Shown: positions 1-38,711 of the stretch, piece by piece | How the letters are laid out: each line of letters starts with the position of its first letter | Numbering within the stretch: the first letter of the stretch is position 1 | Assembly (NCBI GenBank): GCA_913020155.1 | Contig: CAJWBA010000019.1 | Span: 1 to 38,711, forward strand | DNA length: 38,711 nucleotides | Direction of reading: 5' to 3' | Source of the DNA: an uncultured Flavobacteriales bacterium | GTDB taxonomy: Bacteria; Bacteroidota; Bacteroidia; Flavobacteriales; Flavobacteriaceae | Notes under the pieces: model-generated | What the model saw: only the letters and a program-made list of their open reading frames with translations | What the model was told of the DNA's origin: nothing | The model's database searches: none | Program-made: the position numbers and the translations under genes

Positions 1-202
1 ATACAAGAACTTAAATACAATGATTTAGCTCTAATTTATTGTGTTTTTTTTAGATGCTAAAAACATCTGTTGTGGATATGTAATGATTAATGGCAACCCA
101 AAAGAAAATAAACTTTGTGTTGTAAAATCTAAAAGAGATTTTGTGCTTTAAATTATTGGTATTTGAATCCAAAAGAGGTTCACTATTTAAAGAAAAATCA
201 GC
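1..202. other. Intergenic stretch downstream of the porin gene
   Basis: No coding frame is convincing here. The only structure I see is an AT-rich inverted repeat at 124-142 (arms AAAATCT and AGATTTT, 5-base loop). It could act as a weak terminator for the minus-strand porin gene that ends at 203, but it lacks a clear U-tract beyond the stem. Confidence 0.4.
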
Positions 203-2287
203 TTAATTAAAAAAATTCCAAACCAGTCCAAAACGGATGACAAAATCCCGATAAGGATATCCAGGTGCGCTGAAATAGTTATAGTTTTCAAGGAGTGTAT
301 TGATGTGTTCGGCTTTTAGAAACAATCTGGTTTGTTGAACCTTTCCGTTTACAAAGAAATCTATCCTGGGAAAATCTCCTATCAGAACATCGTTTTGACG
401 GGTAAAATCACCCAACAGAGGATTGTATCGATCTGCGTAATATTTTGTAAAATAGTGCCCTGTAAAGCCAGTTTGTAAATACATGGCTTTTTTAAAAATA
501 TCTCGACTAAAACTCAAGGTTGTTCTCAAGTTCCATTCTGGAACATTTAATGGTTGGAAACTTTGAGAATCTTCAGAGCTTTCTGAATCGCTGGTTACTT
601 TTTGATATTGAGCTGTATTGGTCATCTCAAAATTCCCCAGTTTGAATTCTGAAGTATATCGAATCTTTAAATAATTTAGGGCATTGTTTGCTTGCTGTGG
701 TGCTGCCAAGTAAATATCATTAGGCGCTACATATAATATGCTATCTTGATCTACATCGGGATCCTCGGGACCGAGCTCAAATTTGGTAGTGTTAAAATAA
801 GTGTAATTGGAGATGAGTTGCCAGTGGGCGTAAAAACTTCCAAGCCAGAGATGTTTAAAATTGACAGAAAAATGTGTTGTGTTTTGATTTTCCAGATCAG
901 GGTTATGCCAATTGTATTTTAGGTAATCACTTTTGTAAAGTTGAAAATTAAAGTCAGGAGTTTGATTTCGGAAATTTGCTCGAGCAGTAAAGGAGGTTTT
1001 ATTGGGAAAATCATATTGTGCTTTGACTGCTATTTCGTCACTCAACAAGCTTCCGCTTACACTTTTTTGAAGACTTGCTTGCATCGAAAACCCCTTCCAT
1101 TGAAACTTCCAATCTCCATTGAAAAGAAGTTGGGTGGTTTTAATCTGATTGGGAACTGATTCTGATAAAACCTCATCTTCTTCAAAACCAAAAAAATAAT
1201 TGGATTGGACAGATGATATTCCTGCACGCAGTTTACCAGTGTATGGCGTTTTAAACTCCGTGTAAACTTGATTTTTGGTTCTCATAAGTTTAGCCAAGTC
1301 ATTTACTTTTGAAAAGCCAATTATTAAATCTCCAAAATGATCCGATCCCCTTGAATCTGTATAGGAATAATATCGAGATTCATCAAGAAATCGATGACCT
1401 ATTATGAGTTTGGTGCGGACAGAGTCTTTCGGAGATACTATGTTCCAATGATGATCGATAAAAGAACGCTTTCCTGCCAAAAGGCTTTCTGCCGATTTAA
1501 AGCGAACATCCAATACTGAACGATCCTTAAAATCAGGGTCTCCAGTTTCGAAAAGAAGGATTCCTTCATCATCAATACCTCCGTTTTCTTGGTTCTCGAT
1601 GGACTGATTGGAATAATGCCCCCACAAAGAATATCTTGTGTTGAAGGATTGATATTTAAATGAAAACTGAAAACGTTCATATGCTGATCTAAAATTGACA
1701 TACTTCCCCAGAGAGCGTGATCCTTTATAAGTAAACGCAAAATTAAATTGAGGGCTTATGTTTGCCGTTATGGTTGAATGGGCTATTCTTCCTTGCTCAA
1801 ATGTGGTTCGATAAAAAAGTTCAGTCAGTGGAGTTGGAACCTGAAAATACAACGACTCTGGTGCTTCAATGTAGCTAGAATGTTTTGAACGAGCCCCCAG
1901 ACTTGCAAGCAAAGACTTGGTTGAAAAATCATATCCCAATTTATTAAATGCATGACCCGTATTGGAAAAGGGCAATAATTCAAAATAATCCTTTCTCAAA
2001 AAATTCATCTTATACTCTTTCTGTATTGTTAAAGTTGTGTCTATGTATGTTGAGTCTCTATCTAAGGTGTAAATTGCGTACATCCGAACATTTATAGAGT
2101 CTTTCTGTATGGAATCTTTTTTATTTATCTCCTTTTTTTGAGATTTCTGAATTGATGATCTTTCTAATCCCGAGGAGGTCGTTTTTTTGGTTGTGAATTT
2201 TTTCTGATAATTGGCGCCAGAAATGCCTTGACCAAAAGTGATTGAGCTACTCATTAAAAAAAGTATAAAAAAGAATCTTTGGGTCAT
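203..2287 (-). CDS. Putative outer-membrane porin (Porin_10 type)
   Basis: This 694-residue protein begins with a signal peptide (MTQRFFFILFLMSSSITFGQ, cleavage expected after the FGQ). A Lys/Ser-rich linker of about 50 residues follows, then a long run of alternating polar and aromatic residues typical of outer-membrane beta-strands. The last residues (LVWNFFN) give an aromatic C-terminal strand, as expected for a barrel inserted by the BAM complex. Length, linker and position next to rnhB match the uncharacterised Porin_10 family of Flavobacteriaceae. Pore activity is inferred from the family name only. The gene diverges from rnhB across a 74-base spacer. Antisense open frames inside it (for example near 941-1159) are shadows. 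Confidence 0.85.
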   Translation of the reverse strand: MTQRFFFILFLMSSSITFGQGISGANYQKKFTTKKTTSSGLERSSIQKSQKKEINKKDSIQKDSINVRMYAIYTLDRDSTYIDTTLTIQKEYKMNFLRKDYFELLPFSNTGHAFNKLGYDFSTKSLLASLGARSKHSSYIEAPESLYFQVPTPLTELFYRTTFEQGRIAHSTITANISPQFNFAFTYKGSRSLGKYVNFRSAYERFQFSFKYQSFNTRYSLWGHYSNQSIENQENGGIDDEGILLFETGDPDFKDRSVLDVRFKSAESLLAGKRSFIDHHWNIVSPKDSVRTKLIIGHRFLDESRYYSYTDSRGSDHFGDLIIGFSKVNDLAKLMRTKNQVYTEFKTPYTGKLRAGISSVQSNYFFGFEEDEVLSESVPNQIKTTQLLFNGDWKFQWKGFSMQASLQKSVSGSLLSDEIAVKAQYDFPNKTSFTARANFRNQTPDFNFQLYKSDYLKYNWHNPDLENQNTTHFSVNFKHLWLGSFYAHWQLISNYTYFNTTKFELGPEDPDVDQDSILYVAPNDIYLAAPQQANNALNYLKIRYTSEFKLGNFEMTNTAQYQKVTSDSESSEDSQSFQPLNVPEWNLRTTLSFSRDIFKKAMYLQTGFTGHYFTKYYADRYNPLLGDFTRQNDVLIGDFPRIDFFVNGKVQQTRLFLKAEHINTLLENYNYFSAPGYPYRDFVIRFGLVWNFFN

Positions 2288-2296
2288 GAAAGAATG

Positions 2297-2304
2297 TAAT
2301 TTTG
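2297..2304 (+). promoter_or_regulatory. Candidate -7 box for rnhB
   Basis: TAATTTTG matches the Bacteroidota -7 consensus TAnnTTTG. The nearest upstream TTG (2279-2281) leaves only 15 bases, slightly short of the usual 17-23. It lies in the spacer between the divergent porin and rnhB genes and would give a leader of roughly 50 bases. Confidence 0.33.
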
Positions 2305-2361
2305 ATTGCGAAGTTAAATAATTGTAAGTAATTTGAAATGAGAATGATTAAATATTAAAAG

Positions 2362-2958
2362 ATGCTAAGCTTACAATTACTCACGGGACTTGAGGCAGGA
2401 ACAGATGAAGCAGGCAGAGGTTGTCTTGCAGGACCTGTCACTGCCGCTGCTGTAATTCTTCCAGCTGATTTTGATATACCCCTTTTAAATGACTCCAAAA
2501 AGTTAACCGAAAAGCAAAGACAGTTTCTTAGGCCCATTATTGAAAATAAAGCAATAACATACGCGATAGCTCATTGCTCACCAGAAGAAGTTGATACCAT
2601 TAACATTCTGAATGCCTCCATAAAAGCAATGCACAGAGCACTTGAAAAACTTGATCCTTGCCCCAGTCATATTCTTGTGGATGGGAATCGTTTTCATTCC
2701 TTTAAAAAAATTCCACACCAGTGCATTGTGAAAGGAGATGGTAAATACCAAAATATTGCCGCAGCATCTATTCTTGCAAAAACCTACAGAGATGATTTGA
2801 TGATTGATCTGGATTTAAAATACCCCAAATATGAATGGAAAAAAAATAAAGGATATCCCACTAAAAAACATCGTGAAGCCATACTCAACCAAGGAATAAC
2901 TCCACAGCACAGAAAAACTTTTAGATTACTTTCAGAACAATTACAAATTAAATTCTGA
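2362..2958 (+). CDS. rnhB: Ribonuclease HII
   Basis: This 198-residue enzyme cleaves the RNA strand of RNA-DNA hybrids and removes single ribonucleotides from DNA. The type II signature is plain at residues 13-20 (GTDEAGRG), carrying the paired catalytic Asp15 and Glu16. The third acidic residue is Asp107 in LVDGN, and the C-terminal part has the conserved [12 protein letters not shown] stretch. The length is normal for the family. The ATG at 2362 is preceded by an A-rich stretch typical of flavobacterial starts. The lipoprotein gene starts 32 bases downstream, so the two probably share a transcript. Confidence 0.97.
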
Positions 2959-2990
2959 GTTTCTTATTTTTGAACTTTATTAACTATCCT

Positions 2991-5483
2991 ATGACTCAAT
3001 TAACCTTGCTTCAGCTTTTAAAAAAAACATACCGGCTTGGATCTTTAGCTGTTCTTCTAATTTTTTTGTGGAGTTGCCAAACAAACAACAGTAAATTCAG
3101 TCGGCTTAACGATTGGATTCCACAAAACAGCAGTTGGGTGATTCAAATCAACGACATCAATACTCTTATTAGCGAACTTACCAATAATGAGGTGTTTAGA
3201 GAAATAAAATCACTTAACCCAAATCTAACCTCTGACATCTCACGTTTACTCCAAGAAACCCCCGACGTAAAAAGTTTGATATGCATAACTACCGTTGGAA
3301 AAAATCCAAGTGTACTAACCCACATCTATAAGGCACCGATTGATTCTACTCAAATAACAGGAACTTCCATTGACTATAGTAAATTTAAAATCAATATTGA
3401 AAAAAGTGAAAAAAACATTCTTTACAGTACGAATATTCAGGGTTACACCTTGCGATCTACTTCCCAATTGTTAATTGAAAATTATATCCGTAAATTTCAA
3501 CAAAAAGATAAAAAAATAAGACAAGACAATCTTTTCGACAAAATCTACACCACTCTGGACACCAGCGCCCCTCTCAACTTTCTGGTTCAACCCCAGGCTG
3601 AAGAATTGATTGTAGAAGCAATTGGAAGTATTCCGTTATTTCCAAAAATCAACCACGATTGGAATGCTTATGATATTGATTTTGAAAATTCTGGATTCAG
3701 CTTAGATGGCTTGATTGCTGTTCAAGATTCATTAGGGGATCCCATGGGGATTCTCAAAGAAAACGATGCTCAAAAAATACTTTTAGATCAACTAGCTCCA
3801 GAAAACAGCACCTCTTTTTTATCTATTCCCCTAAATAATGCGCTCAAAACCGAAGATGCATTCAAGCGATGGGTTCTTCACCAAAATATTGCTCTTCCAC
3901 AAATCAACCTAAAAGCCCTGAGTAATGTAGATGAGATCGGATGGATTGAATTGGGCTCTGAAATCGTTTTACTTTTCCACTCTCAAAATGAGAAACTAGC
4001 TCAAGAATACCTCTTGCCCAAGTTAGAAAATGGTAAAAATTTCCGAGAAATTTCCTATTATCCCACAAAACTTCCTGATGATATTCTTTTGTTCTCTAAA
4101 GTTATTGGGTCTAAAGTAAAACCCAAATGGGGAGCTGTCATTGAAAACTTTTTTGTTTTTACAGCGAGTGAACAAGCCATTAAAACAGTTATTAGTAATC
4201 ACAAAGACGGAAGTACTTTAAGTAAAAATATAATTTACAATACATTCAAAGAAACTCTGGTCTCTCAAAGTTCGATCTATTGGATTGCTCAAACAAAAGC
4301 TTTGATTGAATTTTGGGAAAATAACAAAAAGAGGAAACCTTGGTCAAAACTGGATACGAAACGATTTCCTTTTGTTGCCTTTCAAGGAACTTTAGAAAAT
4401 AGCTTTATACACTTGCATTTCAGAATTCATGAAAATGAATTAAAAGTGATTCAAAATTCAGTTTCTAACCAATACCTTTTACAGCTAGAAGCTCCTCTAA
4501 GTTCTCCGCCACAATGGCTCAAAAACCACAGAACTAAGGGAATGGATGTTTTGGTTCAAGACATTAACAATAAGCTTTACTTGTTTTCTGATAAAGGGAA
4601 TTTGTTTTGGAAAAAACAATTACCTGGAAACATTCAAGGTCGGATTCAGCAGGTTGATTTATACAAAAACAAACGACTTCAAATGGCTTTTAGGACTGAA
4701 GATAAATTCTTTGTATTGGATCGAAATGGAAAAATAGTAAAACCTTTTTCAATAAAAATTTCCAGTACAGAACCCATTCAACCCTTAGCTGTGTTTGATT
4801 ATGATCAAAGAAGAGATTATCGTTTTGTTTTGACTCGAGGAAATAATTTGCAAATGTTTAATTCAAAGGGTAAAAAAGTATCTGGTTTTAAATTCAAAAA
4901 GACCAAAACCCCAATCATTAACCCTCCTGTTCATATTCGAATCAATCAAAAAGATTACATTGCAATTCAAGAGGAGAGTGGAAAACTTAGCCTTTTAAAC
5001 CGAACTGGAAAAGAACGGGTTAAAGTAAAAGGGAATATTGCTTTTTCTGGAAATTCAGTAAATTCTTACCTAAAAACATTTACTACCTCAGATAAAAATG
5101 GAGACCTGATTCAAATTGATGTCAAAGGAAACATCGTAAAAACAAATTTAGATTTAGAAAAAGGTCACCAAATTGCAACCACAACCAAATCTTTGGTATC
5201 CCAATCGAATAACATTTTAAACATTAAAGGAATTCCGATTACGCTACCCTTTGGACGTTACACTGCTCCGAAGATTTTTTATATCAACAACATTATTTAT
5301 GTAACTACTACCGATCTGGACGCACAAAAAGTTTATCTCTACTACAGCAATGGAACTTCTGTAAAAGGGTTTCCTGTTTATGGGACTTCAGCAGCTGATT
5401 TGACGAATGCAGACAAGGATAGAGCCTTAGAACTTGTAGTTCAGTCAGAAAGTAATGGGATAATTATTTATGGAATTAATTAG
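2991..5483 (+). CDS. Large lipoprotein of unknown function
   Basis: I chose the ATG at 2991 (830 residues). A TTG at 2970 in the same frame would add seven residues before the signal sequence. The N-terminus is a lipoprotein signal with a hydrophobic core and lipobox LWSC (acylated Cys29), so the protein is membrane-anchored. Residues about 30-500 contain no motif I can name, though the layout recalls large DUF3352-like envelope proteins. From about 510 to the end, short strands with recurring YLFSDKGN and FVLDRNGKIV type motifs suggest a PQQ/WD-like beta-propeller. It follows rnhB closely, and its stop codon overlaps the lipB stop by a few bases on the opposite strand. No function is assigned. 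Confidence 0.85.
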   Translation: MTQLTLLQLLKKTYRLGSLAVLLIFLWSCQTNNSKFSRLNDWIPQNSSWVIQINDINTLISELTNNEVFREIKSLNPNLTSDISRLLQETPDVKSLICITTVGKNPSVLTHIYKAPIDSTQITGTSIDYSKFKINIEKSEKNILYSTNIQGYTLRSTSQLLIENYIRKFQQKDKKIRQDNLFDKIYTTLDTSAPLNFLVQPQAEELIVEAIGSIPLFPKINHDWNAYDIDFENSGFSLDGLIAVQDSLGDPMGILKENDAQKILLDQLAPENSTSFLSIPLNNALKTEDAFKRWVLHQNIALPQINLKALSNVDEIGWIELGSEIVLLFHSQNEKLAQEYLLPKLENGKNFREISYYPTKLPDDILLFSKVIGSKVKPKWGAVIENFFVFTASEQAIKTVISNHKDGSTLSKNIIYNTFKETLVSQSSIYWIAQTKALIEFWENNKKRKPWSKLDTKRFPFVAFQGTLENSFIHLHFRIHENELKVIQNSVSNQYLLQLEAPLSSPPQWLKNHRTKGMDVLVQDINNKLYLFSDKGNLFWKKQLPGNIQGRIQQVDLYKNKRLQMAFRTEDKFFVLDRNGKIVKPFSIKISSTEPIQPLAVFDYDQRRDYRFVLTRGNNLQMFNSKGKKVSGFKFKKTKTPIINPPVHIRINQKDYIAIQEESGKLSLLNRTGKERVKVKGNIAFSGNSVNSYLKTFTTSDKNGDLIQIDVKGNIVKTNLDLEKGHQIATTTKSLVSQSNNILNIKGIPITLPFGRYTAPKIFYINNIIYVTTTDLDAQKVYLYYSNGTSVKGFPVYGTSAADLTNADKDRALELVVQSESNGIIIYGIN

Positions 5484-6190
5484 GTATAAACAAACTTTGC
5501 TTCAAACAAATTTTGAAAGTGCTTGGCGAGCTTTTCTTTTACTTCTATTAGTGAAATTTCTTTTTTAAGTTCAGCCTCTAGGGAAGTAACTCCTTTGCCT
5601 TTGATTCCACAGGGAATAATATAGTCAAAGTAAGCCAAATCAGTATTTACATTAAATGCAAACCCGTGCATTGTTACCCAACGACTCGCCTTTACTCCTA
5701 GAGCACATATTTTTCGAGCAAAAGGGGTTCCTACATCCAACCAAACTCCTGTTTCACCGGGGCTTCGGGTTCCCTCCAAACCGAAATCTTTCAAGGTTAA
5801 AATAACCATTTCTTCAAGTAATCGGAGGTATTTGTGTATGTCAGTAAAAAAGTTCTCTAAATCTAAAATAGGATAACCAACCACTTGACCCAGACCATGA
5901 AAAGTTATATCTCCACCTCTGTTTGTTTTATAGTATTCTATTCCGCGATCTTGAAGTTGCTCTTCGTTGAGAAGCAAATGATCGATGGTTCCGCTTTTAC
6001 CAAGAGTAATTACTGGCGGGTGTTCTACCCACAAAAAATAATTAGGCGTTGGCTGCTGAGTTTCATTTCTTCGATTCAACATTTTGAGATCTACAATTTC
6101 TTTCAAAAGTTTTTCTTGAAAATCCCAAGCCGGTTGATAAGTGGTGTTTTTTAATTCTTTTACTTGTATTTTTTTGTTTAAAACACCCAT
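5480..6190 (-). CDS. lipB: Lipoyl(octanoyl) transferase
   Basis: LipB moves octanoate from acyl carrier protein to the lipoyl domains of 2-oxoacid dehydrogenases and the glycine cleavage system, the first step of lipoate synthesis. The 236-residue protein has the family signature RGGDITFHGLGQVVGYPI at about 92-109. The catalytic Lys160 lies in ARKICALGV and the catalytic Cys194 in PCGIKGKGVTSL. I start it at the ATG at 6190, not the TTG three bases upstream, because this ATG shares bases with the stop of the small membrane-protein gene (TGATG). That arrangement implies translational coupling. It converges with the lipoprotein gene, and the two stop codons overlap. Confidence 0.96.
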   Translation of the reverse strand: MGVLNKKIQVKELKNTTYQPAWDFQEKLLKEIVDLKMLNRRNETQQPTPNYFLWVEHPPVITLGKSGTIDHLLLNEEQLQDRGIEYYKTNRGGDITFHGLGQVVGYPILDLENFFTDIHKYLRLLEEMVILTLKDFGLEGTRSPGETGVWLDVGTPFARKICALGVKASRWVTMHGFAFNVNTDLAYFDYIIPCGIKGKGVTSLEAELKKEISLIEVKEKLAKHFQNLFEAKFVYT

Positions 6191-6351
6191 CAATAACGAT
6201 TAGTATTATTCAAAATAACAAGTGCTGCGATTACTCCAGGAACCCATCCGCATAGAGTTAAGATGAGGACAATGACGATGGATCCACAACCTTGATCTAT
6301 TACAGCAAGGGGAGGAAAAAGTATGGAAAGTAAGACACGAACAAGACTCAA
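6190..6351 (-). CDS. Pmp3/YqaE family small membrane protein
   Basis: This 53-residue hydrophobic protein has the Pmp3/YqaE signature: LLSILFPPLAV, then a GCG turn, then a second membrane helix ending LCGWVPGVIAALVIL. It is an inner-membrane protein of the stress-associated proteolipid family, and its biochemical role is unknown. The frame has no ATG. A TTG at 6393 would add 14 residues that the family lacks, whereas the TTG at 6351 gives MSLVRVLLSILFPP, the usual family N-terminus, with an A-rich run just upstream. Its TGA overlaps the lipB ATG. It diverges from lysS. Confidence 0.85.
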   Translation of the reverse strand: MSLVRVLLSILFPPLAVIDQGCGSIVIVLILTLCGWVPGVIAALVILNNTNRY

Positions 6352-6432
6352 AGCGTTTTTTTTTAGCAAGATAATAAAAATTGAATTTTTCAATTGATGT
6401 AATCCCCTATCTTTACTAAAATTTTTGACACT

Positions 6433-8124
6433 ATGGCTGCATTGAGCGAACAGGAAATTATCCGAAGAAAAAAACTTAAAAAAATTAAAGCGTTGGGGAT
6501 TGACCCTTATCCTGCTGCACTCTATCCTGTAAACGAATTTTCAGCTTCCATAAAAAACAACTATGTTGAAGGAAAAGAAGTAATTGTTGCTGGACGTCTA
6601 ATGTCAAGAAGAATTCAGGGTAAAGCAAGCTTTGCCGAAGTTCAGGATAGTCAAGGAAAAATTCAAGTGTATTTTAACAGAGATGAAATCTGTACAAGCG
6701 AAGACAAGACACTTTATAACGAAGTTTACAAAAAATTACTTGATATTGGAGACATCATCGGCATTGAAGGAATACTTTTTACAACCCAAGTGGGTGAGCA
6801 TACAATTTTAGTTAAAAAATTTGACCTCCTAAACAAAACTCTACGACCACTTCCGTTGCCCAAAACAGATTCTGATGGAAATACGTATGACGAATTTAAT
6901 GACCCTGAGTTACGATATCGTCAGCGCTATGTTGATTTAATTGTCAATCCAAAAGTTAAAGATACTTTCATCAAAAGAACTAAAATAACGAACAGCATAA
7001 GGGAGTATTTTAATTCAAAAGATTATCTAGAAGTTGAGACCCCTATTCTGCAACCCCTACCAGGTGGGGCATCTGCTCGTCCGTTTATGACACATCACAA
7101 TGCACTCGATGTTCCTTTGTATCTTAGAATTGCCAATGAGCTTTATCTCAAGCGATTGATTGTTGGAGGTTTGGATGGGGTTTATGAATTTTCAAAAGAT
7201 TTTAGAAACGAAGGAATGGATAGAACTCATAATCCTGAGTTTACGGTAATGGAACTTTATGTTGCTTACAAAGATTACTTCTGGATGATGGAGAATACTG
7301 AAAAACTTCTTGAAAAGGTAGCTGTTGATTCCACGGGTAATTGTGCTGTTCAAGTTGGGAAACACTCCATAGACTTTAAAGCTCCTTATCCGAGAATACC
7401 TATCCTCAAAGCAATTAAAAATCAAACTGGAATTGATGTTTCTGAGATGGATGAAAATACCCTAAGAAACACTGCACGAGAATTGGGAATTGAGGTGGAT
7501 GACACTATGGGAATTGGTAAATTGATTGATGAAATTTTTGGAGAAAAATGTGAGCATCATTACATTCAGCCAACATTCATTATTGACTACCCCAAAGAAA
7601 TGAGTCCTTTGACCAAAGAGCATCGATCCAACCCTAAGCTTACAGAAAGGTTTGAGCTTATGGTCAACGGGAAAGAATTGGCCAATGCATACTCAGAGTT
7701 GAACGATCCCATTGACCAGAGAGAGCGTTTTGAAGAGCAATTTAAATTAAGTGAAAAAGGAGATGACGAGGCTATGTTCATCGATCAGGATTTCTTGAGA
7801 GCTCTGGAGTACGGAATGCCCCCTACCTCTGGAATTGGAATTGGAATTGATCGTTTGGTCATGCTAATGACCAACAACAGTTCAATTCAGGAGGTTTTGT
7901 TTTTTCCACAAATGAGACCCGAAAAGAAAGCTGTAGAAATGACCGAAGACGAGAAATTCATTTTTTCATTGCTGAAAAAAGAGGATTCTGTTGATCTCAA
8001 TGAATTGAAAAAGCAAGCTGGTCTGAGCAACAAAAAATGGGATAAAGCCATCAAAGGGCTTACCAAAATTGGTAGTGCCAAAGTTATCAAAAACGAGGAA
8101 GGCCTGTGGATTAGTCTTGGATAG
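6433..8124 (+). CDS. lysS: Lysyl-tRNA synthetase, class II
   Basis: This 563-residue enzyme charges tRNA-Lys. An N-terminal OB-fold that binds the anticodon (about 50-145) precedes the class II catalytic core. Motif 1 lies around GGASARPF (about 211-218), motif 2 is FRNEGMDRTHNPEFT (257-271) and motif 3 is GIGIGIDRLVMLM (467-479). Residues from about 500 to 563 form an extra C-terminal segment rich in Lys and Glu that reads like a small helical or winged-helix appendage, beyond the usual 500-residue LysRS. Such tails are common in Bacteroidota. A weak -7 like box (TATCTTTA, 6409-6416) lies just upstream. Confidence 0.97.
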   Translation: MAALSEQEIIRRKKLKKIKALGIDPYPAALYPVNEFSASIKNNYVEGKEVIVAGRLMSRRIQGKASFAEVQDSQGKIQVYFNRDEICTSEDKTLYNEVYKKLLDIGDIIGIEGILFTTQVGEHTILVKKFDLLNKTLRPLPLPKTDSDGNTYDEFNDPELRYRQRYVDLIVNPKVKDTFIKRTKITNSIREYFNSKDYLEVETPILQPLPGGASARPFMTHHNALDVPLYLRIANELYLKRLIVGGLDGVYEFSKDFRNEGMDRTHNPEFTVMELYVAYKDYFWMMENTEKLLEKVAVDSTGNCAVQVGKHSIDFKAPYPRIPILKAIKNQTGIDVSEMDENTLRNTARELGIEVDDTMGIGKLIDEIFGEKCEHHYIQPTFIIDYPKEMSPLTKEHRSNPKLTERFELMVNGKELANAYSELNDPIDQRERFEEQFKLSEKGDDEAMFIDQDFLRALEYGMPPTSGIGIGIDRLVMLMTNNSSIQEVLFFPQMRPEKKAVEMTEDEKFIFSLLKKEDSVDLNELKKQAGLSNKKWDKAIKGLTKIGSAKVIKNEEGLWISLG

Positions 8125-8211
8125 AATTTTTGTCCAGGTTTAATTAAAAAAAACTTTATGTTGTGTTTGTAAAGCAATTGAAGTTCATCGAGTCATTAAT
8201 ATGATTTTAAT

Positions 8212-9174
8212 ATGTATCCACTAAAATTTAAACCCATTCTAAAAGATCGCCTCTGGGGAGGTAGCAAACTAAAAGATATTTTAGGGAAAAATTTACCCCA
8301 CGACAAGGTCGGAGAAAGTTGGGAGATTTCAGCTGTTGAAGGAGCTGTTTCAGTTGTAGTCAACGGAGCTTTTAAAGGAATGAGTTTTCAAGACATCATC
8401 AATAAAAACTCCATTGATGTTTTGGGAGAGAATGTTGTAAAACGATTTGGAAAAAAATTTCCTATTCTCATCAAGTTTATCGATGCAAAACTGGACTTGT
8501 CCATTCAGCTGCACCCAGATGATGAGTTGGCAAAAAAACGCCACAATTCTCTTGGCAAAAAAGAGATGTGGTATGTAATGAATGCTCCAAAAAAAGCAAG
8601 TTTGATTATTGGATTCAATAAAACTATTCGAAAAAAAGAATATGAGAAAAGTTTAAAAGAGAATACTCTTTTAGATATATTGAATTACGAAAGTGTAAAA
8701 GAAGGGGATGCTTTTTTTATAAATACTGGAAAAATTCATGCTATTGGTGCTGGTGTTCTTTTAGCCGAAATTCAACAAACTTCTGATATTACTTACCGAG
8801 TTTTTGATTTTAACCGAAAAGACAAAAACAACAAACTACGAGAATTACACAGCAATATGGCTTTGGATGCCTTGGACTTTAATCGGAAAGATGATTTTAG
8901 GATTAGCTATTCAAAAAGAAAAAATAGGTCCAACAAAATAGTGACTTGTCCATACTTTAACACCAATTTCATTCACCTCAATAAAGATTGTGAAATCGAT
9001 CTTTCAGAACGAGATTCCTTTACTATTTACATCTGTGTTTTTGGGTCTGCTAAAGTAGAAACGGAATTTGAAAATGTCCTTCTCGAAAAAGGAGAAACCA
9101 CATTAATCGCAGCTCAAAACAAGTTTGTTTCCTTTATAACTTCAGAAATAAAATTACTTGAAGTTTCCCTCTAA
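8212..9174 (+). CDS. manA: Mannose-6-phosphate isomerase, class I
   Basis: The enzyme interconverts fructose 6-phosphate and mannose 6-phosphate, feeding GDP-mannose and surface polysaccharide synthesis. The 320-residue protein has the cupin zinc site: SIQLHPDD with His101, then GKKEMWYVM with Glu118, and later a His in GKIHAIGAG. The motif AEIQQTSDITYRVFDF typical of short bacterial type I isomerases follows. The length fits the short form. The start at 8212 lies 87 bases after lysS, and the spacer shows no convincing terminator, so co-transcription with lysS is possible. Confidence 0.95.
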   Translation: MYPLKFKPILKDRLWGGSKLKDILGKNLPHDKVGESWEISAVEGAVSVVVNGAFKGMSFQDIINKNSIDVLGENVVKRFGKKFPILIKFIDAKLDLSIQLHPDDELAKKRHNSLGKKEMWYVMNAPKKASLIIGFNKTIRKKEYEKSLKENTLLDILNYESVKEGDAFFINTGKIHAIGAGVLLAEIQQTSDITYRVFDFNRKDKNNKLRELHSNMALDALDFNRKDDFRISYSKRKNRSNKIVTCPYFNTNFIHLNKDCEIDLSERDSFTIYICVFGSAKVETEFENVLLEKGETTLIAAQNKFVSFITSEIKLLEVSL

Positions 9175-9240
9175 TTTGTTCGAATGATTAAACCTTTTTG
9201 TGGTTATTTAATCTTATTGAAATCCTTAAAAATAATTTTT

Positions 9241-9642
9241 ATGAACAAAAAAATTATAATTATACTATTGAGTGTACCGATGCTTTCTTTGGGTCATATA
9301 GAAAAAGATCAAAAATTTACTCCAGAGCAAAGTAATACCATCAAATCAAAAAAGCTTGCATTAAAACTTGATTTGAATGAATCACAAGAGGCTAAACTTT
9401 TGGATCTAATGAAAACGACTTGGTCAAATAAACCCAGTAGAATTAACCATGAAAATCTCTCTCGAGATTAAAGATACGCCAAGCGTATTGAGCTTCTTAT
9501 TTCTCAAAAAGAATTGAAAAAAATTCTTACCATAGACCAATTTGAATCCTGGTTGCAAATGCCCAAAAAAAAGATACGAAATCATAAAATTGAACGGATT
9601 CAAAAAAATGGGAAGAAACTGATTAATGCTTTAGATTTTTGA
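9241..9642 (+). pseudogene. Spy/CpxP-like small periplasmic protein gene with in-frame stop
   Basis: From the ATG at 9241 the frame encodes a signal peptide (MNKKIIIILLSVPMLSLGH) and a helical, charged region with the phrases TPEQSNTIKSKKLALKL and LDLNESQEAKLLDL. It then meets TAA at 9469-9471. The same frame continues for 56 further codons to TGA at 9640-9642, reading RYAKRIELLISQKELKKILT, then IDQFESWLQ. The part after the stop holds the second LTxxQ-like motif expected in Spy/CpxP-type proteins, so the two halves look like one gene of about 133 residues interrupted by a nonsense change. A sequencing error, or a truncated 76-residue product, are alternatives. The 3' end overlaps the end of hemL by about 20 bases. 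An upstream ATG at 9184 would precede the signal peptide and is unlikely. Confidence 0.7.
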
Positions 9643-10915
9643 TTACTCGATCAAATGCATCTAAGGTAAAATCAATATCATCATTGGACAATGCATCGTT
9701 CAAAAAGTAACTTTCAAATGCACTGGGAGGAAGGTAAATTCCTTCCTTTAGCATTCCGTGAAAATAAGCCTTAAAGAAGTCATTATTCCCTTTTGCTGCC
9801 GTTTCGAAATCGACTACGGGAGTTTCTGTAAAGTGAAGAGAAATCATGGAACCATAACGATTGATCTGATAAGGTAAATATGTGTTTGCAATACGTTCTT
9901 CCATACCGATATGTAAACGTTCTGTTTTTTGATCCAAACTTATGTAAATTTGGGGTTGCTTTTGCAGTGCTTTAAGCATTGTAAAACCCGCTGCCATGGC
10001 AAGAGGATTTCCGCTTAATGTTCCTGCTTGATAAACGGGTCCTTCTGGAGCCAAGTGACTCATAATCTCATTAGATGCAGCAAAAGCTCCTACTGGAAGT
10101 CCTCCTCCAATAACTTTCCCAAAAGTGGCAATATCTGCTTTTATCCCCAAGCGTTCTTGAGCCCCACCTGGAGCCAAACGAAAACCTGTCATGACTTCAT
10201 CAAAAATAAGAAGTGTACCGTTTGAATCACAAAGTTTGCGCAAACCTTCCAAAAACCCTTTTTGGGGAGGAATACAACCCATATTACCAGCTACAGGTTC
10301 AACAATAATTGCAGCTATTTGATCTTGATGTTGTTCAAAAATAGTAGCTACATCATCCAAGTCGTTGTATGTTGATAGGAGTGTATCTTTAGCTGTCCCC
10401 TCGGTTACTCCCGGGCTATTGGGAGCCCCAAAAGTTACTGCACCACTTCCTGCTTGAATTAAAAAAGCGTCCGAATGACCGTGATAACAACCTGCAAATT
10501 TTATGATCTTCTCTCTCTGGGTTGCCCCTCGAGCCAAACGTACTGCGCTCATACAGGCTTCGGTTCCTGAATTTACAAAACGTATTTTATCCATGTTCGG
10601 AATCATTGCGATTGCCAATTCTGCTATTTCAGTTTCAAGTGCTGTGGGCATCCCAAAAGAAGTTCCTTTTTTTGCTCGTTGACTCAATGCTTCAATAACG
10701 GGTTCATAGACGTGTCCCAAGATCATTGGACCCCAACTGGAAATGTAATCTATCAATCGATTTCCATCTACATCATAGAGATAAGCTCCCTTGGCTTTAT
10801 CGACAAAAATTGGAGTTCCTCCAACAGAATTGAAGGCTCTTACTGGAGAATTTACCCCTCCTGGAATTACTTTTTGAGCGGCTTGAAAAAGACTACTACT
10901 GCGCTGATATTGCAT
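9623..10915 (-). CDS. hemL: Glutamate-1-semialdehyde 2,1-aminomutase
   Basis: HemL makes 5-aminolevulinate, the first committed intermediate of the C5 haem pathway, in the cytoplasm. The 430-residue PLP enzyme opens with the family start ([20 protein letters not shown] at about 16-35). It carries the substrate-binding region [16 protein letters not shown] and the PLP lysine Lys267 in [15 protein letters not shown]. The length is normal. Its ATG follows the stop of the glucosaminidase gene with no gap (TAAATG), so it is the last gene of a three-gene run. Confidence 0.97.
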
Positions 10916-11830
10916 TTATTTGGATTTTGGAATAATCAATTCTTGACCTTTAAAAATTGTATTGTCTCGAAGATTATTTTCTTTAATAAGTTGATTTACA
11001 GGAATATTATAAAGTCTAGAAATTGAGTACAAAGTGTCCCCTGCTACTACACGATGAATGTTTTTATGGGAACTTTTATTTGCCTTGGATTTCGATCTTT
11101 GAGCGGTTCTTTTTTGTTTTCCCTTTTTTACGTCATATTGATACAGTTCATAGCGTTCGATAATCCCAATTAGTTTCTTTGGGTATTTGGGATCTGTTGC
11201 ATATCCGGCTTTCTTTAATCCTTTGGCCCAGGATTTGTAATCTTTTCTGGGTAGCTTAAACAAAAAAGCATAACGTTCTCTTCCACTCAAAAAAATGGAA
11301 TGATCGCGATAGGATTCTGCTGGATCTGCATAAGTTCTAAAACATTCTCCCCTTTCATCATCATCGTGATACATTCGACCACCATTCCATCCCCGATGGC
11401 ATTTGATACCAAAATGATTATTCCCCTCGCGAGCCAACCTCCCTGAACCTGTTCCCGATTCTAAAATCCCTTGGGCTAGGGTAATACTTGCCGGTATCTT
11501 GGATTGCCACATTTCTGCTTGAGCAATGGGTGAAAATTGATCTAAATAGTTTTGAACTTTTTCAGCGTAGGTGAGTTTTACAACTACTTTTGTTGGGGGT
11601 TTATTGCTTTTTTTCTTTGTTGGAATTTCTTTCTTTGAAACAACTTCTTTCTTGGTCCGAACAGTTTTGGTTACACTACAACTAAAAATTAAAAGAGAAA
11701 ATAAACACAGAAAAAAATGACTTAGTATTGAATGGTTGTTCGTCCTTTTTGGGTTAGACGGAGATTGACTCCTTGGATACCCTGAATTCCGCCCGTATGA
11801 ATAACTAAGATGTTTTTTCCCCAATGCCAT
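10916..11830 (-). CDS. Glucosaminidase (GH73-like) lipoprotein with LysM domain
   Basis: The protein is predicted to cleave peptidoglycan. Residues about 103-240 are a glucosaminidase domain with the probable catalytic Glu124 in AQGILESGTG and the conserved NNHFGIKC motif. Residues 256-304 are a LysM domain (VAGDTLYSISRLYNIP) that binds cell-wall glycan. Before them lie a hydrophobic stretch with a lipobox-like LLIFSC (Cys51) and a Lys-rich linker. The start is uncertain. The only ATG in frame, at 11830, lies 109 bases inside the upstream gene and puts about 35 polar residues before the signal sequence. Nearer the signal there are only non-standard candidates such as ATA or CTG. It is co-oriented with, and overlapped by, the PLP enzyme gene, and abuts hemL. 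Confidence 0.88.
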   Translation of the reverse strand: MALGKKHLSYSYGRNSGYPRSQSPSNPKRTNNHSILSHFFLCLFSLLIFSCSVTKTVRTKKEVVSKKEIPTKKKSNKPPTKVVVKLTYAEKVQNYLDQFSPIAQAEMWQSKIPASITLAQGILESGTGSGRLAREGNNHFGIKCHRGWNGGRMYHDDDERGECFRTYADPAESYRDHSIFLSGRERYAFLFKLPRKDYKSWAKGLKKAGYATDPKYPKKLIGIIERYELYQYDVKKGKQKRTAQRSKSKANKSSHKNIHRVVAGDTLYSISRLYNIPVNQLIKENNLRDNTIFKGQELIIPKSK

Positions 11831-12630
11831 TTTTTATTTTTTATTAGTGTAAAAATACCAAAAACCATTTTCCCAGTATACAGGGGATCCAAAAGAATTT
11901 GATGTTGTTCATAAAAATCATTAATGAATGTAATTATTTTAGATGGAAAAGCCCCATAGCCTCCGTAATCGTGATCATAAAGTAGTTCCCATCGCTTGTG
12001 ATTTGCTGTAAAGTCTCGAATAGTTTTTTCGATCAAGGGATCTTTAGCTACTACAAAACCCAATAGTTTCTTTTTTGGAGCAGACTGAACCAAGCCCGAA
12101 AAAGTTCCTCCTGTTCCTACTGCACAACAAATTGCACTGAACTTGTGATCCTCTGGTTTCAAAATTTCTTTACACCCCTGAATTGCTAATTCATTGGTTC
12201 CTCCTTCTGGTATTAAATAAACTTGTGGATTATCCTCTATAAATCGCAAGACTTGTGGGGCTTTGTTTTTAAGTCGATATGCGTTTCGGGATATGAAATG
12301 CAATTGCATCCCTTGGTCTTCACAAAAACTTAAAGTGGGATTGCGTTCTTTTGATGCCAATTCTTCTCCACGAACAAATCCATGAGTTTGAATTTTTAAT
12401 TCTGCTCCAGCTGCCGCTGTTGCGGCTAAGTGGTTTGAATATGCTCCTCCAAAAGTAACAATTGATTTTGCTTTATTTTCAAGAGCATATTTTAGATTGT
12501 ACTTTAACTTTCGATATTTATTACCCGACACTAAAGGATGAACAAGATCCTCTCTTTTAATTGTTATGGAAAACTTGTTTATTTGCATAACGAATTGATT
12601 TGGAATTTTGGGGGTGGTCTCAAATAGCAT
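11722..12630 (-). CDS. ACC deaminase/D-cysteine desulfhydrase family PLP enzyme
   Basis: This 302-residue fold-type II PLP enzyme resembles 1-aminocyclopropane-1-carboxylate deaminase and D-cysteine desulfhydrase. The PLP lysine is in SGNKYRKLKYNL near residue 37, followed by the substrate-side motif FGGAYSNHLAATAAAG. A glycine-rich phosphate-binding loop lies in AVGTGGTFSGL. The real substrate cannot be told from sequence; in Flavobacteriaceae such proteins are usually annotated only at family level. It is the first gene of the run leading to the glucosaminidase gene and hemL, and its 3' end overlaps the former. It diverges from the small Cys-rich gene across 53 bases. Confidence 0.9.
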   Translation of the reverse strand: MLFETTPKIPNQFVMQINKFSITIKREDLVHPLVSGNKYRKLKYNLKYALENKAKSIVTFGGAYSNHLAATAAAGAELKIQTHGFVRGEELASKERNPTLSFCEDQGMQLHFISRNAYRLKNKAPQVLRFIEDNPQVYLIPEGGTNELAIQGCKEILKPEDHKFSAICCAVGTGGTFSGLVQSAPKKKLLGFVVAKDPLIEKTIRDFTANHKRWELLYDHDYGGYGAFPSKIITFINDFYEQHQILLDPLYTGKMVFGIFTLIKNKKWHWGKNILVIHTGGIQGIQGVNLRLTQKGRTTIQY

Positions 12631-12683
12631 ATTTAAATTTATGTCGCTAAATTAATTTATTTCAGAACAGCATACTAAAAAAA

Positions 12684-12836
12684 ATGTTAGGAGGGAAAGA
12701 ATTAAAAGATGGTGATTTTTACATGTCTCCGGATGGGTACAAGGTCTTTACTGAACAATACCATCTCAGAAGAGGTTACTGTTGTGAAAATGGTTGTAGG
12801 CATTGTCCCTATGATTTCAACAAAAGGAAAAAGTAA
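12684..12836 (+). CDS. Small Cys-rich protein (DUF5522-like)
   Basis: This short frame encodes 50 residues from the ATG at 12684. Its centre reads YHLRRGYCCENGCRHCPYDF, so Cys33, Cys34, Cys38 and Cys41 form a CC-x3-C-x2-C cluster. That cluster is the hallmark of the DUF5522 family of Bacteroidota microproteins. The cysteines suggest metal binding or redox chemistry, but no function is established. The tail is basic (NKRKK). An A-run lies immediately before the start. It sits 42 bases ahead of the DUF4136 lipoprotein gene and diverges from the PLP enzyme gene. Confidence 0.85.
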   Translation: MLGGKELKDGDFYMSPDGYKVFTEQYHLRRGYCCENGCRHCPYDFNKRKK

Positions 12837-12878
12837 GGGCATGGTTTTTGAAGTTAATTATAATAAGAAATCTTTTTT

Positions 12879-13406
12879 ATGAAAAATACGCTTTTTTTAT
12901 TCCTTAGCTTTTCAGTTTTTAGCTGCAGTAGCATTCGCGTTTATCACGATTTCGACACAGGTGTTGATTTTGATTCTTACACTTCTTATGCATTTTTCAA
13001 ACCTGGAATTGATGAAGTTGAAATTTCAGACTTAGATAAAAAAAGAATTCTAAAAGCTATTGAAAAAGAATTGGTAAAGAAGGATCTTACTCCATCAAAC
13101 ACTCCTGGGCTCTTAATCAACATTGCTGTCAAATCTTCCAATGATGTTTACATCAATAATTGGAATGGATTGGGCTATGGATGGGGTTGGGGTTATGGAT
13201 GGGGTTGGCCTCAGAATAATATCGCAACCGTTAGTTCTCAAACCAACGGTATTCTCTTTATTGACTTGATCGATGCAAAGTCTAAGCAACTTGTTTGGCA
13301 AGGAAAAGGAAGGGGTTTTATTAATGAATACGTGAAGAAAAGAGACCAGCGAATACAAGGGTTTGTTTCGGAAATCCTAAAAAATTACCCTCCTAATTTA
13401 GAATAA
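12879..13406 (+). CDS. DUF4136 lipoprotein
   Basis: This 175-residue predicted lipoprotein has signal MKNTLFLFLSFSVFSC with acylated Cys16. Residues 20-75 carry the DUF4136 pattern of an early DFD-x-YTSYAFF segment and a charged helix (KRILKAIEKELVKKDL). The middle has a Gly-Trp-Tyr tract (GLGYGWGWGYGWGWPQ, about 97-112) encoded by a short tandem repeat at 13168-13207. The C-terminal part has the family LVWQGKGRG strand. DUF4136 proteins are envelope lipoproteins of unknown role. Confidence 0.9.
   Translation: MKNTLFLFLSFSVFSCSSIRVYHDFDTGVDFDSYTSYAFFKPGIDEVEISDLDKKRILKAIEKELVKKDLTPSNTPGLLINIAVKSSNDVYINNWNGLGYGWGWGYGWGWPQNNIATVSSQTNGILFIDLIDAKSKQLVWQGKGRGFINEYVKKRDQRIQGFVSEILKNYPPNLE
13168..13207 (+). 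repeat. Short tandem repeat coding Gly-Trp/Tyr tract
   Basis: Two imperfect copies of a TATGGATGGGGTTGG-type unit lie side by side inside the DUF4136 gene and encode alternating Gly, Tyr and Trp. The block is in frame, so copy-number change by 15- or 18-base units would alter length without breaking the gene. Confidence 0.5.
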
Positions 13407-13460
13407 ATTACTCCATTGGTTGAAGTTTCGTTTTCATAGGGTTCTTGTAAGAGAAAAGGT

Positions 13461-13468
13461 TATCTTTG
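13461..13468 (+). promoter_or_regulatory. -7 box upstream of SulP gene
   Basis: TATCTTTG is an exact match to TAnnTTTG and is followed by GC, as is common in Flavobacteriia. It lies 25 bases before the TTG start at 13494, which leaves a short leader. No upstream TTG with ideal spacing is present (the nearest, at 13445-13447, is 13 bases away). Confidence 0.5.
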
Positions 13469-13493
13469 CGCCTTTATTAAAAAAAACCATTCC

Positions 13494-15107
13494 TTGAAAA
13501 CACTTTTTAGAAACTTTAGTCAAAACCCAAAAAATGATATCCTTTCTGGATTAACCGTAGCATTAGCTCTAGTTCCAGAGGCAGTAGCTTTTGCTTTTAT
13601 TGCTGGTATTGATCCACTTGTTGGACTCTATGGTGCTTTTATGATGGGGATTGTAACCTCCATTTTTGGAGGTAGACCTGGGATGATTTCTGGGGCAACA
13701 GGTGCTATGGCTGTTGTTATGGTTCACATGATTCAACAAGGAAATAAAGTTGGTAATGCTTTAGCACAACCCATAGAAAATTTAGGTTTACACTGGCTAT
13801 TTATCACTTTGCTTATTGTGGGTGTAATTCAAATTTCTGCTGGGATTTTTAGGCTTGGAAAATTTGTTCGATTAATTCCCCATTCGGTAATGATGGGTTT
13901 TGTAAACGGATTGGCTATTGTAATCTTTTTATCTCAATTGGGTTTATTCCAGAAAACTACTGATGCAGGAATTCAGTGGATTCAGGGGACAGAATTGTTC
14001 ACAATGCTTGCTTTGGTTGTAATGACCATGCTTATAATGTTCTTCTTACCCAAACTAACTACAAAGGTTCCCGCAGCTCTTATAGCTATTATAAGTGTTG
14101 CTTTGGTTACTGTTTTTGGAGGAATTGAAGTTTCTACTGTTGGTTCTTTTATTAAAGAAGGTGGTGGAGAAGGACTACAAGGAGGTTTACCTTTGTTTCA
14201 GGGGCAAATATTTGAATTGTTACACACCCTTAACGGGCATTGGAATTTGATCTTACCTACTGCATTTTTATTAGCTTCGGTTGGATTGATAGAATCTTTG
14301 ATGACCTTGAATCTAGTTGATGAAATAACCCAAACTCGGGGGAGTGGAAACCGTGAATGTTTAGCTCAAGGAGGAGCTAATTTCTTAAACGGGCTTTTCG
14401 GAGGAATGGGTGGTTGTGCCATGATTGGTCAATCCATCATCAATGTGAATTCTGGCGGTAGGGGACGTTTATCTGGAATTACGGCTTCAATTTCATTATT
14501 GTTGTTTGTTCTTTTTGGATCCAGTATAATCGAGCAGATTCCTATCGCTGCTCTTGTAGGGGTAATGTTCATGGTTGTTATTGGAACTTTTGCCTGGAGT
14601 AGTTTTAGGATTTTACGTAAAATTCCAAAATCAGATGCTTTTGTTTTGATTACCGTATCTGCGATTACCGTTTGGCAAGATTTGGCAATTGCGGTAATTG
14701 TTGGGGTTATTATTTCGGCATTAGTTTTTGCTTGGGAAAATGCTACCATGATTAGAGCAAGAAAACGCATTAAAGATAACGGAACCAAAGTCTATGAAAT
14801 TTGGGGCCCTCTATTTTTTGGTTCTATTCAAAATTTTAATTCCAAATTTAACATTCAAAAGGATCCTGATATCGTTGAAATTGATTTCATAGAATCTCGA
14901 GTTAGTGATCATTCTGGAATTGAAGCAATTGAAAATTTAATTGGCAAATACAGAGGGTTAAATAAAAAAGTGAGACTCACTCACCTGAGCCCAGAATGTA
15001 AATCTCTTCTTCTCAAAGCAAATCCTTCCTTTGAGAGAAGTATTGTTGGTTCTGTTGATGATCCTAGATATTATGTAGTTACCGATTTAGTTGACCGAGA
15101 GGTCTAA
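13494..15107 (+). CDS. SulP family anion transporter with STAS domain
   Basis: This 537-residue inner-membrane protein has the SulP core of about ten or more hydrophobic segments, starting with the signature ALALVPEAVAFAFIAGI at 24-40. The conserved GATGAMAVVM follows in the next helix region. Residues about 435-530 are a cytoplasmic STAS domain (IVEIDFIESRVSDHSGIEAI). The family carries sulfate, bicarbonate or other anions; the substrate here is not evident. The start is a TTG, as no ATG occurs before the first membrane segment and MKTLFRNF-x-QNPKNDILSG is a normal SulP N-terminus. It converges with alaS, with three bases between stop codons. Confidence 0.92.
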   Translation: MKTLFRNFSQNPKNDILSGLTVALALVPEAVAFAFIAGIDPLVGLYGAFMMGIVTSIFGGRPGMISGATGAMAVVMVHMIQQGNKVGNALAQPIENLGLHWLFITLLIVGVIQISAGIFRLGKFVRLIPHSVMMGFVNGLAIVIFLSQLGLFQKTTDAGIQWIQGTELFTMLALVVMTMLIMFFLPKLTTKVPAALIAIISVALVTVFGGIEVSTVGSFIKEGGGEGLQGGLPLFQGQIFELLHTLNGHWNLILPTAFLLASVGLIESLMTLNLVDEITQTRGSGNRECLAQGGANFLNGLFGGMGGCAMIGQSIINVNSGGRGRLSGITASISLLLFVLFGSSIIEQIPIAALVGVMFMVVIGTFAWSSFRILRKIPKSDAFVLITVSAITVWQDLAIAVIVGVIISALVFAWENATMIRARKRIKDNGTKVYEIWGPLFFGSIQNFNSKFNIQKDPDIVEIDFIESRVSDHSGIEAIENLIGKYRGLNKKVRLTHLSPECKSLLLKANPSFERSIVGSVDDPRYYVVTDLVDREV

Positions 15108-15110
15108 ACC

Positions 15111-17723
15111 TTAGGCAATAAAACTCAGAGCTTCTTTTAACAGTGCTGGGATTCCTTCGGGCTGCTTTCCCCCTGCAGTAGCGAAAAATGCTTGTCCACC
15201 TCCGCCTCCTTGAATGTGTTTTCCTAATGCTTTTACAATGTTATTTGCATTTAGCGACCTTAATTCTAAAAGGGGTTTTGAAATGTAACAGCTTACAACT
15301 GGCTTCCCTCCTTTTTGAGTTACCAAAACTAAAAAGACATCATCTTTTCCATTACCCATATCGAAGGCTAAATCCTTTATCGCTGCTGGAGATAGTCCTA
15401 CCTCTGCTGCCAAAAAAGAAACTCCATTGATTGTTCTAATTTGAGCTTCTAATTCTTGCTTTACAATTTGAGTTTGGATTTTTGAAAGCGTTTCAAGTTC
15501 TTTTTTTAAGCTTGCATTTTCTGCTTGTAAATTCCATATCGCTTTGATTGGATCTTGCGGATTTTTCAAATTTTCGTTGATGCTGTTGAGGGTTGCTTCT
15601 TGGGATTCAAAATAGTTTTGAACTGCCTTTCCTGTAATTGCCTCTATCCTTCTAATTCCTGATGCTACCGCACTTTCGGATGTTATTTTGAAATGCCAGA
15701 TATTGGCTGTGTTTTTCACATGTGTTCCTCCACACAATTCGATCGATTCTCCAAATCTAATGGTGCGAACCAGATCTCCATATTTTTCTCCGAACAAAGC
15801 CATTGCTCCCGACGCCATTGCTTCTGCAACGGGTACCGAACGGTTTTCTTCTAGACTTATTTTTTCATTGATTCGCTGGTTTACAAATTTTTCTACGGAT
15901 TTAATTTCCTCTGGACTTACTTTAGCAAAATGTGAAAAGTCAAATCGTAAGTTTGCACCATTTACCATGGATCCTTTTTGCTCTACATGAGATCCCAATA
16001 TTGCTCTTAATCCTTGATGCATCAAGTGTGTTGCCGAGTGATTACATTCCGATCGGAATCGATTTTCGATGTTTACTTGAACAGTAAATGAATCCGAAAT
16101 ATTTTGAGGTAAATTTTCCGTGTAATGAACGATTAAGTTATTTTCTTTTTTTGTGTCTAAAATACTGACTTTGTTCCCTTTCAAATCAATTAAAAAGCCC
16201 GTATCTCCTACTTGACCTCCTCCCTCAGAATAAAAAGGAGTTGTGTTTAAAACCAATTGAAATTGATCCCCAGATTTAGCTGACTTGATTTTTCGATATC
16301 GAACTAGCTTTACTTGAGCTTCTAAATGATCATAACCTACAAAACCATCGATTGGAAGATTGTTTACCTCTATCCAGTCTTCTGTACTTGAGCTTGAAGC
16401 TGCTCGTGATCGTGCTTTCTGTTCTGTCATGGCTTTTTCAAAACCTTCTTCATCTACCTCATAGCCCTTTTCTCTTGCTATCAGTGCAGTGAGGTCTATG
16501 GGAAAGCCATAGGTGTCATAAAGTTCGAAAACCTGCTCTCCTTGAAGTGTTTTGTTTTTTGTTTTTGAAATCAATTCGTCCAACAACAAAATTCCTTGAT
16601 TTAAGGTTTTTAAAAAAGATACTTCCTCTTCTTTAATTACATTTTTGGCGAGCTCTTTTTGCTGAATTAATTCTGGATAAACTTTTCCCATTTGACTTTC
16701 CAATCGATCCACTAAAGCAAAAATAAAAGGCTCTTTGAGGTCTAAAAAAGTGTATCCGTAACGAATTGCTCTTCGTAAGATTCTTCGGATTACATACCCA
16801 GAGCCTGTGTTACTGGGTAGCTGTCCATCGGCAATCGCAAAATAAACCGTTCGAACGTGATCCGAAATTACCCGCATTGCCCTATCAATTATTTCTTCCT
16901 TACCGTAAACAAGTTTGGTTTTTTGTTCTATTTCGCTGATCAGTGGAGTGAATACATCAGTATCATAGTTTGATGTTTTGTTTTGTAATACCATACACAA
17001 ACGTTCAAATCCCATTCCAGTGTCGATGTGCTGTGACGGAAGTTTTTCTAAACATCCGTCAGCTTTTCGATTAAACTCTATGAATACTAGGTTCCAAACC
17101 TCGACTACTTGGGGATGATTCATATTCACTAAAGAAGCTCCTGAAACCGCTTTTTTTTCTTCAGCAGAGCGCATATCTATATGGATTTCTGAACAAGGAC
17201 CACAAGGGCCTTGATCTCCCATTTCCCAAAAATTATCATCTTTATTTCCAAGAAGGATACGATCTTCTGGTAGTATTTTTTTCCAAAAATCAAAGGCTTT
17301 GTTATCTTTCTCTAATCCATCTCCCTTGTGACCTTCAAAAATCGTTACATACAAGATGGACGGATCTATTTTGTAAACATCAACCAACAGTTCCCATGCC
17401 CACGATATGGCGTCTTCTTTGAAGTAATCGCCAAAACTCCAATTTCCAAGCATTTCGAAAAAAGTGTGATGATAAGTGTCTATTCCCACTTCTTCAAGAT
17501 CATTGTGTTTTCCTGAAACTCTCAAACATTTTTGAGTGTCTGCAACTCGAATATTCTTTGGGACACTGTTGCCCAAAAAATATTCTTTAAACTGATTCAT
17601 TCCTGCATTGGTGAACATCAAAGTAGGGTCATTCTTTATGACCACTGGTGCAGAGGGTACAATCTGATGTGATTTAGATGCAAAAAAAGCTAAAAATTTT
17701 TGACGTACTTCAGCTGATTTCAT
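15111..17723 (-). CDS. alaS: Alanyl-tRNA synthetase
   Basis: This 870-residue enzyme charges tRNA-Ala and edits mischarged Ser or Gly. The class II core occupies about 1-250 (motif 2 region with [11 protein letters not shown] and motif 3 [10 protein letters not shown]). The editing domain carries the zinc ligands His562 and His566 (HSATH) plus Cys664 and His668 (CGGTH). The C-Ala domain ends with the glycine-rich [18 protein letters not shown]. The length is typical. It diverges from the M23 peptidase gene across 105 bases. Confidence 0.98.
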
Positions 17724-17744
17724 TCAAAAGTCGTTTTATTAGTT

Positions 17745-17800
17745 CTATGCAAAATAGAAATTTTACTATATTTGCTTTAAATTTATTTCTCTATGCAAAA
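17745..17800. repeat. 10-base direct repeat in the alaS/M23 intergenic region
   Basis: The sequence CTATGCAAAA occurs at 17745-17754 and again at 17791-17800, flanking the -7 box at 17767. The spacing between copies is 46 bases. It might be a regulator site, but with so AT-rich a spacer chance is also possible. Confidence 0.3.
17767..17774 (+). promoter_or_regulatory. -7 box for the M23 peptidase-MerR operon
   Basis: TATATTTG followed by C matches TAnnTTTG exactly, 55 bases before the ATG at 17829. I see no good -33 TTG at the expected distance. Confidence 0.5.
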
Positions 17801-17828
17801 GAAATGAAAATTTACAAGAATACTATTC

Positions 17829-18806
17829 ATGGCTAAGGTTAAATATCATTACGACTCCGAAACTCTTTCTTACAGGCCAATTTCTACTGGAAAAAGACTA
17901 AAGATTTCTAATTTATTTTTGTTTTTAATATCCTCACTACTTTTTGGGATTATTGGTTTATTTACCTTGTTAAACACTGAAGTGATTAAAACTCCAAAAG
18001 AAATACTTCAAGATCGTGAACTACGCAACTACAAACTCCAGTTCGAAATATTGAATCGAAGAATTGGTCAAATGCAAAATGTATTGACTAATATTGAAGA
18101 ACGTGACGATGATATTTACAGGATTTATTTTGAAGCTAGCCCAATTCCAAAAGAACAACGAAGAGCCGGTTTTGGTGGGGTTAATCGCTACGATTATCTT
18201 GAAGGATACAACAGCTCTGATATGATTATCGAAACAACTAAACAAATTGATGTTTTATCTAAGATGCTAGTTGTTCAATCCGAATCACTTGAAGAAATAA
18301 AAAAATTAGCTGAACGAAAAGAAGAACTTTTGGCTTCTATTCCATCGATACAACCGGTTCGTAAAAAGAATCTAAAACGTATGGCTTCTGGTTATGGGTG
18401 GAGAACAGATCCATTTACTAAGGTACGAAAAAAACACTATGGAATGGATTTTTCTGCCAACCGCGGAACCCCAGTTTATGCGACGGGTGATGGTAAAGTT
18501 GTTCGAGCTGATAATCGTGCCTCTGGCTATGGGAAACACATTAGAATCGACCACGGTTTTGGTTACGTTAGTCTTTACGCCCATCTCAGCAAATACAATA
18601 TTAATAGAGGTGCTAAGGTTAAAAGAGGTGATGTAATCGGATTTGTAGGTAATACTGGACGCTCTGTTGCTCCCCATCTACACTACGAAATCATAAAGGA
18701 TAATAAAAAAATAAATCCTTTGAATTTCTATTACGGTAATTTAAGTACGTTAGAATTTGACGCGCTTCTTGCCCAAGCTTCACAAGAAAACCAATCTTTT
18801 GATTAG
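17829..18806 (+). CDS. M23 family peptidoglycan endopeptidase
   Basis: This 325-residue LytM-type zinc peptidase is predicted to cut peptidoglycan cross-links. A single N-terminal membrane segment (about 27-48) anchors it. Residues 55-175 are helical and probably coiled. The catalytic domain spans about 185-300 with zinc ligands His203 and Asp207 (HYGMD) and the HxH motif His283-x-His285 (APHLHYE); His252 (AHL) is the other conserved His. All ligands are present, so it should be active, unlike degenerate M23 regulators. The MerR gene follows three bases after its stop. Confidence 0.94.
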   Translation: MAKVKYHYDSETLSYRPISTGKRLKISNLFLFLISSLLFGIIGLFTLLNTEVIKTPKEILQDRELRNYKLQFEILNRRIGQMQNVLTNIEERDDDIYRIYFEASPIPKEQRRAGFGGVNRYDYLEGYNSSDMIIETTKQIDVLSKMLVVQSESLEEIKKLAERKEELLASIPSIQPVRKKNLKRMASGYGWRTDPFTKVRKKHYGMDFSANRGTPVYATGDGKVVRADNRASGYGKHIRIDHGFGYVSLYAHLSKYNINRGAKVKRGDVIGFVGNTGRSVAPHLHYEIIKDNKKINPLNFYYGNLSTLEFDALLAQASQENQSFD

Positions 18807-18809
18807 ATC

Positions 18810-19139
18810 ATGAAAATTGATCTTCCTGAAAAACGATATTACACCATTGGAGAAGTTGCGAATGCCTTCAATGTAAACACCTCATTGTTGCGGTTTTGGG
18901 AAAAAGAATTTAAAGAAATTGAACCCAAAAAGAAAACTTCCGGTGTTCGGAAGTACACTCCCAAAGACGTAGATAACATTCAGCTTATTTATCACTTACT
19001 TAAAGAAAAAGGAATGACGATCGAGGGTGCCAAGAATCAATTGAAAGTTTCTAAAAGCACTGAACAAAACAAATTGTCACTTCTAAAAAAATTAGCAGGA
19101 ATCAAAAAAGAACTCGAGGATATACGAGACAACCTTTAA
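18810..19139 (+). CDS. MerR family transcriptional regulator
   Basis: This 109-residue protein has an N-terminal MerR-type winged helix (YYTIGEVANAFNVNTSLLRF, about 11-30). The wing segment GVRKYTPKDVDNIQLIYHLL follows, then a C-terminal Lys/Glu-rich helix for dimerisation. No effector-binding cysteines are visible. It is the second gene of the M23 operon, and this pairing next to alaS recurs in Bacteroidota. Target genes are unknown. Confidence 0.9.
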   Translation: MKIDLPEKRYYTIGEVANAFNVNTSLLRFWEKEFKEIEPKKKTSGVRKYTPKDVDNIQLIYHLLKEKGMTIEGAKNQLKVSKSTEQNKLSLLKKLAGIKKELEDIRDNL

Positions 19140-19141
19140 TC

Positions 19142-20446
19142 TTATTTTTTTCTGAAAAAAAGTGTGATTGGAATTCCTGTGAAGTCAAAAATTTCACGCA
19201 TTTGATTTTCTAAAAAACGCTTGTAGGGATCCTTTACGTATTGTGGTAGATTACAAAAAAATGCAAATTGCGGATGTTCGGTTGGCAGTTGAGTACAAAA
19301 CTTGATCTTTACATGTTTTCCTTTGTATGCCGGAGGTGGTTTACTTTCAATTACGGGTAATAAGATATCATTCAATTTTCTTGTTGGAACACGATTACTT
19401 CGGTTCTTGAAGACATCAACTGAAGTTTCAATTGCTTTGAAGATCCGTTGCTTGGAAAGTGAGGACACAAAAACAATGGGTACGTCTACAAAAGGTGCTG
19501 TTTGTTTTCTTATTTGCTCTTCAAAAGCTTTGGTCGTTTTATGGTCTTTTTCAACCAAATCCCATTTATTTACCAAAATGATAATTCCTTTGTTGTTTCG
19601 ATGTGCTAACCAAAATATGTTTTGTACTTGTCCATCAAAGCCTCGGGTTGCATCTACTACTAAAATACATACATCACAATGTTCAATTGCACGTACTGAT
19701 CGCATTACAGAATAGAACTCAATGTCTTCTTTTACCTTTGCTTTTCGGCGAATACCTGCGGTGTCAATTAAATTAAATTCGAAACCAAAACGATTGTATC
19801 GAGTGTCTATGCTATCTCTAGTTGTTCCTGCAATATCTGTTACGATGTAACGATCTTCTCCAATCAAAGCATTGATAAACGAGGACTTACCAGCATTGGG
19901 GCGCCCTACCACTGCAAAACGCGGGACATCGTCGTCATTGGTTTCGGTTTCTTCTGGAAGTGCTTTGACCAGATCATCAAGCAATTCGCCAGAACCCCCT
20001 CCGTTGTTCCCCGAAATAGAATATATTTTTTCAAAACCAAGACTATAAAACTCTACAGCACCGTCTTGACGCATGGCGTTATCTACTTTATTTACAGCCA
20101 AGAAAACCGGTTTCCTAGACCGACGAAGTAATTGTGCAACTTCTTCGTCCATCCCAGTAACTCCCGTTTCAACTTCAACCATGAAAATGATAGCATCTGC
20201 TTCTTCAATGGCTAATTCTACTTGTTTGTCAATTTCTTTTTCAAAAACATCATCACTTCCGACTACATAACCTCCCGTATCTATGAGAGAAAAATCTCTT
20301 CCGTTCCAGTCGGTTTTACCGTAATGACGATCACGAGTCACTCCACTAACGGCATCAACAATCGCCTCTCTTTTTTGAATCATTCGATTGAAAAAAGTCG
20401 ATTTTCCAACATTGGGTCTTCCCACTATGGCAACAATTGCGCTCAT
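19142..20446 (-). CDS. der: Ribosome biogenesis GTPase Der (EngA)
   Basis: This 434-residue double GTPase acts in 50S subunit maturation. The first G domain has GRPNVGKST (G1) and DTGGY (G3). The second has GRPNAGKSS and DTAGI. Each domain carries an NKxD motif (NKVDN and NKWDL). The C-terminal KH-like domain ends FDFTGIPITLFFRKK, the usual Der tail. The gene lies downstream of era on the same strand, 74 bases apart, and converges with the MerR gene with a two-base gap. Confidence 0.98.
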   Translation of the reverse strand: MSAIVAIVGRPNVGKSTFFNRMIQKREAIVDAVSGVTRDRHYGKTDWNGRDFSLIDTGGYVVGSDDVFEKEIDKQVELAIEEADAIIFMVEVETGVTGMDEEVAQLLRRSRKPVFLAVNKVDNAMRQDGAVEFYSLGFEKIYSISGNNGGGSGELLDDLVKALPEETETNDDDVPRFAVVGRPNAGKSSFINALIGEDRYIVTDIAGTTRDSIDTRYNRFGFEFNLIDTAGIRRKAKVKEDIEFYSVMRSVRAIEHCDVCILVVDATRGFDGQVQNIFWLAHRNNKGIIILVNKWDLVEKDHKTTKAFEEQIRKQTAPFVDVPIVFVSSLSKQRIFKAIETSVDVFKNRSNRVPTRKLNDILLPVIESKPPPAYKGKHVKIKFCTQLPTEHPQFAFFCNLPQYVKDPYKRFLENQMREIFDFTGIPITLFFRKK

Positions 20447-20466
20447 TTGAATTATTTTTTGAATTG

Positions 20467-20474
20467 CAAAAATA
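20467..20474 (-). promoter_or_regulatory. Candidate -7 box for der
   Basis: Read on the minus strand this is TATTTTTG, an exact TAnnTTTG match 20 bases upstream of the der start. It suggests der can be transcribed separately from era, although no well-spaced -33 element is evident. Confidence 0.35.
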
Positions 20475-20520
20475 ACATTTTTACAAGGATTAAACGGTGT
20501 TTATTGCAGCGGAATCCTTT

Positions 20521-21405
20521 TTAATGTTTGTATCCAAAACGTTTGAGTTGGGCAATATTATTTCGCCAATCCTTATTGACTTTTACATACAACTCCAAGT
20601 GGACTTTTTTACCAAAAAAAGCTTGAAGAGTTTTTCTAGCCCCTACTCCTACTCGTTTAAGAGCGGTTCCTTTGTGACCAATAATGATCCCTTTTTGGGT
20701 ATCCCGTTCAACCATAATTACCGAACGTATCTTGATAATCTTTTCTTCTTCGAAAAAATCTTCCGTATCTACCTCTACCGAATATGGTATTTCTTTAGAA
20801 TAATACTGAAGAATTTGCTCGCGGATGGCTTCATTAACGAAAAAACGCTCCGGTTTGTCCGTCAATTGATCTTTTGGATAATAGGTTGGTCCTTCAGGAA
20901 GTTTTTCAATAATATAATCCAAAACTTGTTTGACAGAAAAACCTGTAATTGCTGAGATCGGAAAAACCTCTGCCATCGGAAGCATTTCTTTCCAAAAAGC
21001 AATCGTCGTTATCAGGGTATCTTGATCAGCAGTATCAATCTTGTTTATTAGGAGTAAAAGTGGAATTTTAGAGCCTTTAATTTTCTCAAAAAAGTCAGTA
21101 TCTTTCATTTCCTTTTCTCCAATTTCAACCATATAGATTAAAATATCGGCATCATCCAAAGCAATTTTCACAAAGTCCATCATTGAAGATTGCATCTCGT
21201 AGCTTGGCTTGATGACTCCTGGTGTATCAGAAAGCACCATCTGATAGTCATCACCATTGATGATTCCCAGGATACGATGACGTGTTGTTTGCGCCTTTGA
21301 AGTTATGATAGAGAGACGTTCACCTACCCATGAATTCATCAATGTAGACTTCCCAACATTGGGATTTCCAACAATGGTAACAAAACCTGATTTGTGTTTT
21401 TTCAT
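20521..21405 (-). CDS. era: GTPase Era
   Basis: Era binds 16S rRNA and checks 30S subunit maturation. The 294-residue protein starts MKKHKSGFVTIVGNPNVGKS, giving the G1 loop at 13-20, then the G3 motif SDTPGV and the G4 motif NKID. The C-terminal KH domain has the GxxG loop in IIGHKGTALKRVG. I place the start at the ATG at 21405. The frame stays open upstream to 21519, but that part would run through the initiator tRNA on the other strand and is not coding. Confidence 0.97.
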   Translation of the reverse strand: MKKHKSGFVTIVGNPNVGKSTLMNSWVGERLSIITSKAQTTRHRILGIINGDDYQMVLSDTPGVIKPSYEMQSSMMDFVKIALDDADILIYMVEIGEKEMKDTDFFEKIKGSKIPLLLLINKIDTADQDTLITTIAFWKEMLPMAEVFPISAITGFSVKQVLDYIIEKLPEGPTYYPKDQLTDKPERFFVNEAIREQILQYYSKEIPYSVEVDTEDFFEEEKIIKIRSVIMVERDTQKGIIIGHKGTALKRVGVGARKTLQAFFGKKVHLELYVKVNKDWRNNIAQLKRFGYKH

Positions 21406-21415
21406 ATATTTTGCA

Positions 21416-21423
21416 CAAATGTA
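21416..21423 (-). promoter_or_regulatory. -7 box for era
   Basis: On the minus strand this reads TACATTTG, an exact TAnnTTTG match 10 bases before the era ATG. It implies a nearly leaderless transcript, back to back with the tRNA promoter. Confidence 0.42.
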
Positions 21424-21466
21424 CATAGTTCCCAAGAAGTAAGTAGGTTGTTGAAGAATAAGTTTA

Positions 21467-21474
21467 TATATTTG
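21467..21474 (+). promoter_or_regulatory. -7 box for the initiator tRNA
   Basis: TATATTTG followed by C matches TAnnTTTG exactly. A TTG at 21448-21450 lies 16 bases upstream and may be the -33 element. Transcription should start a few bases before the tRNA 5' end at 21484. Confidence 0.55.
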
Positions 21475-21483
21475 CACCCACAA

Positions 21484-21556
<73 letters not shown>

Positions 21557-21566
21557 CTAAAACAAT

Positions 21567-21603
21567 AAAACGGTTATACTTTTATAAAGTGTAACCGTTT
21601 TTT
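21567..21603 (+). terminator. Rho-independent terminator after the tRNA
   Basis: A 16-base-pair stem (arms 21567-21582 and 21586-21601, one T-G wobble) with a three-base TAT loop ends in a run of six T (21598-21603). It follows the tRNA by ten bases and should end its transcript. Confidence 0.85.
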
Positions 21604-21653
21604 ACATTTATGCACAATAAGAAAAAGAAGTAGTCGTTAAAAAATAGAATCGG

Positions 21654-22541
21654 ATGAAAAAATCAATTTTATTATTCACTTTCTTACTAACGATTCTTAG
21701 TAGTTGTAAAAAAGACGATAATAAAAATCCAGGGGAATGTTACTCAAATAATAATGCACATTCCATAGTTCACGATGGTGTCAATAGAGAGTATGTTTTA
21801 TTCATACCCAATTCATATGATGGAACATCCTCTGTTCCACTAATGCTGAATTTTCATGGGTTTGGTGGTATTGCAAATGATTATCTGCAAGAAGCAGATA
21901 TGCGCTCATTGGCAGAAGCTGACACTTTTATTTTAATCTATCCTCAAGGTAGTTGTTTAGATGGCTTATCTCATTGGAACGCTTGTCCATTAGGAGGAGA
22001 CAATAAAAGTGATGCTGATGATTTTAGTTTTGTTGAAGCCATAATAAATGAGATTTCATCTCAGTATAATGTAGATATGGAGAGAATTTATGCTGCAGGA
22101 TACTCTAACGGTGGTATGATGGCATATGGACTTGCAAATTATAAAAGTGATTTAGTTGCTGCGGTAGCATCCGTTTCCGGAGTAATGTTAGAATGTACAG
22201 GATCTATCAGTCATCCTATGCCGGTAGTACATCTTCATGGAACCTCTGATGGTGTTATTCCATATAACGGGAGTAGTGATTGGAGCTCTGTACAAAGCAC
22301 GTTAGACTATTGGATTAATTTTAACAATACTATTACATCTCCAACTGTAAGTAGTGACAATAGCGGAGGAATGTCAATTGAACATTATGTCTATGACCAG
22401 GGAGATAGCTCAGTCTCTGTTGAGCATTATAAATATATAGGAGCAGATCATGTTTGGTTTAACGCAATTTACCAACATCAGAGCACATCTGAATTGGTTT
22501 GGAGTTTTGTATCCAGATACGATATTAATGGATTGAGATAA
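21654..22541 (+). CDS. PHB depolymerase/feruloyl esterase-type lipoprotein
   Basis: This 295-residue alpha/beta hydrolase resembles the extracellular polyhydroxybutyrate depolymerase and feruloyl esterase family (LpqC/COG3509). It has a lipoprotein signal with LSSC (Cys18) and a Lys-Asp-rich tether. The oxyanion region is LNFHGFGG, the nucleophile Ser151 lies in AGYSNGGMMA, Asp199 in HGTSDGVIPY and His266 in GADHVW, giving a complete triad. It lacks a T9SS sorting domain, so it is probably a cell-surface or periplasmic esterase. Its real substrate is open. It stands alone between the tRNA terminator and a long spacer. Confidence 0.87.
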   Translation: MKKSILLFTFLLTILSSCKKDDNKNPGECYSNNNAHSIVHDGVNREYVLFIPNSYDGTSSVPLMLNFHGFGGIANDYLQEADMRSLAEADTFILIYPQGSCLDGLSHWNACPLGGDNKSDADDFSFVEAIINEISSQYNVDMERIYAAGYSNGGMMAYGLANYKSDLVAAVASVSGVMLECTGSISHPMPVVHLHGTSDGVIPYNGSSDWSSVQSTLDYWINFNNTITSPTVSSDNSGGMSIEHYVYDQGDSSVSVEHYKYIGADHVWFNAIYQHQSTSELVWSFVSRYDINGLR

Positions 22542-22895
22542 AGAATAAAGGTCACACTAATGGATGTAAATTCTTGTCTTTTGATATGGTCCTTGTTATT
22601 AAAATTGTTTCTAAAAAATCTCTTAGTTTAAAACTAATGTTCGACATTTCAATAGAGTTATCTGGTAAAACATTAAAAATACAGGTTTACAAAATTATCT
22701 TAAAAAATTGGTGTCACAATTTCCAATTTATCATTCATTAAAAAAAGAAAAGCAAAAGCAATAAGAATCTCAACACTTAAATCTATATGTAAATTATTGG
22801 ATTGACTACCTGGAAATATTATGAGTTTAGATTAATTTGTAACAATTATGCAAATTGATCGTCAAACAAATGAATAAAAATTTAAAAACTTTACG
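22542..22895. other. Long AT-rich intergenic region
   Basis: I find no convincing gene in these 354 bases; the longest short frame (ATG at 22560) is 23 hydrophobic codons without support. No exact -7 box is seen. An inverted repeat AATTTG-N11-CAAATT at 22835-22857, about 40 bases before the next gene, may be an operator. Confidence 0.4.
22835..22857. promoter_or_regulatory. Inverted repeat, possible operator
   Basis: AATTTG (22835-22840) and CAAATT (22852-22857) are perfect 6-base inverted arms with an 11-base spacer, about 38 bases upstream of the LolA-like gene. The length is weak evidence in AT-rich DNA. Confidence 0.25.
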
Positions 22896-23663
22896 ATGAA
22901 AAAAATTTTACTATTAGCAATAGCTATTTCCACAAGTATAAATGTTAACTCCCAAACTGCCGAAGAAATTCTGACAAATTATTTTGAAATCACAGGAGGT
23001 GTTGAGAAATACGCAAAGTTAGATGGAATAAAGATGAGTATTAAAGTAAATCAAGGAGGAATGGAAATACCTTTTGAAGTCACTCAGTTGAAAAATGGTA
23101 ACCAAATGACCGTGATTAATTTTCAAGGTTTAGAGCTTAAACAAGGAGTTTTTGATGGCGAAGTATTGTGGAACACTAATTTTCAGACACAAAAAGCCGA
23201 AAAAAGTGATCAAGAATCTACTGATAATATGAAACTTGAAGCACTAGATTTCCCTGATCCTTTTTACAACTATAAAGAAAAAGGGTATACAGTTGAGTTG
23301 TTAGGTAATGAAGATTTGGAAGGAACAGAAACTTATAAAATTAAATTGACTAAAAAACAAATGACTGTAGATGGAAAAAAAGTTGAAAATTCAAGTATCT
23401 ACTTTTTTGATGCAGAAAATTTTGTCCCAATAGTCATTCATTCCGAAATAAAAACGGGGCCTAACAAAGGAATGATGTCAGAAACAAAACTAAGTGATTA
23501 TCAAGAAGTTGAAGGACTGTTTTTCGCGTTTTCTCAGGTTCAAGGAATAAAAGATGGGGTTGGTCAACCTCTTACTATTGATAAAATTGAATTAAATCCA
23601 ACTGTAGATGCTAGTGCTTTTAAATTTCCAGAAGAAATTAAAGAACAAGGAAATAAAAAATAA
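22896..23663 (+). CDS. Periplasmic LolA-like (outer-membrane lipoprotein-sorting type) protein
   Basis: This 255-residue secreted protein has signal MKKILLLAIAISTSINVNSQ. The mature part starts TAEEILTNYFEITGGVEKYA, followed by alternating strands (GVFDGEVLWNTN; YKIKLTKKQMTVDGKKV; YFFDAENFVPIVIHSEIKTG). This is the layout of flavobacterial proteins annotated as outer-membrane lipoprotein-sorting proteins, a half-barrel fold related to LolA. Real lipoprotein transport is unproven, because many such proteins lie beside secreted enzymes. It precedes the BNR/VPS10 protein by 77 bases, and the two may form an operon. Confidence 0.75.
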   Translation: MKKILLLAIAISTSINVNSQTAEEILTNYFEITGGVEKYAKLDGIKMSIKVNQGGMEIPFEVTQLKNGNQMTVINFQGLELKQGVFDGEVLWNTNFQTQKAEKSDQESTDNMKLEALDFPDPFYNYKEKGYTVELLGNEDLEGTETYKIKLTKKQMTVDGKKVENSSIYFFDAENFVPIVIHSEIKTGPNKGMMSETKLSDYQEVEGLFFAFSQVQGIKDGVGQPLTIDKIELNPTVDASAFKFPEEIKEQGNKK

Positions 23664-23740
23664 AACCATCATTAATAAAAAGAGTCTCCATAAATTTATT
23701 TAAGCCGTTTTTTTACCAACCAATCATAAAAATTAAAAAT

Positions 23741-26700
23741 ATGAAAAAACTAATACTCTTAGTTTTTGGTTTCGCATTGCTTCCTTTTAGTAGTAGAGCC
23801 CAAAACAACTCTTCCATTGAATTAAAAAATTTATTTGGGGATTTAAGAGCACGTCATATAGGACCTGCTTTAATGAGTGGACGGATAAATGACATGGAAC
23901 TTCATCCAACTAATAATCAAATTATTTATGCAGGAACAGCTGGTGGTGGTGTATGGAAATCTAATGATGCAGGTACTACTTTCAATCCAATATTTGATGA
24001 CCATAGCCAATCTATTGGAGCTGTAGCAATAGATCCTAATGATCCTGATAATGTGATTTATGTTGGAACAGGCGAAACTTGGACTAGAAATAGCGTTTCA
24101 TACGGAGACGGTTTATATAAATCAACAGACGGTGGTTCTAATTGGAAAAAACTTGGTTTTGATAAATCAGAACGAATAGCAAATATAATTATAAACCCAA
24201 AAAACTCTAAAGAAGTATATATTGCTGTGTTGGGAGCACTATGGTCAGACAGTGATGAACGCGGTGTTTATAAATCTTCTGACGGTGGTGAAACATGGAG
24301 AAAAATACTATATGTTAACGAACAAACTGGAGCTGCAGACATGACCATGGATCCCGAAGATCCCTCTATTATATATGCTTCAATGTGGGAATTTAGAAGA
24401 ACAGCTTGGTCTTTCTCGTCTGGTGGCGAGAACAGTGCATTGTATAAATCTACAGATGCTGGGAAAACATGGAATAAAATTCATAATGGGTTTCCTGACG
24501 GACAATTAGGTAGATTAGCCATTGCGGTGGCTCCATCTGATTCTAATGTTTTATATACAGTGATTGAAGCTGAAGATTCGAAACGAAAGGGTTTGTATAA
24601 AAGTGATGATGCAGGGGCTAATTGGAAACAATTAAACAATGATTTTGGTATTACAGTTCGTCCATTTTATTTTTCAAGAATCACTGTAGATCCAAGAAAT
24701 CCTGATATTCTTGTAAAAGGTGGCCTTACAGGCTCCATTTCAAAAGATGGTGGTAAAACATTTAAATCATTAGGAAATATGCATAGTGATATTCATGATA
24801 TAGTATTTGATATTCATGATTCTGACAGAATGTACGCAGGAACAGATGGAGGTGTATATCGTTCATGGAATGGAGGTACAACAATGGAAATTGTAGAAAA
24901 CTTACCATTATCACAATTTTATCATATAAGTGTTGATGAAGCAGAACCTTACAATATTTACGGAGGACTTCAAGATAACGGTTCTTGGTATGGGCCATCT
25001 TCATCGAGTGGAGGAATTAATGCAGGTGATTGGAGTTCTATTGGACCTGGTGATGGCTTTAGAGTATTAAAACATCCAACAAAAAATATTATTTATTCAG
25101 AAATGCAAGGTGCAGAAAACGTTTGGAGATATGATGTTGATAATAGACTAGTTAAGACAATTCAGCCCTTAGAACAGTCAGGTTACGAAGATTTACGTTT
25201 TAATTGGAATGCACCTATGGCTATAAGCGCTCATCAACCAGATCGTTTTTATATGGGTAGTCAGTTTCTTCACAAATCTGAAGATATGGGAGATACTTGG
25301 AAAATTATTTCTCCTGATTTATCTACTAATAACTCAACGAAACAACAACAAGTAGATTCAGGAGGATTATCAATGGATAATTCTGGAGCAGAAAATCACA
25401 CAACAATTTTTACAATAGCAGAATCTCCTCTAGACGAAAATATTATATGGGTAGGTACTGACGACGGAAATGTTCAAGTAACAAAAGATGGTGGGAAAAA
25501 CTGGCAGAATGTTGTGAGTAATGTTCAAGGGTTGCCAAGCAATACTTGGACCTATCACATAGAGGCTAGTGTTCATGGAAAAGGAATAGCATATGCCGTT
25601 TTTGATGGTCATAATAGTGGTGATATGCAACCATATGTATACAAAACAATAGATTTTGGGATGACTTGGACTAATATAATTACAGACAATGTTATTGGTA
25701 CATCCAGAAATATTCAGGAAGACTATGAAAATGAAAACTTGTTGTTTTTAGGAACTGAATTCGGACTTTATATTACCGCTGATGGAGGTAATCATTGGGA
25801 AAGATTCACTAAAAATGTACCACCAGTTGCAGTTCATTTTATTGACCTCCAAAAACAAACCAATGATTTAGTTTTAGGAACACATGGAAGAGGTATTATT
25901 ATAATTGAAGATATTTCACCTTTACGTGAAATCACCACTGAAGTTTTAAAAGCTAAACTTCATTTTTTTAACTCTAAACCAATGAAATTATCTGATGAAA
26001 GTGGATTTTCAGGAAGTTTTGGGTCTGAAACTCAATTTGTTGGAGAAAATGCTAACAGATCACCTCAAATAAAATATTTATTACCTAAACGACATACATT
26101 TGGAAAGATGATCATGGAAATAAAGGATAGCAAAGGTGAAGTTATTTCTAAATTAACACCAGGGAAATCTAAAGGGATTAATATTGTGAGTTGGTCAGGA
26201 ACCATTAGACAACCTAAAATTGCTAAGGGGAAAACCCTTGCATTTGGCGGTTTTGCTACGCCTAGAGTACAGGCTGGGTCATATACGGCAGTCATAACAA
26301 AAGGCAAAGAAGTGTATGAGCATTCCTTTGAAATCGTTTATGATAAGAGATCAAGTTTAACTTCGGCAGATAGAAAGATGAAATACGATATAATATCTAA
26401 GATGTATAACATGACTGAAGATTTGGCTTACATGGTGTATCAAATTGATGCTTTTGTTGAATCACCCAAGACAAAAGGTAAACTAAAATTAAAATTAAAT
26501 GAACTTAAGAAAACTTTAGTAATTACAACTGGGGATAATTATGTTAGTAGTGCTAAACCCGAGTTAAGAGAGAAGTTAGCGGATTTATTTAGTAAAATTA
26601 TTGGAAGTTATGATAAACCTTCAAATTCTGAATCAGAATTTTTGTCAATTATTGAAAATCGTTATTTGAAAGCTAAAGAAGACTTTGATAAGATTTCAGA

Positions 26701-26758
26701 AAAAATAAAATCTAAGGAGGATATCAAACTTAAAACTTTTGAAGAATTTACAGAGTAA
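23741..26758 (+). CDS. Secreted BNR/VPS10-type beta-propeller protein
   Basis: This 1005-residue protein has signal MKKLILLVFGFALLPFSSRA. Residues about 30-720 are filled with Asp-box (BNR) repeats of the S-x-D-x-G-x-x-W type. Clear copies are SNDAGTTF, STDGGSNW, SSDGGETW, STDAGKTW, SDDAGANW, SKDGGKTF, SEDMGDTW, TKDGGKNW, TIDFGMTW and TADGGNHW. This pattern fits a sortilin/VPS10-like or two-propeller xyloglucanase-like fold. The region from about 735 is a beta-sandwich-like part and then a Lys-rich helical tail. No T9SS sorting domain ends it. Proteins of this size and layout are common in marine Bacteroidota and are often called glycosyl hydrolases, but I see no catalytic signature that proves this. 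Confidence 0.85.
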   Translation: MKKLILLVFGFALLPFSSRAQNNSSIELKNLFGDLRARHIGPALMSGRINDMELHPTNNQIIYAGTAGGGVWKSNDAGTTFNPIFDDHSQSIGAVAIDPNDPDNVIYVGTGETWTRNSVSYGDGLYKSTDGGSNWKKLGFDKSERIANIIINPKNSKEVYIAVLGALWSDSDERGVYKSSDGGETWRKILYVNEQTGAADMTMDPEDPSIIYASMWEFRRTAWSFSSGGENSALYKSTDAGKTWNKIHNGFPDGQLGRLAIAVAPSDSNVLYTVIEAEDSKRKGLYKSDDAGANWKQLNNDFGITVRPFYFSRITVDPRNPDILVKGGLTGSISKDGGKTFKSLGNMHSDIHDIVFDIHDSDRMYAGTDGGVYRSWNGGTTMEIVENLPLSQFYHISVDEAEPYNIYGGLQDNGSWYGPSSSSGGINAGDWSSIGPGDGFRVLKHPTKNIIYSEMQGAENVWRYDVDNRLVKTIQPLEQSGYEDLRFNWNAPMAISAHQPDRFYMGSQFLHKSEDMGDTWKIISPDLSTNNSTKQQQVDSGGLSMDNSGAENHTTIFTIAESPLDENIIWVGTDDGNVQVTKDGGKNWQNVVSNVQGLPSNTWTYHIEASVHGKGIAYAVFDGHNSGDMQPYVYKTIDFGMTWTNIITDNVIGTSRNIQEDYENENLLFLGTEFGLYITADGGNHWERFTKNVPPVAVHFIDLQKQTNDLVLGTHGRGIIIIEDISPLREITTEVLKAKLHFFNSKPMKLSDESGFSGSFGSETQFVGENANRSPQIKYLLPKRHTFGKMIMEIKDSKGEVISKLTPGKSKGINIVSWSGTIRQPKIAKGKTLAFGGFATPRVQAGSYTAVITKGKEVYEHSFEIVYDKRSSLTSADRKMKYDIISKMYNMTEDLAYMVYQIDAFVESPKTKGKLKLKLNELKKTLVITTGDNYVSSAKPELREKLADLFSKIIGSYDKPSNSESEFLSIIENRYLKAKEDFDKISEKIKSKEDIKLKTFEEFTE

Positions 26759-27006
26759 AAATTAAATTCGTTTTAGGTATTTCTCAATCGACTCGATCCC
26801 AGAAGTAAAAATATAATTACTGCTTTTAATTATGGAGGGAGCCATAAAGTACAGGAGGTCATTTTTGACCTCCTTTTTATTTTTAGTCCTTTTTATAACC
26901 TTATATCTAACATATTAAACTCAATTGACGTAATTGCCTATACCTGAGTAAAGGTTTTGTTCCAAAATTTCTAATTTAAATACCTTCTAATAAAAGATTT
27001 ACTTTA
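26759..27006. other. Convergent intergenic region with terminator
   Basis: Between the propeller gene and the minus-strand regulator lie 248 bases. The hairpin at 26853 is the only firm element. On the minus strand a 48-codon stop-free stretch (stop at 26762-26764) includes a 27-codon frame starting MAPSIIKSSNYIF. I cannot support it as a gene. Confidence 0.4.
26853..26879 (+). terminator. Rho-independent terminator after the propeller gene
   Basis: A perfect 9-base-pair stem (AGGAGGTCA with TGACCTCCT), a TTTT loop and a run of T (TTTTTATTTTTA) lie about 95 bases after the stop of the propeller gene. This is the second clear intrinsic terminator in the window. Confidence 0.8.
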
Positions 27007-27198
27007 TTAATTTAGGGTAGTTTGAACAAATCTTCTAATACAATTTAGGGTTTTTGCAATTTTTAGGGCTAGCACAGTCGACGGAACATAAACCCCGTTC
27101 TCAACAGCATTAATACTTTTTCTTGAAGCTTCTGCTTTAAATGAGAGTTCTTGTTGAGTTAAGCCAGAAGACTTCCTCTTTTCTTGTAAATTATTCAA
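27007..27198 (-). pseudogene. XRE-family HTH regulator with shifted C-terminus
   Basis: The 63-residue reading begins (TTG at 27198) MNNLQEKRKSSGLTQQELSF and carries a complete helix-turn-helix ending ENGVYVPSTVLALKIAKTLNC. Small regulators of this YozG-like family normally continue C-S-x-E-D-L/I-F. Here the annotated frame gives CIRRFVQTTLN, but the next frame, from 27038, reads LEDLFKLP and stops at 27012. A two-base deletion (or one-base insertion) just after Cys, near 27037-27040, explains this. The DNA-binding part is intact, so the protein may still work. It lies 26 bases after the small membrane-protein gene, and the two are probably co-transcribed. Confidence 0.7.
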
Positions 27199-27224
27199 AA
27201 GTTTAATATCGTTCTTACCTTTAG

Positions 27225-27587
27225 TTATTCTTTTTCATATTTTTCAACGGCATCAGTTAATTCTTTTCCAGTATTTTGATAGAGATAACAAGCTATAATT
27301 GTTCCTATTCCGATAAATCCAACCAAAGAACTGATACCTTTTAACATACTTCCAATTGCAAAATGTCCCAAAAAGTATAAACCTATACCAACAAAGATCG
27401 TGATAACTCCGTTTCTCCGATAATCTATGGGTTCTTTATTTCTTTCTTCAAAAATATTCAACAATTTATCTAATTTAGAAGAATCATCTAAATTTTTAGA
27501 TATCTCTAAAACACTTTCTCTCTTTCCTTTCGCATCCTTATACATCCAGACAAATACTGCAACTGAAATTATAATTCCGGTAAGCAT
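27225..27587 (-). CDS. Small membrane protein paired with the HTH regulator
   Basis: This 120-residue protein has an N-terminal membrane segment (LTGIIISVAVFVWMY) and a charged cytoplasmic part rich in Lys and Glu. A hairpin of two further helices follows (VITIFVGIGLYFLGHFAIG and SLVGFIGIGTIIACYLYQ). The layout resembles DUF6249-like small membrane proteins, but this is only an impression. The ATG at 27587 cuts the first helix short. The frame is open upstream to a TAA about 36 bases earlier, and the extra codons (NITIPIFV) would complete that helix. No ATG, GTG or TTG is found there, so the original start may be lost or non-standard. Together with the HTH gene it looks like a membrane protein/regulator pair. 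Confidence 0.6.
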   Translation of the reverse strand: MLTGIIISVAVFVWMYKDAKGKRESVLEISKNLDDSSKLDKLLNIFEERNKEPIDYRRNGVITIFVGIGLYFLGHFAIGSMLKGISSLVGFIGIGTIIACYLYQNTGKELTDAVEKYEKE

Positions 27588-27977
27588 TACAAAAATTGGT
27601 ATAGTAATATTTTGATTTATAATTTATTTATTTTTAAGTTTTAAAAAACGTTCAATAAAAAAATGACCCATCATTGATATATATGGAAGAATCAGAGATT
27701 TTACCACGATCTCTAAGTACTAAAGTTTTGGATTTTAGGTGTTTTAGAGTATCTAAAGTAGAGAGAATCTTTAAGGCTAAAAGATCTGATAAATCACTTT
27801 AGCTTATAACAAATACCTTTTGCGATTCTATTCTTTTTTTTTTATCTTAGAATCGAAAATTTAAAGTAACTTAAATAATCCTTCCAAATAAATCTTGTGC
27901 CACAACGCTAGCTTCATTTAATTATTATTCTTTGATTTTCCCACTAAAAAAATCGGGTTTATTTGCAAAATAGTGTA
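27588..27977. other. Long intergenic region before the PAP2 gene
   Basis: These 390 bases hold no well-supported gene. A 39-codon frame (27683-27802, starting MEESEILPRSLSTKVLDF) has no clear ribosome-binding sequence. Two inverted repeats are visible: AGAGAT-N9-ATCTCT at 27694-27714 and an 8-base pair of arms around a T-rich loop at 27823-27855. A near -7 match (TTTATTTG, 27958-27965) precedes the PAP2 start. Confidence 0.4.
27823..27855. repeat. Inverted repeat with poly-T loop
   Basis: CGATTCTA (27823-27830) and TAGAATCG (27848-27855) are perfect 8-base inverted arms. The 17-base loop contains ten consecutive T. It does not follow a gene on either strand closely, so a terminator role is unclear. 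An operator or a remnant of a mobile-element end are alternatives. Confidence 0.4.
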
Positions 27978-28823
27978 ATGGATAATTACAAATTAAATAA
28001 AAAAATAATTGACAACTTTTCTAATACAAGATTAACTCAACTATTTCCTCCCGTCCTTTTATTACTTATCATCGCACTCACATTTTTGTATGAAAATTCG
28101 CTCAATACTGAGGGATACATCGAAACTCAAAAAAAATTATTTTTCTACCTCAACAGGTTTTTATCCAAATTACCTGATTTATTATTTAACATAACTCAAC
28201 TGGGAGATGCAATTATTTTTTTACCCTTTTTCACGGTGTTGATCATCTATACTCCAAAATTCTGGAGCACCCTTTTAACTTCTTCATTTATTGGATTACT
28301 GTTTTCAGTATCATTAAAAAAATTCTTTCTTGTTCCTAGACCAGCTGCAGTTTTTGACAATGATAGTTTTACCATTATTGGAAGAACTCTTGCCTCAACC
28401 CATTCGAGTTTGCCTTCTGGACATTCTGTTACAACTTTTATGATAGTCACCACTTTATTATTTGCTTTTATGCCAAAAGAGTTCAAGTTGAAGGTGTTTT
28501 GGTCTTCAATAATTCTGTCAATAGGCCTTTTTATCGCATTTTCTAGGGTTGGTGTAGGAGCACATTATCCATTTGATGTAGTTATTGGATGTACAATTGG
28601 ATATATTGCTGCAATTCTTGGGATTTTTATAAATAACAATATTCGTATGGGCACTGGTCTTATAAACTTAAGATACTATCCAATACTAATGTTGTTTATA
28701 CTAATTTGGATGGTAGCAATTGTTAGTGAAATAATGGATCGTAATCTATTAATATTCTATTTTTCTCTTGGTGCTCTTATCCTAACTTTGGGCTTGACAA
28801 TAAAAACTTATTTAAAAAAATAA
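27978..28823 (+). CDS. PAP2 family membrane phosphatase (LpxE-like)
   Basis: This 281-residue protein has about six membrane segments and all three PAP2 motifs: K114-x6-RP (KKFFLVPRP), PSGH at 146-149, and SR-x5-H-x3-D (S189 R190 to H196 and D200 in SRVGVGAHYPFD). The active site faces the periplasm in this family. The next gene is an EptA-type transferase only seven bases away. From that I infer that this enzyme removes a lipid A phosphate, like LpxE; undecaprenyl-diphosphate phosphatase activity is the alternative. I use the ATG at 27978. A TTG at 27963 in frame overlaps the likely promoter and would add five residues. Confidence 0.88.
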   Translation: MDNYKLNKKIIDNFSNTRLTQLFPPVLLLLIIALTFLYENSLNTEGYIETQKKLFFYLNRFLSKLPDLLFNITQLGDAIIFLPFFTVLIIYTPKFWSTLLTSSFIGLLFSVSLKKFFLVPRPAAVFDNDSFTIIGRTLASTHSSLPSGHSVTTFMIVTTLLFAFMPKEFKLKVFWSSIILSIGLFIAFSRVGVGAHYPFDVVIGCTIGYIAAILGIFINNNIRMGTGLINLRYYPILMLFILIWMVAIVSEIMDRNLLIFYFSLGALILTLGLTIKTYLKK

Positions 28824-28830
28824 ATCCAAT

Positions 28831-30354
28831 ATGTTAAAAAAAAGCGTCAAATTGAGTTGGTTTATTTTTATAATTAGTTTTCTAAATCTATTACTATTCC
28901 ACCTACCTGTGTATCAATTCAGCATTCAAAACTATGATGGAAAAAACTTAGATAAGGTATTCTTGATCCTTAGTTTGGCCGTTTTAATTATAGCATTAAA
29001 CGCTTTAGTTTTTTATTTAGTCTTTTTTATTTCTCGTTTTATTGGTAAGTTTTTTTTGGTTCTTTTTACTATCACAAATTCAATCGCAGTATATTTTATT
29101 AATACTTATAATGTAATTATAGACAAAACAATGATTGGAAATGTTCTTAACACCAATTATGACGAGTCAACCAGCTTCCTCTCTTTTAGTTTTGTTTTAT
29201 ATTTGATTCTGCTGGGAATTATTCCGATTATATTCATAATCAAAACTAAAATTATAAAAGAAGGTTACAAAAAAGCATTAAAGTATATTGTCCTAACCTT
29301 CATTTTTATTGTAGGGCTCGCTTATATCAATTCTAGTAATTGGCTCTGGATTGATAAAAATTCAAAGGCACTTGGCGGTTTGGCTATGCCATGGTCATAT
29401 GTTGTTAATCTCAATCGGTTTTATTATCATAAAAGTCAGAAAAATCAAGAACAAATTTTACTTCCAGATGCTACCCTAAAAGATGATGAAAAATCTGTTG
29501 TAGTTCTTGTAATCGGAGAATCAGCCAGAAGTCAAAACTTTTCTTTGTATGGATATGAAAAGGATACAAACCCATTGTTGACTAAAATGAATAATATTTA
29601 CAGTTATACAGCAAATTCATGTGCAACCTACACTACTGCTGGAGTTAAATGTATTTTAGAACACGAAAACAGTAGTAAGTTAAATGAAATTTTACCCAAT
29701 TATTTATTCAGAAATGATGTGGAAGTCATTTGGAGAACCAATAATTGGGGAGAACCAAATGTGAGAATTCAGAACTACCAAAAAAGAGTAGATTTAAAAA
29801 AACAATGCCAAGGAGAGGGATGTGAATATGATGAGATTTTACTGAGCAATTTAAAGGAACAAATCCAAGTCAGTAAAAAAAATAAAATACTGATCATTTT
29901 ACATACAAGCACAAGTCACGGTCCAACATATTACAAAAAGTACCCTCCAAAGTTTAATAAATTCAAACCCGTATGTAAGGTGGTTGAATTGGGGAAATGT
30001 ACCCAAGAAGAGTTAATCAATGCATACAACAACACCATCGTTTACACAGATTATATGCTAGCTACTCTTATTGATGAATTGAAGCAATTGGCTGAATACA
30101 ATAGTCTAATGCTTTATGTTTCTGATCATGGTGAGTCTTTAGGGGAAAAAAACTTGTACATGCATGGAATCCCAAAGAGTATAGCACCTAAAGAGCAATT
30201 GGATATTCCATTTATTGTATGGCAATCTAATAATTATAAAAAACTCAAAAAGAATGAGTTCTTATCACAACACCATGTTTTTCATAGTGTCTTGGATTTC
30301 CTAGCTATAGAAAGTCCCATTTACGACAAAAACATGAGTATTTTCAAAGAATAA
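28831..30354 (+). CDS. eptA: Phosphoethanolamine transferase, EptA type
   Basis: This 507-residue inner-membrane enzyme has five N-terminal membrane helices (to about 170) and a periplasmic sulfatase-like domain. Metal and active-site motifs are present: GESARSQNFSLYGY with Glu230, the Thr nucleophile region SCATYTTAGVKC (263-274), SHGPTYY, and SDHGES with Asp432 and His433, followed by MHG (His445). Several Cys pairs probably form periplasmic disulfides. The nucleophile segment reads ATYTTAG where E. coli-type EptA has GTATAVS, so it belongs to a different subgroup. It should transfer phosphoethanolamine to lipid A, reducing negative charge. It is translated right after the PAP2 gene. Confidence 0.92.
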   Translation: MLKKSVKLSWFIFIISFLNLLLFHLPVYQFSIQNYDGKNLDKVFLILSLAVLIIALNALVFYLVFFISRFIGKFFLVLFTITNSIAVYFINTYNVIIDKTMIGNVLNTNYDESTSFLSFSFVLYLILLGIIPIIFIIKTKIIKEGYKKALKYIVLTFIFIVGLAYINSSNWLWIDKNSKALGGLAMPWSYVVNLNRFYYHKSQKNQEQILLPDATLKDDEKSVVVLVIGESARSQNFSLYGYEKDTNPLLTKMNNIYSYTANSCATYTTAGVKCILEHENSSKLNEILPNYLFRNDVEVIWRTNNWGEPNVRIQNYQKRVDLKKQCQGEGCEYDEILLSNLKEQIQVSKKNKILIILHTSTSHGPTYYKKYPPKFNKFKPVCKVVELGKCTQEELINAYNNTIVYTDYMLATLIDELKQLAEYNSLMLYVSDHGESLGEKNLYMHGIPKSIAPKEQLDIPFIVWQSNNYKKLKKNEFLSQHHVFHSVLDFLAIESPIYDKNMSIFKE

Positions 30355-32520
30355 CTACAAGCGTATTGCCTTGAAATCGGTTCTTCTTTTTTGTAGGTGT
30401 TCCTCCTCTGTCAGTTGCAAACATGGGTTTATCAATACCCAAGTATCCATTCCAGAATCTTTAAGTTCTTTTCTTATTCTGTTGATTTCATTTTTTGAAT
30501 CTAGAGGTGAAAAAAGTACTCTAATACGGTTTCCAAATTTTTGTGTAAAGGGCTCGTATCCCTTTTCTACCAATTTATTCATTAAAATCTCTGTATTGGC
30601 CAAATCATAAAAACTTCCTGCTACCAAAGCGTAGTCTTTTTTGAATAATGTTGATCCAATATCTTCACCATATCCTTTCCCATAAATTCGTTCCGGATTT
30701 GAAATCCGTTTTTTTACATATGCAAGTATGGATTGTGTTCTTCGACTAGATAACAATAAATTATATTCCGAATTGGATCTGCAATCCGTGTAGGAACTGA
30801 TTTCAACTTCGAGAGTTGGATTTTCTTGCATAACAACAACTACCTTATTCACACGATCTCGGTAAGTATCTAATATTGCACTCTCGTCAAGATCATAAAA
30901 GATAGGTGAGAAAGTGTCAGCCAACAAAGTACTGAGATCTTCCTCAGTTATCTCAGCTCTTCTCAAGTGGACCCATACTTCTTTAGAATTACCTTTGCTA
31001 CTCAAAAGTCGATAAGCAAAAGAATCTGTGGGTTGAAGCGGCGTATTATTTTTATAAAAAAAAGACCCGTTTTTATTCAATTGAAGTTGACCGTACAATG
31101 GTAGTCTGGCAACCTCAACTTCTTTTTCTACTAACCGTTGTAAAGGGTCTTCTTGTTCCAGTTCTAACTGATCATTGGTTAATACGTTATTCAAAGCAAC
31201 AACAAGAGTGTCCGAAGGGGTGAATTGATAAAAATCTTCTATACCTTGGATCTTTGGACTAAATTCAAAAGCATATAAATCATCAGCTCCTTTACCTCCA
31301 GATTTATTAGATGATAAATGACCTAGTGAAAGATCTTGATTCAAAACAAAAGCAAAATCATCGTCAGTAGTATTAATACCCTTCCCCAATACGTATACTC
31401 CCCAACGCTTTTCAATTCGATTTTCGGCTAAAAAAACATCCATTTCGCCTATTCCATTTCTTCCATTTGAAGTGAAGAACAGAAATCGGTCGTTATAGGA
31501 ATACGGGAACACCTCGTTTCCTTCTGTATTAATATCAGAGCCTAAATTAATCGGTTCTGAAAACGTTCCGTTCTCAATTGAAACAACATATAAATCCATT
31601 CCTCCAAATCCGCCAGGACGATCACTGGCAAAGTATAATCTGGATCCGTCGGGACATAGACTCGGGTGAATTGTTGAATAACCATCCACATTGAAAGGAA
31701 GCGCAACAGGTGATTTATTTTGATTTAAATCGGATAAACGGATTTTATATAAATTTAATTGTAATGTTTTGCTTTTATCTAATTTATAGGCACTTCTCGT
31801 AAAATAAAAATATTCTGTATCGGGATCATAACTACCAGGGCCCTCTTGATAAAGCGAATTGATGGAGGTATTAAGTTCAACTTTGTTTGACAGTGAAAAG
31901 TTTTTTTTATCAAAGTTTGCTTTGTAAAAATTATAAATAGGATAATCTGTTTTGATTCGTTTCATGACCTTTGCAGAAGCCTTTGTTTGATCTTGTTCAG
32001 ATAGATAAAAAACAGAGCTTTGATCGTCTTGTGCTAAAAAAACCATTCCAAATTCAGATCCCTCTGTGTTCCCTAGGACAGAATTAATATCATACACCTG
32101 CTCTTGATCAAAACGTTTTTTAAACAACAAACTATCATTCTGAAATAAATTGGGTGATGACCAAGGTAAGAGGAAGGCTTTTTTTCTGTATTCATTGGAC
32201 AAAGAAACCTCATCAGCTAACAAATCTGCGAAATTATAATAATCTTCAACCTTAGCATCAATGGAATTGACAACAGATTCATACTGAATTCTGGCTTTAT
32301 CTTTTTCTCCCAAAGCCCACAACGCCAATGCCCAATTTCGTTGAGTTCGAATAGATATGTTGTCTTTTGTTCTTGAGAAAAAATATATTGCTTTTTCAAA
32401 ATCTTGGTTTAAATAATAATAATCCCCCCAGTTCTCGGTAGAAAAAACTTCAGTTTCTTGTTGAGCTTGAATGGAAACACCCATTAAAAAAAACGTCAAA
32501 AATTTTAATACTTTTTTCAT
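30355..32520 (-). CDS. TPR-PD40-OmpA protein with inserted SPOR-like domain (T9SS-associated)
   Basis: This 721-residue envelope protein starts with signal MKKVLKFLTFFLMGVSIQAQ. TPR-like helices follow (about 25-120), then PD40/WD-like repeats (about 220-420, for example HPSLCPDGSRLYFASDRPGG) and a cadherin-like strand block (about 430-525, NKNGSFFYKN and PTDSFAYRLL). An OmpA domain begins near 536, with the TDCRSNSEYN and LLSSRRTQS motifs that bind diaminopimelate. After RIYGKGYGED (to about 622) the fold is interrupted by about 75 residues matching SPOR (YALVAGSFYDLANTEILMNK and FGNRIRVLFSPL). The typical OmpA ending (CLQLTEEEHLQKRRTDFKAI, 700-719) then resumes. It is the last gene after the cargo and SprF-like genes, two bases from the latter. 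Confidence 0.9.
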   Translation of the reverse strand: MKKVLKFLTFFLMGVSIQAQQETEVFSTENWGDYYYLNQDFEKAIYFFSRTKDNISIRTQRNWALALWALGEKDKARIQYESVVNSIDAKVEDYYNFADLLADEVSLSNEYRKKAFLLPWSSPNLFQNDSLLFKKRFDQEQVYDINSVLGNTEGSEFGMVFLAQDDQSSVFYLSEQDQTKASAKVMKRIKTDYPIYNFYKANFDKKNFSLSNKVELNTSINSLYQEGPGSYDPDTEYFYFTRSAYKLDKSKTLQLNLYKIRLSDLNQNKSPVALPFNVDGYSTIHPSLCPDGSRLYFASDRPGGFGGMDLYVVSIENGTFSEPINLGSDINTEGNEVFPYSYNDRFLFFTSNGRNGIGEMDVFLAENRIEKRWGVYVLGKGINTTDDDFAFVLNQDLSLGHLSSNKSGGKGADDLYAFEFSPKIQGIEDFYQFTPSDTLVVALNNVLTNDQLELEQEDPLQRLVEKEVEVARLPLYGQLQLNKNGSFFYKNNTPLQPTDSFAYRLLSSKGNSKEVWVHLRRAEITEEDLSTLLADTFSPIFYDLDESAILDTYRDRVNKVVVVMQENPTLEVEISSYTDCRSNSEYNLLLSSRRTQSILAYVKKRISNPERIYGKGYGEDIGSTLFKKDYALVAGSFYDLANTEILMNKLVEKGYEPFTQKFGNRIRVLFSPLDSKNEINRIRKELKDSGMDTWVLINPCLQLTEEEHLQKRRTDFKAIRL

Positions 32521-32522
32521 AA

Positions 32523-33452
32523 TTAAAAGAATCTTGGTGAACGTAAATAACCTTTAACTTTCTGTGTTAAGTCAAAACGAATCATCAGTTCATGCGATGA
32601 AGCATTTAAACCCTTATTGGTAATAGAGGCAGGTAAACCGTAAGAATATCCAATAGATAAATTCTCGCCAAGCTGAATGCCAATCAATGCACTTAACCCT
32701 GCCTCAGCAAAGTTGAAAAAATCTTTTCTATTAATTACATTTCTAATTTGAAGACCAGTCCAAAAGCGTTCGTTTATTATCAATAATAGGGAAGCATCAA
32801 AGGCAGCTACAGTTTTCGTTTGTTTCAATAAAAAACTTGGTTTTAAAAGTAAGCTTTTATTCATTTGAAAAAGACCTCCTGCCATTAAATATGCATGGCG
32901 TTCCAAACCGAAATCCTTATTTTCTAAAATACGCGGAACAGCCAATCCGAGATAAAATTTCTGAGTGTAGTAGTAAGCTCCAAAACCAATATTAGCCATT
33001 ATTTTTTTATCCACTGTCGACTCAAAAGAGGCATCATTTCCAGTTAATGTATTGATCATATCGGGATTTAAAAAATAATTTAAAGCACCGAGCTTAAGTC
33101 CTATTGAAAGCCTATGATCATTGCGATTTAGTCGCAAGTGATAGGATAGATCCACATCAAATGATGTGCTGCTAGTTGGACCTATTTTATCATTCAAAAC
33201 ACTCAGACCAAACCCTAAATTTTTTGAAGTAATGGGCGTATTAAACGATAGTGTTTGGGTTAAGGGTGCGCCTTCAATACCTGCCCATTGTGACCGAACT
33301 ATAGAGGTAAAACTTGACAATCCCCTCGCTCCAGCATAACCAGGGTTAATGGATTGGTGGTTAAACATGTAATGATTAAAAGCTGATTCTTGTTGAGCAT
33401 AAGAGAGACTCAGACTAAAGCAAAAAAGAATAAATAAGTGTATCCATTTCAT
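32523..33452 (-). CDS. PorP/SprF family type IX secretion outer-membrane protein
   Basis: This 309-residue beta-barrel protein begins MKWIHLFILFCFSLSLSYAQ, then the family opening QQESAFNHYMFNHQSINPGY-AGARG. It also has LSFNTPITSKNLGFGLSVLN and repeated amphipathic strands to the end. PorP/SprF proteins act with specific T9SS cargo; SprF is needed to export the SprB adhesin in Flavobacterium johnsoniae. The ATG at 33452 overlaps the cargo stop (TGATG), so translation is coupled. A TTG three bases upstream is unnecessary. This tight link marks it as the dedicated partner of the adhesin. Confidence 0.93.
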   Translation of the reverse strand: MKWIHLFILFCFSLSLSYAQQESAFNHYMFNHQSINPGYAGARGLSSFTSIVRSQWAGIEGAPLTQTLSFNTPITSKNLGFGLSVLNDKIGPTSSTSFDVDLSYHLRLNRNDHRLSIGLKLGALNYFLNPDMINTLTGNDASFESTVDKKIMANIGFGAYYYTQKFYLGLAVPRILENKDFGLERHAYLMAGGLFQMNKSLLLKPSFLLKQTKTVAAFDASLLLIINERFWTGLQIRNVINRKDFFNFAEAGLSALIGIQLGENLSIGYSYGLPASITNKGLNASSHELMIRFDLTQKVKGYLRSPRFF

Positions 33453-36400
33453 CAATTCTGTCTTCTTTTAATGTAAACATAACCCGTATTGGGTTGAGAA
33501 TTGTCTTCCCATTCTATCAGATAAAAATAGGTGCCATCGGGTAGTAAGTTATTTGAAGAAAGTAAAGCTGTATTTACGGATTCCCCTTGCCAATCATTAT
33601 TGTATTGATTGGTTTTAAAAACAATATTTTCCCAACGATTAAAAATTGTAATTACATAACCTCCTCTAGAATTTAAACCTTGAATTTCCCATGTATCATT
33701 GACACCGTCTCCGTCTGGAGAAAAGGCATTTGGAATAACCAAACCAGACTCCGTTACCTTAGTTTTAGAAATCAGGCTGTTTTGACAAGCAAATGCTGTA
33801 TTGTTTACCACAATTCGATATTGCTTGTCTATTGAGCTTTTAGGAGCTTGAAGAATTAACAGCTGCTTGGTATTAGTTCCTCTTTGTAAACTACTTTCTT
33901 CGACATTTATCCAAGTAGGAAATTCTTCTGACCCTAAATTTATTTGCCATTGATAGGTGGCAAAACTATCCAGAGAGAGACCCACGGTAAATTCCATTCT
34001 ATTTGAAGAATACCTTGTTACGGGAGCTACTTCAGTTTCAAAACGAATCAAATCATTTTCTTCCTTAAAATCATAAACCCCGTTGAGATTCATGTCAGCA
34101 GGATCAAGATACCCTCCATGATTTATTACCTGTCCCAGAGCATCAACTTCAATTATTCCTGTTCCTAAAATACCATCATCATCTTGATCATTAAATCCTG
34201 CTTCAAGTACGTCATAACAACCGTCATTATCACTGTCTAGATCAAAAGTATTGGGTATCCCATCTGAATCTTCATCCTGAAAAAATTCTTCTGTATCTAA
34301 AATCCCATCATTGTCATCGTCTAAATCGATACTGTTTATCAATCCATCCGAATCACAATCTCCTGTCCCTAGAACATCTATAGTGATGCTTTGAAAAATA
34401 AATTCACAAGGATTGTTTGGGTCAGAATTATCAGCAAGTTCATCTGTATTCAAAACACCATCTCCATCAATATCATCATCACAAACATCTCCAATACCAT
34501 CCAAATCAAGATCTGCTTGATCTGAATTTGAAATGAGAATACAATTATCCAAAGCATCAATAGCTCCGTCACTATCTTGATCCCTATCGTTATCAAAATT
34601 AATTATGCTTCGAATTTCATCTAATATTGATCTGTAGTCAGGATCCGAATTAGGAGCATCTATACTTATAACAACATTACTAATTATGTCACCGTCAATT
34701 ATGTAATCGTCTACCCCTATTACTGTTATTATCTGGGGAATATTCCAATTTGTCGGAGTAAATACTAATTGAGGTGTAATTACTGATAATTCGGTTAGAT
34801 CTTCAGCTATAATTAAAATCGTAGTTGAAATAGAAATACTAGTAGTTAACTTTACAGTCAAATATGTAGTACTAGCATTCTCAGAAACTGCTTGTGGTTC
34901 TGAGACGAACAAACTAGGGGAATCATTATCTAAATTATAAAGTTCTACGTCTGCAACATCCTGGGCTGTTAAAGTATTGTGGTCAAAATCAATACTGCTT
35001 GGATCTCCTGTTATCAAGGTTATTGATTGAGTTCCATCAATGATAAAATCATCTTGCCCAGTAACAATAATCTGGTTTTCTGCTGGATTATCCCAATTCG
35101 AAGCTTCTATTGTTATGCTATTTGCACTGAGAGTTATCTCATCAATATCACCAGCTAAAGACAAAGGCACAACAACATCCTCGTCCCCCAGTGGTCGTGA
35201 AAGAAGTCGAAACTGAACAGTTACAGTTTGACCATTCTCAGAAGTGAAAAAATTATTATTCAATAAACTCAAAACTATTCCTGGTGCATCATTGTCTTGA
35301 TTCATTATTACAACATCCTCAACCTGAGCATCTGTTATTGCATTAAAATCTGCATCGGTCGAGTTTACATTAAAAGTAGAGATCGTTACGGATTGACTCC
35401 CATCGGAAATTGGTGGTGAATCGTCTACTCCTGTCACCGTAATTATTTGAGGAATATTCCAGTTTGCAGGCGTAAATAAAACTTGATTTACACCTACGGT
35501 AGCTTCGCTAATCATACTGGAATTAAGATCTATGGTAACATTTGCTCTTGGAATTGCATCTAGTTGGAGCGTAAATTGAGCAGTATCTCCACTTTCAGAA
35601 CACAAATTATCCAAAACAACTATGGTTATTCCCGCTAAATCGTTATCAAGTGTTGTTACCAAAACATCTTTTGAGGGCACTGCCAAAAAACCAGCATTGG
35701 ATCCTGCATCTATGGATGCTGTTATGGAAGAGTTTTGACTCCCGTCAATTAAAAAATCATCGACTTGAAATAGATTTACTGTTTGAGAAACGTTCCAAGA
35801 AGTCGGAGTAAATATTAAAAATGAAGGCGCGACCACACCAGCTTCTGTAGAGTCGTTTGAAAATAAATTTATGGTTACGTTGGTTAAAGGTTCAACATCA
35901 AGAATAACTTCAAAACTTGCTGTAGGCGAAGCAGCCTCTGTTAAGACTCCTAAAACACTTGAAACTTGAAAACCTGGAATTTCGTTGTCTAAATTCTGAA
36001 CATTCACGCTTTGACTCGCGACAGCTAAAAACGAGTTTGCTGATAAAGCATTAACTTCTACAGTTACAGAATTTGTTGTTGTTCCATCCAATATTATATC
36101 ATCTACACTATTCAATATTACAGTCTGAGGGACATTCCAATTTGCACTGGTAAATACCTTTGGAGTTGATAAACCCTCAACATTTACTTCGGTTAAATCA
36201 ATACTTGTAATATCTATAATTATAATCTCTGCAAGACTCGGTTGTGCATCCAAAACTATCGTGAAACTTACATTAGCCGAGGATGCTTCCTGAAGGGAAC
36301 CACCCCCAATTGCACTTAGAGTAAATCCAGCGATTTCATTATCTAAATTTGGAGCCAGTATGGTTTGTGAAGCAAGGGAACTAAATTCAATATCTGAACT

Positions 36401-38711
36401 TGAATCAACATCAAAAGTAATAGACGATACAATAGTACCATCTATCAAAAAATCATCAAAATTAGAAACTGTTATTGTTTGAGATACATTCCAATTTGCG
36501 AAGGTAAATCGAACACTAGATACAGAGGACGAAACTTCATCATTAGGATTTATGGTTAAATTTAAAACAACATCAGTAGCCGGTTGCGAATCGAGAATTA
36601 TTGTAAAACTAGCCGTTTGTGAATCTCCCTCTATTAAAACTCCGGTAAGGGGTGACAAAGAATAACCAGCTGAATCATTATCTGCATTATTGACCGTGGC
36701 TGTTTGAGAGGCTAAAGAGGTAAATGCCGAGTCGGAAGCTGAATTAATACTTGCTGAAATACTTGCTGTTTGGGTTCCATCAACAGTCAATTCATCTACT
36801 GAATTCAAAACAATAGTTTGAGCTATGTTCCAATTCAATGGAGTAAAGGTTAGGCTTGTTGTACCAACGGTAACCTCTGTTAAGTCCAAACTTTTTATAT
36901 CTATTATAACATCAGTCAACGGTTCTGCTGTCAGAACCACTGAAACACTTGCAGTCTGAGGATTATTTTCGGTCAAAGTTCCTGAAACTGTACTAAGTAA
37001 AAATCCTGCTACCTCATCATCTACTATTTGAATTGCATAAGTTGGCAGGGGATTCGGGTTAACATAGCAATCATCTGAAAGAGGATCATTAATTCGTACC
37101 GTAAAATTTGCAGTCTGAGTCCCATCAGCAATTGAGTTATCAACGGTTGTTACAGTTCCAATTTGAGAAACATTCCAATTAGAGGGAGTAAAGGTAATTG
37201 ATGAAGTTGATACAGTCATCTGAGTTAAATCTGAAGAAGCTATATCATAAGTTACAGGACTAGTAGGAGGATCATTCAAGACCAAAGAAAAGGTGGAAAC
37301 CGTACTGCCTTCTGTCAGATTTAAAATTGGAGGTACAAGCGTATAAGAACCGTCCGTAAGATAGATAGTAACAGCTAATCGATTCAAACTGTTACGGTAA
37401 TCAATATTGGAAGTGTCAGAAAGATTAGCAGCCTCAATATAATATGTAGCTCCATTTACCAACTCGTTTGTAATTGGGAGTTCAGAAGCAGAACCAATAG
37501 GAGTTGAAAACCAAACTCCATTGTAAGGCGTTCCCCCAGCGTCAGACCCGTTGTCCACAATAATATCATTCAAAGTTGGAGAAGCTTGTAAACAAAAAGT
37601 TTGACTACTTGCACCTGTTGGGGTTAAAATTTCATCTGTCATACAGAGTGAATTATTATCAAAACGAACACTTTGTTCATTTTTAGCACCCCCTGTAGAT
37701 GCCGTAAAACCCATGTAAGCGATGTTAGAATTCAATACTGTTCCTATCAAGTCAATGGACTTGCTATCGGAATAAACAGTTCCGTTATTGTGAGTAAACG
37801 TATAAGATAAAATAGTTGATTGGGGGTTCCACTTTATTAGTATATTATGCCAATTCCCATCTTCAAGATTGATGGTTTCAATTGTATCAGGGGATCCTTG
37901 TTGATTCATTGATGAGTCACCGTTGAGAATAAATCCAATGTGATCGGCTCCACTATTGGGGTCATGACCATTTCTGTATGTATCCATTTCAATTGCATAA
38001 GACGGAGTTATTCCGCCATAACCCAAGCCACCACCAGAGGTACCCTGACCCAAATCTAAATTTTGCAGTACAAATGCAATTCCATCTGCCCCACTATCGC
38101 TGTTTCCAAAATTTAAATCAACATCAAAAGTAAATTCAACTCTGAGGTCCAGCCTTCTTTGATACCAAACTGATCCAGATTGAGTATTTAAATTCGGTGT
38201 AATTCTATAAAGACCTGCTCCTTGATGAATTGCTGAATTATTTATTGCAAACTCTGAACTATCAAAATTTCTGGTAAAACAAACTTCTAAATCATCATCT
38301 AAATTTCGTGCTTGAATTGTTTTATCAATCAATAAATCAAAGTCATCATCTGACAGGCTATCAACAATAGATACAATCAAATTACTAGTTATATCGGAAT
38401 CACGTATCGTGTCGTCAACACCTGTTATAGTTATCAATTTTTGATTATTCCAATTCAAAGGTGTAAAGGTGAGGGTAGTTGAAGATACACTAACCTCTGA
38501 TGGATCAACAATTGTAATAGATAAAACAACATTTGAATCAGGTTTATGCACCAATCCGATCAATACACTACTGGTATTAGTTCCTGACTCATTAACCGTT
38601 ACAAAATTTTCGCTAACCGTAAAATCAGGTGGACATACACTAATATTAATTGGATCCGAATCAAGAAATTCTTCGGGTTCTCCTGGACAACTTATAAAAC
38701 CTCTGATCAAA
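33452..38711 (-). CDS. Giant type B T9SS cargo adhesin with lectin domain (5' end outside window)
   Basis: The visible 1752 codons run off the right edge, so the N-terminus and signal peptide are missing. Domains in order, numbered from the window edge: one Calx-beta-like repeat (about 30-140); an L-type lectin-like domain (about 143-357, with DSGADGIAFVLQN and IEMDTYRNGHDPNSGADHIG); a strand-rich Ig-like segment (360-455); eight more repeats (460-1375, core pattern FTPxNWNxxQxIxxxxVDDxxxDG); thrombospondin type 3 calcium-binding repeats (1375-1520, DxDxDG runs); and a C-terminal CHU_C type B sorting domain (1656-1752, VIPNAFSPDGDGVNDTW to GYVYIKRR). Such proteins are exported through T9SS and attached to or released from the surface. 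A role in adhesion, possibly to glycans, is inferred. It heads the operon with the SprF-like and OmpA genes. Confidence 0.93.
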   Translation of the reverse strand, partial: LIRGFISCPGEPEEFLDSDPINISVCPPDFTVSENFVTVNESGTNTSSVLIGLVHKPDSNVVLSITIVDPSEVSVSSTTLTFTPLNWNNQKLITITGVDDTIRDSDITSNLIVSIVDSLSDDDFDLLIDKTIQARNLDDDLEVCFTRNFDSSEFAINNSAIHQGAGLYRITPNLNTQSGSVWYQRRLDLRVEFTFDVDLNFGNSDSGADGIAFVLQNLDLGQGTSGGGLGYGGITPSYAIEMDTYRNGHDPNSGADHIGFILNGDSSMNQQGSPDTIETINLEDGNWHNILIKWNPQSTILSYTFTHNNGTVYSDSKSIDLIGTVLNSNIAYMGFTASTGGAKNEQSVRFDNNSLCMTDEILTPTGASSQTFCLQASPTLNDIIVDNGSDAGGTPYNGVWFSTPIGSASELPITNELVNGATYYIEAANLSDTSNIDYRNSLNRLAVTIYLTDGSYTLVPPILNLTEGSTVSTFSLVLNDPPTSPVTYDIASSDLTQMTVSTSSITFTPSNWNVSQIGTVTTVDNSIADGTQTANFTVRINDPLSDDCYVNPNPLPTYAIQIVDDEVAGFLLSTVSGTLTENNPQTASVSVVLTAEPLTDVIIDIKSLDLTEVTVGTTSLTFTPLNWNIAQTIVLNSVDELTVDGTQTASISASINSASDSAFTSLASQTATVNNADNDSAGYSLSPLTGVLIEGDSQTASFTIILDSQPATDVVLNLTINPNDEVSSSVSSVRFTFANWNVSQTITVSNFDDFLIDGTIVSSITFDVDSSSDIEFSSLASQTILAPNLDNEIAGFTLSAIGGGSLQEASSANVSFTIVLDAQPSLAEIIIIDITSIDLTEVNVEGLSTPKVFTSANWNVPQTVILNSVDDIILDGTTTNSVTVEVNALSANSFLAVASQSVNVQNLDNEIPGFQVSSVLGVLTEAASPTASFEVILDVEPLTNVTINLFSNDSTEAGVVAPSFLIFTPTSWNVSQTVNLFQVDDFLIDGSQNSSITASIDAGSNAGFLAVPSKDVLVTTLDNDLAGITIVVLDNLCSESGDTAQFTLQLDAIPRANVTIDLNSSMISEATVGVNQVLFTPANWNIPQIITVTGVDDSPPISDGSQSVTISTFNVNSTDADFNAITDAQVEDVVIMNQDNDAPGIVLSLLNNNFFTSENGQTVTVQFRLLSRPLGDEDVVVPLSLAGDIDEITLSANSITIEASNWDNPAENQIIVTGQDDFIIDGTQSITLITGDPSSIDFDHNTLTAQDVADVELYNLDNDSPSLFVSEPQAVSENASTTYLTVKLTTSISISTTILIIAEDLTELSVITPQLVFTPTNWNIPQIITVIGVDDYIIDGDIISNVVISIDAPNSDPDYRSILDEIRSIINFDNDRDQDSDGAIDALDNCILISNSDQADLDLDGIGDVCDDDIDGDGVLNTDELADNSDPNNPCEFIFQSITIDVLGTGDCDSDGLINSIDLDDDNDGILDTEEFFQDEDSDGIPNTFDLDSDNDGCYDVLEAGFNDQDDDGILGTGIIEVDALGQVINHGGYLDPADMNLNGVYDFKEENDLIRFETEVAPVTRYSSNRMEFTVGLSLDSFATYQWQINLGSEEFPTWINVEESSLQRGTNTKQLLILQAPKSSIDKQYRIVVNNTAFACQNSLISKTKVTESGLVIPNAFSPDGDGVNDTWEIQGLNSRGGYVITIFNRWENIVFKTNQYNNDWQGESVNTALLSSNNLLPDGTYFYLIEWEDNSQPNTGYVYIKRRQN
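34586..37333 (-). repeat. Eight tandem Calx-beta-like protein repeats
   Basis: Eight units of about 112-122 residues follow one another, each with a conserved FTPxNWN and VDD(x)nDG core. The cores fall near residues 506, 621, 734, 851, 966, 1078, 1200 and 1316; a ninth lies upstream of the lectin domain near 81. The DNA has drifted between units, so the array is old and not a recent slippage product. One unit is divergent (IEASNWDNPAENQIIVTGQD), and the seventh core of the whole series carries an extra PPIS insertion. Confidence 0.85.

Follow-up and report, generated by a model that had tools for sequence, protein, structure and literature searches.

The closest described system is PorE of P. 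gingivalis (6top), in which TPR repeats, a propeller, a further domain and an OmpA_C-like domain follow one another. Its OmpA domain contacts diaminopimelate via D576, N584 and R591, and three helices are inserted in a loop of this domain (PMC7192894). PorE is described as binding PorP, which in turn binds the type B protein PG1035, as reported from cross-links (PMC9143113). Static foci are formed in F. johnsoniae by a type B adhesin whose neighboring genes code for PorP-like and PorE-like proteins, which the authors suggest as its anchor (PMC12618676). The corresponding cluster, Fjoh_3952-3951-3950, brings together a type B CTD substrate, a PorP/SprF-like shuttle and a PorE homolog, as does the locus presented here, but the description that was compared does not mention a SPOR insert (PMC12618676).

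In the SPOR domain of RlpA, glycan is contacted by Q270, F274 and a patch of arginines, among others (PMC6895207). In the literature searched, at the level of abstracts, no description was found of a SPOR domain nested in an OmpA domain. The nested order is what appears to be new in the protein presented here; its domains and protein class are known, and un-nested pairs of SPOR and OmpA domains occur in related proteins.

The window (the whole stretch of 38,711 nucleotides that was analyzed, from an uncultured member of the Flavobacteriaceae) encodes a PorE-like protein next to a PorP/SprF-family gene and a large adhesin gene (Table 1). Among 80 loci with related proteins, the closest named relative is 82% identical and comes from the Flavobacteriaceae MAG AH_MB4, and the named relatives also include Candidatus Arcticimaribacter and a relative of MS024-2A. 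As the latter two names belong to the marine NS5 group (PMC9122927), we infer that the window does as well. The paper also names an isolate, Arcticimaribacter forsetii AHE01FL.

Table 1. Coordinates in the window of the PorE-like protein, its parts and the adjacent genes.
Feature	Position	Strand	Basis
PorE-like protein, 721 aa, OmpA domain interrupted by SPOR	30355..32520	-	ORF; Pfam PD40, OmpA, SPOR
N-terminal hydrophobic stretch, residues about 1-20	32461..32520	-	sequence reading
Ig-like domain, residues 436-517, at the site of PorE's carboxypeptidase-regulatory domain	30970..31215	-	Pfam Big_9
OmpA domain, first part, residues 536-620, putative stem-peptide contacts D579, Y586, N587, R594	30661..30915	-	Pfam; alignment to PorE 6top
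SPOR insert plus linkers, residues 622-699	30424..30657	-	Pfam; FtsN 1uta match; model; Foldseek
OmpA domain, last part, residues 698-721: C700, helix, closing strand	30358..30429	-	model; alignment; Cys co-variation
PorP/SprF-family outer-membrane barrel, presumed partner	32523..33455	-	Pfam PF11751 E 2e-64; TIGR03519
Large surface adhesin, L-type lectin and C-terminal T9SS type B sorting domain	33452..38710, to contig end	-	profiles

The domain order is that of PorE, with sub-threshold TPR matches close to the N-terminus and a PD40 match at residues 285-312. Both proteins share the stem-peptide contacts, and the PorP/SprF gene of the window has its counterpart in the PorP-family partner of PorE. 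Differences are also apparent. No lipobox is seen in the window protein: residues 1-40 contain no cysteine, and the hydrophobic N-terminus is read as a putative type I signal peptide that lacks the lipobox cysteine. In place of the carboxypeptidase-regulatory domain of PorE there is an Ig-like match, which at 20 bits lies under the Big_9 cut-off of 23.6 in the window protein and exceeds the cut-off in three relatives (L009, L018, L019). The insertion at the loop position where PorE has its three helices is a complete SPOR domain. As the score against the NCBIfam profile T9SS_PorE (NF052230), 218.9 bits, misses the family cut-off of 600, we refer to the protein as PorE-like and not as PorE.

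The PorP/SprF gene scores 222.7 bits with TIGR03519 (cut-off 90.55), and the adhesin is recognized by TIGR04131 (51.9 bits, cut-off 35), PF18483 (E 9.1e-45) and CHU_C PF13585 (E 5.9e-24). The PorE-like gene begins 2 bases after the PorP/SprF gene, whose ORF overlaps the end of the adhesin ORF by 4 bases. In all 36 loci compared, from 19 carriers of the insert and from non-carriers alike, a PorP/SprF match adjoins the PorE-like gene, overlapping it or separated by at most 15 bases in 35 and by 60 in L059. An ORF matching the C-terminal 110 residues of the window adhesin adjoins in 12 of the 19 carriers, and in 5 others a large adhesin-like ORF lies on the opposite strand; in L011 and L048 such an ORF is absent within the stretch compared. 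The SprA translocon is encoded in all three genomes of the genus to which the window belongs. With its gene placed after those for PorP/SprF and a lectin type B adhesin, the product most likely serves as a PorE-like anchor that fixes a static adhesin to the wall.

The reading that we favor, with a probability of roughly 0.6, is that of a periplasmic PorE-like wall anchor in an adhesin/PorP-SprF/PorE-like module, to which the SPOR domain adds a second wall contact. The protein probably ties the surface adhesin to the cell wall. The adhesin would be exported by the type IX system and then kept at the surface by the PorP/SprF barrel, on which the N-terminal part of the window protein, with TPR and propeller, would dock from the periplasmic side; this chain from adhesin to barrel to anchor is proposed by analogy with the relatives. 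At the other end, the C-terminal OmpA domain would grip peptidoglycan by its diaminopimelate stem peptide, and the adhesin would thereby become part of a static, wall-tethered complex. Species of the NS5 group are described without gliding motility (PMC9122927), which fits a static adhesin. From its loop before the last OmpA helix and strand, the SPOR domain would most likely make its second contact on peptide-stripped glycan strands, and this would tighten binding or enrich the anchor where amidases act, at the septum and young poles; the glycan binding and any localization are steps that we only infer.

The SPOR-in-OmpA architecture on which this reading builds is well supported. According to Pfam, the OmpA match (PF00691) covers residues 542-619, with 32.7 bits against a cut-off of 27.2 (E 9.9e-8, profile positions 2-81 of 98), and the SPOR match (PF05036) covers residues 628-695, with 32 bits against a cut-off of 21 (E 1.5e-7, positions 3-74 of 76). 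The initial annotation had read the same order from a series of motifs, all of which are present as quoted: RIYGKGYGED at residues 611-620, ALVAGSFYDLANTEILMNKL at 631-650, NRIRVLFSPL at 664-673, MDTWVL at 691-696, NPC at 698-700 and EEEHLQKRRTDF at 705-716. The last of these, of the EEEH..RRTDF type, is the missing end of the OmpA domain, located C-terminal to the SPOR domain. The arrangement proposed by the annotation, in which the last OmpA loop holds a complete SPOR domain and the OmpA end returns after it, is supported by Pfam, two structure models and 20 relatives; the nested finding is real, conserved and was correctly read. That the OmpA loop accepts insertions is indicated by the three helices that PorE has there.

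Both sequence and fold uphold the SPOR-like character of the insert. Its sequence profile matches FtsN (1uta, E 8.1e-7), and 17 of the 21 inserts score at or above the Pfam SPOR cut-off as printed (L038 with exactly 21.0 bits and over part of the profile only), with three below it (L040, L042, L045) and one without a match (L043), which places the SPOR identity beyond chance. Modelled alone (pLDDT 90.0), the insert has the elements E9-16, H19-31, E37-41, E44-52, H55-67 and E73-76, the RNP-like beta-alpha-beta-beta-alpha-beta fold expected for a SPOR domain of about 70 residues. In a Foldseek search with this model, CwlC ranked first (TMq 0.79, E 3.4e-4, the sole SPOR match with E < 0.001), followed by the RlpA SPOR domain with denuded glycan (6i09), the same domain alone, and DedD at ranks 2 to 4, FtsN at rank 8 and DamX at rank 23. 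SPOR domains of five proteins are thus among the 50 matches listed, those other than CwlC with E values of 0.01-0.1 and interspersed with unrelated proteins, several of them ferredoxin-like. The SPOR domains of FtsN, RlpA, DamX, DedD and CwlC share fold and family with the insert. SPOR domains often occur in proteins that are anchored in the membrane by their N-terminus. In RlpA the domain is described as a C-terminal module, whereas in the window protein it sits inside another wall-binding domain and the glutamine is replaced.

The annotation had also raised the question whether relatives share the insertion, and 21 carriers were found in total, among the named loci, as an additional protein (L147) and when 397 Flavobacteriaceae genomes were searched. 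In this search, with residues 606-721 as the profile and at most 11 candidates scored per genome, nine proteins in eight genomes of four genera matched all or nearly all of the profile. The 27 other matches listed covered mostly the SPOR part, two of them only the tail (91-114), and the match in G356 (profile 25-113) crosses two stop codons. With limited candidates scored per genome, the window alone was listed as a whole-query match among 395 genomes of the order, and it was likewise the only one among the best matches listed for 395 genomes of the phylum. The congener that encodes L008 also encodes the second nested protein, L147 (G099:C6), in which Arg replaces the C-terminal SPOR Trp kept by the other 20 carriers.

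The length of the stretch between GYGE and RR..F, determined with a motif script in 53 of the 80 named loci, separates the two groups: it is 92-93 residues in 11 carriers and 10-25 residues in 42 non-carriers (21 in 33 of these). Relatives without the insert are in this respect as the annotation had stated. The other 27 loci gave no value due to pattern failure or a cut gene and include the truncated L044 as well as L049, where the insert can be seen by eye. In the assembly, the PorE-like gene of L049 (5738-7902) is split across two ORFs. The flanks of non-carriers are similar, for example GLGE..CNCC..EDVHQLNRRTEF in L010.

A tree of the host proteins, built without the insert from the 21 carriers and 22 others, shows carriers interleaved with insert-free proteins in supported subclades. 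Insertion in a single clade was rejected on this tree (p-AU 6.3e-9), and parsimony requires a minimum of 4 changes. These four or more changes would be gains or losses, and one gain followed by losses would fit as well as repeated gains. Either way, with at least four gains or losses close relatives manage without the insert, which we count against the favored reading. In an alignment of 73 SPOR columns a common origin of the inserts is not rejected (p-AU 0.437). The inserts are not monophyletic in the best tree, where the N-terminal SPOR domain of L002 adjoins the inserts of the nearest relatives of the window protein (support 97) and three domains of the Gln type adjoin the L049 insert (support 90); given the small number of columns, this may be taken as a hint only.

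SPOR domains accompany PorE-like OmpA domains in other positions as well. The genome of the window itself encodes a 923-aa protein (L002; G000:C26, 379-3147) with an N-terminal SPOR domain (29 bits), an uninterrupted OmpA domain and a PorP/SprF gene directly before it (C26:3378-4253), and L031 also has an N-terminal SPOR domain (22.6 bits, cut-off 21). Like the window protein, both combine SPOR, propeller and OmpA, but with SPOR at the N-terminus instead of inside the OmpA domain. In L205 (ORF 1-2130) the SPOR domain lies directly before OmpA (41.9 bits); the same genome also encodes the insert-free relative L021. Finally, L060 from the Chitinophagales (5383-7566) has a complete OmpA domain and then a SPOR-like tail of 20.6 bits, just under the cut-off. 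With three positions above the Pfam cut-off (nested, N-terminal and directly before OmpA) and a fourth, after OmpA, just below it, the pairing suggests that wall anchors of this type have recruited SPOR more than once.

The two domains differ in how closely their predicted ligand sites follow the known ones. PorE residues D576, Y583, N584 and R591 map to D579, Y586, N587 and R594 in the alignment to 6top; D579, N587 and R594 are invariant in 40 of 40 aligned rows, and by this comparison the predicted stem-peptide pocket of the window protein is intact. In the SPOR domain, the equivalent of RlpA Q270 is V633, and none of the 21 nested domains has Gln at this position (V in 9, I in 5, L in 4 and F, N and Y in one each). 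Together with the 19-28% identity to the window's insert in nine of the ten other rows of one alignment, and with an insert that is dispensable across the host-protein tree, this raises the question whether the SPOR fold still binds glycan at all. It could instead be a rigid spacer, or a surface for PorP, for the adhesin module or for a divisome protein, with the OmpA domain alone holding the wall. We consider this unlikely, though it deserves to be taken seriously, since the position of F274 is aromatic and the C-terminal Trp is retained in 20 of the 21 nested domains each, and since SPOR and wall-binding OmpA proteins come together in several different ways. Moreover, the polar contacts of RlpA with glycan are mostly made via main-chain atoms, and the Gln is described as preferred in the SPOR family profile, with no stated requirement (PMC6895207). 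At the position of R309, Arg or Lys is found in 13 of the 21 domains (Q in 6, H in 2).

The glutamine is likewise replaced in most other SPOR domains of the family: among 26 of these, a set that is not random because the search model had been seeded with the nested domains, 23 have V or I and three have Gln. Of the 26, one (L005) comes from the window's own genome and 25 from a Pfam search of 60 genomes, which gave 29 best matches (L148-L176); L164, L170, L172 and L173 were dropped because the match was too short. Two kinds of SPOR domain can accordingly be told apart among L148, L149, L151 and the 23 others, the common V/I kind and the rarer Gln kind. We did not accept degeneration of the SPOR domain on the loss of Gln alone; given V or I in 23 of the 26 others, the loss is possibly a lineage trait or a sign of a different ligand. 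Binding of denuded glycan by the nested domain is plausible, and the survey yields a set of Flavobacteriaceae SPOR domains without the Gln thought important for glycan binding. An amidase (PF01520) is encoded once in each of two congeners, but the MAG that contains the window, 80% complete, gave no match to this family, which we count against the favored reading.

If both domains of the wall anchor bind as we propose, they may act as a composite reader, with OmpA on a stem peptide and SPOR on adjacent stem-free glycan. In marine Flavobacteriaceae that do not glide, type IX adhesins would then be located at the septum and the new poles, and a C580-C700 bond would hold the double linker in place. 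Such an anchor would prefer the border of intact and amidase-processed wall. We put this forward as a tentative extension that is rather doubtful in its full form. Its appeal is that two peptidoglycan readers with complementary targets (stem peptide present or absent) would be fused in one structural unit, offering a testable case in which the state of the cell wall may position surface adhesins in Bacteroidota.

Nesting itself has to be weighed against a simple tandem, in which OmpA would finish at GYGE and be followed by SPOR and an unrelated tail. Such an order could be read from the Pfam OmpA match, which halts at profile position 81 and does not resume after SPOR, and from the structure comparisons of the joint model. 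The joint model (AlphaFold2, residues 527-721, 195 residues, 40 aligned sequences) has a pLDDT of 91.9 and a pTM of 0.75, and in a Foldseek search the C-terminal domain of PorE (6top) ranks first (E 2e-9), but the alignment has an rmsd of 11.9 over 190 columns, which counts against our reading, and in general the Foldseek alignments that reach beyond the first OmpA part have a large rmsd. In model numbering, DSSP assigns H25-40, E45-52, H58-77 and E86-93 to the first part of OmpA and E104-111, H114-126, E132-136, E139-147, H150-162 and E168-171 to SPOR; the tail, however, is not without structure, with H173-176, a predicted closing helix (179-185) and a predicted strand (187-194). It can also be aligned to the OmpA ends of 27 insert-free relatives, with Arg712 invariant in 40 of 40 aligned rows, and to the final OmpA strand of PorE, although by itself it is a weak piece of 3.2 bits. 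A true tandem looks different, as in L060, where a complete OmpA domain precedes SPOR. With the co-variation of Cys580 and the number of tail cysteines described below, this makes the tandem very improbable. In the nested arrangement, the tail with the last strand would pack on the OmpA core, as judged from secondary structure, homology and the cysteine co-variation.

This co-variation was a raw count over 91 proteins of the cysteines in the loop before the tail. Where a Cys is present at the TD-x position, next to the pocket Asp (TD-C-R), the loop count is odd in 27 of 32 proteins and even in 5; where it is absent, the count is even in 59 of 59 and odd in none. Among the five exceptions, L050 was miscounted by the pattern, another core cysteine is present in L094, L099 and L107, and L073 is genuine. 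As the proteins are related, the Fisher p-value is no fair probability here. The pattern suggests a C580-C700 bond that would hold the chain in place where it comes back from the insert. Alternatively, C580 or C700 may bond to another protein, and in F. johnsoniae SprF and PorG are described to bond to GldK, a rare periplasmic case (PMC12635249).

An artefact of assembly or annotation, such as a chimeric contig or a frameshift in what is an incomplete MAG, is practically out of the question and is refuted by the relatives that carry the insert, with stop-free frames in nine proteins from 8 of the 397 genomes and in the named metagenome and other uncultured assemblies, and with consistent insert length and flanks.

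On the other side of the PorE-like gene, at 27963-30354 of the forward strand, a PAP2 phosphatase gene lies beside a gene for an EptA/EptB-like phosphoethanolamine transferase, whose end directly abuts the PorE-like gene with no base in between.
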